Origin: Marinobacter sp. F4218
Lineage (GTDB): Bacteria > Pseudomonadota > Gammaproteobacteria > Pseudomonadales > Oleiphilaceae
Direction: 5' to 3'
DNA: 64,000 bases
Assembly (NCBI RefSeq): GCF_019443085.1
Contig: NZ_JAHZIL010000003.1
Span: 2,170,001-2,234,000, forward strand
In this document: in pieces, positions 1 through 64,000 of the stretch
Numbering within the stretch: position 1 is the stretch's first letter
Layout: each line of letters begins with the position of its first letter
Translations under genes and position numbers: made by a program
Notes under the pieces: model-generated
Told to the model about the DNA's origin: nothing
The model's input: only the letters and a program-made list of their open reading frames with translations
Databases searched by the model: none

Positions 1-509
1 AGGTAATAGAAGTGCGAGGGGTTGTCCAGGTTCAGGAAGCTCAGGCCAAAAATGCTGGTCTCCGGCTTCATGAAAATGAACAGGCCGTCGTTGCCGCCGA
101 ACTCCAGGGAGTCGAAGAAGAAGTAGTAGGCCATCTGCGATATGGCCAGGGTAATCATGATGAAGTAGATACCGGAGGTCCGCAGGACTACAACCCCAAC
201 GATCAGCGCAATCAGTGCACTGATTGCCATGATATAGATGGCGTAGGTCCAGAAATTGACGGCTTCGTACTCCGGCGTGAGGATCACGAACAGATAGCCG
301 CCCAGTCCATAGAACAGAGCATGCCCCAGGGTAACCAGGCCTACCCGTCCCACCAGGAAATCCAGCGACATGACAAACACCGCCAGGATCAGGACGGTGG
401 TGGCTTTCCCCACGAAGAAGGAGTTGTCCTCCAGGAACAGGGGAATGCACAGGGCGACGACAAAGAAGATCGCCAGGAAGATGCGCTCGGTGCGTTTCTC
501 GAAAATCAT
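1..509 (-). CDS. Branched-chain-type ABC transporter permease LivM (partial, C-terminus outside window)
   Basis: Second inner-membrane permease of an ABC importer. The first 169 residues are visible, starting MIFEKRTERIF at the ATG whose complement is 507-509; the gene runs off the left edge. Hydrophobic segments and the LivM-like stretch FLVGRVGLVTLGHALFYGLGGY are present. It lies 13 bp downstream of the LivH-like permease and belongs to the binding protein-LivH-LivM operon on the minus strand. The ATPases (LivG/LivF) are presumably beyond the edge. The position after the pca operon suggests aromatic-acid uptake rather than leucine uptake, which is inference from context. Confidence 0.9.
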   Translation of the reverse strand, partial: MIFEKRTERIFLAIFFVVALCIPLFLEDNSFFVGKATTVLILAVFVMSLDFLVGRVGLVTLGHALFYGLGGYLFVILTPEYEAVNFWTYAIYIMAISALIALIVGVVVLRTSGIYFIMITLAISQMAYYFFFDSLEFGGNDGLFIFMKPETSIFGLSFLNLDNPSHFYY

Positions 510-522
510 ATTCGGCTCCCGC

Positions 523-1386
523 TTACTTGGCGAACAGGCCCTGGGGCTTCACCAGCAGCACCAGGATCATGAAGATGTAGATGATCATGTTGGACAGGGT
601 GGGCATCAGCACCGTGGCGAAGGTGCTGATAATGCCGACCATCAGGGCCCCCACGAAAGCGCCCTTGATGGAGCCCATGCCACCGATCACCACCACCACG
701 AAGCAGGTGATCAGCACGCTCTCGCCCATGCCGGGAACGATGGAACGCATGGGGGCGGCGATAATTCCCGAAACGGCGGCCAGCATGACGCCGATGGCAA
801 ACACAATGGTGTAAAGGCTTTTGATGTTGACGCCCAGGGCTTCCACCATCTCCCGGTTGGATTCACCGGCTCGGATCAGCATGCCGAGGCGGGTTTTGCT
901 CACGACAAAGTAAAGCGCGACGGCAATGGCAATGCAGATCAGGGCCGCGAAGATGCGGTATACCGGATAACTGGAGTTGTCGGTGAAGGGGACCGAGCCG
1001 CTCAGGGCCTCGGGCACGGCAACGCCGTATGGGTCGTTGCCCCAGAGAATGCTCTGCAGCGAGTTGAAGACGAAGATCATGCCGATGGTCAGCAGTACCT
1101 GATCCAGATGATTGCGGTTGTAGAGCCGCTGGATCAATAGCCTTTCGATCAATATGCCCAGGCCGAGCGCGATGGCCGCCGAGAGAAGGGCGGATGCGGT
1201 AAAGCTGCCGGTCACGGCGACGAAATACCACACCAGGTACGCGCCCACCATGTACATGGAACCATGGGCCAGGTTGAGGATCCCCATCACGCCGAAGACC
1301 AGGGTCAGGCCGGAGGCGATCAGAAACAGGAGCAACCCGTACTGGATACCATTAATGAGTTGCACGAAGAAAAGTTCGGTAGACAT
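523..1386 (-). CDS. Branched-chain-type ABC transporter permease LivH
   Basis: Inner-membrane permease of about 287 residues, the usual LivH size, almost wholly hydrophobic. It has the family hallmark near the N-terminus (GLLLFLIASGLTLVFGVMGI, then NLAHGSMYMVGAYL) and the C-terminal VVVVIGGMGSIKGAFVGAL block. The start is set at the ATG of MSTELFF; a TTG four codons upstream is less likely. It sits between the binding protein gene and livM, separated from the former by about 90 bp holding a stable hairpin. The substrate is not readable from the sequence; benzoate-related acids are suggested by the neighbours. Confidence 0.92.
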   Translation of the reverse strand: MSTELFFVQLINGIQYGLLLFLIASGLTLVFGVMGILNLAHGSMYMVGAYLVWYFVAVTGSFTASALLSAAIALGLGILIERLLIQRLYNRNHLDQVLLTIGMIFVFNSLQSILWGNDPYGVAVPEALSGSVPFTDNSSYPVYRIFAALICIAIAVALYFVVSKTRLGMLIRAGESNREMVEALGVNIKSLYTIVFAIGVMLAAVSGIIAAPMRSIVPGMGESVLITCFVVVVIGGMGSIKGAFVGALMVGIISTFATVLMPTLSNMIIYIFMILVLLVKPQGLFAK

Positions 1387-1422
1387 AGCGATACCCAACG
1401 GTTTTACGGATAAGTCAGTTCA

Positions 1423-1431
1423 GGGGGGGGG
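1423..1431. repeat. Nine-G homopolymer run between binding protein and livH
   Basis: Nine consecutive G on the plus strand in the spacer between the binding protein gene and livH. It lies just beyond the intercistronic hairpin in the direction of transcription. Confidence 0.9.
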
Positions 1432-1439
1432 CAGGGAAG

Positions 1440-1459
1440 CTCCCGGCGGCTGCCGGGAG
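1440..1459 (-). promoter_or_regulatory. Intercistronic hairpin between binding-protein gene and livH
   Basis: Perfect 8-bp inverted repeat CTCCCGGC/GCCGGGAG around a 4-nt loop, 17 bp downstream of the binding protein stop codon. No T-run follows on the minus strand, so a full terminator is unlikely. An mRNA 3'-stabilising or partial attenuation role, giving more binding protein than permease, is the likely reading. Confidence 0.6.
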
Positions 1460-1475
1460 TCATTGGGACCCTTGC

Positions 1476-2651
1476 TCAGATCTTGCAGCCCCGGGCCGGA
1501 TCTTCCAGCGCCTGGGCGGCGACGGTCTGCACTACGTTCACACCATCTTTCACTTCCCGCAGGTAGATGTTCTGGATTGGGTTGTGGGCCCTGGAGAAGG
1601 TGAATGCACCTCTCGGGCTGTCGATGGTGAGTTTCTCCATGGTGCTGATCACGGCCTGCTTGTCGGATATATCGCCTTCCAGCTGGTCGATGGTGTCGGC
1701 GATGGCCTGGCCGGCGTCATAGCCCTGGACGGCGTAGATGTCCGGGTAGTGGCCGTATTCGGTGTTGAAGGCTTCACGGAATTCGTGGTTCTCGGGAATG
1801 TCGAGCTGCTCCGCGTAGTGCAGGCCCGTCATGATGCCCTCGGCGGCAGGGCCCTGGGCCTCCAGGGTGCCTTCGGTCAGGAAGCCGGAACCCAGCAGCG
1901 GGATCTTGCCGCGCAGGCCCATGGCGTCGTAATCCTTGGCGAACTTGATGGCTCCACCGCCGGCGAAGAAGGTGAACACGGCGTCGGGTTGCTCGTCGGC
2001 GATGTCACTGACGTGGGACTGGAAGTTGGTGGACGGGAAGGGCAGCAGCACCTTCTCGACAATTTCACCACCACCGGCCTCAAAGGATTCGGCGAAGGCA
2101 TCCAGGCTCTCGCGGCCCATGCCGTAGTTCCAGCTGATGGCGTAGACCTTTTTATAGCCCTTATCGAGAGCGACCTTGCCCATGGGGTAGGACGGCTGCC
2201 AGGACGAGAAGGAGGTCCGGAACACGTTGGGCGAACACAGGGGGCCGGTTGCGGCGGCCGAACCCGCGTTGGGGATGATCATGATGGTGTCCTTGCCGCG
2301 CAGCATCTTGATCATGCCCATGGCAACACCGGAGTGAACCGGACCGATCACGAAGTCCGCTTTGTGCTGGTTGAGCAGCGAGGAGGCCAGTTCCGGGGCC
2401 CTTGAGGGCTTGGCCTCAGTATCCAGCTCAACGAACTCGATTTCGGCACCGTGCAACTGGTCGACACGTTGTTTCAGGGCCAGCCTGAGGCCGTCCCGAC
2501 CGGCCTCACCCAGCTGGGCGTAGATGCCGCTGAACGGCAGCATGACACCGATTTTCACCGGGTCGCCGGCAGCCGCCAGGGCAGAGGTAGAAAGCCCGGC
2601 GGCCAGGGTGGTTGCCAAGGCAGTGCTGGCAAGGGTTTTAATGGGGTTCAT
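1476..2651 (-). CDS. Periplasmic substrate-binding protein of branched-chain/aromatic-type ABC transporter
   Basis: Type I periplasmic binding protein (Peripla_BP_6 family) of 391 residues with a signal peptide (MNPIKTLASTALATTLAAGL, cleavage near ALA/AAG) and the typical opening VKIGVMLPFSGIYAQLGEAGRDG. It is the first gene of the operon with livH and livM. The ATG at 2651 is preceded by a strong GAGGTGAG ribosome site and, further up, an AACAACAA motif. It follows the terminator of pcaIJFD, so it has its own promoter. Homologues near aromatic pathways bind benzoate or phenylpropenoid acids; the ligand here is inferred only from location. Confidence 0.9.
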   Translation of the reverse strand: MNPIKTLASTALATTLAAGLSTSALAAAGDPVKIGVMLPFSGIYAQLGEAGRDGLRLALKQRVDQLHGAEIEFVELDTEAKPSRAPELASSLLNQHKADFVIGPVHSGVAMGMIKMLRGKDTIMIIPNAGSAAATGPLCSPNVFRTSFSSWQPSYPMGKVALDKGYKKVYAISWNYGMGRESLDAFAESFEAGGGEIVEKVLLPFPSTNFQSHVSDIADEQPDAVFTFFAGGGAIKFAKDYDAMGLRGKIPLLGSGFLTEGTLEAQGPAAEGIMTGLHYAEQLDIPENHEFREAFNTEYGHYPDIYAVQGYDAGQAIADTIDQLEGDISDKQAVISTMEKLTIDSPRGAFTFSRAHNPIQNIYLREVKDGVNVVQTVAAQALEDPARGCKI

Positions 2652-2666
2652 GTGCTCACCTCAATT

Positions 2667-2674
2667 TTGTTGTT
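2667..2674 (-). promoter_or_regulatory. AANAANAA (AACAACAA) motif before binding-protein start
   Basis: AACAACAA lies on the minus strand 15 nt upstream of the ATG, just before the GAGGTGAG ribosome site. This is the placement of Hfq/Crc catabolite-repression targets known in pseudomonads. Function here is inferred. Confidence 0.4.
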
Positions 2675-2789
2675 GTGGGTTCTGTCATTAGAGGCGGGAA
2701 GGGGCTTAAGAAATATCCGTTTTCTGCACAGGCGTGTCCGGTGGTTGCAGAGCCGGGATGGAAGCGATGGATTTCAGTGGATTGGGGCA

Positions 2790-2819
2790 CAAAAAAGCCC
2801 AGGGGCTGAGCCGCTGGGC
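2790..2819 (-). terminator. Rho-independent terminator of pcaIJFD
   Basis: Read on the minus strand: GCCCAG, an imperfectly paired interior (CGGCT against AGCCC), CTGGGC, then six T. It starts about 70 bp after the pcaD stop codon and precedes the binding-protein promoter, so it separates the pca operon from the ABC operon. Confidence 0.8.
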
Positions 2820-2889
2820 AAGGGGTCACATGGAGAAGACCCTGGGAAGACAACACACCGCCACCAGGACGGTCTCGCCTGGCCGATGG

Positions 2890-3678
2890 TCAGACCAGGT
2901 TACGAATCAGCATCTGGCTGAATTTTTGCGGGCATTCCACCGAGGGAACATGGCCAATCCCTTCCAGGATGACCGGTTCCTGCGCGCCGCTGCACTGGGC
3001 CAGTGCCTGAAGTGTTTCCGGGGGTGTGGCCACGTCGTCAGTGCCGCCGATCAATGCCAGTGCCACCTGGTGGTGCCCGAGTTGCTCACGGAAATCGGCC
3101 CGGCCCAGCATCTCGCACAGCAGGGCATAGCTGCGGTTATCACCGCGCCCCATGATCACCCGCCAGCCTTCCACCAGCGCTGGCTGTTGTTCACAGGCGT
3201 TGGGTCCGAACCAGCGTGGCACGATGTCCACGGCCATGGTCTGGAGCCCGAGTTCCAGTACGTTGGCCGAACGGGTGTTCCAGGCGTCGGCGGTGCCAAT
3301 GACCGCTCCGGTATTGGTGAGCGTGGCGGACAGCAGGCGGTCGGCGTGCTGGCTGACCAGTTGCTGGCCAATAACGCCGCCGATTGAGGTGCCGACAAAG
3401 TGAAACTGCTCGACCCCTGCGTTGTCTGCCAGCGCCAGGGCTTCCCGGGCCAGGTCGTCCGGGGTGATCCGGCTGGAACCGGCCGGCCAGGCGGCGCTTG
3501 CGCCGTGGCCCGGCAAATCCCAGGTCAGCACCCGGAATTTGCCCAGTAAGGACGGCAGCATGTCGTCCCAGACACCCTGGGTCATGCCCAGGGGGTGGGC
3601 CATCAGAATCAATGGCTTGGCGCTGTCGCCGAGCAGGCGGTAACAGAGTGTACGGCCGTTGTGTTTGAGAAATGCCAT
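2890..3678 (-). CDS. pcaD: 3-oxoadipate enol-lactonase (alpha/beta hydrolase)
   Basis: Hydrolyses 3-oxoadipate enol-lactone to 3-oxoadipate, joining the catechol branch to the common lower pathway. The 262-residue length is typical. It shows the oxyanion region MAHPLGMTQGVWDDM, the nucleophile elbow GTSIGG with Ser98, and a C-terminal GIGHVPSVE carrying the catalytic His. It is the last gene of pcaIJFD, 15 bp after pcaF. Because the operon lacks pcaB, pcaC and pcaGH, this lactonase serves the catechol route here. A generic esterase is possible by sequence alone, but the neighbours make PcaD very likely. Confidence 0.93.
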   Translation of the reverse strand: MAFLKHNGRTLCYRLLGDSAKPLILMAHPLGMTQGVWDDMLPSLLGKFRVLTWDLPGHGASAAWPAGSSRITPDDLAREALALADNAGVEQFHFVGTSIGGVIGQQLVSQHADRLLSATLTNTGAVIGTADAWNTRSANVLELGLQTMAVDIVPRWFGPNACEQQPALVEGWRVIMGRGDNRSYALLCEMLGRADFREQLGHHQVALALIGGTDDVATPPETLQALAQCSGAQEPVILEGIGHVPSVECPQKFSQMLIRNLV

Positions 3679-3693
3679 GTTTTGCTCCCCGGC

Positions 3694-4896
3694 TCAGACC
3701 CGTTCGATGAGTGTAGCAATGCCCTGACCTACCCCGACACACATGGTGCACAGGGCATAGCGGCCGCCGGTGCGCTGCAACTGATGAGCGGCGGTCATCA
3801 GCAGACGGGCGCCGGACATCCCCAGGGGATGGCCAAGGGCAATGGCGCCGCCGTTCGGGTTAACCCGGGGATCGTCATCGGCAATGCCCAGTTCACGCAG
3901 CACGGCCAGGCCCTGGGCGGCAAAGGCTTCGTTCAGCTCGATTACATCAAGCTGGTCGATGCCGATGCCCTGTTTCTCCAGCAGCTTGCGAACCGCCGGT
4001 ACCGGGCCGATGCCCATGATGCGCGGCTCCACGCCGGCCGTGGCCATGCCGAGGATCTTTGCCATCGGCTTCAGGCCCTGTTTGTTCACGGCAGCTTCAC
4101 TGGCCACCAGCATGGCGGCGGCGCCGTCGTTGACGCCGGAGGCGTTGCCGGCCGTCACGCTGCCATTGTCACGGAAAGGCGTGGGCAGGGCGGCGAGCTT
4201 CTCCGGGGTGCTTTCGCGAGGGTGTTCGTCGGTGTCGAAGACAAGCGGATCCTGTTTCCGGCGCGGAATCGAAACCGGCACGATCTCTTCGGCGAACACA
4301 CCATCCTGCTGCGCCCGGGCCGTTTTCTGCTGGGAGCGAAACGCAAACAGGTCCTGATCTTCCCGGGAGATATTGAACGTTTCGGCGACGTTCTCCGCAG
4401 TTTCTGGCATGGAGTCGATGCCGTACTGCTTTTTCATCAACGGGTTCACGAAGCGCCAGCCGATGGTGGTGTCCTCGATCTTCTGGCCGCGGGAGAAGGC
4501 GGTGTCGGCCTTGCCCATCACGTACGGGGCGCGGGACATGGATTCCACGCCGCCGGCCAGCACCAGCTCCATTTCACCCGCGCGGATGGCGCGGAATGCG
4601 GTGCCCACGGCGTCCATGCCGGAGCCGCACAGCCGGTTGAGGGTGGTACCGGGTACGGAAGTGGGCAAACCAGCCAACAGCGCGGACATGCGGGCCACGT
4701 TTCGGTTATCTTCACCGGCCTGATTGGCGCTGCCCATCATCACTTCGTCGATGGCGGCCGGGTCCAGCTCCGGGGCCTGCTCCAGCACGGCCTTGAAAAT
4801 GTGGGCGGCCAGGTCGTCCGGGCGCACGCTGGCAAGGGTGCCGCCGAAGCGGCCGATGGCCGAACGGCGGGGGTGGCAGAGAAATACGTCAGTCAT
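3694..4896 (-). CDS. pcaF: 3-oxoadipyl-CoA thiolase (beta-ketoadipyl-CoA thiolase)
   Basis: Cleaves 3-oxoadipyl-CoA with CoA to succinyl-CoA and acetyl-CoA, the last step of the pathway. It has 400 residues, exactly the usual PcaF size, with the start at MTDVFLCHPRRSAIG; an open frame upstream is not coding. Thiolase marks: nucleophile Cys90 in NRLCGSGMDAVG, the His of GGAIALGHPLGMSGAR, and the general-base Cys of CTMCVGVGQG. It lies between pcaJ (8 bp) and pcaD (15 bp). A general acetyl-CoA acyltransferase is the alternative, but operon context favours PcaF. Confidence 0.95.
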   Translation of the reverse strand: MTDVFLCHPRRSAIGRFGGTLASVRPDDLAAHIFKAVLEQAPELDPAAIDEVMMGSANQAGEDNRNVARMSALLAGLPTSVPGTTLNRLCGSGMDAVGTAFRAIRAGEMELVLAGGVESMSRAPYVMGKADTAFSRGQKIEDTTIGWRFVNPLMKKQYGIDSMPETAENVAETFNISREDQDLFAFRSQQKTARAQQDGVFAEEIVPVSIPRRKQDPLVFDTDEHPRESTPEKLAALPTPFRDNGSVTAGNASGVNDGAAAMLVASEAAVNKQGLKPMAKILGMATAGVEPRIMGIGPVPAVRKLLEKQGIGIDQLDVIELNEAFAAQGLAVLRELGIADDDPRVNPNGGAIALGHPLGMSGARLLMTAAHQLQRTGGRYALCTMCVGVGQGIATLIERV

Positions 4897-4904
4897 AACT
4901 TGCC

Positions 4905-5693
4905 TCACTGTTGGCCAGATTGAGTTGAAGAGTGATGGGCGTTTGTGCGTGCCTTCAGATCCCGCAGCACGTCCAGTTCCCTGGCCGTGGGAGCCGGGGT
5001 GGTTACCAGCTCGTCGGCGAAGCGGATGTCCCAGCCGGTGGCCTCGATCACATCTTCCCGGGTGACGTTCGGGTGCAGGGAGGTGACCACCAGTTCCTTG
5101 GTTTCCGGGTCCGGCTTGAGGATACACAGGTCGGTGATCACCACGGTGGGGCCGCGGCCGATGTGAGGGACGTTATCCCGGGCTTTGCCGTCCCGACCGA
5201 AGCCGACGGTGGTCACAAAGTCCACGTCCTTAACGAAAGTGCGCTTGGAGTGCTTGACGGTAATGAACACTTCCTTCGCGTTGGTGGCTATTTCCGGTGC
5301 ACCGCCACCGCCCGGCAGGCGGACCTTGGGCTCCCGGTAATCGCCGATCAGGGTGGTGTTCAGGTTGGCGAAACGGTCGATCTGGGCGGTACCCAGAAAG
5401 CCGACACTGATGTGACCGCCCTGCAGCCAGTAGCGAAACATCTCCGGGACCGACACCGTGGTCAGCGCGGATTCGCACAGCTCGCCGTCACCGATGGACA
5501 GGGGCAGAACGTCCGGCTTGGTCTGCAGAGTGCCGGATTCATAGATCAGGGTGACGTCCGGAGCGTGGGTCAGGCGCGCCAGGTTGGCGGCCTCGCTGGG
5601 CAGACCAATGCCCACGAAGCAGGTCATGTCGTTGGTCAGCGCCCGGGCGGCCGTGACGCTCATCATTTCCGAAGAGGTAAATTCGAGGCTCAT
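4905..5693 (-). CDS. pcaJ: 3-oxoadipate CoA-transferase subunit B
   Basis: Beta subunit of the transferase that moves CoA from succinyl-CoA to 3-oxoadipate. About 262 residues; family I CoA-transferase with an N-terminal FVGIGLPSEAANLA and the ESG motif (IYESGTL), whose Glu forms the enzyme-CoA thioester. A glycine-rich LPGGGGAPEI follows. The stop of pcaI and the ATG of pcaJ share one base (TGATG), indicating translational coupling; a GTG one codon upstream is the alternative start. It is second in pcaIJFD. Confidence 0.93.
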   Translation of the reverse strand: MSLEFTSSEMMSVTAARALTNDMTCFVGIGLPSEAANLARLTHAPDVTLIYESGTLQTKPDVLPLSIGDGELCESALTTVSVPEMFRYWLQGGHISVGFLGTAQIDRFANLNTTLIGDYREPKVRLPGGGGAPEIATNAKEVFITVKHSKRTFVKDVDFVTTVGFGRDGKARDNVPHIGRGPTVVITDLCILKPDPETKELVVTSLHPNVTREDVIEATGWDIRFADELVTTPAPTARELDVLRDLKARTNAHHSSTQSGQQ

Positions 5694-6508
5694 CACGCAG
5701 CTCCTTTTTCAAAAACGTTTTCTTTCAGCCAGGCCTGGAAGGTGTCTCTGTCACGGGCAATGCCATCCCAGTCCTTGTAGAAGGCGTTGTCCCGGTCGTA
5801 GTAACCCAGGGCGTAGGAGGGTTTGGCACCTTTCGGGGCTTCGGCAATGGCGGTGATCGCCCAGGACGGCAGCACGCAGGCGTTTACGGAGGCACCGAGG
5901 TCGTCGACGACTTCTTCTACGGTGACGATGCTGCGTTTGGCGGCCAGGACCACTTCCTTCTGAATACCGACGATGCCCTCGATCAGCACATTGCCCTTGC
6001 GGTCAGCCCGCTGGGCGTGAATCACGGCCACATCCGGGCGAACGGAGGGCACGGCAGCCAGGCGCTCTCCGGTGAACGGGCACTCGATGAATTTGATCTG
6101 GTCGTTCACCTTCGGCAGGTCGCTACCGACGTAACCACGCAGAACCGCCAGCGGCAGGCCGGCGGCGCCGGCTTCATAGGCGTTGGCCATGGCGGCGTGG
6201 CTGTGCTCAAGGATCTCGATCTGGTGCGGCCAGCCTTTCTCAACCGCGTCTCGCAGCCGGTGCAGGGAGCCCACGCCCGGGTTACCGCCCCAGGAGAAGA
6301 TCAGTTTCTTCGCGCAGCCGGCACCGATCATCTGGTCGTACACCAGGTCCGGTGTCATACGGATCAGGGTCAGGTCGCGCTTTTCCTGACGGATGATTTC
6401 GTGCCCCGCGGCAAACGGAATCAGGTGGGTAAAGCCTTCCATCGCCACGGTGTCACCGTTGTTGATGTGTTTGCTCACCGCTTCCTGGAGGGAGAGGAAT
6501 TCAGCCAT
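5693..6508 (-). CDS. pcaI: 3-oxoadipate CoA-transferase subunit A
   Basis: Alpha subunit of 3-oxoadipate CoA-transferase, 271 residues, starting MAEFLSLQEAVSKHI after a clear AAGGAG ribosome site. It has the family CoA-binding surroundings GDTVAMEGFTHLIPFAAGHE and SWGGNPGVGSLHR. It is the first gene of pcaIJFD; the operon promoter and IclR-type operators lie immediately upstream, divergent from the regulator gene. In sequence style it matches the CatI/PcaI group (longer than acetoacetate transferase alpha subunits). Confidence 0.93.
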   Translation of the reverse strand: MAEFLSLQEAVSKHINNGDTVAMEGFTHLIPFAAGHEIIRQEKRDLTLIRMTPDLVYDQMIGAGCAKKLIFSWGGNPGVGSLHRLRDAVEKGWPHQIEILEHSHAAMANAYEAGAAGLPLAVLRGYVGSDLPKVNDQIKFIECPFTGERLAAVPSVRPDVAVIHAQRADRKGNVLIEGIVGIQKEVVLAAKRSIVTVEEVVDDLGASVNACVLPSWAITAIAEAPKGAKPSYALGYYDRDNAFYKDWDGIARDRDTFQAWLKENVFEKGAA

Positions 6509-6539
6509 CGCAGTGTCTCCTTCGTGTCTCGGTTGATAA

Positions 6540-6554
6540 GTTCGATATGCGAAC
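6540..6554. promoter_or_regulatory. IclR/PcaR-type operator 1 (GTTCGATATGCGAAC)
   Basis: 15-bp perfect palindrome with arms GTTCG and CGAAC around five bases, downstream of the pcaI -10 box and upstream of the pcaI start. It resembles the 15-bp PcaR target described in Pseudomonas putida (GTTCGATAATCGCAC, from memory). Confidence 0.75.
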
Positions 6555-6558
6555 ATAA

Positions 6559-6573
6559 GTTTAATATGCGAAC
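6559..6573. promoter_or_regulatory. IclR/PcaR-type operator 2 (GTTTAATATGCGAAC)
   Basis: Near copy of operator 1: 13 of 15 bases are identical, with one arm degenerate. Its start is 19 bp from that of operator 1, and it directly abuts the pcaI -10 box. The two boxes form a tandem direct repeat of TAATATGCGAAC type. Confidence 0.7.
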
Positions 6574-6603
6574 ATAATGGCGCGATTCGATTTGCATCGT
6601 CAA
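6574..6603 (-). promoter_or_regulatory. Putative sigma-70 promoter of pcaIJFD
   Basis: On the minus strand TTGACG (6598-6603), an 18-bp spacer and CATTAT (6574-6579). The transcription start would fall inside operator 2, so the bound regulator would meet RNA polymerase. The promoter is predicted by eye only. Confidence 0.55.
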
Positions 6604-6639
6604 GTACAAATTTTCACCAATTTCGAAAAGTGCACGGAT

Positions 6640-6654
6640 GTTCGGACTGCGAAC
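6640..6654. promoter_or_regulatory. IclR/PcaR-type operator 3 (GTTCGGACTGCGAAC)
   Basis: Third 15-bp palindrome with the same GTTCG-N5-CGAAC arms, 53 bp before the pcaR start codon. This is the place expected for autoregulation. Confidence 0.7.
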
Positions 6655-6706
6655 GAGCTGGTACCATGCGCTGACATTGACTGCGCAAGGCATTGAAGGA
6701 GCCGGA

Positions 6707-7486
6707 ATGGACGAACAGATTCTCAAGCCCGGGGATCGGGACTATGTGGGGGCGCTGGCCTCGGGGCTGGACGTGCTCCAGGCCTTCGATGCCGAGCACC
6801 CGCGCATGACCCTCAGTGAAGTGGCCGCAAGAACGGACATGGACCGGGCCAAGGCGCGGCGTTTTCTGCTCACCCTGCACGCGCTCGGGTTCGTCAAGCG
6901 CAGCGGTCGCCAGTTCGAGCTGACGCCCCGGGTGTTGCAGCTGGGCTACGCCTACCAGGCTTCGAACCAGTACCGGGCGGTGATTCAGCAATACCTGGAG
7001 GACATTACCGCCGAGCTGGGTGAATCCTCGTCACTGGCGGTGCTGGACGGTGATGAAGTGGTCTATGTCGTGCGTTCGGCCGCGCGCCAGCGGCTGATGG
7101 CGATCACGCTCTCCGTGGGGACCCGATTGCCGGCGGCCTATACTTCCATGGGCAGGGTGTTGCTTGGCCAGTTGCCGGAGGATGAGCTGGAGCAATTTCT
7201 CCGTCGCGTCGACCTGAAGGCGCTCACGCCATCCTCAATCACCAGCAAGGAGACCTTGCGCGCCGAAATCTACAAGGCCCGGGAGCAGGGGTATTCCATC
7301 GTGGACCAGGAGCTGGACCAGGGCTTGCGGTCGGTGGCGGTTCCGGTGTTCGCGGGCAGTGGCGAGCTGCTGGGGGCGATCAATATCAGCACCAATGCGG
7401 CCCGGGTGACCCTGGAAACCCTCATGGGTGTCTACCTTCCGCGGCTTCAGGCCATTGCCGAGAAGGTCCGGCAGACCACCCGCTGA
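6707..7486 (+). CDS. pcaR: IclR-family transcriptional regulator of the pca operon
   Basis: 259 residues: an N-terminal winged helix-turn-helix (about 15-75, with LSEVAARTDMDRAKARRFLLTL) and a C-terminal IclR effector domain (about 90-255, with SLAVLDGDEVVYV and SVGTRLPAAYTSMGRVLL). It ends GAINISTNAARVTLETL. It is divergent from pcaI and shares with it an intergenic region with three palindromic operators. PcaR/PcaU proteins respond to 3-oxoadipate or protocatechuate; given no protocatechuate genes here, 3-oxoadipate is the likely inducer. Start chosen at MDEQILK after GAAGGAGCC; an in-frame ATG 23 codons earlier falls at the operator and is unlikely. Confidence 0.92.
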   Translation: MDEQILKPGDRDYVGALASGLDVLQAFDAEHPRMTLSEVAARTDMDRAKARRFLLTLHALGFVKRSGRQFELTPRVLQLGYAYQASNQYRAVIQQYLEDITAELGESSSLAVLDGDEVVYVVRSAARQRLMAITLSVGTRLPAAYTSMGRVLLGQLPEDELEQFLRRVDLKALTPSSITSKETLRAEIYKAREQGYSIVDQELDQGLRSVAVPVFAGSGELLGAINISTNAARVTLETLMGVYLPRLQAIAEKVRQTTR

Positions 7487-8389
7487 TCAGGGATAGCGTC
7501 CGGTCAGCCGGTTCTCCACCAGCTCGGCGAGGATAGTGTTGGCCAGGCGCATGACAGCATTCGGGTTCTCGCCGCGCCGGCGCGAGGCGATGACCGGTGT
7601 GGTGATGTTGTTGTCCTCCAGAGGCATGAACTCCACACCCTCGCGGTTCAGTTTCCGGACCTGTTCCGGTACCAGGGTAAAGCCCATGTCGGAGGCGACC
7701 AGGGACAGCGCGGTCTGAAGATCATTGACCTGCTGGCTGACGTGGATCTTGAGGCCGCGCCGGTGGAACAGGCCCTGGGTGATGTCGGCGAAGTTCGGAC
7801 CCGGGCCCGCAGGAAAGGTCACCATGGGCCAGGCCGACAGTTCTTTCATGGACGGCGGGTGTCGGGTCAGCTGGTGGCCGGCCGGAATGGCCGCAATGAT
7901 CGGCTCGTCGAACAGCAGTTCCTGCTCCACGTCGGGATCTTCGATGCTGATGCGGCCAAAGCCGATATCAATCTTGCCCGTTTTCAGGGCCTCCACCTGC
8001 TCCCGGGTTTTCAGCTCGTGCAGCACAATCTCCAGGTTCTTGTTCCGGCGCAGACGCCGGACCATCAGCGGTAGCTGGCCGTAGAACACCGACGGCACGA
8101 AGCCGATGGAGAAAATGGTCTTGCGGTGCTGGGCGATGCGTCGGGTGTCTTCGACCGTTGCGGTGACCTTGTCCAGAATCTGTCGCGCCTGCTCCAGGAA
8201 GTACTCCCCGCCGTTGGTCAGTTCCAGCCCCCTGGGTTTGCGGACAAACAGCTCGACCCCGATTTCCTCCTCAAGCTGCTTCATGGCCCGGGTCAACGGT
8301 GGTTGTGCAATAAACAGCTTTTCGGCGGCCCGGGTCAGGTTGCCTTCCTCTCCCACTGCCACGAAGTACCGCAGGTGTCTCAGCTCCAT
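7487..8389 (-). CDS. LysR-family regulator of cat/ben genes (CatM/BenM/CatR type)
   Basis: LysR regulator of 300 residues: helix-turn-helix at 1-60 (MELRHLRYFVAVGEEGNLTRAAEKL, IAQPPLTRAMKQLEEE) and a periplasmic-binding-like effector domain (about 90-295). The opening is nearly that of BenM/CatM/CatR, which activate cat and ben genes with cis,cis-muconate (and benzoate for BenM). It diverges from catB and ends directly at the pcaR stop codon. An ATAC-N7-GTAT palindrome, the BenM/CatM recognition pattern, overlaps its ribosome-binding site. No AraC-type BenR is visible, so this protein may control both catBCA and benABCDK; that extension is inference. Confidence 0.9.
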   Translation of the reverse strand: MELRHLRYFVAVGEEGNLTRAAEKLFIAQPPLTRAMKQLEEEIGVELFVRKPRGLELTNGGEYFLEQARQILDKVTATVEDTRRIAQHRKTIFSIGFVPSVFYGQLPLMVRRLRRNKNLEIVLHELKTREQVEALKTGKIDIGFGRISIEDPDVEQELLFDEPIIAAIPAGHQLTRHPPSMKELSAWPMVTFPAGPGPNFADITQGLFHRRGLKIHVSQQVNDLQTALSLVASDMGFTLVPEQVRKLNREGVEFMPLEDNNITTPVIASRRRGENPNAVMRLANTILAELVENRLTGRYP

Positions 8390-8391
8390 CC

Positions 8392-8406
8392 ATACCTCCA
8401 GGGTAT
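8392..8406. promoter_or_regulatory. BenM/CatM-type operator (ATAC-N7-GTAT)
   Basis: ATACCTCCAGGGTAT matches exactly the ATAC-N7-GTAT consensus of BenM/CatM activators. It is centred about 64 bp upstream of the predicted catB transcription start, where the high-affinity site of LysR activators usually lies. It also overlaps the GGAGGT ribosome site of the divergent regulator gene. Confidence 0.7.
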
Positions 8407-8426
8407 CGGTTATTACTTAATCAATA

Positions 8427-8456
8427 TTGGTTCACATCCGTGAAACTTCGTACTGT
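8427..8456 (+). promoter_or_regulatory. Putative catB promoter
   Basis: TTGGTT (8427-8432), 18-bp spacer, TACTGT (8451-8456): a weak sigma-70 promoter, as expected for one needing a LysR activator. Predicted by eye. Confidence 0.45.
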
Positions 8457-8495
8457 TCGAATCACAGGATTTCTAACTTGCGATTCGGAGAGCCC

Positions 8496-9617
8496 ATGTC
8501 CGCCACCATTCAATCCATCGAAGCGATACTGGTCGATATCCCGACCATCCGCCCTCACAAGCTTTCCATGACAACCATGGGGGTTCAGAGCATGGTGATC
8601 GTGCGGATGAAGGACTCCGATGGCATCGAGGGACTGGGCGAAGCCACGACCATCGGTGGACTGGCCTACGGTCCGGAAAGCCCCGAAAGCGTGAAACTTA
8701 CCATTGATACCTATTTCAAATCGCAACTGATTGGCCAGCCCGCCGGCAACATCAATACCCTGAGGGTAATGTTAAACCGCTCGACCCGGGGCAACAACCT
8801 GGCCAAGTCGGCCATTGAAACCGCGTTGCTGGATCTTCAGGGCAAGCGCCTGAATCGCCCGGTCTCCGATCTGCTTGGCGGTTCCGTCCACCAGCACCTT
8901 CCGGTGCTCTGGACTCTGGCCAGTGGCGATACCGGCAAGGACATCGAGGAAGCCCTCGGCCTGATCGAAACCCGTCGTCACTGCGATTTCAAACTGAAGA
9001 TCGGTTCCCGCGCCCTGATGGACGACGTGCGCCACGTGGCGGCAATCAAGGATGCGGTGGGCGAAAGTGCCAGTGTCCGGGTGGACGTGAATCAGGCTTG
9101 GGACGAGGCCACCGCCGCCAGGGGGATGGCGGAACTGCAGGCCGCAGGCATTGATCTGGTGGAGCAGCCGACACCGATGAAAGACTACGCCGCCCTGGCG
9201 CGCCTGTCGGACAAATTCCATATCCCCATTCTCGCGGACGAAGCCGTCGCAGATGCCAAGGATTTGTACAACCTGGCCGCAGCCGGCTTTTCCGGCGCCG
9301 TCGCCATGAAAATTGCCAAGGCCGGTGGTCCGATTCGCGCCCTGGAGCAGGCAGCGGTCGCCCAGGCCGCCGGTATCGGTCTGTATGGCGGCACCATGCT
9401 GGAGGGCACCATCGGTTCCGCCGCGTCGCTGCACGCCTGGTCCACCCTCGAAAACCTGCACTGGGGTACCGAGATGTTTGGTCCTCTGCTGATGAAAGAC
9501 GACATCGTGGCCACGCCCCTGAATTTCCATGACAACGGGGTCGACCTGCCAAAAGGCCCGGGCCTGGGCATCGCACTCGACGAAGACAAACTGGCCCATT
9601 ACCGCCGGAAAGCCTGA
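8496..9617 (+). CDS. catB: Muconate cycloisomerase
   Basis: Converts cis,cis-muconate to muconolactone. It has 373 residues and is an enolase-superfamily enzyme of the MLE subgroup. Active-site residues are all visible: KxK at Lys166-Lys168 (DFKLKIG), metal ligands Asp197 (VRVDVNQ), Glu223 (DLVEQP) and Asp248 (ILADEA), and the second-side Lys272 (AVAMKIAKAGG). The start at MSATIQS follows GGAG; the open frame extends upstream but without a ribosome site. It is the first gene of the long catBCA-benABCDK series, divergent from the LysR gene. Confidence 0.97.
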   Translation: MSATIQSIEAILVDIPTIRPHKLSMTTMGVQSMVIVRMKDSDGIEGLGEATTIGGLAYGPESPESVKLTIDTYFKSQLIGQPAGNINTLRVMLNRSTRGNNLAKSAIETALLDLQGKRLNRPVSDLLGGSVHQHLPVLWTLASGDTGKDIEEALGLIETRRHCDFKLKIGSRALMDDVRHVAAIKDAVGESASVRVDVNQAWDEATAARGMAELQAAGIDLVEQPTPMKDYAALARLSDKFHIPILADEAVADAKDLYNLAAAGFSGAVAMKIAKAGGPIRALEQAAVAQAAGIGLYGGTMLEGTIGSAASLHAWSTLENLHWGTEMFGPLLMKDDIVATPLNFHDNGVDLPKGPGLGIALDEDKLAHYRRKA

Positions 9618-9651
9618 GGCACCGGAACGCTCTGAAAACGGAGGAAAGTAC

Positions 9652-9942
9652 ATGCTGTTCAAAGTTGAGATGAAGGTGAACATCCCCCACGACATGCCCG
9701 CCGACGTAGCCGCGGACATCAAGGCCCGGGAGAAAGCCTACGCCCAGGGTCTGCAGGACCAGGGCAAGTGGCGTCACCTCTGGCGGGTGGCCGGCAGCTA
9801 CGCCAACGTCAGCATCTTTGATGTAGAGGACAACGCCGAATTGCAGGAGTTGATCAGCAACCTGCCGCTGTTCCCCTACATGGATATCACTGTCGCGCCC
9901 CTGTGCCGACATCCGTCCTCGATCCATGAGGACGACCGTTAA
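9652..9942 (+). CDS. catC: Muconolactone delta-isomerase
   Basis: Small enzyme of 96 residues that isomerises muconolactone to 3-oxoadipate enol-lactone, the PcaD substrate. The sequence has the family opening MLFKVEMKVNIPHDMP, the central WRHLWRVAGSYANVSIFDV and the end LPLFPYMDITVAPLCRHPSS. It lies 34 bp after catB, preceded by GAGGAAAG. The catB-catC-catA order is the one found in Pseudomonas. Confidence 0.97.
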   Translation: MLFKVEMKVNIPHDMPADVAADIKAREKAYAQGLQDQGKWRHLWRVAGSYANVSIFDVEDNAELQELISNLPLFPYMDITVAPLCRHPSSIHEDDR

Positions 9943-9981
9943 ACCCAACGCACCGTTGCCAACCGAAGAGCTGTTTTGAGC

Positions 9982-9992
9982 AACAACAACAA
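9982..9992 (+). promoter_or_regulatory. AANAANAA motif (AACAACAACAA) before catA
   Basis: AACAACAACAA, two overlapping copies of the Hfq/Crc-type motif, 8 nt before the GGAG ribosome site and 19 nt before the catA ATG. Suggests post-transcriptional catabolite control; inferred. Confidence 0.45.
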
Positions 9993-10011
9993 GAGTACGA
10001 GGAGACCAACA

Positions 10012-10953
10012 ATGACCGTTAAAACCATGCAAACTGCGGAAGTGAAGGACCTGCTGGAGAAAGTTGCCGGCTTCAACACGGACGGTGGGAACGAACGGGT
10101 GAAGAAGATTGTTCACCGGGTTATGCACGATGTTTTTCAGATTATCGAAGACTTTGATGTCACTCCGGATGAATTCTGGCAAGCCGTGTACTACGTAAAC
10201 GAACTGGGCCAGAACGGTGAGGCCGCCCTGTTGGCACCGGGCCTGGGTATGGACAAGTACCTGGACATCCGGCTTGACGCGGAAGATGAGCAGGCAGGCC
10301 TGGACGGCGGCACGCCGCGCACCATCGAAGGCCCGCTGTACGTGGCCGGTGCGCCCAAAAGCGACGGTTTCGCCCGCATGGACGATGGCTCCGATGAGAA
10401 CGCCGAGACCATGGTCCTGACCGGTCAGGTGACTGACGAGAACGGTCAGCCTGTTACCAACGCCGTGGTTGACGTGTGGCACGCGGACACCAAGGGTGCC
10501 TACTCCTACTTCGATCAGTCCCAGAGCGAGTACAACCTGCGTCGCCGGATCGTCACCGATGAGAATGGCCGTTACACCGCCCGCTCCATCATCCCGTCCG
10601 GTTACGGCTGCCCGCCCGAGGGTTCCACCCAGGCGCTGCTGAACCTGTTGGGCCGTCATGGCAACCGTCCGGCGCACATCCACTTCTTTATCTCCAAGCC
10701 GGGCTTCAAGCACCTGACCACCCAGATCAACCTGGCTGGTGATGAGTACACCTACGATGACTTTGCCTTCGCGACCCGGGACGAGCTGGTGGTTGACGCC
10801 AACCGCATTGAGGACCCCGCCAGGGCCGAGGCATTCGGCCTGAACGCGCCGTTCACCGAGGTGGAGTTCAATATCCAGCTGGTGTCGACCGACAAGCCGG
10901 AGCTCCAGACCCGTCACGAGCGCAAGCGCGCACTGGAGGGTGAGGCGGCCTGA
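10012..10953 (+). CDS. catA: Catechol 1,2-dioxygenase
   Basis: Intradiol ring-cleavage enzyme turning catechol into cis,cis-muconate. It has 313 residues with an N-terminal helical dimerisation domain (about 1-100) and a C-terminal beta-sandwich catalytic domain. Non-heme Fe(III) ligands are visible as Tyr164 (DTKGAYSY), Tyr198 (PSGYGCP), His222 and His224 (RPAHIHFF). The start at MTVKTMQ follows GGAG; an in-frame TTG 12 codons upstream lies in the CAA-rich leader. Downstream is a strong hairpin before benA. Confidence 0.97.
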   Translation: MTVKTMQTAEVKDLLEKVAGFNTDGGNERVKKIVHRVMHDVFQIIEDFDVTPDEFWQAVYYVNELGQNGEAALLAPGLGMDKYLDIRLDAEDEQAGLDGGTPRTIEGPLYVAGAPKSDGFARMDDGSDENAETMVLTGQVTDENGQPVTNAVVDVWHADTKGAYSYFDQSQSEYNLRRRIVTDENGRYTARSIIPSGYGCPPEGSTQALLNLLGRHGNRPAHIHFFISKPGFKHLTTQINLAGDEYTYDDFAFATRDELVVDANRIEDPARAEAFGLNAPFTEVEFNIQLVSTDKPELQTRHERKRALEGEAA

Positions 10954-10997
10954 ACGGCCTCTTCCACCGACACCCAAGGTTCATCGTTTTTGTGATC

Positions 10998-11021
10998 GGC
11001 CACCCCGAAAACGGGGTGGCC
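10998..11021 (+). promoter_or_regulatory. Strong intercistronic hairpin between catA and benA
   Basis: Perfect 10-bp inverted repeat GGCCACCCCG/CGGGGTGGCC with an AAAA loop. No T-run follows, so read-through into benABCD is likely. A processing or stabilising role for catBCA mRNA is inferred. Confidence 0.65.
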
Positions 11022-11053
11022 CGGGGAGACTCACGCCCGAAACCGGGCATCAC

Positions 11054-11061
11054 AAGAACAA
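11054..11061 (+). promoter_or_regulatory. AANAANAA motif (AAGAACAA) before benA
   Basis: AAGAACAA sits directly before the AGGAG ribosome site, 15 nt from the benA ATG. Candidate Hfq/Crc-type site; inferred. Confidence 0.4.
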
Positions 11062-11076
11062 GAGGAGTGAGATGAC

Positions 11077-12453
11077 ATGAGCAACAAACTTGAACAACTC
11101 GCAGACAAGGTCCGCAATGCGGTGGTCGCGGACCCGGAAACCGGTCGCTACCAGTGCGATCGCGGTATCTTCACCGACCGCGAACTGTTTGACCTGGAAA
11201 TGAAGTACATCTTCGAAGGCAACTGGGTCTACCTGGCCCACGAGAGTCAGATCCCGAACCCGGGCGACTACTTCACAGTGACCGTCGGGCGTCAGCCGGT
11301 GATCATCACCCGGACCAAGGCGGGCGATCTGAAAGCCATCCTGAACACCTGCTCCCACCGTGGCGCCACCCTTTGCCGCAAGAAGCGCGGCAACAAGACC
11401 TCGTTCACCTGTCCGTTCCACGGCTGGACCTTCAGCAACGATGGTCGACTGCTGAAAGCGAAGGACCAGAAGAAGGGCGGCTACCCGGAACAGTTCAACA
11501 CCGACGGTTCCCACGATCTCAAAGAGATGCCCAAGTTCGGCAATTACCGTGGTTTCCTGTTCGGCAGCCTGAATGCCGATGTACTGCCCCTGGAGGAGCA
11601 CCTGGGCGAGACCACCAAGATCATCGACAACATCGTCGACCAGTCCGAGGACGGTCTGGAGATTCTGCGCGGCAGCTCCACCTACACCTATGAGGGTAAC
11701 TGGAAACTGACTGCCGAGAATGGCGCCGACGGCTATCACGTCAGCACCGTGCACTGGAACTACCTGTCCACCATGGGCCAGCGCAACTATGAAAAGGGCG
11801 GCACCGAGGCCGTGGACGCCAAGAGCTGGTCGGCCGAAGGCGGTTTCTACTCCTTTGAGAACGGCCACATGATGCTCTGGACGCGCCTGCTCAACCCTGA
11901 GGTTCGTCCGATCTTCAGCCAGCTGGAGCGACTGGAAAAAACCTACGGTGAGGCCCGTGCCGATTCCATCGTCCGTACCACCAAGAATCTGTGCCTGTAT
12001 CCGAACGTGTACCTGATGGACCAGTTCTCCACACAGATCCGGGTCACCCGCCCGATCGACGTGAACAAGACCGAGGTCACCATCTACGCGTTCGGTCCGA
12101 AGAACGAGCCGGCTGAGCTGCGCACCAAGCGCATTCGACAGTACGAGGACTTCTTCAACGTGTCCGGCATGGGCACACCGGACGACCTGGAGGAATTCCG
12201 CGCCTGCCAGAGTGGCTACGAAGCCCGCGACGCGCGCTGGAACGACATGAGCCGGGGCGCCGCTCATTGGATCGACGGGCCGGACGACCATGCCAACCAG
12301 CTGGACATGAAGCCGACCATGAGTGGCTCCAAGCCCGAAGACGAAGGCCTGTACGTGAACCATCACAAGCACTGGCAGGACGAGATGATCCGTGCCATTG
12401 ATGCCGAGCGTGCCCGTTTCATCCCCGTGACCGAAGAGGAGGCGTCCGCATGA
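11077..12453 (+). CDS. benA: Benzoate 1,2-dioxygenase, large (alpha) subunit
   Basis: Terminal oxygenase alpha subunit, 458 residues. With BenB and BenC it dihydroxylates benzoate to a cis-diol carboxylate. The Rieske centre is Cys92-x-His94 (TCSHRGA) and Cys112-xx-His115 (CPFHGW). The mononuclear iron site shows His221 and His226 in [14 protein letters not shown], with the bridging Asp218. It starts at [10 protein letters not shown] after AGGAG. The stop overlaps benB by 4 bp. Toluate dioxygenase (XylX) is the closest alternative; BenA is preferred because of benD, catBCA and benKE in the same cluster. Confidence 0.96.
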
Positions 12454-12941
12454 GCCTTAGCTACCACGATATCGAGCAGTTCATCCTCCGTGAGGCCCGC
12501 TACCTGGACGATCGCGACTGGGACCGCTGGCTGGAGTGTTACCACGAGGACGTCACCTACTGGATGCCGGCCTGGGATGACAATGACGAGCTGACCGAGG
12601 ATCCGCAAAGCGAGATCTCGCTCATCTATTACCCCAGCAAGGATGGTCTTGAGGATCGGGTCTACCGACTGAAGACGGAGCGCTCCGGCGCCAGTTCCCT
12701 GCCGGAACCGCGTACCAATCACTTCATCAGCGGCCTGGAAATTCTGTCCCAGGACGACAACGAAGTGCAGCTCCGGTTCAACTGGCTGACCAAGTCCTAC
12801 CGGTACCAGAAAACCCAGGAATACTACGGAACGTCTTTCTACACCCTGGATGTGCGTGGCGGCGAGCCACTGATCCGGTTCAAGAAAATCGTTCTGACCA
12901 ACGATTGCATCAATCAGGTGGTGGACGTTTACCACCTGTAA
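12450..12941 (+). CDS. benB: Benzoate 1,2-dioxygenase, small (beta) subunit
   Basis: Beta subunit of the ring-hydroxylating dioxygenase, 163 residues, a cone-shaped SnoaL/NTF2-like fold with a structural role. It has the family opening [22 protein letters not shown] and the end [19 protein letters not shown]. The ATG overlaps the benA TGA (ATGA), so translation is coupled and subunits are made in equal amounts. Confidence 0.96.
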
Positions 12942-12961
12942 TTGATGGGGAGAGCAGCATC

Positions 12962-13990
12962 ATGAGTTACAACATCGCACTGAACTTTGAAGACGGCGTT
13001 ACCCGGTTTGTCTCCTGCAACGAGGGCGAGACGGTTCTGGATGCCGCCTACCGTGCGCAGATCAATCTGCCCATGGACTGTTCCGATGGCGTCTGCGGCA
13101 CCTGCAAGGGTGCCTGCCATCAGGGCAACTTCGACCTGGGGGACGAATACATCGACGAGGCGCTGTCCGACGAGGAACTCGAGCAGGGCATGATCCTGAC
13201 CTGCCAGATGGTGCCCTCCAGCGATTGCGTGGTCGAAGTCCCGGTGGCGTCCACCCTGTGCAAGACCGGCAATGCCGAAGTCACCGGCACGGTGGCCGAG
13301 GTGAACCTGATTTCGCCCACGTCCATCGAGCTGAAAATTACCTCGGACGACGACATCGCGTTCCTGCCCGGGCAGTACGTGAATATCCAGGTGCCGGGTA
13401 CGGATCAGACCCGCGCCTATTCCTTCAGCTCCAAACCCGGCAGCCGGGATCTGAGCTTCCTGATCCGGAACGTGCCGGGCGGGTTGATGAGCTCCTGGCT
13501 GGTGGGCAAGGCCCGCACCGGTGACAAGGTCACCCTGACCGGCCCGATGGGCAGTTTCTACCTGCGCCCCATCGAGCGACCGGTCCTGATGTTGGCAGGC
13601 GGTACCGGCCTGGCGCCGTTCCTGGCCAAGCTGGAACACATGAAGGCCAATGGTTGTGACCTGCCAGCGCACCTGGTGTATGGCGTGAGCAACGAGGATG
13701 ACCTGGTGTGCCTGGATATCCTCGACCGCTTTGCCGGGGAGTTGGACAACTTCAGTTATGTCACCTGTGTCTCCAGCGACGACAGCGATCATCCGCGCAA
13801 GGGCTATGTCACCCATCACATGGACCAGGCCCCGCTGAACGACGGCGATGTGGACGTCTATCTGTGCGGGCCGCCACCGATGGTGGATTCGGTGCTTGGA
13901 TTCTTCCGGGAGAAAGGCATCCAGCCGAACTCGTTCCACTACGAGAAGTTCACCCCGAGTGCGCCGGCCGCCGAGGAGAAGGTCGCATGA
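12962..13990 (+). CDS. benC: Benzoate dioxygenase electron-transfer reductase
   Basis: NADH-dependent reductase that feeds BenAB, 342 residues. The N-terminal plant-type [2Fe-2S] ferredoxin domain has Cys40, Cys45, Cys48 and Cys81 (MDCSDGVCGTCKG, ILTCQM). It is followed by an FAD-binding domain (about 105-200, RAYSFSSKPGS) and an NAD-binding domain (about 205-335, LMLAGGTGLAPFLA, VDVYLCGPPPMV). The start at MSYNIALN follows GGGAGAG, 20 bp after benB. The stop overlaps the benD start by 4 bp. Confidence 0.96.
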   Translation: MSYNIALNFEDGVTRFVSCNEGETVLDAAYRAQINLPMDCSDGVCGTCKGACHQGNFDLGDEYIDEALSDEELEQGMILTCQMVPSSDCVVEVPVASTLCKTGNAEVTGTVAEVNLISPTSIELKITSDDDIAFLPGQYVNIQVPGTDQTRAYSFSSKPGSRDLSFLIRNVPGGLMSSWLVGKARTGDKVTLTGPMGSFYLRPIERPVLMLAGGTGLAPFLAKLEHMKANGCDLPAHLVYGVSNEDDLVCLDILDRFAGELDNFSYVTCVSSDDSDHPRKGYVTHHMDQAPLNDGDVDVYLCGPPPMVDSVLGFFREKGIQPNSFHYEKFTPSAPAAEEKVA

Positions 13991-14766
13991 AAGCGCGATT
14001 CACGGACAAGGTGATGGTGATCACCGGCGCGGCCCAGGGCATTGGCAAGCGCGTTGCCGAGCTGGCCGCCGCCGAGGGCGCGCGGCTGCTGGTGGTGGAC
14101 ATTGCGGACTACGTCCAGGGTGTGGCGGCGGAGCTTCGTGATCAGGGCGCGGACACCGTGGCGGTCCAGGCCAACCTGGAAACCTGGGCCGGCGCCGAAA
14201 CCGTCATGGCGGAGGCCCACAAGCATTTCGGCCGCATCGACATCCTGATCAATAACGTCGGCGGAACGATCTGGGCCCAGCCTTTCGAGCATTACACGCC
14301 GGAGCAGATCGAAAAGGAAATCCAGCGCTCGCTGTTCACCACCCTGTGGAGCTGTCGCGCCGTGCTGCCCTACATGCTGGAGCAGAAAGGCGGGGTAATC
14401 GTGAACGTGTCGTCGGTGGCAACCCGGGGGCTGATGCGAGTGCCCTACGGCGCAGCCAAGGGCGGCGTCAATGCCATGACCGTGAACATGGCGTATGAGT
14501 ATGCCGGCCACAACATCCGGGTGAATGCTGCGGCACCGGGCGGTACCGAGGCGCCACCGCGTCTGACACCGCGCAATGCCAGCGAGCAGAGCGACCAGGA
14601 AAAGGCGTGGTACCAGACGCTGGTCGACCAGACCACGGAAAACAGCTTCATGCACCGTTACGGAACCCTGGACGAACAGGCCGAACCGATTCTGTTTCTG
14701 GCATCAGACGCCTCGTCCTACATGACCGGGACCGTCCTGCCGGTGGCAGGCGGGGACCTGGGCTAG
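13987..14766 (+). CDS. benD: 1,6-dihydroxycyclohexa-2,4-diene-1-carboxylate dehydrogenase
   Basis: Short-chain dehydrogenase of 259 residues that oxidises and decarboxylates the benzoate cis-diol to catechol with NAD+. It shows the nucleotide-binding TGAAQGIGKR, the NNVG motif, catalytic Ser in VNVSSVATRG and the YxxxK pair in PYGAAKGG. The start ATG overlaps the benC stop. In this cluster it connects BenABC to CatA. Confidence 0.96.
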   Translation: MKARFTDKVMVITGAAQGIGKRVAELAAAEGARLLVVDIADYVQGVAAELRDQGADTVAVQANLETWAGAETVMAEAHKHFGRIDILINNVGGTIWAQPFEHYTPEQIEKEIQRSLFTTLWSCRAVLPYMLEQKGGVIVNVSSVATRGLMRVPYGAAKGGVNAMTVNMAYEYAGHNIRVNAAAPGGTEAPPRLTPRNASEQSDQEKAWYQTLVDQTTENSFMHRYGTLDEQAEPILFLASDASSYMTGTVLPVAGGDLG

Positions 14767-14802
14767 AACCGCCCGGATCAACCCATTCCATTAACTCCGC
14801 AC

Positions 14803-14810
14803 AAGAACAA
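14803..14810 (+). promoter_or_regulatory. AANAANAA motif (AAGAACAA) before benK
   Basis: AAGAACAA (in AAGAACAACAG) precedes the GGGAGTGAGAG ribosome site of benK by 4 nt. The same arrangement is seen at benA and catA. Confidence 0.4.
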
Positions 14811-14828
14811 CAGCGGGAGTGAGAGATC

Positions 14829-16178
14829 ATGAGAAACATCGACGTAAACGACGTTATCGATAACGCCGCCTTCAACCGATTCCACTGGAAGGTACTCTTC
14901 TGGTGCACCCTGATCATCATCTTTGATGGCTACGACCTGGTGATCTACGGTGTGGTGTTGCCGCTGCTGATGGAGCAGTGGGGCCTGAACCCCTATGTTG
15001 CCGGGCTTCTGGGCAGCAGCGCTCTGTTTGGCATGATGTTCGGGGCCATGGGCTTTGGCATGCTGTCGGACCGGCTGGGCCGAAAGAACGTGATCATTGC
15101 CTGTGTGGTGCTGTTCAGCGTTACCACGGTGATCAACGGGTTTGCCACCACGCCCTGGCAGTTCGGTATCCTGCGCTTCATTGCCGGCCTGGGTATCGGC
15201 GGTGTGATGCCCAACGTGGTCTCACTGATGAGTGAATACTCACCGGCGCGCAAGCGCAGCACGCTGGTGGCGCTGATGTTCAGTGGCTACGCCGTGGGCG
15301 GCATGATGTCGGCCGGCCTGGGTATCTGGATCGTGCCCAACTTCGGGTGGGAGATCATGTTCTACCTGGCCGTCGTGCCCATGCTGATGCTGCCATTCAT
15401 GCTGAAATTCCTGCCGGAGTCCGTGGCCTTCCTGATGGCGAAAAAGCGGGACGATGAAGCACGGCGTATTCTCCAGCAGGTTGCACCCTTCAGGGACATC
15501 AACGAGCTGGACCGGCTGACTTTTCCAGCCACCACCGACAGCAAGGCGCCCGTACTGGAGCTGTTCCGGGGTGGCCGGGCCATGAGCACCCTGATGTTCT
15601 GGACCGCGTTCTTCTGCTGCCTGCTGATGGTCTATGCGCTGGGGTCCTGGCTGCCCAAGCTGATGTCCAACGCCGGCTATGCCCTGAGTTCAAGCCTGAT
15701 GTTCCTGATGGTCCTGAACGTAGGCGCGATCATCGGTGCCGTGGGTGGGGGCTGGCTGGCCGACCGGTTTTCCCTGCGCTCGGTGCTGGTGAGTTTCTTT
15801 GTACTCGGGTCGGGCTCGCTGGTCCTGCTCGGCTATGAGAGCCCGATGTGGTTCCTGTACACGCTGATGGGCGTGGCGGGCGCGACCACCATTGGCTCCC
15901 AGATCCTGCTGTACGCCTATGTGGCCCAGTATTACCCGACCAGTATCCGTTCCACTGGCCTGGGTTGGGCGTCGGGTATCGGCCGCAACGGTGCGATTGT
16001 CGGGCCCATGCTTGGCGGAACCCTGCTGGCTCTGGCGCTGCCGCACCACATGAACTTCCTGGCGCTGGCCATTCCGGGCGTCATCGCAACCGTTGCCGTC
16101 GCGCTGGTGGGGCGCAAGGCTTCCCGGTTCAGAACCACAGAGCCGGTGCGGCGTTCGGCCGCGGTTGCGAGTAACTGA
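14829..16178 (+). CDS. benK: Benzoate transporter, MFS aromatic acid:H+ symporter family
   Basis: Inner-membrane secondary transporter with 12 predicted membrane segments, 449 residues. The AAHS family mark in helix 1 is present (IIIFDGYDLVIYGVVLPLL, with the DGxD acidic pair), as is the loop 2-3 motif GMLSDRLGRKNV. It lies 62 bp after benD in the same direction and is followed by a terminator. PcaK-type substrates (4-hydroxybenzoate) are possible, but the benABCD neighbours favour benzoate. Confidence 0.9.
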   Translation: MRNIDVNDVIDNAAFNRFHWKVLFWCTLIIIFDGYDLVIYGVVLPLLMEQWGLNPYVAGLLGSSALFGMMFGAMGFGMLSDRLGRKNVIIACVVLFSVTTVINGFATTPWQFGILRFIAGLGIGGVMPNVVSLMSEYSPARKRSTLVALMFSGYAVGGMMSAGLGIWIVPNFGWEIMFYLAVVPMLMLPFMLKFLPESVAFLMAKKRDDEARRILQQVAPFRDINELDRLTFPATTDSKAPVLELFRGGRAMSTLMFWTAFFCCLLMVYALGSWLPKLMSNAGYALSSSLMFLMVLNVGAIIGAVGGGWLADRFSLRSVLVSFFVLGSGSLVLLGYESPMWFLYTLMGVAGATTIGSQILLYAYVAQYYPTSIRSTGLGWASGIGRNGAIVGPMLGGTLLALALPHHMNFLALAIPGVIATVAVALVGRKASRFRTTEPVRRSAAVASN

Positions 16179-16227
16179 TTGAGCGTTGTCGTTGTGTCTG
16201 GGTAGACAGTCAGTCGTACCCCTCTTT

Positions 16228-16261
16228 GGCCCGAGAGCGTATGCTTGCCGGGCCTTTTTTT
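16228..16261 (+). terminator. Rho-independent terminator after benK
   Basis: GGCCCG and CGGGCC arms with a partly paired interior (AGC/GCT), then seven T. It probably closes the cat-ben transcript 50 bp after benK; benE starts only 33 bp later. Confidence 0.75.
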
Positions 16262-16293
16262 AATTTTTGATTGGCCCTCAGTAAGGATTTTTC

Positions 16294-17472
16294 ATGCCTG
16301 ATGTTATGAAAGACCTGTCGTTATCTGCGGTGGTGGCCGGGTTCCTCGCGGTGCTGGTGTCCTATTCCGGCCCGCTGGCCATTTTCTTCCAGGCCGGAAG
16401 CAGCGCCGGTATCTCGCCGGAAATGATGACTTCCTGGGTCTGGGCGATTTCCATGGGCGCAGCCATCTCCGGCATCGTGCTGAGTCTCTGGCTCAAGGCG
16501 CCCATCGTGACCGCCTGGTCTGCCCCCGGCACGGCGTTGCTGGTCACCCTGTTTCCCGAACTTTCCCTGAACGAGGCGGTTGGCGCCTACATCACCGCCG
16601 CCATTATTATTTTCGTCATCGGTATAACCGGCACCTTCGACGCCTTTGTTAGGGCCATTCCCAAGGGCATCGCCGCGGGCATGATGGCGGGCATCCTGTT
16701 CCAGTTCGGAGTCGCGGCGTTTACCTCCATTGAGACCACCCCGGCCCTGGCTCTGGGGATGCTGGTGGCGTACGTGGTGTTCCGGCGCCTGCTACCCAAG
16801 TACACGCTGGTTTTGTTGCTGATCACCGGCGTGATCCTGGCGGTGGTGCTGGAAGGCGCCTCGCTCTCCGGTGTGCACTGGAAGATTGCGGTGCCGCAGT
16901 TCATCGCGCCGGAATGGAACCTTGGGTCGACCCTGAGCCTGGCCATCCCGCTGGTGCTGGTCAGCCTGACCGGACAGTTCCTGCCGGGCATGGCGATCCT
17001 TAACGGGGCCGGCTACCACGTCAAAGCCAAGCCGGTGATCAGTGTCGCCAGCCTGGTGTCGCTGCCCATGGCCCTGTTTGGCGGTATCACCACCGTCGTT
17101 GCCGCCATTACGGCGGCCATCTGCACCGGGGAGGATGCTCACAAGGACCCGGGCAAACGCTACATCGCCGGGGTCGCCAACGGCGTGTTCTACCTGGTGG
17201 GCGGGTTGTTTGCCGGCACCATCGTCAGCCTGTTCACCTCCCTGCCGGCCGCGTTTGTCGCCGTACTGGCGGGTTTGGCCCTGCTGGGTGCCATTGCAGG
17301 CAACCTGTTCTCGGCCCTGGAAGACGCCAGCCACCGGGAGGCCTCGCTGATTGCGTTTATCGTCACCGCCTCGGGCATGTCCCTCTTCGGGCTGTCCTCG
17401 GCGTTTTGGGGCGTGGTGATCGGCTATGGCTGCTATCTGGTGCTCAATGGCAGGGCTGGCGGAAAATCGTGA
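16294..17472 (+). CDS. benE: Benzoate/H+ symporter BenE
   Basis: Membrane protein of 392 residues with about 10-12 hydrophobic segments, BenE family. It has the opening LSAVVAGFLAVLVSYSGPLAIFFQA and the conserved GQFLPGMAILNGAGYH and AITAAICTGEDAHKDPGKRY stretches. It is a second uptake route beside BenK. It lies after a terminator, so it is either read through or served by a promoter in the short T-rich gap. Ribosome site TAAGGA is 7 nt before the ATG. Confidence 0.93.
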   Translation: MPDVMKDLSLSAVVAGFLAVLVSYSGPLAIFFQAGSSAGISPEMMTSWVWAISMGAAISGIVLSLWLKAPIVTAWSAPGTALLVTLFPELSLNEAVGAYITAAIIIFVIGITGTFDAFVRAIPKGIAAGMMAGILFQFGVAAFTSIETTPALALGMLVAYVVFRRLLPKYTLVLLLITGVILAVVLEGASLSGVHWKIAVPQFIAPEWNLGSTLSLAIPLVLVSLTGQFLPGMAILNGAGYHVKAKPVISVASLVSLPMALFGGITTVVAAITAAICTGEDAHKDPGKRYIAGVANGVFYLVGGLFAGTIVSLFTSLPAAFVAVLAGLALLGAIAGNLFSALEDASHREASLIAFIVTASGMSLFGLSSAFWGVVIGYGCYLVLNGRAGGKS

Positions 17473-17517
17473 GCGGATCAGTTACTCTGGCTTCACATTT
17501 TCTGTGCCGGGTGAACC

Positions 17518-17985
17518 ATGACCGAACAGCTTGATCCGCCATTCCGCTTCCGTTTCCGCGTGCGCTACGGTGAATGCGACGCCCAGGGCGTTGTCTTCAA
17601 TGCCCGCTACGGCGACTTTGTCGATATTGCCGTCAACGAATACATCCGGACGTTGTTCGGCGATTACCAGCGGTTGCTGGATCAGGATCTGGACATTCAG
17701 GTGGTCAGCCTGACGGTCAACTGGAAGGCGCCGGCAAAATTCGATGACGTGCTGGAGGCCCGCATCCGGGCAGGGCGCATCGGCAACACCTCGTTCACCC
17801 TGCACCTGGAGTTCCATCGCTACGGCGATGGCCTGCTGATTGCGGATGCCGACATCACCTACGTGATGATCCAGCCCTCGCAGATGGCCAAGGTGTCGAT
17901 TCCGGAGAAAATCAGGGGGTTGTTGGAGGCAGGAGCTCCCGGCGTGCTCATCAGTCACGCCGGGGAGCAGGTACAGGAGGGCTGA
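17518..17985 (+). CDS. Acyl-CoA thioesterase, 4-hydroxybenzoyl-CoA thioesterase-like hotdog protein
   Basis: Single hotdog domain of 155 residues. The 4HBT/YbgC active-site motif is clear: RYGECDAQGVVFNARY, with the Asp of ECDAQG as the catalytic residue. It hydrolyses an acyl-CoA; the substrate is unknown. It lies 45 bp after benE in the same orientation and ends flush with the convergent DJ-1 family gene. A housekeeping role (YbgC or FadM type) or clearing aromatic or oxoadipyl CoA thioesters are both possible. Confidence 0.8.
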   Translation: MTEQLDPPFRFRFRVRYGECDAQGVVFNARYGDFVDIAVNEYIRTLFGDYQRLLDQDLDIQVVSLTVNWKAPAKFDDVLEARIRAGRIGNTSFTLHLEFHRYGDGLLIADADITYVMIQPSQMAKVSIPEKIRGLLEAGAPGVLISHAGEQVQEG

Positions 17986-18669
17986 TCAGCTCTCCTGCAG
18001 GGCCTGGATCACGGCCTTGGCGGTACCTTCCGAGGAGGGCGGGTTCTGACCGGTGATCAGTTTTCCGTCCACCACGATGTGGGGCGTGAAATCGTCACCG
18101 CAGGTATAGCTCCCGGTTTTCTCCTTGAGCATGTCCTCAACCAGAAAGGGCACTACATTGGTCAGGCCGACAGTCTCTTCCTCACTGTTACTGAAGCCCG
18201 TCACATTGCGGCCACCAACCAGGTTCTGACCCGGTTTGATTTCCACGTCCCGGAACACGGCGGGGGCGTGGCAGACGGCACCAATGACCTTGTCCTGCTC
18301 GTAGGCCGTCTTGATCAGTTCAACGGATTTCTTGTCGTTGGCCAGATCCCACAGCGGGCCATGGCCGCCCGGATAGAAAATGGCGTCGTAGTCGTTCATG
18401 TCGACGTCGCTCAGCTTCTTGGTGCTGGCAAGCGATTCCTTGGCATGGGCATCCTGCTGGAACCGGCGTGTGGTCTCGGTCAGGGCGTCGTCCGTTTCAC
18501 TGTTCGGATCGATGGGCGGCTGGCCACCTTTCGGGGACGCAAGGGTGATGTCGGCGCCGGCATCTTTAAAGACGTAATAGGGGGCGGTGAATTCTTCCAG
18601 CCAGAAGCCGGTTTTGTGGCCTGTGTCGCCCATTTGATCATGGGAAGTCAGAACCATCAGAATTTTCAT
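17986..18669 (-). CDS. DJ-1/PfpI family protein (class I glutamine amidotransferase-like)
   Basis: 227 residues with the DJ-1/HchA fold. The nucleophile elbow is in GAVCHAPAVF, with the preceding FYPGGHGPLWDL that places the catalytic acid and oxyanion region. The opening is MKILMVLTSHDQMGDTGHKTGFWLEE. Such proteins are often glutathione-independent glyoxalases or chaperone-like stress proteins; which applies is not decidable here. Start set at MKILMV; the frame extends upstream through non-coding sequence. Confidence 0.85.
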   Translation of the reverse strand: MKILMVLTSHDQMGDTGHKTGFWLEEFTAPYYVFKDAGADITLASPKGGQPPIDPNSETDDALTETTRRFQQDAHAKESLASTKKLSDVDMNDYDAIFYPGGHGPLWDLANDKKSVELIKTAYEQDKVIGAVCHAPAVFRDVEIKPGQNLVGGRNVTGFSNSEEETVGLTNVVPFLVEDMLKEKTGSYTCGDDFTPHIVVDGKLITGQNPPSSEGTAKAVIQALQES

Positions 18670-18864
18670 AGTAAGTCCGTCCTTTGTATTGACGAATGAA
18701 TGGCAAATCTCAACTGCGCCTGTCACCCAAGGTTGTGCCGGGCTGAGTAATTTCAACCGTTCGGTACGCCGATCGCGGCGAGACAGATCTGTTGGCGGCT
18801 ATACTGAGTATTGTCTGGTAACCTCAGACGGCACGTGCGAGATCTACATGGAAGGACAACAAGC

Positions 18865-19617
18865 ATGCGAGCATTGACACTGATGGTGCTTGCGCTCATG
18901 GCCATGCCGGTATGGGCGCAGCAGGGCACGGAAACGATCGCGCCCTTGACCGTCACAGTCGGCGTGAATCATGCGCCACCCTATCGAATCATCCGCAATG
19001 GTGAGCGTACCGGTCTTTACGTAGATATCTTCGAGGAGATCGCCACCCGGCTCGGGTGGAATGTGCGCTATCGGGAAGCGCCGTTTCGTCGGGTGCTCCG
19101 CCTGGCGGAAGAGGGCCAGGTGGACATTGTGTTGGGTCCACTTCGAACGGAGGGCCGGGAGCGCTTCCTGGAGTTCGTGGCTCCGGCCTTCCCGCCCGAG
19201 CGCCGACTGTTTTTCTACCAGACCGATACCCACCGGATTGAGGGCTATTCCGATCTATACGGCCGGGTGATCGGTGTCCTGGACGGGTCGAGTTACTTTC
19301 CCCGTTTCGACGAGGACGACGAGCTGATGAAGGAGCGTGCGCCCCGTTACGAAAATCTGATGTTGATGATGGAACGGGGGCGGGTAGACGTGGTCATTGC
19401 TCCGGAGCTGGTGGGCAAGTACACCGTTGACAAACTCGGGGTGAGTACCTCCATCTCGCCCTTTTTTGTGCCGGGTGAGCGATCATTCATCGCCGTTTCG
19501 AAGAAATCGAACGTGCTGGAATATGCCGACGACATACGGGCGGCCTTTAAACTCATCAAAATGGAAGGTATCTACGAGGATCTTGTCCTGAAATACCTGG
19601 AAATCGAGAGCCAATGA
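18865..19617 (+). CDS. Periplasmic amino-acid-type solute-binding protein (SBP_bac_3)
   Basis: 250 residues with a signal peptide (MRALTLMVLALMAMPVWAQQ) and a bacterial type 3 binding fold: TVTVGVNHAPPYRIIRNGERTGLYVDIFEEI, then VDIVLGPLRTEGR. No ABC permease or ATPase is nearby. The stop overlaps the start of an RNase J-like gene by 4 bp. Orphan proteins of this kind in marine gammaproteobacteria often act as sensors or have lost transport partners; function unknown. Confidence 0.8.
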   Translation: MRALTLMVLALMAMPVWAQQGTETIAPLTVTVGVNHAPPYRIIRNGERTGLYVDIFEEIATRLGWNVRYREAPFRRVLRLAEEGQVDIVLGPLRTEGRERFLEFVAPAFPPERRLFFYQTDTHRIEGYSDLYGRVIGVLDGSSYFPRFDEDDELMKERAPRYENLMLMMERGRVDVVIAPELVGKYTVDKLGVSTSISPFFVPGERSFIAVSKKSNVLEYADDIRAAFKLIKMEGIYEDLVLKYLEIESQ

Positions 19618-20996
19618 CGCCAGATCACAACGACCTCTGGTTCCTGCCGCTCGGTGGAACCGGCGAGATCGGCATGAACCTCAATCTGTATGGGCACGAT
19701 GGCCAGTGGCTCATGGTGGATTGTGGCGTGACCTTCCCCAGGCCCGGGCGCGTGGCAGCCGATGGCACCATTCATCACAGCGGCGAGCCGCCGGTCCAGA
19801 TGGCAGATCCGGCCTTTATCGCCGATCGCCGCGACCAGCTGGCGGGGCTGGTCATTACCCATGCCCATGAAGATCATGTGGGGGCCGTGCCTTACCTGTG
19901 GCCGCTGCTGCAGTGCCCCATTTACACCAGCCGGTTTACCGCCGAGATATTGCGCCGCAAATTGGCGGAATTCGATCTCCTGCATCGGGTCCCGATCATC
20001 GTGGTGGAGACCGGTGAGAGCCGGCAGATCGGGCCGTTCGACGTGCAGTGGCTGGCGCTTACCCACTCCATCCCTGACCCCAATGCGCTGATGATCCGAA
20101 CGGAGATCGGCAATATCTTCCACAGTGGTGACTGGAAGCTGGATGACCAGCCCCTGGTGGGGCACGGCTATTCCCGCAAGACCTTCACCGACCTGGCGGA
20201 CGAGGGCGTCGCAGCCATGGTGTGCGATTCCACCAACGCCACGGTGGCCGGGCATTCGGTGTCTGAGGCGGCCCTGCACGAAGGGCTCCTGCAGGCGGTG
20301 CAGTCCGCGCAGGGCCGGGTCGTGGTCACCTGTTTCGGCAGTAATATCGCACGATTGCATACCCTGGGTCTGATTGCCCGGGAGACCGGGCGCTATATGG
20401 GCCTGCTCGGACGGTCGCTGGTCAATATGAGCGCCGCAGCCAGGGCTGCCGGGGTCTGGGATGCTGCCGATCGGCTGATCGCCCCGTCCCACCTGGGTTA
20501 CCTGCCCCGGGGTGAAGTGCTGGCGGTGGCTACCGGTAGTCAGGGCGAGCCGCGCACCGCCTTGCGCCGCCTGGCGGCAGGCACGCATCCGGACTTTGAG
20601 CTGGAGGCGGGAGATACCGTCATCTTCAGTGCACGCGCGATTCCCGGCAACGAGGAGGAGATTGAAACGCTGATCGGCCGGCTCAGGGAACTGGGGGTCA
20701 CCGTCATCACCGCCGAAGATTCCCGGATACCCATCCATGCCTCTGGTCATCCCGCCCAGGAAGAGCTGCGGGCCATGTACCAGTGGGTGCGCCCGAACAT
20801 CGCCATCCCGGTACACGGGGAAGCCGAACACATGGACACCCACGCCGGTATCGCCAGGGGTTGTGGTGTTCCCAGGACTCTGGTGGGTCGCAACGGTGAT
20901 CTGTTTATGATCCGTCCGGTACCGGGCATGCGGCGGCAGATTGCCGAGACCGGTCGGCTGGGGTGGGACAAACAAGCGTTGGTCCGGGTCGAGTGA
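19614..20996 (+). CDS. RNase J-like metallo-beta-lactamase/beta-CASP hydrolase
   Basis: 460 residues. It starts with the RNase J opening LWFLPLGGTGEIGMNLNLYGH and has the zinc-binding THAHEDHVGA, the metal ligand region IFHSGDWK, MVCDSTNA, and beta-CASP motifs VTCFGSNIARL and ATGSQGEP. It ends with HASGHPAQEEL and IPVHGEAEH. It is shorter than Bacillus RNase J (about 555), lacking the C-terminal domain. A ribonuclease role in RNA turnover is likely from the family. It is translationally coupled to a periplasmic binding protein gene, an odd pairing. Confidence 0.85.
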   Translation: MTPDHNDLWFLPLGGTGEIGMNLNLYGHDGQWLMVDCGVTFPRPGRVAADGTIHHSGEPPVQMADPAFIADRRDQLAGLVITHAHEDHVGAVPYLWPLLQCPIYTSRFTAEILRRKLAEFDLLHRVPIIVVETGESRQIGPFDVQWLALTHSIPDPNALMIRTEIGNIFHSGDWKLDDQPLVGHGYSRKTFTDLADEGVAAMVCDSTNATVAGHSVSEAALHEGLLQAVQSAQGRVVVTCFGSNIARLHTLGLIARETGRYMGLLGRSLVNMSAAARAAGVWDAADRLIAPSHLGYLPRGEVLAVATGSQGEPRTALRRLAAGTHPDFELEAGDTVIFSARAIPGNEEEIETLIGRLRELGVTVITAEDSRIPIHASGHPAQEELRAMYQWVRPNIAIPVHGEAEHMDTHAGIARGCGVPRTLVGRNGDLFMIRPVPGMRRQIAETGRLGWDKQALVRVE

Positions 20997-21089
20997 GCAC
21001 CGACCAAATTCTGGTAGTCGTTCGCATCCTATCTGGTTAGACTGACTCCTCGTCAATCACACGCACCGTTTTTTGGAGGCCCTCGCACT

Positions 21090-21521
21090 ATGGCAATCTG
21101 GACTCAGACCCCGAACCTTGAACACATGAGGGAGGCGAGTAGCAACACCGCGGTCGGCCATCTGGGCATCGAATATCTGGAGGTTGGTGAAGATTATGTC
21201 CGGGGCCGGATGCCGGTGGACGAGCGCACGGTTCAGCCGTTCGGTATCCTCCACGGCGGTGCCTCGGTGCTGCTGGCGGAAACCCTGGGCAGCATGGCCG
21301 CGAACTGCTGCCTGAAGGATCCGGAAACTGTGGCGGTGGGCCTGGATATCAACGCCAATCACCTGCGCCCGGTCAGCAAGGGCTGGGTATACGGAACCGC
21401 CAAAGCCATCCACATTGGCAGTGCCACGCAGGTCTGGGAGATCCGGCTGGAAAACGAAGACGGCAAGCCCACCTGTATCTCCCGCCTGACCATGGCTGTG
21501 ACCAGGCTCCCGCAGCGCTAG
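21090..21521 (+). CDS. PaaI-type hotdog thioesterase (MenI/YdiI-like)
   Basis: 143-residue single hotdog protein with the PaaI signature GILHGGASVLLAETLGSMAAN (HGG and the catalytic Glu) and VGLDINANHLRPVSKGWV. Likely hydrolyses an aryl- or enoyl-CoA; homologues include 1,4-dihydroxy-2-naphthoyl-CoA hydrolase. It stands alone, preceded by a 90-bp gap and convergent with the HD-GYP gene. Confidence 0.85.
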   Translation: MAIWTQTPNLEHMREASSNTAVGHLGIEYLEVGEDYVRGRMPVDERTVQPFGILHGGASVLLAETLGSMAANCCLKDPETVAVGLDINANHLRPVSKGWVYGTAKAIHIGSATQVWEIRLENEDGKPTCISRLTMAVTRLPQR

Positions 21522-21530
21522 CCAGGGCAG

Positions 21531-22919
21531 TTACGACCGGTCCGGATCCTCGGGAACGGGGGTTGAGAGAATCAGCCCCTCATCGACAAACTCTTTCAGC
21601 ACAATGCCATGGGTACCGTCCGGTACCTCCCGCGCGATCTGGTAGGGGTGTCCTGCGCCATCCCGGGGGGCCTGCATCAGGTCCAGGTGTCTGAACGGCA
21701 TCATCACGGATTTATCCGCCTCCCGCACCAGCAGCACCCTTGGCTTGAGTTTGTGCTTGCGGTGCGTCTCCACCACGATGGCCACCTCGCCGTTCAGCAT
21801 TTCCACAATAGAACCGGGCGGGTACACGCCAATCATCTGGATGAACGCCTCGGCCAGTTCTTTGTCGAACTGGCTGTCGCGATGCTTGTGAATGATTTCC
21901 AGCGCCTGCATCGAGGCCCGGCCGGTATCGTAGATCCGGTTGCTGGTGATGGCATCGTAGGTGTCCACCAGCCCGACGAGCTTGGCAAAGTAGGGGATTT
22001 GCCGGGCTACCAGGCCCCGAGGGTAGCCCTGGCCATCGACGCGCTCGTGGTGGCTGTAGGCGACGTCCACGGCGGAATTCAGAGACTGGCTGGTGCCCAT
22101 CAGGATGGTACGGCCGTGGGTGGTGTGCTTGCGCATTATCTGGAATTCGTCGGGTGTCAGCGCGCCCGGTTTGTTCAGGACCTCTTCGGGAATCTTCACC
22201 TTGCCCACGTCGTGGAGCAGTCCGCACAGCGCCAGGTTGCGGATCTCACCCTCCAGCAAGCCGAGATGTTTGCCGAACGCCGCAGACAGTATCGAAACGT
22301 TGATGGAGTGCTCTGCGGTATATTCATCCTGGTTCTTGATCTTGGTGAGCAGCAACAGGGCGTTTTCGTTGCGAAGCACGCTGTCGACACAGCCGTTGAC
22401 CACGGCCCGGGCGTTGTTCAGGTCGAGCGTTCGTCCCAACCGCAAACCGGACATGATCGACTTGGCGGTTTTCTGGGCATCTTCAAACCGGATGGCCGCC
22501 GTTTTCATTTCGGTGCCCAGGTCCACCTTGTTGATATAGGTGACACGCCGGTGAGGCAGAGCCGTCCGGGCCGGCTCTGCCTTGGGGGGCGTCGTTTGCT
22601 TACCGCGTTTGAAGAAACCGAAAAAGCCCCCGGAAGGCTGGGTGCGATTGGTGTTTTCGGGGGCTGGAGCGGGTTCCGGCCGTTCGACGCGGCCTTCGAT
22701 GTACACGAACTCGCACTGTGAGCGCAGTGCATCGATCTCGGACGTGTCGCGAATCACGAAGCCTTGCAGGAGAAAGTTGGTGTCCTCCCAGGGGCGGTCC
22801 AGACGGACGACATGCATGCCCACGGCCAGATCGGCGACATCGATACAGGTCTCTACGATTTCCTGGTGCGGTGTACCCATAACACGTTCCCGGTCATCCC
22901 TGAGGACATTCTGGTCCAT
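21531..22919 (-). CDS. HD-GYP domain cyclic-di-GMP phosphodiesterase
   Basis: 462 residues. N-terminal DUF3391-like domain (about 15-130) with a low-complexity insertion rich in Pro and charged residues, then an HD-GYP domain. The domain has EHSINVSILSAAFG, the metal pair LLHDVGKVKIP, HTTHGRTILMG, HHERVDGQGYPRGL with an intact GYP, and DTYDAITSNRIYD. All catalytic motifs look intact, so it should degrade c-di-GMP. No receiver or membrane segment is visible; cytoplasmic. An alternative start is MGTPHQEI, 13 codons in. Confidence 0.9.
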   Translation of the reverse strand: MDQNVLRDDRERVMGTPHQEIVETCIDVADLAVGMHVVRLDRPWEDTNFLLQGFVIRDTSEIDALRSQCEFVYIEGRVERPEPAPAPENTNRTQPSGGFFGFFKRGKQTTPPKAEPARTALPHRRVTYINKVDLGTEMKTAAIRFEDAQKTAKSIMSGLRLGRTLDLNNARAVVNGCVDSVLRNENALLLLTKIKNQDEYTAEHSINVSILSAAFGKHLGLLEGEIRNLALCGLLHDVGKVKIPEEVLNKPGALTPDEFQIMRKHTTHGRTILMGTSQSLNSAVDVAYSHHERVDGQGYPRGLVARQIPYFAKLVGLVDTYDAITSNRIYDTGRASMQALEIIHKHRDSQFDKELAEAFIQMIGVYPPGSIVEMLNGEVAIVVETHRKHKLKPRVLLVREADKSVMMPFRHLDLMQAPRDGAGHPYQIAREVPDGTHGIVLKEFVDEGLILSTPVPEDPDRS

Positions 22920-23055
22920 TTTTAGGGCAATCGCTCCATAACGAACGACTCGGCCTGTAAAATCTGGTCAAATATCACACACCCATCAGGTTAGTCCGTC
23001 CGTCGTGGATACGCTAACCGAGTGTCTGAACGGGGAATGCACAAGGGCTTCCGCC

Positions 23056-23733
23056 ATGACAGATCCCAACAGTGTTCGGCTCTGGTGGCTGGCGCTCGCT
23101 GCCGGCCTGATACCGCTGCTGACCATCCACCTGACATTTATGGTCTCGGTGCTGGAGGGGCACGTCTCGTTCTGTATCCCCTATTGGGATAGCTGCACCA
23201 GCATCAGCAAGACCGGGCGCCACGGCACGTCCTATTTCATTTTCAAGGGTGCGATGCTGCCTGCCGCCTTACTTGGCCTGCTGTTCTGGTGGTTCAATGG
23301 CCGTTGGCTCAGGCAGCTCGGCGTGCGGTCGGCAGCCATTGTCTGGGTACCCTGGCTCGGGCTGATAGCGAGCGCCGCCCTGGCGGCTTACACGGTGGCG
23401 CTCGGCCATGAGGGGGATGGCTTCAACCTCATGCGTCGAACCGGCGTTGTGCTTTACCTGTCCCTGACCTTTCTCTGCGAGCTGCTCATCAGTGCCGCGC
23501 TCCGGGAACACCCGGTGTGGCGGGGAGAGGGGAAATGGCTGCTGGCGCTTTGCCAGCTGACGCTCGCGATCGGTATTCTTTCTGTCATTCTCAATGGCGT
23601 TGCGCCCGGGTTTTACAGCCGGACGGATGACGCCTTTGAGTGGGTTTTTGCCCTGTTGATAAACGTGCATGCACTGATGCTGGCCCGGCTCTGGCGAAAG
23701 AGCCGGTTCCGGGTGCGGTTCTGGGTGGGCTGA
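23056..23733 (+). CDS. Multi-pass membrane protein of unknown function (Frag1/DRAM-like flavour)
   Basis: 225 residues with about six hydrophobic segments. A conserved-looking lumenal stretch CIPYWDSCTSISKTGRHGTSYFIF resembles the ISxTGR motif of the Frag1/DRAM/Sfk1 membrane family; that is a weak resemblance. Start taken at MTDPNSVRLWW; a GTG 17 codons upstream also exists. It is divergent from the HD-GYP gene and convergent with the TauE/SafE gene. No function is assigned. Confidence 0.65.
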   Translation: MTDPNSVRLWWLALAAGLIPLLTIHLTFMVSVLEGHVSFCIPYWDSCTSISKTGRHGTSYFIFKGAMLPAALLGLLFWWFNGRWLRQLGVRSAAIVWVPWLGLIASAALAAYTVALGHEGDGFNLMRRTGVVLYLSLTFLCELLISAALREHPVWRGEGKWLLALCQLTLAIGILSVILNGVAPGFYSRTDDAFEWVFALLINVHALMLARLWRKSRFRVRFWVG

Positions 23734-23736
23734 CGG

Positions 23737-24468
23737 TTACAGCGAAAGCAAGCCGCGCACCAGGGCTGCGGCGCCGGCCACGGCGGCAATGGCCAGTATC
23801 ACCGGGCGAAGCCCGTCGAAGGGCATGCGGTTCACCAGGCGTCCGGACAGCCAGAAGCCGACCAGTACCCCGGGGAGGGTCAGGCCAAACAGTTTCAGCT
23901 CCCGGAGACCGAGGTAGCCGGAAAACAGCAGCGCGGCGAGGCTCAGGAAACTGGCCATCAGGAAAAAGGCCGACATGTTGGCCCGGACCAGAGGGCCCTT
24001 CTCGTTCTGGTAGATCAGCGCAATGGGCGGTCCGCCCACCGCGGTGATGGTGCCCATGTAGGTCGACGCGGCGCCCGCCATGACGCTGTTGCGTGCATTC
24101 AACGCCGGGCGCAGTCCGCCAATGCTCAGACCGACGCCGGCCAGGATCAGTACGCCGAAAATCAGCTCGAACCCCTTGGGCGACAAAACCAGCAGCGTCA
24201 ACCCAGCCAATACGGTGCCGATCGCCCCGCCGACAATGGCAAAGCGAACCTGGCGCACCTGCAGGGCGCCCCGATTGCGGACCAGCATAAACACGGTCAG
24301 GACGGTGGCATTCAGGATCAGTGGCCCCGGCAAAAACAGCGGACTGACCAGGAACAACAGCGGCGCCGACAGGGTTCCGATGCCGTAGCCCGCCACGCCC
24401 TGAAGGCAGGCGCCGGCGAGGAGGGCGAGATTGGCAAGCAGGATCTGGAACAGGCTGATGTCGTTCAA
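23737..24468 (-). CDS. TauE/SafE (TSUP) family permease
   Basis: 243 residues, about eight membrane segments, with the TSUP opening ALLAGACLQGVAGYGIGTLSAPLLFLVSPL and the repeat half VMAGAASTYMGTITAVGGPPIALIYQ. Family members export sulfite, sulfoacetate or other organosulfur anions; the substrate here is unknown. The start codon appears to be TTG, because a TGA lies two codons upstream in frame. Confidence 0.85.
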   Translation of the reverse strand: MNDISLFQILLANLALLAGACLQGVAGYGIGTLSAPLLFLVSPLFLPGPLILNATVLTVFMLVRNRGALQVRQVRFAIVGGAIGTVLAGLTLLVLSPKGFELIFGVLILAGVGLSIGGLRPALNARNSVMAGAASTYMGTITAVGGPPIALIYQNEKGPLVRANMSAFFLMASFLSLAALLFSGYLGLRELKLFGLTLPGVLVGFWLSGRLVNRMPFDGLRPVILAIAAVAGAAALVRGLLSL

Positions 24469-24580
24469 GGCAAATCACCGGACCGGGGGAATCTGCCTTG
24501 ATAACACAGCGGGTATCGGGTTGGAACTGATAGACTGTCACTCCTTAATCAGACCATAGTGGAACAACGGACCAGCGCGG

Positions 24581-25066
24581 ATGACAGAACAACTCTCCCC
24601 CGACCAGACTCCGTGTCCCTGCGGCTCCGGCCAGGATTACGGGAACTGCTGCCAACGGCTCCATCTCGGCGAGCCGGCCGGCACTCCGGAAGCGCTGATG
24701 CGTTCCCGCTACTGCGCCTTTGTGCTGGGCCTGACGGATTACCTGTTGGCTACCTGGCACGCCAGCACCCGACCGGACAGCCTCAGCCTGGAATCGTCGC
24801 CGGACTGGGCGTCGCTTCGAATCCTCGGCAGTTCGCAGGACGGCGATGCGGGAACGGTGCACTTCCGGGCGATCTACCGCGCGGGCAGTGGCTGGGGTTA
24901 CCTTGAGGAACAGTCGGACTTTGTCCGCGAACAGGGTCGCTGGTTCTATGTGGCGGGTGACACCAGCGAAGGGACGCTGAAACCCGGCCGCAATGAGCCC
25001 TGCCCGTGCGGCAGCGGGAAAAAGCACAAGACCTGTTGTTTGAAAACCGGTCAGGCGCGGTCATGA
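24581..25066 (+). CDS. YchJ-like protein with two SEC-C zinc motifs
   Basis: 161 residues: an N-terminal SEC-C motif CPCGSGQDYGNCC (about 12-24), the central YchJ/NTF2-like domain (LMRSRYCAFVLGLTDYLLATWHAST), and a C-terminal SEC-C motif CPCGSGKKHKTCC (about 143-155). SEC-C motifs bind zinc and are shared with SecA. Function of YchJ (UPF0225) is unknown. It overlaps the DUF3565 gene by 4 bp. Confidence 0.88.
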   Translation: MTEQLSPDQTPCPCGSGQDYGNCCQRLHLGEPAGTPEALMRSRYCAFVLGLTDYLLATWHASTRPDSLSLESSPDWASLRILGSSQDGDAGTVHFRAIYRAGSGWGYLEEQSDFVREQGRWFYVAGDTSEGTLKPGRNEPCPCGSGKKHKTCCLKTGQARS

Positions 25067-25272
25067 AACAACCCATAACCGGCTACCATCGGGACGAGGA
25101 GAACCACTGGGTTGCCCAGTTGGCGTGCGGTCATAACCAGCACGTGCGCCATGACCCGCCCTGGATTAACCGGCCCTGGGTGATCACGCCCGAGGGCCGG
25201 CAATCCAGGCTGGGCCATGAACTGGACTGCAACAAGTGCGATCAGGGCGCGCCGCCGGATCGTCAGCCATAA
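25063..25272 (+). CDS. Small DUF3565 protein
   Basis: 69 residues, starting MKQPITGYHRDEENHW. It has ACGHNQHVRHDPPW and DCNKCDQG; the Cys/His spacing suggests a bound metal. It matches the DUF3565 (pressure-regulated-like) family by pattern. The ATG overlaps the YchJ stop, so the two are probably co-translated. No known function. Confidence 0.8.
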   Translation: MKQPITGYHRDEENHWVAQLACGHNQHVRHDPPWINRPWVITPEGRQSRLGHELDCNKCDQGAPPDRQP

Positions 25273-25321
25273 GCTATAATCCGGTCAAACCCTGATCGTT
25301 CTGATGGCAAAGGAGTCTGCC

Positions 25322-26335
25322 ATGGTCGAGCGTCTCGTCATCTGTGCCGATGGCACATGGAATCGTCCCGAAGAAGACCTGCAGAAAGACGTTCCCACCA
25401 ATGTTCTTCGAATGGCCCGGGCCATCAGTCCGCTGACCGCCAGAGGCTGGCCCCAGCACGTGTTTTACGACTGGGGCATCGGCTCCTACTACAATGCCGT
25501 GATTGGTGGCGCGACGGGCCAGGGCATTCACAAGAACATCATGGATGCCTACCGCTACATCGTTCAGAACTATGAGCCCGAAACCGAACTGTATTTCTTT
25601 GGCTTCAGTCGCGGCGCCTACACGGTGCGCTCGTTGTGCGGCCTGATCAATAACTGTGGCATCCTCAGGCGGCCCGATGCGCGGCTGATCCAGAAAGCCT
25701 TCGACCATTACAAAAAAGCGGGCAAGGAGTTCGCGCCGTCCGGAACGGAGTCGTTGAAATTCCGCGCTGAGCACAGCCATCCGTCCCGGGAAATTCGTTT
25801 TGTCGGGGTGTGGGACACCGTCGGAGCCCTTGGCGTGCCGTTTTCATTGCTGGGATTGTTTGATCGCAAAGACGAGTTTTACGACACCAAACTCGGCAGT
25901 AATGTCCGGGTGGCTCGACACGCACTGGCCATTGATGAACGCCGGGAGGATTTCGAACCCACCCTGTGGCACCCGAGGCCGGGGCTCGATCTGAAACAGG
26001 TATGGTTCGCAGGGTCTCATAGCGACATCGGTGGCGGGTATCCGGCGGATGAGGCAGGACTGTTCGCCTCGGACATTGCGCTGGACTGGATGGTGCAGGA
26101 AGCGAGAACGGCGGGCCTTGAGATCGAGCCACATCTGCCGGCTGCGGCCAGGCCCGATCCTCGGGCGAAACTGCACAATTCCCGGCGGCACATTTTCCGA
26201 TTCTCAACACCCCTGATCAGGCCCCTGAAAGTGGCCGATGCTGAAACCTCGATTCACCCATCGGTGACGGATCGTTGGCGCCTCGACCCGGACTATCGCC
26301 CACCAAATCTGGAGCAGATCGGGTTTCAGGGCTGA
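25322..26335 (+). CDS. DUF2235 alpha/beta hydrolase (Tle1-like phospholipase family)
   Basis: 337 residues. It begins RLVICADGTWNRPEE, then has YDWGIGSYYNAVIGGATGQG, the nucleophile motif GFSRGAYTVRSL with Ser in GxSRG, VGVWDTVGALGVP, and WFAGSHSDIGGGY carrying the Asp and His region. This is DUF2235, which includes type VI secretion phospholipase effectors. No type VI genes or adaptor are nearby, and the protein lacks extra effector domains, so a housekeeping esterase is as likely. Start set at MVERLV; an ATG six codons upstream is an alternative. Confidence 0.85.
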   Translation: MVERLVICADGTWNRPEEDLQKDVPTNVLRMARAISPLTARGWPQHVFYDWGIGSYYNAVIGGATGQGIHKNIMDAYRYIVQNYEPETELYFFGFSRGAYTVRSLCGLINNCGILRRPDARLIQKAFDHYKKAGKEFAPSGTESLKFRAEHSHPSREIRFVGVWDTVGALGVPFSLLGLFDRKDEFYDTKLGSNVRVARHALAIDERREDFEPTLWHPRPGLDLKQVWFAGSHSDIGGGYPADEAGLFASDIALDWMVQEARTAGLEIEPHLPAAARPDPRAKLHNSRRHIFRFSTPLIRPLKVADAETSIHPSVTDRWRLDPDYRPPNLEQIGFQG

Positions 26336-26709
26336 TGTCTGTGGTCGTTGGCGCCCAGGGCGCAGGTGTATTTGCGCTCGTAACGGCGGTCCGCCCAGTT
26401 CTCGTAAATCCGCGAGGCAATCGGGAAGACCATGGGCCAGAGCAAGGGTTTGAACAGGAAGCCCAGAGCTGTATGGGACCAGGCGCGCGCAGTCGCTTCC
26501 AGACCGGTTACCCACTCCCCGCTCCAGGCCAGCAAGTGCAGACGGCGCAGCAGCTCCTCGTGGCCTGGCACCTGCGAATTATTGCCATGCTGCTCGTGGA
26601 TGTCAGCGAAGATCAAATTGCCGTTCTGGAGCTTGCGCAGGGTCCGGATCTCGCGGGCACACAGCGGGCAGTGACTGTCGTAGAAAAGGGTGTCATATCG
26701 GGGTGCCAT
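26326..26709 (-). CDS. DUF393 thiol-disulfide oxidoreductase-like protein
   Basis: 127 residues. The N-terminus FYDSHCPLCAREIRTL carries a thioredoxin-like CxxC (CPLC). The rest, IFADIHEQHG and the hydrophobic PLLWPMVFPIASRIYENWADRRY, fits the DUF393/YuxK family. Its start overlaps the end of the SixA-CHAD gene by 17 bp on the same strand, so the two form an operon. Its end overlaps the DUF2235 gene tail by 10 bp. Confidence 0.82.
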   Translation of the reverse strand: MAPRYDTLFYDSHCPLCAREIRTLRKLQNGNLIFADIHEQHGNNSQVPGHEELLRRLHLLAWSGEWVTGLEATARAWSHTALGFLFKPLLWPMVFPIASRIYENWADRRYERKYTCALGANDHRHQP

Positions 26710-28045
26710 CAAGTCCTCCAAGGGCCAGTATCTGGTTCCGAACGTCTGCTTTCTGCTGTTCCAGCCTGACTTCGAGGGTCCGCAAGGCCGCCGGGAGAAT
26801 GTCGGGGGCATTGCTCCGGAACTGCTCCAGCAACTGAATCTGAACGTGCAGGTCCTGAAAGCGGCCATAGTGTTTCTGGCGTTCTTTCAAAACCTTCAGG
26901 GGCTTCTTCCAGCCTGCCCTGTCGAGCTCCATCAGATAGCGTGTTCGCTTCAACAGCTTACGCAGTCGGTGGAAATCCTCGTCCGGCGAGGAGCAAGTCA
27001 GCACCGCAGAACGCCTGTTGATCTCATCAATACGTCGCCCGGCGGTTTTTCGGATGTCTTTATGGCTCAATGACGTGGCAAGTTTTTCCAGTTTTCCGGA
27101 TTCGATCCGGTTCTGCCAGTCGGTCAGACTCTTGCGGTAGCGCTTGCCCGTCAGTTTTTTCACCAGCCGCTGTTGCTCGTTGTCCGCCTCTTTCTCGAAA
27201 TAGGTGTGCAGGGCGGTACGCAGCTCGTCATTGGCAGCGCTCAGCGTCGGCAGCTGTTGCAGGAACACGTGCAGGTCCCGGAGTCGGCTGGTGGCGTTGG
27301 CATACCGTTTGAGCTCCTTGACGGGCTTCGCCAGAAGGTTGTTGCCGGTAACCTCCTGGACCGACTCGGCAATGGCGCGGCTGCGACGGATGGCAATGCG
27401 GTACTGGTGCAGGAACTCGTCATCCAGCCCGATGATCACCCCCGGTGCCAGTTGATGCATGAGCTCCAGCTGGTGTTGAAGTGCGACTGGAATGTCCCGG
27501 CCTGGCCGGGTGCCGTCGGTCGCTGCCCGCTTTTTCAGTTTGCGGGCAAAATGGCTGTAGCTGAACTGGCTCGGCGTCAGGAGTGTCTCCAGTTTGCCCT
27601 TGCCCTTCGCTAATTGACGCCAATGGCGGACGGGTGCGCGAATGTGTACGAAACTGGCAGTGGGAAGCTGTGTCGGCGGGTGTTTGACCAGCCACTGGGC
27701 AAGCTCCAGGAGTGCCGGGTTGTGTCCGATCACTGCGACCGGGCCATCATCTTCCCGATCCATCAACCATCTGGCCAGGCGTCGGAAGTCGAAGGTGTAG
27801 AGCTCAGGGCAGACATGCACCCGTTCCGGGGAAACGGTGGCGGGCAGTATGCCCTCCAGCGTCGCCTGCGCCCGGGTTGCCGGACTGGCGTACATCTGGC
27901 CCTCGAAACCGCCATGCCGAGCAAGGGCCCGCCCCAGTGGTGCCAGCTGGCTCTGCCCCCGGGCACTCAGGGGGCGTGCCCGGTCAGGCAGGCTGTCGTC
28001 GGCCCAACTGGATTTGGCGTGTCGGATCAGGTAGAGGTCCTTCAT
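26693..28045 (-). CDS. SixA phosphohistidine phosphatase-CHAD domain fusion
   Basis: 450 residues. Residues 1-160 are a SixA histidine phosphatase: LIRHAKSSWAD with the phospho-accepting His9, LSARGQSQL, and VAVIGHNPALLELAQWL with the second His. Residues about 185-450 form a CHAD domain, all helical and rich in conserved His, Arg and Lys (LHQYRIAIRRSRAI, FHRLRKLLKRTRYLMEL), typical for polyphosphate binding. SixA alone removes phosphate from HPt proteins. The fusion suggests a phosphatase linked to polyphosphate, which is inference. Confidence 0.85.
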   Translation of the reverse strand: MKDLYLIRHAKSSWADDSLPDRARPLSARGQSQLAPLGRALARHGGFEGQMYASPATRAQATLEGILPATVSPERVHVCPELYTFDFRRLARWLMDREDDGPVAVIGHNPALLELAQWLVKHPPTQLPTASFVHIRAPVRHWRQLAKGKGKLETLLTPSQFSYSHFARKLKKRAATDGTRPGRDIPVALQHQLELMHQLAPGVIIGLDDEFLHQYRIAIRRSRAIAESVQEVTGNNLLAKPVKELKRYANATSRLRDLHVFLQQLPTLSAANDELRTALHTYFEKEADNEQQRLVKKLTGKRYRKSLTDWQNRIESGKLEKLATSLSHKDIRKTAGRRIDEINRRSAVLTCSSPDEDFHRLRKLLKRTRYLMELDRAGWKKPLKVLKERQKHYGRFQDLHVQIQLLEQFRSNAPDILPAALRTLEVRLEQQKADVRNQILALGGLDGTPI

Positions 28046-28268
28046 GCTGCAACCGTGGTGTTAAGACATTGGTCGAGAACGCGCTCAAGATCGGGGCAGA
28101 ACCGCCGATATGTCAATTATCTGAAAATGCGTGAACAGTACCAGTCTAGTGCCAGTGCGGGCGACCTTCATTGTCTCGTGCGCAACATAGCCTTAACAAA
28201 CTGGAACAGTGCTCAACGCATCTCTGTGGATAATTCACAACTCTGACCAGTTCCCAAGGATCGTTGTA

Positions 28269-29945
28269 ATGAACCTCCTGAACAACTTGCGCATACGCAC
28301 CCGTTTGTTGCTGGCCGTATTGGTGCCGGTCCTCATCACCGCGGCCACCATCGCCTGGATCACGGTCAGCCAGATTCAGGCCAGTGGTGAGGCTGAGCTC
28401 AAGCGTCTTGAGGCCAGTCTGCTGGAGTCCCGGAAAGCCGGACTCAAGAATCTGATCGATGCGGCCCGGGCGGTCGTTCTGGAGGCAAAGAACGACCCTG
28501 AGCTCTCCGAAGAGGAGGCGAAGGCCGAAGCGGCATCGCGCCTCCGGACCATCCGGTTCGACAAGTCCAATTACGTCTTCGCCTACACCCGGGACGTCTA
28601 CAACCTGGCCTATGCCCCCGATCCCTCCAAGGAAGGACCGTCAAGCAACCCAACCCTCGGGAAGCTGGTGGGTGCCCTGTTCGATGCCGCCGAGACCGAT
28701 GGCTACTACGAATACGAGTGGATGAACCCGGCATCGGGCAATGAAGAGCCGAAGGTCTCCTACTCGACGATTATTCCGGGTTGGGACTGGATGATTGGTG
28801 CCGGTGTGTACGTGACCAACATCGATCGTGAAGTCGCCGCTGCGCAGGCTGAAATTCAGGACAACATTGCCTCAACCCTCGGATTCATTCTGGTGGTGAC
28901 GGTGATCGTTGTGGTTGTTTCACTGTTGGTTGGCCTTTTGGTTGGTCGCACCGTGACCAGGCCGCTCAAAGGCGTGAGCGACATGATGCAGGAAATCGCG
29001 GACGGTGAGGGCGATCTTCGCCACCGTCTGCCGGAGGACGGCACCGACGAGCTGGCCGAGTTGGGGCGGCGCTTCAATGCCTTTGTGATCAAGATCCAGG
29101 ACACCATCCGGGAAGTGGGCGCCACCACGGATCAGGTCGCCTCGGCCGCCGAGGAACTGAGTCGGGTAGCCAATGAAACCCGAGCGTCGGTTCAGGAACA
29201 GGGTTCAGAGACCGACCAGATCGCCTCGGCCATCAATGAAATGGCGGCAACCATCCAGCAGATTTCCGGCAATGCCAACGAGGTCGAGAGTGCGGCCTCA
29301 GATGCCGATCGCATGGCTCGGGATGGCGGGGAAACCATTACCAATGCCCAGGCCGCGGTCAACAAACTGTCCGAGGAAATCCAGGACAGCGCCCGGACCA
29401 TCGACGCCCTGGCCGAGAAGTCTGACGACATCCAGCAGGTTCTCGATGTGATTCACGCCGTGACCGAACAGACCAACCTGCTGGCGCTGAACGCGGCTAT
29501 TGAGGCGGCCCGGGCCGGTGAGCATGGCCGTGGCTTCTCGGTGGTTGCCGATGAGGTCCGTCAGCTGGCGAAGCGCAGTGCCGAGTCCGCAGACCAGATT
29601 CGTGAAATGATTGACGGGTTTGTCTCCGAGTCCCGTTCCGCGGTTGAGCGCATGAACCGGTCCCGTGATCGGTCATCGGAGACGGTTGAGCGCATCAATC
29701 ACGCCACGGGGGCGTTGGGCACGATCGAGAAATCGGTTGGCCAGATCCACGACCAGGTGACCCAGATTGCCACTGCTGCCGAGCAGCAGAGTCAGGTGGC
29801 AGAAGAAATCAACCAGAATGTCGTGCGCATCGTTGATGCCGCCCAGCGCAGCGACACCGGTGTCACCCAGACCAACGAAGCAAGCCAGGAACTGGCGCGG
29901 CTGGGTGAAACCTTGCGAGGCCTGGTCAGTCAGTTCAAGGTCTGA
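28269..29945 (+). CDS. Methyl-accepting chemotaxis protein with single Cache sensor
   Basis: 558 residues: transmembrane segment 1 (about 12-33), periplasmic sCache_2-like domain (about 40-195, with [19 protein letters not shown] and [16 protein letters not shown]), transmembrane segment 2 (about 203-225), HAMP (about 226-280), and a signalling domain whose tip reads [29 protein letters not shown]. sCache_2 domains usually bind small carboxylates. Start set at MNLLNNLR after AAGGA. No C-terminal CheR-tethering pentapeptide is present. Convergent with an Hpt-REC-REC gene. Confidence 0.93.
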
Positions 29946-31131
29946 TTCCGGTGGTCTGGCTTTGTCGAAGCAGCTCCCGGAGCCGGCGGGAGCGCCGTGC
30001 CCGGGCGAAGATGGTGGTCAGCAGGTAATCCGGGTCGAAGGGCTTGTTGATGTAATCGTCACCGCCAAGAGCTGCACTCATGACTTTCTGGTCCGGGTGG
30101 GCGTCGGAGGTCAGAAAAAGAATGGGGATCGGGTCAAAGAACCTGTCCTGACGGAGGATTGCTGCCAGCTCGATGCCGGAAACTTCCGGCATCAGCACAT
30201 CGAGAATCACGACGTCCGGTTCAAATGCTTTTGCAGCCTCCAGCGCTTTCTTCGGATCGACAACGGTACGGACCTCGAGTCCGGCCCGCTCCAACACCAG
30301 TTGATTCACCGCCAGCACGGCCTCATCGTCATCGACCATCAACACCCTGAAGGCCGGAGCACGCTCGATGTCGGCGTAATCCCGGGCCACGTCGACCAGT
30401 TCGTTCTGGCGAACCGGTTGGGTCAGGTAGCGGGACGCCCCGGCCCTCAGGGCATCCAGCCGGGTGTCCATGTCATCCCGGGCCGACAGAAACACCACGG
30501 GGGGCAGGTTTCCGAGTTTCTGCTTGAGGAACCGGATAATTCGTGGGCCCGCACAGGCGTCGTCGCCGAAGCTGATGTTCATGATGATCAGGTCGGGCGG
30601 TGGCAGAATCTCGAAGGTGTCGCCATAAACGGTTGCGGACATGAATACCCGGGCATCAAAGCCCGCTTCTTCCAGCCAATGCAGAATCTCACCAGCAACC
30701 AAGTCGTCCTCTTCGACAATGTGGATGGAACGTGAGCCCGACAATGCAACGGAGCCCAGTTCCGGCTCGCTTGTGATCTCCACGTCGCGCATGGCTCTGA
30801 CCAGGGCCAGGATCGCTTCCTGTTTTGACACCGGATCCTCGGCTGAAGCGTCAAACCAGGCATCCACCATGCCCAGCATCTGTTTGGCGGCACGGGAGGT
30901 AGGCAGAAGCCCCAAAGAACCCGCCGCGCCGGCTATTTTGTGGGCTTCCTGATAGATTGTGTTCAGGGAGGAGCGCAATTTGCCACCATCTTCCCGGTAA
31001 TCGCCGTCGACCGGAATGGCCATGACCAGATACTCCATCCGGTCCAGTCGTCCCGGCAGTTTCTCCAGGTAGCTATCCCGAAGCTGCTCCAGCCTTGACC
31101 GGTGGCTGTCAAACTCGTCGGTGTTTTCCAT
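29935..31131 (-). CDS. Hpt-REC-REC signalling protein with a degenerate first receiver
   Basis: 398 residues. Residues 1-125 form a histidine-phosphotransfer-like domain (His64 in [13 protein letters not shown]). Residues about 136-255 are a receiver whose phospho-acceptor position is Asn185 (LIIMNISFG) instead of Asp. Residues about 261-385 are a normal receiver with Asp311 (VVILDVLMP), the acidic DDDE and Lys of YINKPFD. No DNA-binding or GGDEF output is attached, so it is an internal relay. It overlaps the chemoreceptor gene tail by 11 bp. Confidence 0.85.
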
Positions 31132-31231
31132 CGCCGATTTCCTGCATCCCTCAGTGACGTTCGGCCTTAGCGTTACCAAAGCCCGTGGAACCTATAATCA
31201 CTTTGGCCCCTCCGGTGGATGAGAACAAGTC

Positions 31232-31261
31232 TTGGCGCTAATGATGTTCCCGGGCTAATAT
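31232..31261 (+). promoter_or_regulatory. Possible promoter of the orphan TRAP binding protein
   Basis: TTGGCG (31232-31237), 18-bp spacer, TAATAT (31256-31261), 53 bp before the start codon in an AT-rich gap. Predicted by eye. Confidence 0.4.
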
Positions 31262-31314
31262 TGGATGGCTTCAAAAAAATGCATTACATAATAATAGGAT
31301 AAAGGGTGCCAACA

Positions 31315-32382
31315 ATGATGACTCACCTGTTCAGAATGGCCGCATTCGCGCTGCTGTTCTCAGTCAGTTCACTCAGCCTCGCTGAGGATACGTTTACACT
31401 GCGCCTGGCGCAGACCTGGGGGCCTAACTCTCCGATTCTGGGGGAAACCGTTGAACATATGGCGGAGATGGCCGACACCATGTCCGGCGGCCGTCTGCAG
31501 ATCCAGATTGATGCTTCCAACAAGCACAAGGCACCGTTCGGTATCTTTGACCTGGTTCGGAATGGCCAGTACGACATGGGCCATACCGCGTCCTACTACT
31601 ACAAGGGCACCATCCCGAATGCCATGTTCTTTACCACGGTGCCCTTCGGGATGATTGCGCCGGAACAATACGCCTGGTTTTACTATGGTGACGGCATGGA
31701 GCTGATGCAGAAGGTGTATGAGCCGTATGGCCTGCTGTCCTTCCCGGGGGGTAACACCGGCAACCAGATGGGTGGCTGGTTCCGGGAGGAGATTAATTCC
31801 CTCGATGACCTCAAGGGCATCAAGATGCGGACCCCGGGTTTTGCCGGTGAGGTGATGTCCGAGCTGGGCGTGGCCGTGACCAACATTCCGCCGGGCGAGC
31901 TCTACAGCGCTCTGGAACGGGGCACCATTGATGCGGTTGAATGGGTAGGTCCGGCGCTCGATTTCAATATGGGCTTCCACCAGATTGCCAAGTACTACTA
32001 TTCCGGCTGGCAGGAGCCGGGCGCCGAAGTCCAGTTCCTGGTCAATCAGAAAACCTGGAACAGTCTGCCCGGAGATCTGCAGGAAATTCTGCGCGTTGCC
32101 ATGCGCACAGCCGCCTATGACATGTACATCCAGAGCACACACGAAAGTGGCGTGGCCTGGGACCGGATGAAGGAAGATTATCCGGATGTCACCCACAAGA
32201 CCTTCCCGCCGGAAGTGATCGAGGCCCTGCGCGATGCGACCGATAAACTGTTGAAGGAAGCCGCGGAAAAGGACGAACTGGCGAAGGAGATCATCAGCTC
32301 CCAGCGCGAGTACCTGCGTCAGGTTCGCCAGTGGACCAATATTTCGGACAAGGCCTACCTGGACAGCGTTGCCGGCGAGTAA
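31315..32382 (+). CDS. TRAP transporter solute-binding protein, TakP-like (orphan)
   Basis: About 355 residues with a signal peptide (FALLFSVSSLSLAEDT). DctP family, of the TakP type that binds 2-oxo acids: TGNQMGGWFREEI, KMRTPGFAGEVMSELG, PPGELYSALERGTIDAVEWVGP; in TakP the EWVGP region holds the ion and ligand. No DctQ or DctM follows; the next gene is a diguanylate cyclase after a terminator. ATG at 31315 is preceded by AAAGGG. It may serve the distant tea permeases, act as a sensor, or have its permeases elsewhere. Confidence 0.85.
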   Translation: MMTHLFRMAAFALLFSVSSLSLAEDTFTLRLAQTWGPNSPILGETVEHMAEMADTMSGGRLQIQIDASNKHKAPFGIFDLVRNGQYDMGHTASYYYKGTIPNAMFFTTVPFGMIAPEQYAWFYYGDGMELMQKVYEPYGLLSFPGGNTGNQMGGWFREEINSLDDLKGIKMRTPGFAGEVMSELGVAVTNIPPGELYSALERGTIDAVEWVGPALDFNMGFHQIAKYYYSGWQEPGAEVQFLVNQKTWNSLPGDLQEILRVAMRTAAYDMYIQSTHESGVAWDRMKEDYPDVTHKTFPPEVIEALRDATDKLLKEAAEKDELAKEIISSQREYLRQVRQWTNISDKAYLDSVAGE

Positions 32383-32417
32383 GACTGCCCAATGCGCCGG
32401 CTGATAAGGCCGGCCCG

Positions 32418-32455
32418 AGGGCGTCGGGGTTTCAACTGATCCCGGCGCCCTTTTT
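32418..32455 (+). terminator. Rho-independent terminator after the TRAP binding protein
   Basis: GGGCG-T-CGGG and CCCG-G-CGCCC arms (one mismatch) around a loop of about 12 nt, then five T. It begins about 35 bp after the stop codon. Confidence 0.75.
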
Positions 32456-32599
32456 GGTTGGGTGGGGCGAGCCGGGGACGCAAGGTGCCGATTTTCGGTT
32501 GATCAAATTTTGTCATCTGCAGTGGCCCATCGGCCCGGTTTGTGGTCTATTGACCTATAATTGGCTCCAGCCTTTATACATTGCAGGCCTGCTCATCTG

Positions 32600-34870
32600 A
32601 TGCATGTGCTCCGCCCAATCCTGATCGTCGCACTGTTGCTGGCGTTTTTCCTGCCGGGCGCGACCCATGCTGCGTCCCAGCCGGTCACCGATGGCTGGGA
32701 ATACCGCTGGGGCGATTCCACTTTCAATGATGACGGCGTACCCCACTGGACGCTTGAGACGGACACCGGGCAGTGGCAAGGCATTGGATTCCCTTCCAAT
32801 CCGCCGGCCCGCAACGGCCGGGAGAACGTCTGGTACCGGGTAACCCTGCCTGCTGGCGAATGGCAGGAGCCAGTCCTATATATTTTCAGTGTCGACATCA
32901 TTGTTCAGGCCTTCCTCGGCGGTGAGCTGATCTATCAGTACGGTACCTTCGATTCCCGGGGGCAGGGATCCTTTGAGGGCTGGCCGTGGCATGCGATTCC
33001 CCTTCCCGACGGGTATCAGAACGAGCCGATCTATTTCAGGGTGTTCTCGGATTACACCGACATCGGGTTGTGGGGCGAAGTGTCGATCATGGATCGTGCC
33101 GACCTGGTGTTGTTCATCCTGGAAAATTCCCTGAAATCTCTGATCGTTGCCGGGTTTTCCGCGCTGATTGCCCTGCTTGCGTTAGTCTTCTCTGTGCTGC
33201 AAACCGAACGAAAGACCTTTGTCAGCATCGCGGTGTTTGCGTTGTCCGCCGCGGTGATGCTGGTGGCGGAGAGTCAGGCAAGCCTGCTGATCACCTACCG
33301 GCCGTTACTGTGGGATTATCTGGCGGCCGGTTCCTATTACATGCTGCCGGTAGCGCTGGCGTTGATGCTGGAGCAATGGCTGGCCGACCATCGTCCCTGG
33401 TTGATAAACCTGATCTGGAAACTCCATCTGGGCTATGTGGTGGGGGCGATCGGTCTAGCCCTCGCCGGCGTCGTTGACCTGTCGTCAACCTTCCCGGTGT
33501 TTGACGCCCTGTTCCTGGTGTCCATCGCCGCCATTGGCGCTACGGTGGTGCGCCGGTTCCGCCATATGTTGCGGGAACAGCAGGTGCTTGTACTGACCTA
33601 TGGGATCTTCTGCGGCCTCCTGATAGCCGACATGGCTGTGGCGCACGGTGTCCTGCCCTGGCAGCGGGTACCCGTAAGCTGGGGCCTCCTGGCCTTTTCA
33701 CTGGCGGTGGTTGTGATCTCTCTCTGGCATTACGCCAGGACCCATAATGCCCTGAAGCGGTTGGCGATCTCTTTGGAGCAGAAGGTGGCGGAACGCACTG
33801 CAAGGGCGGAATCCCTGGCCCGTCGTGAACAGGCACGAGTGCGCATGCTCACGTTCGAGAATGAGAAGAACCGGATTCTGGGTGACATGATTGCCGAACT
33901 GCAGGATTGCATCACCCTCGGGCAGGCCTTTTCCTTGCTGGGCAGGGTTGCACCGGACCTCTGCAGCCCTCTGGCAGGTGTACTTTACCGCCGTTCCACG
34001 GCCCGCCTCTACGATCCGGTTGCAAGCTGGGGGGACAGCAGCGAGCAGAGTTCCATGCCGCGGAGCCTTGATGCCAGCAAAGGTCTGCCTCGGCCCTCGA
34101 ACATGCCGGTACGGTCCGGGCAGGCGATCCCGGCGTCGTCAAACGGTTCGTCTGCCGGGCCACTGTGCTTCTGGATAAATGTAGAGTCTGCCAGCGAAGG
34201 GGTGGTGACAGAGGGTGTCCTGCTGCTGCAGTACCATGGCCGGTGCGGGACCGAGGAGGCTGACTATGGCCTGGAGCGATTATTTTCCGGACTGGACCAG
34301 GCCATCCAGCGGATTGGCATCACCCTCTCCAGCATTGCCCTGCGGGAGGAACTGCAGAAGTTCTCCTACGAGGATGCGCTCACCGGACTGAAGAACCGGC
34401 GCTACTTCGATCAGCTGTTTGAGCATGAATGTGCAGTCGCCCAGCGCGGTCATCTCCCGCTGTCCCTGCTGGTGATCGATATCGATCATTTCAAGCACTT
34501 CAACGATACCCATGGGCATGAGGCCGGCGACCGGGCCCTGCAGTCAGTCGCCCTGACACTCCAGCGCCAGTTCCGGGAGAGCGATATTGTCTGCCGTTAT
34601 GGCGGGGAGGAATTCGTGGTCATCATGCCGGGGGCATTGACGGAGGATGCAACCGAGCGCGCCCAATCCCTGTGCGATTCGGTTGGTGACGCCTCTGTCG
34701 TATTTCAGGGCAAAGACCTGGGGCCTATCACGGTCTCGGTGGGCGTGGCCTGCTGGCCAGAGACCGGAGAAGCGCCCGAACAGCTCCTGAGTCTTGCTGA
34801 TCAGGCCCTTTACCGGGCCAAGGAAGAGGGACGTAACCGGGTCAGTATCTCGAAAAGCAAGGCGGCCTGA
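32600..34870 (+). CDS. 7TMR-DISM membrane diguanylate cyclase with GAF and GGDEF domains
   Basis: 756 residues. Signal peptide (1-25), periplasmic jelly-roll 7TMR-DISM extracellular domain (about 30-165, with WYRVTLP), seven membrane segments (about 170-390), a coiled-coil linker (about 390-425, KVAERTARAESLARREQ), a GAF-like region (about 430-570), and a GGDEF domain. Active-site GGEEF is at 668-672 with an intact RESD inhibitory site just upstream, so it should make c-di-GMP with product inhibition. DISM domains may bind carbohydrates or carboxylates. It follows an orphan TRAP binding protein. Confidence 0.9.
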   Translation: MHVLRPILIVALLLAFFLPGATHAASQPVTDGWEYRWGDSTFNDDGVPHWTLETDTGQWQGIGFPSNPPARNGRENVWYRVTLPAGEWQEPVLYIFSVDIIVQAFLGGELIYQYGTFDSRGQGSFEGWPWHAIPLPDGYQNEPIYFRVFSDYTDIGLWGEVSIMDRADLVLFILENSLKSLIVAGFSALIALLALVFSVLQTERKTFVSIAVFALSAAVMLVAESQASLLITYRPLLWDYLAAGSYYMLPVALALMLEQWLADHRPWLINLIWKLHLGYVVGAIGLALAGVVDLSSTFPVFDALFLVSIAAIGATVVRRFRHMLREQQVLVLTYGIFCGLLIADMAVAHGVLPWQRVPVSWGLLAFSLAVVVISLWHYARTHNALKRLAISLEQKVAERTARAESLARREQARVRMLTFENEKNRILGDMIAELQDCITLGQAFSLLGRVAPDLCSPLAGVLYRRSTARLYDPVASWGDSSEQSSMPRSLDASKGLPRPSNMPVRSGQAIPASSNGSSAGPLCFWINVESASEGVVTEGVLLLQYHGRCGTEEADYGLERLFSGLDQAIQRIGITLSSIALREELQKFSYEDALTGLKNRRYFDQLFEHECAVAQRGHLPLSLLVIDIDHFKHFNDTHGHEAGDRALQSVALTLQRQFRESDIVCRYGGEEFVVIMPGALTEDATERAQSLCDSVGDASVVFQGKDLGPITVSVGVACWPETGEAPEQLLSLADQALYRAKEEGRNRVSISKSKAA

Positions 34871-34872
34871 AG

Positions 34873-35313
34873 TCAGACCACCAACACCGGACACTTGGCG
34901 CGGGAGGCCACGCGGTGGGAGACACTGCCAAGAAGCATGCCGTCCTTGTCGCTGTGGGTGCCGCTGGTGCCCACGACAATAAGGTCTACCTCTTTATCCT
35001 GTGCGAACTTGACGATTACGCTGGATGGCCGCCCGCCTTTCACGAAAGCACGAATCTTGCTCGCTCCGTGTGACTTTGCCTCTTCCTTGGCATGATCGAC
35101 CACTTCCTTGGCCCACTCCGAAAGGACCTTGTCCGGAATATCCATTCCCGGAGGCCGGCCAATCGACAGTGACGCCTCAAACAGGCTGTGATGTTTGTAC
35201 ACGCAGATCAGGTAGATCTCGGCATCTGTCAGCTTCTGGAGTTCAATCGCCTTGTCCAGCGCCTTGAGGGATGTCTTGGAACCGTCAATGGCTACCAGGA
35301 TCCGTTTGAACAT
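34873..35313 (-). CDS. teaD: Universal stress protein, TeaD-like
   Basis: UspA-fold protein of 146 residues: MFKRILVAIDGSKTSLKALD and the ATP-binding signature VGTSGTHSDKDGMLLGSVSHRV. It is the last gene after teaC. In Halomonas elongata an ATP-binding universal stress protein, TeaD, ends the teaABCD operon and restrains ectoine uptake; the matching position supports the same role here. Confidence 0.88.
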   Translation of the reverse strand: MFKRILVAIDGSKTSLKALDKAIELQKLTDAEIYLICVYKHHSLFEASLSIGRPPGMDIPDKVLSEWAKEVVDHAKEEAKSHGASKIRAFVKGGRPSSVIVKFAQDKEVDLIVVGTSGTHSDKDGMLLGSVSHRVASRAKCPVLVV

Positions 35314-35347
35314 AGCTTTCTCCTTGAAACGGCAATGCGGTTGCGCG

Positions 35348-36634
35348 TCAATCCCTGAAGGCGACGTCGCGCAGGAACAGGGCAATGTCCGGGAATGCGA
35401 TGATCAGCCCGGCCGCAGCAACTAGAATAAAGATAAACGGCGGCGTGCCCCGGATCACTTCCAGGTAGGGCCGTTTGAAGATTGCAATCGCCGTGAATAT
35501 GTCGCAGCCAAAGGGTGGCGTCGCGGATCCAATGGCGACCTGTAGGGTGATGAGTACCCCCACCAGAACCGGGTCCAGTCCGGTGGACTCAATGGCCGGT
35601 GCAAAGATGGGCGTCAGCACCAGGATCACCACGATGGGGTCCACGAACATGCAAGCAACGAAAAATGCGATGCAGATGGCAATGAGGACGCCCACAGGAC
35701 CGGCCTCATTCACGCCAACAGCGGCCAGAATAGCCTGTGGAATCTGGGCAAACGAGATTATCCAGGAGAAGCCGTTCCCGACGGCGACCAGGATAAAGAC
35801 CACGGCAGTAATCAGGCCGGTAGACTTGGCGATCCGGTAGACATCGGCCAGCTTAAGCGACCGGAATACTAAGAATTCCAGAAGGAACGCGTAAAGAACA
35901 CAGACCGCGGCGGCCTCGGTCGGGCTGAAAATGCCGCCGTAGATGCCGCCCACGATAATGACTGGGAAGAACAGGGGCCAAAGGGCCTCGCGTACCGACA
36001 CGGCACGTTGGCCCCACGTTGACTTCGCCTCAGTGGGCACATTGTTCTTGTAGGCGTAGATCAGGCAGTACATTGAGAACATGAACAGGATCAGGACACC
36101 TGGTCCGATGCCGGCGATGAAAAGCTCCGCAATTGAGGTTCCGGAGACCACACCATAGATGATCATGCCAATGCTGGGCGGGATCAAAAACGCAATGTCG
36201 CTGGCGTTGATGATCAGTGCCAACGTGAAGGAATCGGAATAACCAGCTTTCAGCATCTTTGGTCGCAGAGGCGAGCCCACGGCGACCACCGTGGCCTGGG
36301 TTGAGCCGGATACTGCGCCAAACAGCGTGCAGGAGGTGGCGGTACTGATGGCCAGGCCGCCTTTCACGTGACCGATAAAGGCCATGACCATGTTTATCAG
36401 GCGCTCTGCAGACTGCCCTCGGGTCATGATGTCGGCAGCAAGGATAAACATCGGTACCGCAATCAGCGACGCGGGTCGGATGCCTCCCATCATCTGTTGT
36501 ACAAAGGTGCCCATCTGGCCGAAGCCGTCAAACATCATTACGAAGCCAACCACCGAACCGGCGATCAGCGGGACCATCATCGGGAAGCCAAGCAGCAGCA
36601 ACCCGATCATGACCAACATCATTATAGTTGCCAT
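35348..36634 (-). CDS. teaC: Ectoine TRAP transporter large membrane subunit (DctM family)
   Basis: 428 residues, about 12 membrane segments, DctM/TRAP large permease family: GFPMMVPLIAGSVVGFVMM, TATSCTLFGAVSGSTQATVVAVG and IPPSIGMIIYGVVSGTSIAELF. It catalyses Na+-driven solute import with the small subunit and the binding protein. It sits between teaB (35 bp) and the stress-protein gene, as in teaABCD. Confidence 0.9.
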   Translation of the reverse strand: MATIMMLVMIGLLLLGFPMMVPLIAGSVVGFVMMFDGFGQMGTFVQQMMGGIRPASLIAVPMFILAADIMTRGQSAERLINMVMAFIGHVKGGLAISTATSCTLFGAVSGSTQATVVAVGSPLRPKMLKAGYSDSFTLALIINASDIAFLIPPSIGMIIYGVVSGTSIAELFIAGIGPGVLILFMFSMYCLIYAYKNNVPTEAKSTWGQRAVSVREALWPLFFPVIIVGGIYGGIFSPTEAAAVCVLYAFLLEFLVFRSLKLADVYRIAKSTGLITAVVFILVAVGNGFSWIISFAQIPQAILAAVGVNEAGPVGVLIAICIAFFVACMFVDPIVVILVLTPIFAPAIESTGLDPVLVGVLITLQVAIGSATPPFGCDIFTAIAIFKRPYLEVIRGTPPFIFILVAAAGLIIAFPDIALFLRDVAFRD

Positions 36635-36669
36635 GGTGTTCTTTCCTTATCTCGCGTCAGCTGCTGGGT

Positions 36670-37263
36670 TCATACTTCCGATTCGGTATCCGAATAGCCG
36701 TCAATCACACCCGTGGAGAGGTAGACATCCTTGCTGGTGAGGTTCTTGATCGCTGTCAGCAGGTACTGGATGCCGGTGATGGCGAAGCCAATAGGCGCCC
36801 AGATGTAGATCCACCAAATCTCAAAACCAAGGGCTGGCAGGATTCGGCCGCGACCGTGAAGCGTCTCGATGTAACCGAACGAGTAATAGCAGAGGAAAAA
36901 CATCGCCACGGAGGTAACCAGGGCGATAAAGATCATCAGCACCTTGCGGCCTTTTGCGGGTATGGCATCGTAAATCGCAGACATTCGAATGTGGCGACCG
37001 TGGCGGGCTGCATAGCCGATGCCCGCAAAGGTAATCAGGATGATCAAAATCCGGTTGATCTCGCCGGAAAAGAAAAGGCCCTCACCAAAGACAAAGCGCG
37101 CGATGACGTTCACACAAGTGTTTACGGCCATCAAAATGACACCGACGGCAAGCATCACCGCCTCAACTTTACTGATCCATACATCGATGGTTCCCAGAAA
37201 CCCGGGCAGGCCAGACTCGTAGGTGCCAGTGTCGTCTTCTAGATCCGGGGAGTTCTCGGACAT
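36670..37263 (-). CDS. teaB: Ectoine TRAP transporter small membrane subunit (DctQ family)
   Basis: 197 residues, four membrane segments, DctQ family: [31 protein letters not shown], then [22 protein letters not shown]. The start is set at MSENSPDLE; the frame continues upstream through the intercistronic hairpin and is not coding there. It lies between teaA and teaC. Confidence 0.9.
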
Positions 37264-37332
37264 GGGTTCCGCTCCAGAACTTTCTGCTCCCGGCCGGTAG
37301 GAGGTCCCCGGCGGGGCGGGGTTAAGGGGTAG

Positions 37333-37356
37333 GCCCGCCGGCAGGCGCCGGCGGGC
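37333..37356 (-). promoter_or_regulatory. Intercistronic hairpin between teaA and teaB
   Basis: Perfect 10-bp inverted repeat GCCCGCCGGC/GCCGGCGGGC with a 4-nt loop, 14 bp downstream of teaA. No T-run follows in the transcribed direction. Likely protects the teaA mRNA end so that the binding protein exceeds the permeases. Confidence 0.65.
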
Positions 37357-37370
37357 ACTGATCAATCAGA

Positions 37371-38399
37371 TCAGTCGTTCTGAACTTCTTTCAGGTCTTC
37401 CTTGAACTGGTTAAGCAGTTCCTTGCCGCTCTCGCCAGTCATTTCGATGAACTTATCCTCAACCTGGGGAGCGCGCTCCTTGAAGGCCTGGATCTGTTCG
37501 TCGTTCAGACGGGTAACGGTAACCTCGTCGGATGCTTTCTTGATCTTGCTAAGGGCTTCCTCAGCCAGGCCATCGATGTGGACAATGATTTCCTCGAAGG
37601 CAAAATCGGCGGCGTCCTGAACCAGCTTCTGGTCTTCATCGGACAGGCCTTCGTAGAAATCCTGGTTTGCCATCATCGCGGTCGTGAACCAGCCATGGCT
37701 GGTGAAGACCAGGTTCGGAGACACTTCGTACAGACCACCGGACTCGATCCAGAAAATCGGGTTTTCCTGACCCTGGATCATGTTGGTCTGGAGTGCACCA
37801 TACACTTCACCCCAGGGCAGCGGCGTCGGTGTGGCACCAAAGGCTGCATAGGTTTCGGACAGCAGCGGGTTGGTCATGACGCGGATCTTCTTGTTGTTGA
37901 AGTCCTCCGGTTTGGTGACCGGTTCGTCAACAGTGACCACCATTTCGCCTTCCGGGTACATCTTCAGAAGCTTAAGTCCCTTGTCGGCATACAGCTTCGG
38001 GAAATCTTCGTTGATGGCTTCACTCTCGCGGAAGAACTTGATGACCGTATCCATGTCGGTCGGCATCAGGTAGGGAATGAAGAAAATCTGCGCTTCCGGA
38101 ATCAGGGCGCCGGTGAAACCAGGAGACTGGTTCACAAAGTTGAGGATGCCGGCCTGGGTCTGCTCCATGATATCGTCGGATTCACCCAGCTCACCGAAAC
38201 GGTAAATTTGCAGGCTGTGATCGGAGTTTTCCTCGACGTATTCCTTGAACTTGTATGCAAACACATCCTGTACGTCGCCTTCATATTCTTCGTGTGCGTA
38301 GCGCCAGTTGGCGGCATTCACCGAATTGGCGGCCGTCATCGCCGCAAAAGCGAACGCTGAAATTCCGGCCAGTTTCTTGAATTTACTCATGCTACTCAT
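37371..38399 (-). CDS. teaA: Ectoine/hydroxyectoine-binding protein of TRAP transporter
   Basis: 342 residues with a signal peptide ending AANSVNA/ANWRY. The mature protein is close to Halomonas elongata TeaA as I recall it: NWRYAHEEYEGDVQDVF, RFGELGESDDIMEQTQ, VNQSPGFTGALIPEAQIFF, IRVMTNPLL, TPTPLPWGEVYGALQT. The NWRYAHEE segment contains the Glu known to contact ectoine. It is first in teaABCD and divergent from the esterase end. Osmotic induction is expected from the family; no specific site was identified. Start at MSSMSKFKK after GGAG. Confidence 0.93.
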   Translation of the reverse strand: MSSMSKFKKLAGISAFAFAAMTAANSVNAANWRYAHEEYEGDVQDVFAYKFKEYVEENSDHSLQIYRFGELGESDDIMEQTQAGILNFVNQSPGFTGALIPEAQIFFIPYLMPTDMDTVIKFFRESEAINEDFPKLYADKGLKLLKMYPEGEMVVTVDEPVTKPEDFNNKKIRVMTNPLLSETYAAFGATPTPLPWGEVYGALQTNMIQGQENPIFWIESGGLYEVSPNLVFTSHGWFTTAMMANQDFYEGLSDEDQKLVQDAADFAFEEIIVHIDGLAEEALSKIKKASDEVTVTRLNDEQIQAFKERAPQVEDKFIEMTGESGKELLNQFKEDLKEVQND

Positions 38400-38539
38400 C
38401 GGGTTTTCTCCGTCCGTTTTTTTACTGACAATTATTGTTACATTATTAAAGACTGGCAAAACAACGGGGTTTTCGCAAGGAAATGGCCAAAACAAAAATT
38501 TCAGACCCGGTGCCGAACCTGTATCGCAAGTTCATGAAA

Positions 38540-39079
38540 TCACGGTTCATTCAGATTCGAACGACACATCTCCAGGAACCAGCGGAACTCACTGACCACC
38601 CGGTCGACGCTGTTCTCAAGCCGGTGGCCATCCGGTAAGACCAGCGTGGGAAGCCCCTGTTTACGGGCCAGCTCAAGAACCGGCATTACCGGTACCACAT
38701 CGTCCGCCCAACCGTGGATCACCTGGCTGAACCGGGCCCGAACCCGGGGGCTGGACTGGGGGTACCCTGCCATCGCCAAGGCGGGGGCCAGCAGGAAACA
38801 GCCGAGAACCGGCTGTGATTCACTGGTCTGTGCGCACACCCAGCCTCCCATACTCGACCCGGCGAGCACGGTACACGCCGGATCTGCCCCTGCTTCGTCC
38901 ATTGCCGCTGCCATCTGTGTCAGACGCGTTGCCGGATCTTTTGTGCTGCGGTGATCGATGGCAATGGCAGTGACATTCGGAAAGGTCTCGGCCGCGTCTT
39001 TCATCGCCTGGATCTTGGTGCTTCCGGGCCCACTCTCAAGGCCGTGGGAAAGGAAAACAAACAGCTGGGGTGTGGGCAT
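38540..39079 (-). CDS. Small alpha/beta hydrolase (esterase-like)
   Basis: About 179 residues. Short hydrolase of the YqiA/YcfP-like group: FLSHGLESGPGSTKIQAM, nucleophile motif LAGSSMGGWV, VIHGWADDVVP and PDGHRLEN giving the Ser, Asp and His. Substrate unknown. Start uncertain: ATG at 39079 (MPTPQ) or ATG at 39109 (MSLKPH); neither has a strong ribosome site. Confidence 0.75.
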   Translation of the reverse strand: MPTPQLFVFLSHGLESGPGSTKIQAMKDAAETFPNVTAIAIDHRSTKDPATRLTQMAAAMDEAGADPACTVLAGSSMGGWVCAQTSESQPVLGCFLLAPALAMAGYPQSSPRVRARFSQVIHGWADDVVPVMPVLELARKQGLPTLVLPDGHRLENSVDRVVSEFRWFLEMCRSNLNEP

Positions 39080-39230
39080 AACTGGAACTCTGTGAGGTTT
39101 TAGACTCATGGGAAAGCTATAGAAAGGATGGTGGGTTAGTCACGCCCTGTCCACTCGTGATGGGGGCGTCACTGAAACCATTTGGCGGTTAATAACGTAG
39201 ACACTCCCAGTGAAACAGGAGCAATCAACC

Positions 39231-39773
39231 ATGGTCAGACTGGTCTTAGTCGCCCTTATCGCCTTATCAACCGGCTGGGCTTACGCCGCAGAGCCGGCGG
39301 CCTGCCCGGCTTTCCTCGACCACGAACTGCGTAAGCTGCACTCCCGGGACAATGTGAATCTGTGTGGTTCGGCAGCGGGCAAGCCTATGCTGGTTGTGAA
39401 CACCGCCAGTCGCTGCGGTTACACCGGGCAGTTCGAGGGCCTGGAAGCGCTGCACCAGAAATACCGGGATCGGGGGCTGGTCGTGGTTGGCTTTGCCAGT
39501 GACGATTTCCGCCAGGAGGCGGACACCGAGGCCGAGGCTGCCAGGGTCTGTTTCAAGAATTTTGGAGTGACCTTCACCATGATTGCCCCGGGTCCGGTGA
39601 CGGGGTCGGACGCCAACCCCGTGTTCCAGCACGTCAGTGATCAGAGCCAGCCACCACGTTGGAACTTTTTCAAGTATGTCCTTGATCGCGATGGCCAGGT
39701 GGTGGAGGCCTTCCCCAGCCGGGTGACACCGGACGATCCGGCCCTGATCCGGGCCGTCGAATCGGTGCTTTAG
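39231..39773 (+). CDS. Glutathione peroxidase family protein, exported
   Basis: 180 residues with a signal peptide ([21 protein letters not shown]), so periplasmic. The catalytic motif is [13 protein letters not shown] with Cys62 in place of selenocysteine; the [12 protein letters not shown] Trp-Asn pair is present. The resolving-Cys region is less typical ([12 protein letters not shown]). It likely reduces peroxides with thioredoxin or glutathione. Start chosen at the ATG after AGGAG rather than the GTG seven codons upstream. Confidence 0.85.
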
Positions 39774-40762
39774 GAACGCTGCGTCTGGGCCAGAACATCC
39801 AGGGCGTGACGGCGTTTGGCCGGGTCGTATATGTCGATCGTGAACATCAGTTCGTCAACCTCGATCGTCCCGAGCAATTCATCCAGTTGCCGGTTCAGAT
39901 CGTCGGCGTTGCCCAGCAGCTGCAGCGTGAGGAAATCCTGCACGCTCGCCTTCTCACCGGCATTCCAGAGCCCTTCCATGGATTCTACCGGTGGGCGCAT
40001 CCACAGCGGCTGGCCCCGAAACAGCGCGAGAATCCTCTGGTAGCTGGTGGTCGCGAGCAGCTTTGCCTCATCCATCGAGTCGGCGGGAATAGCCGGGACG
40101 GCCAGCATGGCATAGGGGCTGGAGAGCTGCTCGGAGGGCTGGAAATTGTCCCGGTAGACCCGCAGCGCTTCCCGGTAGAGTCGCGGCGCAAAGTGCCCGG
40201 CGAAGGCGTAGGGAAGGCCGCGCATGGCGGCCAACTGCGCACTGTAGAGGCTTGAGCCAAGTAGCCAGACGGGCACCCTGGTGCCGGCACCGGGTATGGC
40301 CTTCACGGGTTGGTCCGGTTGCAGTGGCCCCAGCAGTTGTTGCAGGCGGGCCACGTCCTCGGGGAATTGTTCGGCGCCCAGCCCTTCCCGACGCAGGGCC
40401 CGGGCCGTGATCGGGTCGGTCCCGGGCGCACGCCCGAGCCCCAGGTCGATGCGTCCGGGGTAGAGGCTTTCCAGTGTTCCAAACTGTTCGGCGATCACCA
40501 GGGGCGGATGATTGGGCAGCATCACCCCGCCAGACCCCACCCGTATCCGGTTGGTTTTGCCGGCGATGTGTCCGATCAGCACCGAGGTTGCGGAGCTGCT
40601 GATCCCTTCCATGTTGTGATGCTCGGCCAGCCAGAAACGCCGGTAACCCAGTTGCTCGGCATGTTGGGCGTAGGCCACGCTGTTGGCCAGCGTGGTGCTG
40701 ACGGAATCGCCTTCACGAACGGAGGCGAGTTCAAGCAGGGAATAGTCGGGTCGGTTAGGCAT
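39770..40762 (-). CDS. LLM-class flavin-dependent oxidoreductase (luciferase-like monooxygenase)
   Basis: 330 residues, bacterial luciferase-like TIM barrel of the YhbW type: [88 protein letters not shown]-dependent; substrate unknown. Start set at MPNRPDYS. It overlaps the glutathione peroxidase gene end by 4 bp, tail to tail. Confidence 0.88.
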
Positions 40763-40793
40763 GGGGCTCCGGATCGGTGTGCATGTTGGTGAG

Positions 40794-41423
40794 TCAGAGA
40801 TCCACGACAACCGGCAGGTTCAACGGCTTGTAACTGCCGGTGCAGGTGCTGGCGTTGACATACAGGCAGTCACCGATGAGTTGCTGTCCGTGGTCTTCGT
40901 GAATGTGACCAAAAACATGGAGCCGGAGGGACAGGGTTTCAACCTTTCGGGCAAGGTCATCGCAGCCGGGTCGGACCGTACCGGTGGGTAAAATGATCCG
41001 GTCGAGTATTCCGGCCGGAGGGCCGTGGGTAATCAGCACGTCGGTATCCTCGGGAATCCGGTCCCAGCGCTCGGCAATCGCCGGGCCCCGCTCGAGGTTG
41101 AAAGCCCAGTTGAAAAATACCGGTGTCCAGGGGCTGCCCCAGAATTTCAGCCCCCCCAGCTCCAGTGGGCTGTCCTGCAGGTAATGGGCGTGTTGGACCA
41201 GGGCCCGGGCTTCGGCAGGCTCGTCCTGAAAACACCAGTCGTGATTGCCGGCGATCAGGATCTTGTGGCGATGGGGCAGCTCCGAAAACCACTGATCCAG
41301 ATCCTCGAGCTCTTCCAGGGTGCCGACCCCGAGACAGTCCCCGGCGTGAATCAACAGATCCCCGTCCGGCACCTCGATCTGTCGGTGCATGCTGTGGGTG
41401 TCGGAGATACAGACAATTCTCAT
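40794..41423 (-). CDS. Metallophosphoesterase
   Basis: 209 residues, calcineurin-like fold with the ordered metal motifs CISDTHSMH (Asp8, His10), [23 protein letters not shown] and FGHIHEDHG. It could hydrolyse phosphodiesters or phosphomonoesters; substrate unknown. It lies 31 bp upstream of the luciferase-like gene on the same strand and may be co-transcribed with it. Confidence 0.87.
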
Positions 41424-41529
41424 GGTTCGGCGTGTCCTGGATGACAATGGCGGTTCGATCGGGCAATCCATCGTATTCTACGATAGCATCTGTCGCCCCA
41501 GACCCGTCCACGCATTTATGGTGACCCCG

Positions 41530-42402
41530 ATGCGCCTGATACTGAGTCGCAAAGGCTTCGATTCCTCCGCCGGTGGATGCCCCAGCCCGGTTCTGCCGGA
41601 CAGTTCGCTGTGCGTGTTGCCGATTCCGGATGACCAGTCGCGAATCCGTTATGACGAGGTGCGTTTCGGCGAACGCCGTCTGGGCAAGCTGGTTCGGGAT
41701 CTCAGCGGTGGGCGCGTGCGAGGTGGTGACGGTGCCCATCTGGATCCGGATCTGATCGCGGATGCCTACCCCCGTCAGGGCGGGTGGCGGCCGGTCTTGG
41801 GGCAGACGGGGTCGGCCCAGGGCCACCTGCGCAATCAGGGCGTGGCTCCGGGCGATCTGTTCCTGTTTTTCGCCGTCTTTCGCCAGGCCGAGCTCTGGCG
41901 AAGACGCTGGCGATTCGTCCCGGGGTCACGGCCGTTTCATGCCATCTGGGGCTGGTTGCACATTGCCGATATTCACTCCATTGATGCGCTCCCGGAGAAC
42001 GCCTTGCCCTGGGCCCGGTACCATCCACATTTTCATGGCCAGCCCGATGCGGGCAATACTCTGTATGTGGCCAGTAATGAGTTCCGGTTGCCGGAACAGC
42101 GGCAGGTGCTACCCGGCAGCGGTGTCTTTACCCGGTTCGATGAGCGCCTGTTGCTGAGCGATCCGGACGCCCGTCTGCCGACCCAGTGGCGGTTGCCAGC
42201 CGGCTTCTATCCGGGCGCCGCCCGGGTGCCGTTGAGCTACCACGCCAGGGCCGACCGCTGGCAACTGGCGCCCCCATGGTGCTATCTGAAAGGCGCAGCC
42301 CGGGGCCAGGAATTCGTCCTCGATCTGGCAGCCTATCAGGAGCTGGAACCCTGGTTGGCGGCTCTGGTCAGAACTGCCCGTGGCGACCCGCCCCCGCCTT
42401 GA
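41530..42402 (+). CDS. Nmad3-like protein (putative nucleotide-modification-associated domain 3)
   Basis: 290 residues, starting MRLILSRKGFDSSAGGCPSP, then LCVLPIPDDQSRIRYDEV and HLDPDLI. It matches in pattern the Nmad3 family that comparative genomics linked to modified-DNA systems. A mid-protein GDLFLFFAVFR and YHPHFHGQPDAGNTLYVAS follow. No transmembrane segment. No modification enzyme is next to it. Its 3' end overlaps the crotonase gene tail by 35 bp. No biochemical function is known to me. Confidence 0.75.
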   Translation: MRLILSRKGFDSSAGGCPSPVLPDSSLCVLPIPDDQSRIRYDEVRFGERRLGKLVRDLSGGRVRGGDGAHLDPDLIADAYPRQGGWRPVLGQTGSAQGHLRNQGVAPGDLFLFFAVFRQAELWRRRWRFVPGSRPFHAIWGWLHIADIHSIDALPENALPWARYHPHFHGQPDAGNTLYVASNEFRLPEQRQVLPGSGVFTRFDERLLLSDPDARLPTQWRLPAGFYPGAARVPLSYHARADRWQLAPPWCYLKGAARGQEFVLDLAAYQELEPWLAALVRTARGDPPPP

Positions 42403-43144
42403 ATTTGCGGGCGCCGGCAATGGCCTCCTCGAAAACGACGGGGTAGCCGGCCGCACCCTCGGTGGCCAGCGCGTCCCGGGTGCTGAGGTCCCACTGGCGA
42501 ATGGCTGAGGCCCGATCAGCCAGCAGGCAGCGTTGCGGGAAGCCGGCGATGGTTCTGGCCAGGTCCAGCGCCGCATCCAGGGCGGTGCCCTCCGGAACCA
42601 CCCGGTTGGCCAGTCCCATGGTGAGGGCTTCGTCGGCAGGGACCGGGCGGCCGGTCAGAATCATGTCCATGGCATGGCCATGGCCCACGGTCCGGGGCAG
42701 GCGCACGGTGCCGCCATCAATCAGGGGGACTCCCCAGCGCCGGCAGAAAACACCAAAGACCGCAGAACTGTCTGCCACGCGCATGTCGCACATCAGCGCC
42801 AGTTCCAGGCCGCCGGCAACGGCATAACCCGAGACCGCAGCAATCACGGGTTTGGACAGCTGCATCCGGGTGGGTCCCATGGGGCCGTGTCCAGTGCCAT
42901 GGGGGTCAATCTCGTTGCGTCGGTCCGGGTCGTCGAGGGCGGTGAGGTCGGCGCCCGCGCAGAAGTTGCCGCCGGCACCCGTCAGTACCGCAACCTTGAC
43001 GGCTTCATTCTCCTCACATTCCGTGAAAGCGCGACGCAGGGCGTTCGCGGTTGGCCGATCCACCGCATTGCGTTGACCCGGTCGATTCAGGGTGATGGTG
43101 AGGATACCTTCGGTCAGTGACGTAAGAACGGGTTGCTCGGTCAT
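42368..43144 (-). CDS. Enoyl-CoA hydratase/isomerase family protein (crotonase)
   Basis: 258 residues: TITLNRPGQRNAVD, oxyanion segment LTGAGGNFCAGADLTAL and AAVSGYAVAGGLELALMCD, then RRWGVPLIDGGTVRLPRTVG. Fits the crotonase superfamily, probably an enoyl-CoA hydratase. The acid pair expected of classic hydratases is not fully clear, so another crotonase activity is possible. Start at MTEQPVL. Monocistronic, divergent from the OvoA-type methyltransferase. Confidence 0.85.
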   Translation of the reverse strand: MTEQPVLTSLTEGILTITLNRPGQRNAVDRPTANALRRAFTECEENEAVKVAVLTGAGGNFCAGADLTALDDPDRRNEIDPHGTGHGPMGPTRMQLSKPVIAAVSGYAVAGGLELALMCDMRVADSSAVFGVFCRRWGVPLIDGGTVRLPRTVGHGHAMDMILTGRPVPADEALTMGLANRVVPEGTALDAALDLARTIAGFPQRCLLADRASAIRQWDLSTRDALATEGAAGYPVVFEEAIAGARKFKAGAGRHGQF

Positions 43145-43264
43145 AGTGGGTGTCCTGTGCGTCTTTTGCGGGGAAACGCCGTATTCATTGTATGATGAGT
43201 GAACAAGTCTCACCCGATACCGTGAGCATAACCCATTTCACAAACAGGGTCGGAGGCCGGGGAA

Positions 43265-44020
43265 ATGCAGCCCAGCGGGTTTTACGAGAACGACACCACA
43301 CTTGCCCAGTACTCGGAGTTCCATTTTGGCGAGCGGTGGCACGGCGAGCCCAATTTCCCGAAAGAACTGGCCGACGTCGCCATCGATGCCATGGACGGTC
43401 GGACCTTCGGGCGCGCCCTGGACATTGGCTGTGCCTGTGGCCGGACCAGTTTCGAGCTGGCGCGACGGTTTGACCACGTTGATGGCATCGATTTTTCGGC
43501 CACGTTTATTCGAAAGTGCGAGGAAATGGCGGAACACAAACGGGTTCGCTACGCCCGCCCGGAAGAGGGCGAGCTGGTTAGCTATCACGAGCGAACACTG
43601 GCTGCGTTGGACCTGGAGCAGACGGCCGGCAAGGTTGCGTTCCATCAGGGCGATGCCTGTGACCTCGACCCCCGATTTGCCGGTTACGATCTGGTCCTGG
43701 CGGGAAACCTCATTGACCGTCTTTATCAACCGTCTAAATTTCTCACCACCATCCATGAGCGCATCAACGACGACGGTCTGCTGGTCATCGCCTCACCCTA
43801 CACCTGGCTGGAGGAGTACACGCCACGGGCCGAGTGGGTTGGCGGTTTCATGAAGGATGGCGAGGAATATTCCACCCTGGACGGTTTGAGGGATATGCTG
43901 GAGCCGCATTTCCGCCAGATGGGGGAGCCTCGGAGCCTGCCGTTCGTGATTCGGGAGACCCGAAACAAGTTCCAGCACAGTTTCTCCGAGCTCACGGTCT
44001 GGCAGAAAACCCCAGCCTGA
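43265..44020 (+). CDS. Stand-alone OvoA C-terminal-type SAM methyltransferase (4-mercaptohistidine N1-methyltransferase family)
   Basis: 251 residues. SAM-binding motif ALDIGCACGRTSFELA (51-66), GIDFSATFI, HQGDACDLDP, then NLIDRLYQPSKFL and SPYTWLEEYTPRAEWVGG; the end reads PFVIRETRNKFQHS. These stretches match the C-terminal methyltransferase half of OvoA, which makes ovothiol from 5-histidylcysteine sulfoxide products. The N-terminal DinB and sulfoxide-synthase halves are missing and not found nearby. Either the partner lies elsewhere or the enzyme has another acceptor. Confidence 0.85.
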   Translation: MQPSGFYENDTTLAQYSEFHFGERWHGEPNFPKELADVAIDAMDGRTFGRALDIGCACGRTSFELARRFDHVDGIDFSATFIRKCEEMAEHKRVRYARPEEGELVSYHERTLAALDLEQTAGKVAFHQGDACDLDPRFAGYDLVLAGNLIDRLYQPSKFLTTIHERINDDGLLVIASPYTWLEEYTPRAEWVGGFMKDGEEYSTLDGLRDMLEPHFRQMGEPRSLPFVIRETRNKFQHSFSELTVWQKTPA

Positions 44021-44036
44021 ATCCAGCCGGTGCGGG

Positions 44037-44774
44037 CTATTTCATTTGAAAGCCCATGCGCTCCAGAAAGTTCTTCATATGGGGGCGCAGCTTGGTGGTG
44101 AACAGCGGTTTGAGCTGCTCGGACCAGGTGGTGTCCTTGTTGCCACCGGTGCGTTCCCGGTAATAGGTATTCATGGTGGCGTCGAAGGACTCGACCTGTT
44201 TCCGGTCCTGCTCGTCCTGGTAGTAGTCTTCCTTGAGTATGGTTTCCAGCGGGAGCCGGGGTTTTACCTCGGGGGACTGGTCGGGGTACCCCAGGCAGAG
44301 GCCGAACACCGGATAAACATGCTCAGGCAGTTTCAGGATGCTGCTGATCTCGGCCGGGTTATTACGAATGCCGCCGATGTAACACAGGCCCAGACCCTCC
44401 GATTCTGCCGCTATGGCGACATTCTGGGCCATCAGCGCGGTGTCTACGCTGGCAACCACCAGTTGCTCGGTGGTGCCGCGGACAACGTCCGCGCCGGCCC
44501 GTTCAGCCGCTTCCGTGGAGCGTTTCATGTCGGCGCAGAACACCAGGAAATCGGAGCAGTCGGCTATGTAGTCCTGGCCACCTGCCAACTCCGCAATTTT
44601 CGAGCGATTATCCGCATTGACCACGTGAATCACAGAGTAAGCCTGTACGTGGTTGGAGGTTGCTGCGCTCTGACCGGCCCGGATCAATTCGAGCAACAGT
44701 TCGCGGGGGATTTTCCCGTCGGTAAACTTCCGGATGGAGCGGTGAGACTTCAGGAGGTCAATCGTGGCGTTCAT
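44037..44774 (-). CDS. NfsA-type NADPH nitroreductase/flavin oxidoreductase
   Basis: 245 residues, FMN-dependent nitroreductase of the NfsA/FRP group: LLKSHRSIRKFTDGKIP, RAGQSAATSNHVQAYSVI, SEGLGLCYIGGIRNNP and FGLCLGYPDQSPEVKPRLPLE. It reduces nitroaromatics, quinones or flavins with NADPH. Start at MNATIDLL; the frame continues upstream without a ribosome site. Convergent with the methyltransferase gene. Confidence 0.88.
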   Translation of the reverse strand: MNATIDLLKSHRSIRKFTDGKIPRELLLELIRAGQSAATSNHVQAYSVIHVVNADNRSKIAELAGGQDYIADCSDFLVFCADMKRSTEAAERAGADVVRGTTEQLVVASVDTALMAQNVAIAAESEGLGLCYIGGIRNNPAEISSILKLPEHVYPVFGLCLGYPDQSPEVKPRLPLETILKEDYYQDEQDRKQVESFDATMNTYYRERTGGNKDTTWSEQLKPLFTTKLRPHMKNFLERMGFQMK

Positions 44775-44917
44775 GGTTTCTCGCGGTCGGTGACTTTGAT
44801 GTAGCGTACGAACGATACCCGAATCAGAGCTTATCCGTCTTGCTGTGCGGGTAAAAGTGATGACAACAATAATACCAATTACTACAAAGCAGATACCTCC
44901 GGGCGCAGTCAAAGCTG

Positions 44918-45199
44918 ATGAGCCTTGGCCTGTCGCCGTTGTTGTTACTTGCGGGTATCCACAGCCTGGTGGGGCTGCCGGATTTTGAGCAGGCGAGACA
45001 GCGCGGACAGTTGCTCACGGTGTTGATGATTGATCTTGATTACTTCAAGCAGATCAATGATCGTTGGGGACACGCGGTCGGTGATGATGCCCTGCGTTTT
45101 GTAGCGGCCCTCCTGGCCGAAGAGTTACGGAATGTCGAGACCGTCGGGCGCATTGGTGGCGAGGAGTTTGCCGCGGTGCTCAATACCGGCAACCGGTTG
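44918..45199 (+). pseudogene. GGDEF diguanylate cyclase remnant
   Basis: An open stretch of about 93 codons contains a recognisable GGDEF core: LTVLMIDLDYFKQINDRWGHAVGDDALRFV, then VGRIGGEEFAAVL with GGEEF at codons 80-84. Parts are missing: the usual xLTGLxNRR block is shortened to HSLVGLPDF, the N-terminal sensor is absent, and after GGEEF the reading passes into unrelated sequence that overlaps eutB in another frame. The C-terminal half of the domain is gone. It looks like a decayed or internally deleted gene whose end was replaced by the eutBC segment. Confidence 0.75.
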
Positions 45200-45212
45200 G
45201 TGGAGAAATGCG

Positions 45213-46625
45213 ATGCGTCACCCTTACTCGTTTATGCTGGGGGGCCGGACATGGCAGTTCCGGAACCTGGTAGAGCTGATGGCCAAGGCCACCCCGGCCC
45301 GCTCGGGGGATCGCCTGGCGGGGGTCATTGCCGGGTCAGACGAAGAACGGGTCGTGGCCCAGATGAAGTTGGCGGAGCTGCCGCTGAAAACCTTCCTGTC
45401 AGAGGCGCTGATCCCCTACGAGTCCGATGAAGTCACACGCCTGATCCTGGATGATCACGATGCCGGCGCGTTCAGCGTCATTTCCCATCTCACCGTCGGC
45501 GATTTCAGGAACTGGCTGCTCGGCGACCTCGCCACACCCGAAGCATTGGCGGCCCTCAGACCCGGGCTGACGCCGGAAATGGTGGCGGCGGTGAGTAAGC
45601 TGATGCGCAATCAGGATCTGATCCTGGTGGCCAGGAAGTGCCGGGTCGAGACCGCGTTCCGCAGCACCATAGGCCTGGCCGGGCGGCTGTCCACGCGTCT
45701 GCAGCCCAACCACCCCAGCGACGATATCACCGGTATTGCGGCCAGCATCCTTGATGGCCTGCTCTACGGCAGTGGCGACGCCGTGATCGGCATCAATCCC
45801 GCGACCGACAACGTGGCCCAGGCCACCCGTCTGATGCGGCTGGTGGACGAGATCATCAGCAAATACGAGATTCCTACCCAGTCCTGTGTCCTAACCCACG
45901 TGACCAACACCCTTGAAGCCATTGAGCAAGGCGCTCCGGTTGACCTGGTTTTCCAGTCGATCGGCGGCACTGAGGCGACCAACCAGAGCTTTGGCTTCAG
46001 TCTCGCGACCCTGAAGGAAGCCCGTGAGGCCGCGCTTTCACTGAATCGGGGTACGGTCGGTCGGAACGTCATGTACTTTGAAACCGGACAGGGCAGCGCC
46101 CTGTCCGCGGATGCGCATCACGGGCTGGACCAGCAAACCTGTGAGGCCCGGGCCTATGCCGTCGCCCGGAAGTTCGATCCGCTGCTGGTGAATACCGTGG
46201 TCGGATTCATCGGACCCGAATACCTGTTCGATGGCAAGGAGATTATCCGGGCCGGACTGGAGGATCACTTCTGCGGCAAACTCCTGGGGCTGCCCATGGG
46301 GTGTGACATCTGCTACACCAATCATGCCGAGGCCGACCAGAATGACATGGATAACCTGCTGACCCTGCTCGGAGTGGCGGGTTGCAGCTTCATCATGGGC
46401 ATTCCGGGCTCCGATGACATCATGCTTAACTACCAGACCACCTCCTTCCACGATGCGCTCTACGCCCGCCGGGTGCTGGACTTGCGGCCGGCGCCCGAGT
46501 TCGAGGCCTGGCTCGACCGAATGAAGATTTTCACGGATACCTCTCGGCACGAGCCCAGTGCCCTGCTGCCGGACGTGTTCCGAAAAAGTTTGAAGGGGTT
46601 GCCCGGGGAGGCCAGAGATGACTGA
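45213..46625 (+). CDS. eutB: Ethanolamine ammonia-lyase large subunit
   Basis: Adenosylcobalamin-dependent lyase subunit that splits ethanolamine to acetaldehyde and ammonia; 470 residues, slightly longer than E. coli EutB (453). It has family blocks ARSGDRLAGVIAGSDEERV, RLQPNHPSDDI, GDAVIGINPATDN, FETGQGSALSADAHHG, VNTVVGFIGPEYLFDGKEIIRAGLEDHF, MGCDICYTNHAEADQN and GIPGSDDIMLNYQTT. The start ATG follows GGAG that lies in the GGDEF remnant. It overlaps eutC by 8 bp. No microcompartment, reactivase (eutA) or regulator is visible nearby. Confidence 0.96.
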   Translation: MRHPYSFMLGGRTWQFRNLVELMAKATPARSGDRLAGVIAGSDEERVVAQMKLAELPLKTFLSEALIPYESDEVTRLILDDHDAGAFSVISHLTVGDFRNWLLGDLATPEALAALRPGLTPEMVAAVSKLMRNQDLILVARKCRVETAFRSTIGLAGRLSTRLQPNHPSDDITGIAASILDGLLYGSGDAVIGINPATDNVAQATRLMRLVDEIISKYEIPTQSCVLTHVTNTLEAIEQGAPVDLVFQSIGGTEATNQSFGFSLATLKEAREAALSLNRGTVGRNVMYFETGQGSALSADAHHGLDQQTCEARAYAVARKFDPLLVNTVVGFIGPEYLFDGKEIIRAGLEDHFCGKLLGLPMGCDICYTNHAEADQNDMDNLLTLLGVAGCSFIMGIPGSDDIMLNYQTTSFHDALYARRVLDLRPAPEFEAWLDRMKIFTDTSRHEPSALLPDVFRKSLKGLPGEARDD

Positions 46626-47448
46626 TTCCCGAAACGGGCTGGTGACCGAAAATGCCTGGCGGCGCCTGCGTCGCTACACCGATGCCCGAATCGGTCTGGG
46701 GCGAGCCGGGATCAGCCTGCCCACGTCCGAATTGTTGGCGTTCCAATTGGCTCACGCCCGGGCGCGGGATGCGGTGCATTTTCCACTGGATGTGGACCGG
46801 CTGGTTGAATCCCTCAACAGCCTGGGCGAGGTGAAGGCGCTTGGCGTGCCTGTCGTGCTGCACAGCCGGGCTGAGGACCGCTTCACCTACCTGCAGCGGC
46901 CCGATCTGGGCCGGCGTTTGTCCGAGCAGGGGCATGAGCGGCTGGTGGCCGCCGGGCAAGCAAAAGCCCCGGCAGCTGACCTCGCCATCGTTATCGTAGA
47001 CGGGTTGTCTTCCTCTGCGGTTCAGAACAACGTGGTCCCGTTTCTGGACCGTTTTCTCAACGACCTGGGGCGTGCAAGTGAGGGCTGGCAACTGGCGCCA
47101 CTGACAATCGTGCAGCAGGGTCGGGTTGCCATTGGAGATGAGGTCGGTAACCTGCTCAGGGCACGAATGGTGGTGGTGCTGATAGGCGAACGCCCGGGGC
47201 TTAGCTCCCCGGACAGCCTCGGTATCTACCTCACGTTCGGGCCGGAGCCTGGCCTTTCCGACGCATGCCGGAACTGTATTTCCAACGTCCGGCCCGCAGG
47301 GCTCAGTTTTGACGACGCCAGCCAACGCCTCCTCTACCTGATTCGCGAAGCCGATCGCCTCAGGCTTTCAGGGGTGGGGCTGAAGGATCGCACAGAGGAG
47401 GTGGTGATCGAACAGGACCGAGCCAGCAACACGTTTCTGACCCGCTGA
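46618..47448 (+). CDS. eutC: Ethanolamine ammonia-lyase small subunit
   Basis: 276 residues, partner of EutB, helping to bind adenosylcobalamin. Seen: LRRYTDARIGLGRAGISLPTSELLAFQLAHARARDAVH, DLAIVIVDGLSSSAVQ, RVAIGDEVGNLLRARMVVVLIGERPGLSSPDSLGIYLTF and CISNVRPAGLSFDDA. Start overlaps eutB. The pair lets the cell use ethanolamine as nitrogen or carbon source in the cytosol. Confidence 0.96.
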   Translation: MTDSRNGLVTENAWRRLRRYTDARIGLGRAGISLPTSELLAFQLAHARARDAVHFPLDVDRLVESLNSLGEVKALGVPVVLHSRAEDRFTYLQRPDLGRRLSEQGHERLVAAGQAKAPAADLAIVIVDGLSSSAVQNNVVPFLDRFLNDLGRASEGWQLAPLTIVQQGRVAIGDEVGNLLRARMVVVLIGERPGLSSPDSLGIYLTFGPEPGLSDACRNCISNVRPAGLSFDDASQRLLYLIREADRLRLSGVGLKDRTEEVVIEQDRASNTFLTR

Positions 47449-47473
47449 ATAACCGCACGGCGAGGCGAGGGAG

Positions 47474-48268
47474 TTATTTGCCGGAAAAGGCTGCTGGCCT
47501 CTTGGCGAGAAACGCCGATACGCCCTCGGCGAAGTCGGCTGATTCCGTGGCCTTCAGGAATGCCTGTCGCTCCGCCTCCAGGTGAGCCTCGAGAGGACTG
47601 CCGCTGGCATCATCCACCAGTCTGCGAAATGCGCCAAAAGCCTTTGTTGGCCCATTGGCGACCCGGTGAACGACGGCCGCCAGAGTTTTGTCAAACTCTC
47701 CTTGCGGTGACACTTCGGTCACCAGACCCCATTGTTTCGCTTCGATTGCGGTCAGGGTGCGGCCAAGCATCATCATTTCCGTGGCCCGTGCGGATCCGAT
47801 CTTGTGGGGCAGAAACCACGTACCACCGCAGTCAGGTACAGTGCCTATCCCATTGTAGGCAATCAGGAACCGGGCGCTTTCCTCGGCCACGATCAGATCT
47901 GCCATCAGTGCAAGGCTAAGGCCGGCGCCAGCGGCGGCTCCCTTAACCCCGGCGATCACCGGAGCATCCATGGCTCGCAGCTTGAGAATGGCGGGAATCA
48001 GTGCATCAAGCATTCCGTTCACCGCCTCCCGGGTCTGAACGGGAGAGCCGGACATACTGGCGACATCGCCGCCCGCCATGAATGCGCGTCCTGCACCAGT
48101 CAGAACCACGCATCGAAGCCCGGGTTTGCCAGCCAGGTCTTTGACTGCATGGTGAAAGGCCTGAGCCATGGGCACGTCGATGGCGTTAAGAACTTCCGGT
48201 CGATTAAAGGTCAGGGTAGCCACACCGGTTTTCTCATTGAACGCAGGGGTCACAGGCAGGGTTGTCAT
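47474..48268 (-). CDS. PaaG-like enoyl-CoA hydratase/isomerase
   Basis: 264 residues. It resembles PaaG (1,2-epoxyphenylacetyl-CoA isomerase): LTFNRPEVLNAID, LTGAGRAFMAGGDVASM, GVKGAAAGAGLSLALMADLIV, NGIGTVPDCGGTWFLPHKIG with the Asp of PDCGGTW that is catalytic in PaaG, and the ending EGVSAFLAKRPAAFSGK. The gene diverges from the livGHM-acyl-CoA synthetase operon, so a shared CoA-thioester pathway is plausible. Start at MTTLPVT, where an AACAACAA motif runs into the ATG. Confidence 0.85.
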   Translation of the reverse strand: MTTLPVTPAFNEKTGVATLTFNRPEVLNAIDVPMAQAFHHAVKDLAGKPGLRCVVLTGAGRAFMAGGDVASMSGSPVQTREAVNGMLDALIPAILKLRAMDAPVIAGVKGAAAGAGLSLALMADLIVAEESARFLIAYNGIGTVPDCGGTWFLPHKIGSARATEMMMLGRTLTAIEAKQWGLVTEVSPQGEFDKTLAAVVHRVANGPTKAFGAFRRLVDDASGSPLEAHLEAERQAFLKATESADFAEGVSAFLAKRPAAFSGK

Positions 48269-48476
48269 TGTTGTTTGTCTCCCGTCTTTGCTTCTTTGAT
48301 GAAGCATAGGACAGACCGCCTTGGTTTTTATGGCCGGGTTGGACTATTTTGTATGTGGCTCAGGACATTGGCCTGACGTTTACGACAACAACAATAATCA
48401 CAATCTCCTTGTGTGCGAGGCAAAAACGGAGCGTTCATGGCTCTGCTTCCTTGTGCCCGGAGTGCGGGGAGGAATA

Positions 48477-49289
48477 TTGAGTATCCTCGAAATAAGTAAC
48501 CTGTCGCTGTCTTTTGGTGGCGTGAAGGCATTGCAGGACGTCAGCTTTCGGGTGCCGGAAAACACGATCACCACAGTCATCGGACCAAACGGCGCTGGTA
48601 AAACGTCGCTTTTTAACTGCATCTCCGGCTTCTACAAGCCCCAACAGGGCACCATTCGCTATCAGGGCGAGGTGTTGGCGGGGGTCAAGCCACCAGCCCG
48701 TGCAGCCATGGGGCTGGCACGGACCTTCCAGAACATTGCCCTGTTCCGGGGTATGACGGTGCTCGATAACATCAAACTCGGTGCCCACGTGCATATGAAG
48801 AGCGGCTTGCTGAGTTCGCTCGCGTATTTCGGGGCGGCCCGCCGGGAAGAAATGGCCGTGCGTCGTGAGGTAGAGCGCCACATTATTGATTTTCTGGAAA
48901 TTGATCATATTCGCCGGCAGCCGGTGGCAAGTCTTTCCTATGGTCTGCAGAAACGGGTAGAGCTGGCTCGCGCCCTGGCCATGCGCCCGAAAGTGCTGAT
49001 GCTGGATGAGCCGGTAGCGGGGATGAATCGGGAAGAAAAGGAAGACATGGCCCGCTTTATTCTCGATATCCGGGAAGAATGGGACGTGACCGTGCTGATG
49101 GTGGAGCACGATATGGGCATGGTGATGGACATCTCCGACCACATCGCCGTGCTCAATTTCGGCCAGGTTATTACCGAGGGCTTGCCGGCCGACGTCCAGA
49201 ACAACCCTGAGGTCATCAAGGCATACCTCGGCAACAGCGATATGGACAGCCTGCGCAAGAAACTGAATCCCCAGCGGGAGGTGGCCTAG
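48477..49289 (+). CDS. Branched-chain-type ABC transporter ATPase LivG (TTG start)
   Basis: 270 residues: Walker A GPNGAGKT (37-44), signature SLSYGLQKRVELARA, Walker B VLMLDEPVAG, then VLMVEHDMGMVMDISDH. The only good start is TTG at 48477, preceded by GGGGAGGA; the frame is open 50 codons further but without homology. It is first in the livG-livH-livM-binding protein-livF-ligase operon. The last base of its TAG is the first base of livH. Confidence 0.92.
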   Translation: MSILEISNLSLSFGGVKALQDVSFRVPENTITTVIGPNGAGKTSLFNCISGFYKPQQGTIRYQGEVLAGVKPPARAAMGLARTFQNIALFRGMTVLDNIKLGAHVHMKSGLLSSLAYFGAARREEMAVRREVERHIIDFLEIDHIRRQPVASLSYGLQKRVELARALAMRPKVLMLDEPVAGMNREEKEDMARFILDIREEWDVTVLMVEHDMGMVMDISDHIAVLNFGQVITEGLPADVQNNPEVIKAYLGNSDMDSLRKKLNPQREVA

Positions 49290-50167
49290 TGGACTGGTTG
49301 TTCTTTGGTGAAATCAGTCTTGCCGGCCTGGCTATGGGCGGCCTCTATGCCCTGATTGCTCTGGGCTTTGTGATCATCTACAAGGCGACCCGCGTCATCA
49401 ACTTTGCGATCGGCGAGATCATGATGTTCGCGGCTTATCTGTTCCTGGCCTTTGCCGGTGGTCTGGAAATGTCACCCTGGGTCGCGCTTCCTCTGGCGGT
49501 GCTGGGGGGCAGTATTCTCGGTGGCGTGATCGAGAAGGTGATGATTCGGCCCATGCTTGGGGAATCGCCAATATCAGTGGTCATGGTCACCATTGGTGTT
49601 GCCAGCATACTGGTGGGACTGGTGGAGCTGATCTGGGGCGCAGATCCTCAGTTGCTTCCCCGCTTTTTGCCTCGTGAACCGGTGTTTATCGGTGAGATGT
49701 ATCTGGCGCCAAAAATTGCCTATGGGTTCCTCATTGGTGCCGCTCTGCTGATCCTTTACCTGTTGTATTTCCGCTTCTCCAGGGGGGGCGTTGCCTTGCG
49801 CGCGACTGCCTCGGACCAGGCGGCCGCTTACTCCATGGGCATCAATGTACGCCGGGTGTTTAATCTGGCCTGGGTTTTTGGCTCACTGGCCGCCTCTCTG
49901 GCGGGCGTTCTGGTGGCTGCGACCGGTGGCCTCAGCCCGCAATTCGGCGCAATCGGTCTCAGTGTGCTGGTCGTCGTTATCGTCGGTGGCCTCGACAGCA
50001 TTCTGGGCGCATTGATTGCCGGGGTGTTTATCGGCTGGCTCGAAACCGTTGCCGGCGCCTATCTCGGTGGTGAATACCGGATGCCGGCCACTTTTGCCGT
50101 GCTCGCGGTGATTCTGGTGATTCGCCCCTATGGCCTTTTCGGCACCCACGAAATAGAGCGAGTGTAA
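49289..50167 (+). CDS. Branched-chain-type ABC transporter permease LivH (GTG start)
   Basis: 292 residues, multi-pass permease: GGLYALIALGFVIIYKATRVINFAIGEIMMF, and VVVIVGGLDSILGALIAGVFIGWLETVAG. Starts with GTG, overlapping the livG stop by one base. Companion of LivM. Confidence 0.92.
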   Translation: MDWLFFGEISLAGLAMGGLYALIALGFVIIYKATRVINFAIGEIMMFAAYLFLAFAGGLEMSPWVALPLAVLGGSILGGVIEKVMIRPMLGESPISVVMVTIGVASILVGLVELIWGADPQLLPRFLPREPVFIGEMYLAPKIAYGFLIGAALLILYLLYFRFSRGGVALRATASDQAAAYSMGINVRRVFNLAWVFGSLAASLAGVLVAATGGLSPQFGAIGLSVLVVVIVGGLDSILGALIAGVFIGWLETVAGAYLGGEYRMPATFAVLAVILVIRPYGLFGTHEIERV

Positions 50168-50168
50168 G

Positions 50169-51212
50169 ATGCGCATCGGTGACGCAAAACAAACCTATGA
50201 GGCCGATGAGGCCATCTGGACCAGCCCGACCCAGAAGTTCTGGTTCGCTCTTTTTCTGCTTGCGCTTCTGGTCTTTCCGCTCATGGCTAATGCCTACCTT
50301 CTGTATCTGGGCTGCCTGGTTGGCATCGCAGTCATCAGCACAACGGGCCTTAACATCCTGACCGGATTTACCGGCCTTATCTCCCTGGGGCAGGCCGGAT
50401 TTATGGGTGTGGGTGGTTACACCGTTGCCTGGTTTTCCCTGAATACCGGTTTGCCCTTCCCGGTGACGCTATTGTTGGCAGGGCTGCTGGCTGCCGCCGT
50501 GGGCATTCTGGTGGGGTTGCCGTCATTACGGGTGAAAGGGTTGTATCTGGCCATTGCCACGTTGGCTGCCAGCGTGTTCCTGCATTTTATCTTTGCCGAG
50601 TGGGAGTCCGTTACCGGAGGCATGGGCGGACTGAGCCTGGAACCCGCCCATTTGTTCGGCGTCACGTTCCAGAGTGATTTCAGGATGTACTTTATCATCG
50701 TACCGCTGGCGGTACTGATGGTGTTTGCAGCGCGGAATGTCTTCCGGACCCGCATCGGGCGGGCATTTATCGCGATCCGGGATCGAGATATTTCGGCGGA
50801 GATCCTGGGGATCGACCTGTTGCGCTACAAGCTCATGTCTTTCGCACTCAGCTCGTTTTATGCGGGCGTTGCGGGCGGCCTTTTTGCCTATTTCTACCGG
50901 GTCGTAACGCCGGAGAGTTTCCCTCTGTCCATGTCCATTTTCTATCTCGCGGCGGTGATCGTCGGGGGTATGGGTAATCTGCTGGGCGGGATTCTCGGGG
51001 CGGCCTTCATGACCCTGATTCCGGAGATTCTGAAATTGCTGACGGCTGCCCTGACGCCCTTCTACCCCAACGCCCCGGTATTTATGTCGCCAATGCTGGA
51101 GATTATCTTCGGCGCACTGATTGTCGGCTTCCTGATTTTTGAGCCGCACGGGCTGGCGGAGATCTGGCATCGAATTCGACGCTTTTTCAGTTTGTGGCCC
51201 TTCAGAAACTAA
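50169..51212 (+). CDS. Branched-chain-type ABC transporter permease LivM
   Basis: 347 residues, multi-pass permease: STTGLNILTGFTGLISLGQAGFMGVGGYT, FRTRIGRAFIAIRDRDISAEILGID and FYLAAVIVGGMGNLLGGILGA. It begins one base after livH. A charged N-terminal leader of about 25 residues precedes the first membrane segment. Confidence 0.92.
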   Translation: MRIGDAKQTYEADEAIWTSPTQKFWFALFLLALLVFPLMANAYLLYLGCLVGIAVISTTGLNILTGFTGLISLGQAGFMGVGGYTVAWFSLNTGLPFPVTLLLAGLLAAAVGILVGLPSLRVKGLYLAIATLAASVFLHFIFAEWESVTGGMGGLSLEPAHLFGVTFQSDFRMYFIIVPLAVLMVFAARNVFRTRIGRAFIAIRDRDISAEILGIDLLRYKLMSFALSSFYAGVAGGLFAYFYRVVTPESFPLSMSIFYLAAVIVGGMGNLLGGILGAAFMTLIPEILKLLTAALTPFYPNAPVFMSPMLEIIFGALIVGFLIFEPHGLAEIWHRIRRFFSLWPFRN

Positions 51213-51256
51213 ACGAGTCCGTTTTTTCGTGTTTCAGACAGAACCGACGCAACAGC

Positions 51257-51264
51257 AACAACAA
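51257..51264 (+). promoter_or_regulatory. AANAANAA motif (AACAACAA) before binding-protein gene
   Basis: AACAACAA in a CAA-rich leader, 9 nt before the AAGGAG ribosome site of the binding-protein gene. Candidate Hfq/Crc-type site or translation enhancer; inferred. Confidence 0.4.
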
Positions 51265-51285
51265 AAAGCAGCAAGGAGAAGAAAC

Positions 51286-52494
51286 ATGTTCAGAAATATC
51301 CTCAAAAGCGGCCGCCGACTGGCAGGTCTGGGTAGTCTTGTCGCAGCACTGACGGTGGCGGCGCCTGCCTTGGCCCAGGACAAAGAGCCTATCGTATTCG
51401 GCGGGTCGATCCCCCTTTCCGGCGTCTTTGCCTTCGCCGGTGTGCATCTGCATGCCGGGCTGACGGATTACACCAGTTGGATAAACAGCCAGGGTGGGAT
51501 TAACGGTCATCCGGTGAAGTACGTGATGGAAGACACCGGTTATGAAGTGGACCGTTCCGTGGCCGCGTTCAAGAAGATCACCGGCAGTAACACGGTTCCG
51601 GTTTACTACGGCGATAGTACCGGGTTCATGAAGACAATTGCCTCGGAACTGAATAGCAGAGGCACCACACTTATGAGCGGTGCCTCCTTTGCGACCGCAC
51701 TGACGGACAATGAACAGTACCCGTATCAGTTCATTCCCGGCCCGAACTATAGCCAGATGTTCGGCATCATCCTGGAATACATTGCCTCCCAGGGTGAGGG
51801 TGGAGAAAAACCAACGGTGGCGTTTGTCTACAGTGACACCGAGTTCGGCAAAGACCCCATTGAAAATGGCAAGGAAAAAGCTGCGGAACTGGGCATTGAT
51901 GTGGTGGAAGAAATTGTCACCAAACCGGGCAGCGTGGATGTGTCTGCAGAGGTGCTGAAGTTGCGGCGCGTGCGCCCGGATTACGTGGTGTTCCATGGCT
52001 ACGTGCTGTCACCCATCAACGAGTTCATGGTGCAGATGCGCCAGATGGGGCTGGATACCCAGTTCATGGGCACCTTCTGGTCGTCTGACAAGCTGATCAT
52101 CGACAAGATGGGTGCGGATGCCGACGGTTATATGGGCGTCATGCCCTACAACTACTACGACAGCCAGGAAAGCGGGCCTATGCTGGATGCGCTGCGTGCC
52201 CAGGCTGAAAAGAGCGACCCGGAAGCAGGTTATCGCCCCACGGGCTACATGCAGGGCTGGTTCAACGCCATGGTCTGGACCGAGGTGGTCAAGCGTACCC
52301 TCGATGCCGGTAAGGAATTGAATGCGGAGAACATGGCTGCATCGCTCGCTTCCATCAAGGACTGGGACACCGGCGGTATTATCGGTGTTCCCGTGACGGC
52401 GAAAAACATGTCGTTCCCGGTCGGTCGTATCTGGCGGGTCAACGCAGAGGAAGGCCGTTACGAGCCGGTATCAGACTGGATCCAACTCGACTGA
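51286..52494 (+). CDS. Periplasmic substrate-binding protein of second branched-chain-type ABC system
   Basis: 402 residues, signal peptide (SLVAALTVAAPALAQ), type I periplasmic fold: VFGGSIPLSGVFAFAGVHLHAGLTDYTSWINSQGGINGHPVKYV, PVYYGDSTGFMK, VAFVYSDTEFGKDPIENGKEKA. It sits between livM and livF. The downstream acyl-CoA synthetase suggests that the ligand is a carboxylic acid needing CoA activation, for instance an aromatic or aliphatic acid. Ligand not readable. Confidence 0.9.
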   Translation: MFRNILKSGRRLAGLGSLVAALTVAAPALAQDKEPIVFGGSIPLSGVFAFAGVHLHAGLTDYTSWINSQGGINGHPVKYVMEDTGYEVDRSVAAFKKITGSNTVPVYYGDSTGFMKTIASELNSRGTTLMSGASFATALTDNEQYPYQFIPGPNYSQMFGIILEYIASQGEGGEKPTVAFVYSDTEFGKDPIENGKEKAAELGIDVVEEIVTKPGSVDVSAEVLKLRRVRPDYVVFHGYVLSPINEFMVQMRQMGLDTQFMGTFWSSDKLIIDKMGADADGYMGVMPYNYYDSQESGPMLDALRAQAEKSDPEAGYRPTGYMQGWFNAMVWTEVVKRTLDAGKELNAENMAASLASIKDWDTGGIIGVPVTAKNMSFPVGRIWRVNAEEGRYEPVSDWIQLD

Positions 52495-52503
52495 GGCCGT
52501 TGT

Positions 52504-53313
52504 ATGGAAGCCTTGCTGGAAATCGATAATATCGAGGTGGTTTACAACAAGGCGGTGCAGGTCCTCCGGGGCCTGTCACTGCGGGTACCCCGTGGCGCCA
52601 TCGTGGCGCTGCTGGGTTCCAACGGTGCCGGCAAGTCCACAACACTGAAAAGTGTGTCCGGTCTTTTAAGCCTGGAGGACGGTGAAGTGACCGCGGGTGA
52701 AGTCCGGTTTAACGGTGCCAATGTAAAGGAAGTGGCACCGGAAAAGCTGGTGCGTAGCGGTTTGTTCCATGTGATGGAAGGGCGCCGGGTGTTTGAGGAC
52801 CTGACCGTTGAGGAAAACCTGATTGCGGCCACATATGCCCTGAGTGGTCGCAAGCAGTCTCTCGCTGACTCCTACGAACTGGTTTATAACTACTTTCCGC
52901 GCCTCAAGGAACGCCGTAAGCAGCTGGCGGGTTATCTGTCCGGTGGCGAGCAGCAAATGCTCGCGCTGGGTCGTGCACTGATTGCCCAGCCGGAACTGAT
53001 CATGCTGGATGAGCCTTCCCTGGGACTGGCGCCCCTGTTGGTGGAGGAAATATTTACGATCGTCTCTCGAATTAACCGCGAGCAGGGCACGGCGATCCTG
53101 CTGGTGGAGCAGAACGCGGCGGTATCGCTGGCGATCGCTTCTTATGGCTACATCATGGAAAACGGAAAGATTGTAATTGACGGGCCGGCAGAGAAACTTG
53201 CCGCCAATGAAGATGTGCAGGAATTCTACCTGGGGGTCGGTGGCAAGGAGGGGGCGGCCCGCAGTTACCGAGATATAAAGCACTACAAACGCCGTAAACG
53301 GTGGCTGTCATGA
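52504..53313 (+). CDS. Branched-chain-type ABC transporter ATPase LivF
   Basis: 269 residues: Walker A GSNGAGKS (38-45), FHVMEGRRVFEDLTVEENLI typical of LivF, signature LSGGEQQMLALGRAL, Walker B LIMLDEPSLGLAP. A basic C-terminal tail (YKRRKRWLS) is longer than in E. coli LivF. The stop overlaps the ligase start by 4 bp. Confidence 0.92.
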   Translation: MEALLEIDNIEVVYNKAVQVLRGLSLRVPRGAIVALLGSNGAGKSTTLKSVSGLLSLEDGEVTAGEVRFNGANVKEVAPEKLVRSGLFHVMEGRRVFEDLTVEENLIAATYALSGRKQSLADSYELVYNYFPRLKERRKQLAGYLSGGEQQMLALGRALIAQPELIMLDEPSLGLAPLLVEEIFTIVSRINREQGTAILLVEQNAAVSLAIASYGYIMENGKIVIDGPAEKLAANEDVQEFYLGVGGKEGAARSYRDIKHYKRRKRWLS

Positions 53314-55112
53314 TAACGCCCGAAGTTCGTGATCTGACCCTCACCCAGATGCTCAGGGCGCACGCAAAAGAGCGTCCGGCGATGCTGGCCCTTCGCCAAA
53401 AGGACTTTGGTATCTGGCAGGCGTATTCCTGGCAGGATTATTACGAGCGGGCACGGCATTTCGGGTTGGGTCTTCGGGCACTGGGGCTGTCTGAGGGTGG
53501 ACATGTCGCAATCATCTCGGAGAACCGGGTGGAGTGGGTGATCGCCCAGATGGGGATAGGGCTGGTGAACGGTATCTGTGTGGGGGTATATCCCACCAGC
53601 CCATGGAACGAAGTAGCCTATGTGCTTGAGCACGGTGACGCCGAGATGGTGGTGTGTGAGGATCAGGAGCAGACAGATAAAGTTCTGGAGGCCTGGCCCC
53701 GGCTGCCACAACTCAAACATAACATCGTCATTGATATGAAAGGGCTGAGCTCTTACCCGGCGCCGCCGTCATCGTTTCAGGACATCGAGGCCAGGGGGCG
53801 GGAATTCGAGAAAACCCATCCCGGGCTCATTGATGAGCTGCTGGATAACCAGCAGATGGAAGACACGGCGCTGATGATCTATACCTCCGGTTCCACCGGT
53901 CGCCCGAAGGGCGCCATGATCAGCTGGGGAAACCTGCACGCGGCTGCGCCCGGGCTGTTTGAACTGCTGCGCGTGGACGAAAACAGTTCCAGCTTGTCCT
54001 ATCTGCCGCTGTGCCATGTGGCGGAACAGGCTCTGACCAATATCGCTCCGGTCTATGCGGGGAGTACGGTCAGTTTCGGGGAGAGCCTGCGCACTGTGCA
54101 GGAAGACCTGAGGGAGATAGCTCCGAGCTTTTTCCTGGGCGTGCCGCGAATCTGGGAAAAGCTCCATTCTGCTATTTATATCAAGATGCAGGAGACCGGT
54201 CGGTTCCGACAAGGCTTGTTCAAGCACGCCATGAAGGCCTGTGAGCCCTTGGCAACGAAGCCGGAAAACCAGTGGAGTCTGATTGACCGCCTGACCTATG
54301 GTGCATATTACTGGCTCGTATTCAGGGCACTGCAAAACTTTATCGGCCTGCGTCGATGCACCATAGCGCTCACCGGTGCAGCCCCGATTTCAACGGGCAT
54401 TCTCCAATTCTTTCGGACCATTGGCATTCCGCTGGTGGAAGTCTATGGCCAAACCGAAAGCACGGGTGTTGCGACTGCGCAGCCTGTGGACGATATCCGT
54501 CTTGGAACGGTTGGGGTTGCGGTTGCCGGAGTGGAGGTGAAACTGGGCGAGCAGAATGAAATCATCATGCGTGGTGGCAGCATGTTCAAGGGCTACTACA
54601 AAAATGACGAGGCCACTGTATCGACCCTGAAAGACGGGTGGCTGCACACCGGAGACGTCGGCGAGTGGCAGGACGGACAGCTCAGAATCGTCGACCGCCT
54701 GAAGGACATCATGATCACCGCTGGCGGCAAGAACCTGTCACCCACCGAGATTGAAAATACCATTAAGGCGAGCCCCTACATCAAGGAATGTATCGTTATT
54801 GGCGAGGCTCGCAAGTACGTGTCGGCACTGATCCAGATCGATTTCGAAACCGTTGCCAAGTGGGCGGAGCAGGAGCGGATCGCCTACACCACGTTTCGGA
54901 GCCTTACCGAACATGAGCGGGTTCGGGCTCTGATTCAGGGCGAGGTGGACAAGGGTAACGACAAGCTGCCCCAGGTAGCGCAGATCAAACGCTTCCATTT
55001 GCTGACCAAGGAACTGGACCATGACGATGATGAGGTGACGGCAACCATGAAGGTGCGTCGCAGCAACATCTATGAGAAGTACACGAAGGTGATTGAGTCC
55101 TTGTACGCCTGA
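53310..55112 (+). CDS. AMP-dependent acyl-CoA synthetase (long-chain-type, FadD15/FAA1-like)
   Basis: 600 residues, ANL superfamily: P-loop YTSGSTGRPKGAM (191-203), VEVYGQTESTGVATAQP, GWLHTGDVGEW, RIVDRLKDIMITAGGKNLSPTEIEN. It activates a carboxylic acid to its CoA thioester with ATP. The ATG overlaps the livF stop, so import and activation genes are co-translated. Family members of this length act on long-chain or bulky aryl-alkyl acids; the exact substrate is unknown. Confidence 0.9.
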   Translation: MITPEVRDLTLTQMLRAHAKERPAMLALRQKDFGIWQAYSWQDYYERARHFGLGLRALGLSEGGHVAIISENRVEWVIAQMGIGLVNGICVGVYPTSPWNEVAYVLEHGDAEMVVCEDQEQTDKVLEAWPRLPQLKHNIVIDMKGLSSYPAPPSSFQDIEARGREFEKTHPGLIDELLDNQQMEDTALMIYTSGSTGRPKGAMISWGNLHAAAPGLFELLRVDENSSSLSYLPLCHVAEQALTNIAPVYAGSTVSFGESLRTVQEDLREIAPSFFLGVPRIWEKLHSAIYIKMQETGRFRQGLFKHAMKACEPLATKPENQWSLIDRLTYGAYYWLVFRALQNFIGLRRCTIALTGAAPISTGILQFFRTIGIPLVEVYGQTESTGVATAQPVDDIRLGTVGVAVAGVEVKLGEQNEIIMRGGSMFKGYYKNDEATVSTLKDGWLHTGDVGEWQDGQLRIVDRLKDIMITAGGKNLSPTEIENTIKASPYIKECIVIGEARKYVSALIQIDFETVAKWAEQERIAYTTFRSLTEHERVRALIQGEVDKGNDKLPQVAQIKRFHLLTKELDHDDDEVTATMKVRRSNIYEKYTKVIESLYA

Positions 55113-55125
55113 GAGGCCGGGAGCT

Positions 55126-55443
55126 CTAGAAACGGATCCCTTCAATGTCCTCGCGCTGCCGATAATGGGTCAGCAGAACGTTAACCACTGCCAGTACCAG
55201 GAACAGCAGAATACCCTTTGGGACCAGCGCGTGAATGTTCGGGTCGGGTGCAGTACTGGCGGTGACCAGAATCAGGCCAAGGGCATTGCGCGCCAGACGG
55301 ATGGTCAGCATCGCGCCGAGATAGCCGGACCGGAGTAGGGACTCGGCGTTTCGCAGACACCGGCCGAAGGCCGGCATCAGGTGTACAGTGTTCAAAAGCA
55401 GTGCGGTAAAGATAACGACTTGGAGAATCGATAAAAAGGTCAT
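55126..55443 (-). CDS. Small membrane protein of unknown function
   Basis: 105 residues with about three hydrophobic segments (FLSILQVVIFTALLLNTVHL, LARNALGLILVTAST, GILLFLVLAVVNVLLTHY). No family recognised. It ends 13 bp from the ligase stop, convergent. Real coding is likely because of the clean hydrophobic pattern. Confidence 0.55.
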   Translation of the reverse strand: MTFLSILQVVIFTALLLNTVHLMPAFGRCLRNAESLLRSGYLGAMLTIRLARNALGLILVTASTAPDPNIHALVPKGILLFLVLAVVNVLLTHYRQREDIEGIRF

Positions 55444-55549
55444 GATTTAAGGCTACCGAAATCTACAGCTGATAAAAAATCGGCCAGAATTATCCCTGAT
55501 TGGTCACTTTTAATCCAGCTCGTGCCGGGAATCCCTTCCCGCTTCCCGA

Positions 55550-56500
55550 TCAATAGCTGTGGCTCAGCAAGTAGTGGTAGTCGGTCTTGTATCGCTGCCA
55601 GGTGAGCGCCTGATTGCGGTGGTCTACCAGTCCCGCAGCATTAAACGCCTCGACAAACGCCCAGCTTTCCCCGCTGTCTGTGTATCCCTCGAATCCCCCT
55701 TCCCAGTCGATCAGTTGAATCAGATCGAGAAGTATCGTCATCGCCAGTGGGTCGTTGGCCTCCTCGAGGTAGTGGTATGCGAGCGCATAATGCTCGAAGC
55801 GATAATCGGCGGGGGCGGCATCCGCCAGGGTCGCGTCGTCCAGCGGATCGTAGTCGTAGTGCTGGTAGGGTGATGCGATGGGTTCGCCGGCCACCACAGA
55901 GGCCTGGCCTTCGGCAAACCAATAGGGCAGAAGGGTGTAGCGGGCGCTGTACCGACTCAGGTTTTCCTGAACGAAGTGGGCAAGTTGGTGGCTGAAGATG
56001 GAATCGGTTCCATAGGGCCAGTGACTGTAATGGGGGCTGATGCTGACGGCTGAAATCGATGCCTCGGCGAGCTGGTCCGGGGAAACGGAATCGGTCAGGC
56101 AGGCGAGGATCTGGCCGGGATAGGGCGCCGCCGCACTGCGATCCTCCACAAATTCGTGCCAACGCAACTGGAAACGGCCCAGCACCCCATCTATGTGACG
56201 TTCCAGCTCCGTCGCTGCAGCCCGGAAATCAGTCTCGCTGTACGCCGGCGAGCCGTAGACGCGGACCCTGCCGCTGTCGGTTTCAAAGTACAGGGGCTCG
56301 CTGATGCAGGCCTGAGCATGGGTGTCCCGGTTCCAGTCCGAATCGGGGAAGTGGTCTCCGGTGTCACGGGCGTCAAAGAAAAATCCGGGCGTGAAGGAGG
56401 AGTGGTCATCCGACCGATCGTGATCAGACGAGACGGTGACCTTGCACCCCGTCAGCAGGATGGGAACCAATGTCAGTAGTACGCTTTTCCATACAGTCAT
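55550..56500 (-). CDS. Lipoprotein resembling a gluzincin metallopeptidase with HQxxH in place of HExxH
   Basis: 316 residues with a lipoprotein signal (VLLTLVPILLTGC). In the second half, IFSHQLAHFVQENLSRYS followed by LPYWFAEGQASVVAGE has the layout of peptidase-MA-type sites (HExxH, then a downstream Glu), but the catalytic Glu of HExxH is Gln here. So it is either inactive and substrate-binding, or a changed enzyme. The upstream leader has AACAACAA before AAAGGTGG. No operon partner. Confidence 0.65.
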   Translation of the reverse strand: MTVWKSVLLTLVPILLTGCKVTVSSDHDRSDDHSSFTPGFFFDARDTGDHFPDSDWNRDTHAQACISEPLYFETDSGRVRVYGSPAYSETDFRAAATELERHIDGVLGRFQLRWHEFVEDRSAAAPYPGQILACLTDSVSPDQLAEASISAVSISPHYSHWPYGTDSIFSHQLAHFVQENLSRYSARYTLLPYWFAEGQASVVAGEPIASPYQHYDYDPLDDATLADAAPADYRFEHYALAYHYLEEANDPLAMTILLDLIQLIDWEGGFEGYTDSGESWAFVEAFNAAGLVDHRNQALTWQRYKTDYHYLLSHSY

Positions 56501-56515
56501 ACAGCCACCTTTCAT

Positions 56516-56523
56516 TTGTTGTT
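56516..56523 (-). promoter_or_regulatory. AANAANAA motif (AACAACAA) before the lipoprotein gene
   Basis: AACAACAA on the minus strand 15 nt before the lipoprotein ATG and directly upstream of its AAAGGTGG ribosome site. Candidate Hfq/Crc-type site; inferred. Confidence 0.35.
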
Positions 56524-56795
56524 GGTGTTTATGGTTGCAGAGCGCTCTACAAAACACTGTCAACACGATGTAAAGGTTAGGTAAATCCTGTTCGGGCGAT
56601 CGCTGCTGCCAGAAGTGAGGCACTTTCTATCACCGCCCATGGGACCGAAAACCAAAAACTATTGCTTCGGTTAGAAAATGCAAATAGTGACCACCCGGAA
56701 CTGCTGCTACAAATAAGTATACATAGTCGGGCTGAGCCCCTGTGTTTGGATGCTCCCAACCACAAAAAAAGGTGAGTTGGCCTTCTGGATCGTGA

Positions 56796-59078
<2,283 letters not shown>

Positions 59079-59092
59079 TCGGCTCTGAAACC

Positions 59093-59129
59093 AAAGCCCG
59101 GCGGGGAGCTTCCTCGCCGGGCTTTTTTT
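59093..59129 (+). terminator. Rho-independent terminator of katG
   Basis: AAAGCCCGGCGGGG and the complementary CTCGCCGGGCTTT with a short loop, followed by seven T. It begins 14 bp after the katG stop. Confidence 0.9.
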
Positions 59130-59142
59130 GCGCCAATGAACG

Positions 59143-60429
59143 TCAGGCGGGTGGCGAACAGCTCGCCGCGGGCAGGAAGTTTATCCAGCTTTTGATCAGC
59201 TCGACCCCCTCCTGATGCACCACGGACCGTCCAAGCTCCGGCATCCGATGCCGGTTGTCATTGGTGGAAATCCGGAACAGCAGATAGGAATCCCCGGCGT
59301 CCTGGGGAACCACATCCGCGGAATAATCCGGATGCCCTCCCGCCACCGGCGTTTTGCAGGTACCAAACTTGCCGGGATCATCGGCGTACGTTCGGTTGTA
59401 CTCAACCTGTAACCCGCTTCCGCCGGCCGCCCCGGCATAGTTTTCCGGCAGCGTCAGGCCCGAGCGATGGCAATGGGCACAGTTAATATCCAGGTAGGCC
59501 TTCGCCGTATCCATCAGCTGTTCGTCGTTGAGCGCACTGACCGTGGTCAGATCGTTGAACACTGGCGCTTTGGTCACGGACTGCATGTCGGCTGGCAGCC
59601 CGGTCAGGATGCCGCCCTCTGCCCAGTAAGCCAACTGGTTGTAGACGGCGCCGGCATAGTCATAGTCGTGGTTGAGGTACCTCGCCTTGGGGCCGATCGG
59701 AAGGAAGATGGGTTCCCGCTTGTCGTCGGCGCTCTGAAGCACCGGCACGACCGAATGGCACGAGGTGCAGTCTGATGCCGTTGGTACCGAGTAGGTAAAA
59801 GTGATATCCGCGCCGTTGTGGTTCGTGGTCATGTCCGGGATGGATTTGCCGGAGATGGCAATCGTCGCATCCTCCCCGCTTGACCAGTAGTAAGGGATTG
59901 CTAGCCAGCCGTTTTCACGGTGGATCAGTAGCCGGGTTTCGATGACTGTCTCGGCGCCGTCGCGAAAGGCTGTGTTCTCGGGCAGGGCAAAGGTTTTGGT
60001 AATCACCGTGCCAACGGGAAACTCCAGAACCTCGTTAGCGGTGTAGTTGGCTGCTTTGCCCTCCGGTATGAACACAAACCGGTACTTGGAGGTGTAATCG
60101 GTGAACAGGGCCGTCGACAGATCGTAGGGAACGCCACCCGTCGAGGGGTTGGCGGTGGGATCGGTCGGGTTCTGGAACAATCCGTAGTCGGACAGGTTTC
60201 GGCAGGTTTGGGTCATCAGGGCATCCCAGTTCACGCCCTGGGTATCCGCATTACAGTCCCCCTGCGTTCCGGAAGGTGCGCCCGCGCCGGCATTCAAGGC
60301 CGAGCCGGTCGCTCCCGTCCCGGCACCGGTTTCGCTATTGGAGCCACCACCGCCGCCGCAGGCCGATAAGGTCAGGGCAGCGGTTACACCGGTGATCCAG
60401 TATTTGAGTGTGTTCTTGTAGGTTGTCAT
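59143..60429 (-). CDS. Diheme cytochrome-c-like lipoprotein (TIGR03806/SO2930-like family)
   Basis: 428 residues with a lipoprotein signal (GVTAALTLSACGGGG). It has two heme c motifs, CTSCH (mid-protein, ASDCTSCHSVVPV) and CAHCH (INCAHCHRSGL), and a C-terminal RMPELGRSVVHQEGVELIKSWI. It fits a conserved family usually encoded beside a parallel beta-helix protein, as here. A periplasmic or outer-membrane electron-transfer role is likely; substrate unknown. Confidence 0.82.
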   Translation of the reverse strand: MTTYKNTLKYWITGVTAALTLSACGGGGGSNSETGAGTGATGSALNAGAGAPSGTQGDCNADTQGVNWDALMTQTCRNLSDYGLFQNPTDPTANPSTGGVPYDLSTALFTDYTSKYRFVFIPEGKAANYTANEVLEFPVGTVITKTFALPENTAFRDGAETVIETRLLIHRENGWLAIPYYWSSGEDATIAISGKSIPDMTTNHNGADITFTYSVPTASDCTSCHSVVPVLQSADDKREPIFLPIGPKARYLNHDYDYAGAVYNQLAYWAEGGILTGLPADMQSVTKAPVFNDLTTVSALNDEQLMDTAKAYLDINCAHCHRSGLTLPENYAGAAGGSGLQVEYNRTYADDPGKFGTCKTPVAGGHPDYSADVVPQDAGDSYLLFRISTNDNRHRMPELGRSVVHQEGVELIKSWINFLPAASCSPPA

Positions 60430-60457
60430 CGCACAGACTCTCGTACGTTGGCTTGCC

Positions 60458-60484
60458 GTGAAGGCCGAACGAGTCGGCCCTCAC
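60458..60484 (-). promoter_or_regulatory. Hairpin between the beta-helix and cytochrome lipoprotein genes
   Basis: GTGAAGGCCG and CGGCCCTCAC arms (one mismatch) around a 7-nt loop, 21 bp after the beta-helix gene stop. No T-run, so read-through to the cytochrome gene is likely. Confidence 0.5.
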
Positions 60485-60504
60485 GTTGTCGGATGGGTTG
60501 AAGA

Positions 60505-62073
60505 TCAGAGCGAACAGGCGTGCTCGGCGAGGTCATCACCCGCACAACCGTAGATATTGTTCTTGAAGTTGACGGACGCGGGCGGGAGCCGATTCTGGAC
60601 ACAGGCCAGGTAGGTGTTGTTCACCATCTGATCGATCAGCAGGCTGGGTTGGGGCGCGCCGTCCACGTAGGATGTCGTCGCCCCGGTGGGATCGTAGACC
60701 AGACCGGTATTCACATTTTCATAGTCCGGGGCTGGGTTGCCGTTCACGTTGCTGTTGGCGCAGATCAGGTCGCCACTGGCATAGGCGTCGTAGTCGACTC
60801 CGTCGGCGGCTGCTTCAGGGCCGACAAGGCCATCAAAGCCTGCGATTGCCCCGGCGTTGGAGAGGAGCTCACCAATACCGCCGTACAAGATGGCTGGCAT
60901 GGTTTCCCCCAGCATCAGGGTATAGCCATCAACAATGTCCTGGATAAGCGCTCCCCGGGGATCCGCGCCGTTCCGGGCGATGGTGTTGTTGTGCATATAC
61001 ACATTCTTCACCAGTGGGCTCCAGCCCCTGGTCATGGTCGCACCGTAGTTGGCCGGGTAGTTCGCCACGTCGTCATCGGCCAGGAAATAGCTGGCGATGG
61101 CAATGGCCGTGGTTTCGTTATCGGTGATCTGGTTGTTGTAGATTTCCACGTCGCTGGTGGCATAAACAAGAACACCGGTGCCAGGCGGCACAATGCCCAC
61201 GGCGCCACTGCCCACGTTCTCGGCGTTGTTGGCATAGACCGTGTTGTTGAAGATCCGGATGTTGCCGCCGTACGCCTGTTCCAGCCCTGGCAGGTCAAAG
61301 GCCAGAATACCGCCGGTGTTGCCGGCCGCCAGGTTGTTGTACACATCGGCCATGGTGGAGTTTTCGATTTCGATACCGGCGACGTTGTTGATCGCGCTGT
61401 TGTCCCGGATCACGATGTTGTTGGACTGTCCCACGTAGATGCCCGCGTCTGCGGAGCCATAGGCGTAGTTGTTTTCCAGCAACACATTCTGGCTCTGCAG
61501 CGGATACAGGCCGTAGGCGCCGTTGTCGGAGGCCAGTTCGCCTTCCCATACGGTGGCGGTGTAGGTCATGTGAACACCGTTGGCGCTGATCGTCTTGATG
61601 CCGTTTTTGCGGGCTTCATACACCCCCAGGTCACGGATGGTGATATCAGTACCGCCCTCGAAGCGGATGGCGTCGTCGCCGTCGGCGTTAGAGAAGTCGA
61701 GGATGGTTTCGTTGATGCCGTGACCGGTCAGAATCAGCCCACTGGCGCTGTTGATGGTAATCGTTTCAGAAACGGTGAAGCGGCCCTTTGGCAACACCAC
61801 GGTGGCATCGTCCGGAACGTTGAACAGGGCAAGCAAAAGGGCCTCGGTAATGTCATCGCCGGGCTGTGCGTCTGCGGCGACGAAAATAGCGTCCCCGGGA
61901 ATCGCAAAGCCCGAGGTGGTTGTGGTCGTGCTCTGGGCCGAGGCATTCGAGCCATCCGAGCCCGCAGGTCCGGGCGCACCGTCTTTGCCGTCGTCCCCGC
62001 AGCCTGAGATGAATAGGCTGCCAGATAACACAGCGACCGAAAGCAGGCCTTTACGGCCGGGCAATGTCCACAT
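60505..62073 (-). CDS. Parallel beta-helix repeat lipoprotein (TIGR03805-like)
   Basis: 522 residues. Lipoprotein signal (VAVLSGSLFISGC), then a short collagen-like linker GKDGAPGPAGSDG, a Thr-rich spacer, and a right-handed beta-helix with repeated N-rich rungs (VLLENNYAYGSADAGIYVGQ, VIRDNSAINNVAGIEIENS, VYMHNNTIARNG). It belongs to the pectate-lyase-like or polysaccharide-binding fold, but no lyase residues are assignable. It is the first gene of a pair with the diheme cytochrome lipoprotein, 75 bp apart. Confidence 0.82.
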   Translation of the reverse strand: MWTLPGRKGLLSVAVLSGSLFISGCGDDGKDGAPGPAGSDGSNASAQSTTTTTSGFAIPGDAIFVAADAQPGDDITEALLLALFNVPDDATVVLPKGRFTVSETITINSASGLILTGHGINETILDFSNADGDDAIRFEGGTDITIRDLGVYEARKNGIKTISANGVHMTYTATVWEGELASDNGAYGLYPLQSQNVLLENNYAYGSADAGIYVGQSNNIVIRDNSAINNVAGIEIENSTMADVYNNLAAGNTGGILAFDLPGLEQAYGGNIRIFNNTVYANNAENVGSGAVGIVPPGTGVLVYATSDVEIYNNQITDNETTAIAIASYFLADDDVANYPANYGATMTRGWSPLVKNVYMHNNTIARNGADPRGALIQDIVDGYTLMLGETMPAILYGGIGELLSNAGAIAGFDGLVGPEAAADGVDYDAYASGDLICANSNVNGNPAPDYENVNTGLVYDPTGATTSYVDGAPQPSLLIDQMVNNTYLACVQNRLPPASVNFKNNIYGCAGDDLAEHACSL

Positions 62074-62340
62074 AAACAACTCCCTACGGTTCTTGTTTGA
62101 ATTCTTTGGCCGCAATCAGCCACCAGCATGACGCTAAACGGGCCGTGGGAATGGTTCCATATAATCAGGTGGTCGAATCGTGGAAGGCACTGTGCAAACT
62201 ATGAAAGGCCGCGAAAACAAGGGGCTGGGCACAGCGGTTGGGCGTTCCGAAGACGGTGTGCGAATCGTGCAATTACAGGTTTTGACCAGCGTCTTTCAGC
62301 CTGTTTGCCGGGAGTGACGCCGTTGAGAAGAGGGGAAGGA

Positions 62341-62362
62341 GGCCGGCTGTTTCCAGCCGGCC
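62341..62362. terminator. Hairpin downstream of the arylsulfatase gene
   Basis: Perfect 9-bp inverted repeat GGCCGGCTG/CAGCCGGCC with a 4-nt loop, 8 bp after the sulfatase stop codon. A pyrimidine-rich but not all-T stretch follows on the minus strand, so termination strength is uncertain. Confidence 0.5.
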
Positions 62363-62370
62363 TGTCGCTT

Positions 62371-63975
62371 TTATTGCATGCCCTTGTTTATGAAATCTTC
62401 GACGACGTTCGACATGTCAAAGGATTTGCCGCCCTGCACGGGCGGGTATTCGGCCAGGGTCTTGAGGTGCTGCCCCATCAGTTCGCCCATGGGCTGAATC
62501 AGCCAGGACACTTTCTGCATCAGGTGACCATAGGCATCCGGGCTGTCATAGCTTTCGAAGGGATCCATCCGGATATTGAACACCAGCGGTACCGTGCGGG
62601 GAACCAGGTTGGCGTAATAGTCTTCCTTGGTGGAGAAGTGGAATTTCCACGGCCCCATGCGCACGGCGGTTAACTTGGACTCGTAATAGTGGAAGATGTG
62701 ATCACGCGCCGAGTGCTCGGCGTCACCCTTCCAGTAGGGGAGGTTGTTCACTCCGTCGATGTACTGTTCCTTCTCCTCCATCATCCGTTGGGCCACGTCA
62801 TCCACACCCGCGGCTGCGGCAAGACTGGTGAACATGTCCTGGTGCCCCTGGATACCATTGAGTTTCTGTCCTGGCTCGATAACGCCGGGCCAGCGAATCA
62901 TGGAAGGCACCCGAATGCCGCCCTCGTAGGTTGTCATTTTCTCGCCCCGGAAGGGGGTGGTGGCACCATGAGGCCAGGAGCTGTGTTCCGGGCCGTTGTC
63001 CGTGGAATACCAGATGATGGTGTTTTCATCTAGGCCGTTCTGTTTCAGGAAATCGAGTACAAGCCCGATGTCGTGGTCATGCTGGAGCATGCCGGAGCCG
63101 TGATAGTCGGCTTCAGAGGTGTACTCTTCCGCGGCGTAGCGCCACTCATCGTTCAGCCGGGTGTACAGATGCATCCGGCTGGTATTGAGCCAGACGAAAA
63201 AGGGTTTACCCTCCTCCTTGGCGGTCTTCATGAAGTCTTCGGCTTTGGGAATCACTTCGCCCGCGTCGAAGTTTTTCATCCGTTCCTGGGTGAGCGGGCC
63301 GGTATCCTCAATTCTTTGTTTGCCTACCTTTCCAAATCGGGGGTCCACGGTCTCGTCCACAGTATCCGTGGCAAACGAGTGGATCACGCCACGGGTCCCG
63401 AATTTCTTTTCATACGCGTCCAGGTCGCCCGAGTAAGCTTCGCCGAAGCGCTGGTAGTCACGCTGTTCGGCCTCTTCCTGGGTGTTCAGGTGATAGAGGT
63501 TGCCGAAGAATTCGTCAAAGCCATGGGCGGTGGGCAGATGTTCGTTTCGGTCACCGAGGTGATTCTTACCAAAGTGCCCGGTGGCGTAGCCCTCGGCTTT
63601 CAGCACCTCGGCGAGGGAAGGCGATGCCTCCTGCAGCCCGAGGGAATCGCCCGGCTGACCGACCGTGGTCATGCCAGACCGGATCGGATACTGCCCGGTA
63701 ATGAAGGCGGCGCGGCCCGCCGTACACGAAGGCTGGGCGTAGTGATCGGTAAAGCGGATGCCTTCCATGCCAATCCGATCAATATTGGGGGTCCTGTAGC
63801 CCATGGTGCTGAGGCCGTAGGCACTGAGATTCTGCCAGCCTATGTCGTCCCCCCAGATCACCAGTATGTTGGGGCGGTCGGTTTGGGCGTAGGCGGCTCC
63901 TGCGGAGAGGATGGACAAGGTAAGTGCGACCAGGCAGGTCGCCAGCAGATTCCAAAAACGGTGGGTCTGGTTCAT
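62371..63975 (-). CDS. Arylsulfatase, exported
   Basis: 534 residues with a signal peptide ([17 protein letters not shown]). Sulfatase fold: metal ligands Asp43-Asp44 ([12 protein letters not shown]) and the modified cysteine Cys84 in [10 protein letters not shown]. The motif is CxAxR (CTAGR), not the commoner CxPxR, but such sites can still be converted to formylglycine. Then [39 protein letters not shown] and [18 protein letters not shown]. It cleaves a sulfate ester in the periplasm, probably for sulfur scavenging. The start ATG lies near the right edge; upstream regulation is not visible. Confidence 0.92.
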
Positions 63976-64000
63976 ATGAAGCGCTCCATTAAATCCAATT

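Follow-up and report, generated by a model that had tools for sequence, protein, structure and literature searches.

Does the window, by which we mean the whole 64-kb stretch of Marinobacter DNA analyzed here, carry sites for translational repression by Hfq and Crc ahead of its catabolic and uptake genes? The first-pass annotation had listed AANAANAA-type motifs beside the ribosome sites of seven genes, and had compared them with the motif bound by Hfq and Crc in Pseudomonas. A pattern scan of both strands of the window located all seven, with AANAANAA at 9982 and 9985 (+), 11054 (+), 14803 (+), 2667 (−), 51257 and 51260 (+), 56516 (−), and 48268 (−). The motif at 48268–48275 (−) was indeed seen to run into the ATG of a PaaG-like gene. 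Over both strands, the window contained 28 AANAANAA sites, compared with a shuffle mean of 12.2, and none of 100 shuffles reached 28.

Gene calling yielded 62 genes in the window, of which 60 had the 45 nt of upstream sequence usable as leaders. A leader was defined as positions −45 to +5 relative to the start, and each leader was shuffled with its dinucleotides preserved. The motif occurred on the sense strand of 9 of the 60 leaders, with a shuffle mean of 2.34 leaders, and 9 was reached in none of 3,000 shuffles. On the antisense side, these 60 leaders contained no AANAANAA. The first-pass annotation had supposed the motif to be rare by chance, and these counts now supply the expectation. 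Two of the nine motif leaders, at 62090 (−) and 38432 (−), were additional to its list. The sites and the genes behind them are as follows.

9982–9992, + strand: predicted Hfq-Crc type site of catA, AACAACAACAA (pattern scan)
10012–10953, + strand: catA, catechol 1,2-dioxygenase (NCBIfam TIGR02439, 470 bits, over the cut-off)
11054–11061, + strand: predicted benA site AAGAACAA, five A-R-N triplets extending into the Shine-Dalgarno (pattern scan)
11077–12453, + strand: benA, benzoate 1,2-dioxygenase large subunit (NCBIfam TIGR03229, 732 bits, below the cut-off of 781)
14803–14810, + strand: predicted benK site AAGAACAA, four A-R-N triplets (pattern scan)
14829–16178, + strand: benK-like aromatic acid/H+ symporter (NCBIfam TIGR00895, 410 bits versus a cut-off of 419)
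2667–2674, − strand: site of the ABC substrate-binding protein gene 1476–2651 (pattern scan, leader count)
1476–2651, − strand: ABC-type substrate-binding protein, Peripla_BP_6 (Pfam PF13458, 249 bits)
51257–51267, + strand: site of the ABC substrate-binding protein gene 51286–52494, six A-R-N triplets (pattern scan)
51286–52494, + strand: ABC-type substrate-binding protein, Peripla_BP_6 (Pfam PF13458, 153 bits)
48268–48275, − strand: AACAACAA overlapping the ATG of the PaaG-like gene (pattern scan, leader count)
47474–48268, − strand: enoyl-CoA hydratase/isomerase family, PaaG-like (PF00378, 191 bits; TIGR02280, 223 bits, under the cut-off of 345)
38432–38439, − strand: weak site AACAATAA, 40 nt upstream of the TRAP binding-protein start (pattern scan, leader count)
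37371–38399, − strand: TRAP transporter substrate-binding protein DctP (PF03480, 208 bits)
56516–56523, − strand: AACAACAA in the leader of gene 55550–56500 (pattern scan, leader count)
62090–62097, − strand: AACAAGAA in the leader of the parallel beta-helix protein gene 60505–62073 (pattern scan, leader count)

The proposal that the targets belong to the catabolic and uptake class held for seven of the nine leaders, namely those of the two ABC binding proteins, the TRAP binding protein, catA, benA, benK, and the enoyl-CoA hydratase. The other two leaders belong to gene 55550–56500, which has no match in Pfam or NCBIfam, and to the beta-helix gene; the motifs in these two leaders may be chance occurrences. 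The catA site sits within six A-R-N triplets (AGC AAC AAC AAC AAG AGT) immediately 5′ of the Shine-Dalgarno, and the benK-like symporter has Marinobacter relatives that are 89% identical. In the window scan, the leader of the LysR-type regulator gene 7487–8389 was free of the motif. Folding of the catA, benA, and benK leaders gave a weak structure for catA, with its A-R-N run partly paired, and mostly unpaired runs for benA and benK; no common fold was seen across the three. Incidentally, AACAACAATAA lies at 48387–48397 (+), upstream of an ABC transporter ATPase gene with an ambiguous start codon, and is possibly a further site heading that ABC uptake operon. Elsewhere in the window, the protein at 25322–26335 (+) has a phospholipase domain that is Tle1-like, of the kind seen in type VI secretion effectors.

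A count over all genes had also been proposed by the first-pass annotation, and we approached it with a genome sample of twenty 20-kb stretches outside the window (400 kb, 316 leaders). No genome-wide excess was found: the sense motif occurred in 8 of the 316 sampled leaders, with about 5 given by shuffling, and 38 of 300 shuffles reached 8. Control regions of the same 316 genes gave 6 for the antisense leaders, 6 for the stretch from −110 to −60, and 8 for the 50 nt past the stop codon. The motif as a feature of the whole genome was thus ruled out by a sampled rate near chance. The eight motif genes of the sample encoded one ABC binding protein, a short-chain dehydrogenase, two alpha/beta hydrolases, a protease, a DUF1329 protein, an AraC-type regulator, and one protein without a match. 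The window differed from the sample (9/59 versus 8/316 leaders, one-sided Fisher test, 0.0003).

Pfam classes, taken whole from the genome and chosen without regard to the motif, gave a different picture. Among PF13458 binding proteins (all 14 matches used), 8 of 14 leaders carried the motif; for those genes lying outside both window and sample, the count was 5 of 10 (Fisher test against the sample, 1e-5). PF03480 TRAP binding proteins (8 of 8 matches used) had it in 4 of 8 leaders, and PF00072 response regulators in 2 of 27 (27 usable of 30 taken from 69 matches). When operon-internal genes were removed by demanding a gap of at least 60 nt between a gene and its upstream neighbor, the counts became 6/178 in the sample, 9/40 in the window, 8/13 for PF13458, and 2/6 for PF03480. 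The last value was not significant, as 57 of 200 shuffles reached the same count; with this drop from 4/8 to 2/6, we do not count the TRAP binding proteins as an independent class alongside PF13458 and regard them as suggestive. Leaders in general were thus near chance, those of PF13458 were enriched, and the motif signal belongs to a class of genes rather than to the entire genome.

A search of the genome that was blind to function, for AACAANAA followed by GGA and then ATG, returned 59 places. The first 30 of these 59 comprised 24 different open frames spanning 60 codons or more, four places without a frame, and two repeats. By Pfam, nine of the 24 frames encoded uptake proteins (DcaP porins, sodium symporters, binding proteins, and similar), eight encoded catabolic-type enzymes (PaaA/PaaC, enoyl-CoA hydratase, acyl-CoA synthetases, monooxygenases, and others), and seven neither, giving about 17 in the uptake/catabolic class; this sorting is our own reading of Pfam, and some assignments, such as that of a fatty-acid-desaturase family member, are soft. 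In a control draw from 222 motif-free sample genes longer than 600 bp, one to two of 10 random genes were uptake/catabolic. Two other approaches were abandoned. The contrast between 59 places and 5 for the reversed pattern was discarded as proof because reversal also destroys the order of Shine-Dalgarno and ATG, and the longest A-R-N run, considered as a sharper motif, was helpful at single sites and too rare for class tests.

We next turned to the partners that such sites would need. A search of the genome itself found Hfq, with P. aeruginosa Hfq as the best PDB match and Phe in place of the Tyr25 of that protein. A crc gene, which the first-pass annotation had suggested looking for, was present as a full-length ortholog with 43% identity to P. 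aeruginosa Crc over residues 1–257. It compared at 42% with Crc versus 23% with the genome's own ExoIII, a paralog that is encoded separately. The GDMN segment of ExoIII reads ANLQ in the Crc ortholog, so that the catalytic GD-N segment is lost, as in P. aeruginosa Crc. In Pseudomonas, crc adjoins pyrE; here, crc is divergent from an orotate phosphoribosyltransferase-like (pyrE-like) frame 81 nt away, and an rph-like frame is nearby (both named from their translations).

The CrcZ model (Rfam RF01675) had one match in the genome, full length, at 53.3 bits and E 8.3e-13, between a cbrB-like gene and pcnB. This score is under the gathering cut-off of 95 bits, as are all those listed for Marinobacter-group genomes (36–55 bits), and we therefore class it as a syntenic CrcZ-like RNA and not as a curated RF01675 member. 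Thus, the CrcZ-like RNA that had been sought does exist as a match in the expected neighborhood, with a score short of the Rfam threshold. The gene order around it is gluQ-cbrA-cbrB-RNA-pcnB, with a glutamyl-tRNA-synthetase-like gene, a 985-aa histidine kinase, and an NtrC-type regulator upstream; the Pseudomonas order is gluQ-cbrA-cbrB-crcZ-pcnB. The 985-aa candidate CbrA has Pfam PAS, HisKA, and HATPase domains in its C-terminal part, and an SSF domain, which would mark the SLC5-like transporter part of a CbrA, was not found by Pfam in its N-terminal half at E 1e-5. The candidate CbrB, a 467-aa NtrC-type protein, is 59–65% identical to the regulator that neighbors RNAs scoring over the CrcZ cut-off.

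We assembled 14 Marinobacter-group copies of this RNA, one from this genome and 13 from relatives, of which one copy comes from a bin bearing the title Halomonas. All 14 have a sigma-54-like promoter, TGGCAC-N6-TGC (GG-N10-GC), with A-R-N runs beginning 16–19 nt beyond it, and a terminator at 374–402; the predicted RNA is ~400 nt long. Each copy contains 10–14 AANAANAA (shuffle means, 0.8–1.9), and the antisense strand of the 14 copies contains none. The promoter and the motif count are partly conditioned, because the copies were found via a loose promoter pattern plus a minimum of seven motifs. Outside these search criteria are the CbrB-like boxes: TGTTAC occurs in 14 of 14 copies, at −133/−134 in 13, and GTAACA is seen around −80 (14 copies), −112 (13), and −57 (10). 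An earlier study gives both sequences as subsites for CbrB in P. putida (PMC6296734). In the four consensus A-R-N patches of the RNA, off-consensus bases amounted to 2.9% at A, 1.0% at R, and 12.7% at N, with 12.5% in the flanks. Shuffling of column labels reached this contrast in 15 of 20,000 trials (8 with a third alignment method). Retention of A and R while N drifts matches the prediction for reading by the Hfq distal face, for which the A-R-N rule is given in part of another paper (PMC6422490).

We then asked whether the benzoate sites are kept in relatives, using 80 loci in which benK relatives were taken with their neighborhood. The grouping is our own. Two loci, L018 (Rhodopirellula MAG title) and L020 (Halomonas MAG title), were placed in Marinobacter on the strength of their ben sequences. 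L036, whose record title is Gammaproteobacteria bacterium, was placed by its leaders in a group that we take to be Aeromonadales (Oceanisphaera, Zobellella, Oceanimonas, and one gammaproteobacterial MAG; CatA, BenA, and BenK ~76–84% identical). Three records titled Pseudomonas neustonica, P. saliphila, and Pseudomonas (a MAG) form what we presume to be a Halopseudomonas-type group. A Moraxellaceae group comprises 45 loci, mostly Acinetobacter, including L045, titled Neisseria.

For catA, the motif was present in 13/13 leaders of the Marinobacter group, 3/3 of the Halopseudomonas-type group, and 2/2 of Marinobacterium (18/18 pooled), against 2/11 in the Aeromonadales group. The benA counts in the same order were 11/13, 0/3, 2/2, and 1/12, and those of benK were 13/15, 3/3, 0/2, and 0/12, that is, for benK, 16/18 in Marinobacter and Halopseudomonas-type loci pooled versus 0/12 in the Aeromonadales group. 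Fisher tests of the Marinobacter plus Halopseudomonas-type loci against the Aeromonadales group gave 1e-5 (catA), 0.002 (benA), and 1e-6 (benK), values that ignore kinship and are overstated because the compared sequences share it. In the two motif-free benA leaders of the Marinobacter group, a stop codon stands directly ahead of the Shine-Dalgarno, and the intergenic gap therefore seems to be gone. The leaders of catC, benB, benC, and benD had no motif in these four groups, and those of benE had it in 2/14 Marinobacter-group, 1/3 Halopseudomonas-type, and 0/11 Aeromonadales-group loci. The Marinobacter loci contain no catB leader. Alignments of leaders included only motif-bearing ones and serve as illustration; the test is provided by the columns of the CrcZ-like RNA. 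As a side observation, the ben loci of L018 and L020 are Marinobacter-like, with 87% BenK identity, and L018 shares an identical benK leader with L016 and L017. Because of this likeness, the L018 and L020 bins are probably mixed or misnamed.

Among the genomes of 37 loci searched for Crc, 22 had orthologs (44–95% identity, E at most about 1e-68) and two had distant matches at 32–33%. None of the 12 Aeromonadales-group genomes had a Crc-level match; their weak matches (E 4e-7 to 6e-12) had 24–28% identity over the full length or 36–38% over part of the C-terminal region, which is what ExoIII would be expected to give. The search in the genome of L018, a probably mixed bin, returned no match. 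Crc-bearing Terasakiispira, Modicisalibacter, and Pokkaliibacter carried the motif in 0/2 catA leaders (the Terasakiispira catA start looks misplaced), 1/2 benA leaders, and 2/3 benK leaders. As Crc-bearing lineages can be without individual sites, the site does not track Crc in every lineage. In the Moraxellaceae group, where Crc was searched in two MAGs and gave the 32–33% matches, the motif was found in 1/29 catA, 0/31 benA, 1/45 benK, and 11/30 benB leaders. The pathway gene that bears the site differs among lineages, and in the Moraxellaceae group (loci among L044–L089) the target may have shifted within the same pathway, to benB.

How far does the circuit extend? Across 390 genomes of the order, CrcZ matches at E 0.001 were obtained in 72 genomes from 28 of 142 genera, with 19 matches over the cut-off; this survey used stricter filters, and absence from it therefore carries little weight. 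Crc-level proteins at E 1e-25 occurred in 309 of the 390 genomes. Within the genus, a CrcZ match and a Crc ortholog were each listed for 16 of 16 genomes. Because weak CrcZ matches could be plain A-rich sequence, we examined the neighborhoods of 20 loci, selected for score and for coverage of different families, all of them outside f20, the family with the highest scores, which we take to be Pseudomonadaceae. In 15 of the 20, cbrA-, cbrB-, and pcnB-like genes flank the match, and these 15 fall into six families: f1 (the family of Marinobacter itself), f2, f34, f38, f40, and f44. One f2 locus at a contig end had pcnB only. Of four f8 loci, three had pcnB only (one cut at a contig end) and the fourth, also cut, lacked pcnB as well. 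In two of these f8 loci (L192 and L193, and likewise L191, which is cut at the contig end), we noticed TGGCAC-N6-TGC plus TGTTAC and/or GTAACA, with pcnB adjoining and another gene in cbrB's place. In the f38 locus L198, a second GTTAC/GTAACA box set follows the first CrcZ-like RNA within a cbrB-pcnB gap of ~1.7 kb and may mark a tandem second sponge RNA.

This distribution is wider than the one in earlier literature. A passage of a 2022 review has CbrAB as unique to Pseudomonadaceae and the cbrA-cbrB-crcZ arrangement as described only in Pseudomonas and Azotobacter (PMC8871633), and part of a 2018 paper likewise calls CbrAB exclusive to Pseudomonadaceae (PMC6296734). Among open-licence papers, we found none linking Marinobacter with CrcZ or CrcZ with Oceanospirillales, and none matching on CbrA, CbrB, and CrcZ together with Gammaproteobacteria and synteny; in the text matched for Marinobacter together with CbrB, the mention was incidental. 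A few papers do match Marinobacter with Crc and Hfq, or with catabolite repression control and Crc. The finding thus amounts to a familiar type of circuit, in a lineage to which the searched literature does not assign it. We consider it likely that the CbrAB-CrcZ-Hfq/Crc circuit is an old trait of the order and not an invention of Pseudomonadaceae, while the benzoate genes bearing the site shift between lineages.

Could these observations be explained otherwise? A-rich sequence upstream of the Shine-Dalgarno often aids initiation, and A-rich runs might be general translation enhancers of highly expressed genes, serving ribosomal protein S1 or as standby sites, and not repressor sites. The position of the sites immediately upstream of the Shine-Dalgarno would suit this, as would the A-richness of the sampled leaders (A 0.26–0.28 versus T 0.20–0.21). 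Yet sampled leaders overall stand near chance, the orthologs in the Aeromonadales group are mostly without the motif, and triplets with A and R kept and N free recur in the CrcZ-like RNA, taken as non-coding, which together make an enhancer role improbable. Much less credible still is chance in A-rich leaders combined with common descent of one ben-cat cluster. Related leaders do share ancestry, and the sample-wide rate is what chance would give, but the window count was never reached by shuffling and the motif recurs in half of the 10 binding-protein genes outside both window and sample.

A further possibility was that Hfq binds these leaders in partnership with small RNAs that base-pair to them, as in enterobacteria, with Crc uninvolved. 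The uncoupling of site and Crc in some lineages speaks for it. Against it stand the Crc ortholog found throughout the genus genomes of the order sample, the CrcZ-like RNA listed for the same 16, and the loss of the ExoIII GDMN segment that this ortholog shares with P. aeruginosa Crc. We hold this explanation to be about as improbable as the enhancer one.

Collectively, we favor, with a probability of roughly 0.84, the reading that the motifs are Hfq distal-face binding sites acting with Crc, and that a CrcZ-like RNA driven by CbrAB and sigma-54 is their antagonist. It draws on the sites with their class bias and conservation, and on hfq, crc, cbrA, cbrB, and the RNA, whose presence, gene order, and sequence characteristics were established here. 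Binding, repression, sponging, and the inducing condition are what we infer from Pseudomonas. With a preferred carbon source present, the Hfq hexamer and Crc would occupy the A-R-N run, which adjoins the Shine-Dalgarno or extends into it, and would block translation of the catA, benA, benK, and uptake-protein mRNAs. Once the preferred source is exhausted, CbrA/CbrB and sigma-54 would switch on the ~400-nt RNA between cbrB and pcnB, whose four conserved A-R-N patches would draw off Hfq and Crc, and translation would restart. The Hfq/Crc repression proposed by the first-pass annotation is therefore supported by Hfq, Crc, the CrcZ-like RNA, the class bias, and the conservation in Marinobacter, with the reservations that sampled leaders taken together are near chance and that some lineages have Crc while lacking individual sites. 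If the loci work alike, control of food priority by an RNA sponge extends to marine aromatic-degrading bacteria, and the circuit would influence when such bacteria take up and break down pollutants. Related ben-cat clusters with and without Crc would then offer a test of target-site gain and loss.

Compared with known systems, the arrangement is closest to Hfq-Crc repression as in P. aeruginosa amiE and in P. putida. It shares with them the A-R-N/AANAANAA runs at the ribosome site and the catabolic and uptake targets, and Hfq, Crc, and an antagonist-type RNA are all encoded in the Marinobacter genome too. It differs in its host, which lies outside Pseudomonas and Azotobacter, and in a Crc that is only 43% identical. 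Benzoate genes had been put forward as a classical Crc target, and sites do stand on catA, benA, and benK in the window, with none on the LysR-type regulator gene, whereas the benzoate target named in P. putida is benR mRNA; Hfq motifs also precede several ben and cat functions there, according to a passage of PMC8711041. The RNA resembles CrcZ (RF01675) in its cbrB-pcnB position, sigma-54-like promoter, TGTTAC/GTAACA boxes, A-R-N patches, length of ~400 nt, and full-length model match, and differs in scoring below the gathering score of 95. In the same way, the 985-aa kinase and 467-aa NtrC-type regulator adjoining the RNA resemble CbrA/CbrB, whereas the N-terminal half of the Marinobacter kinase gave no SSF match in Pfam.
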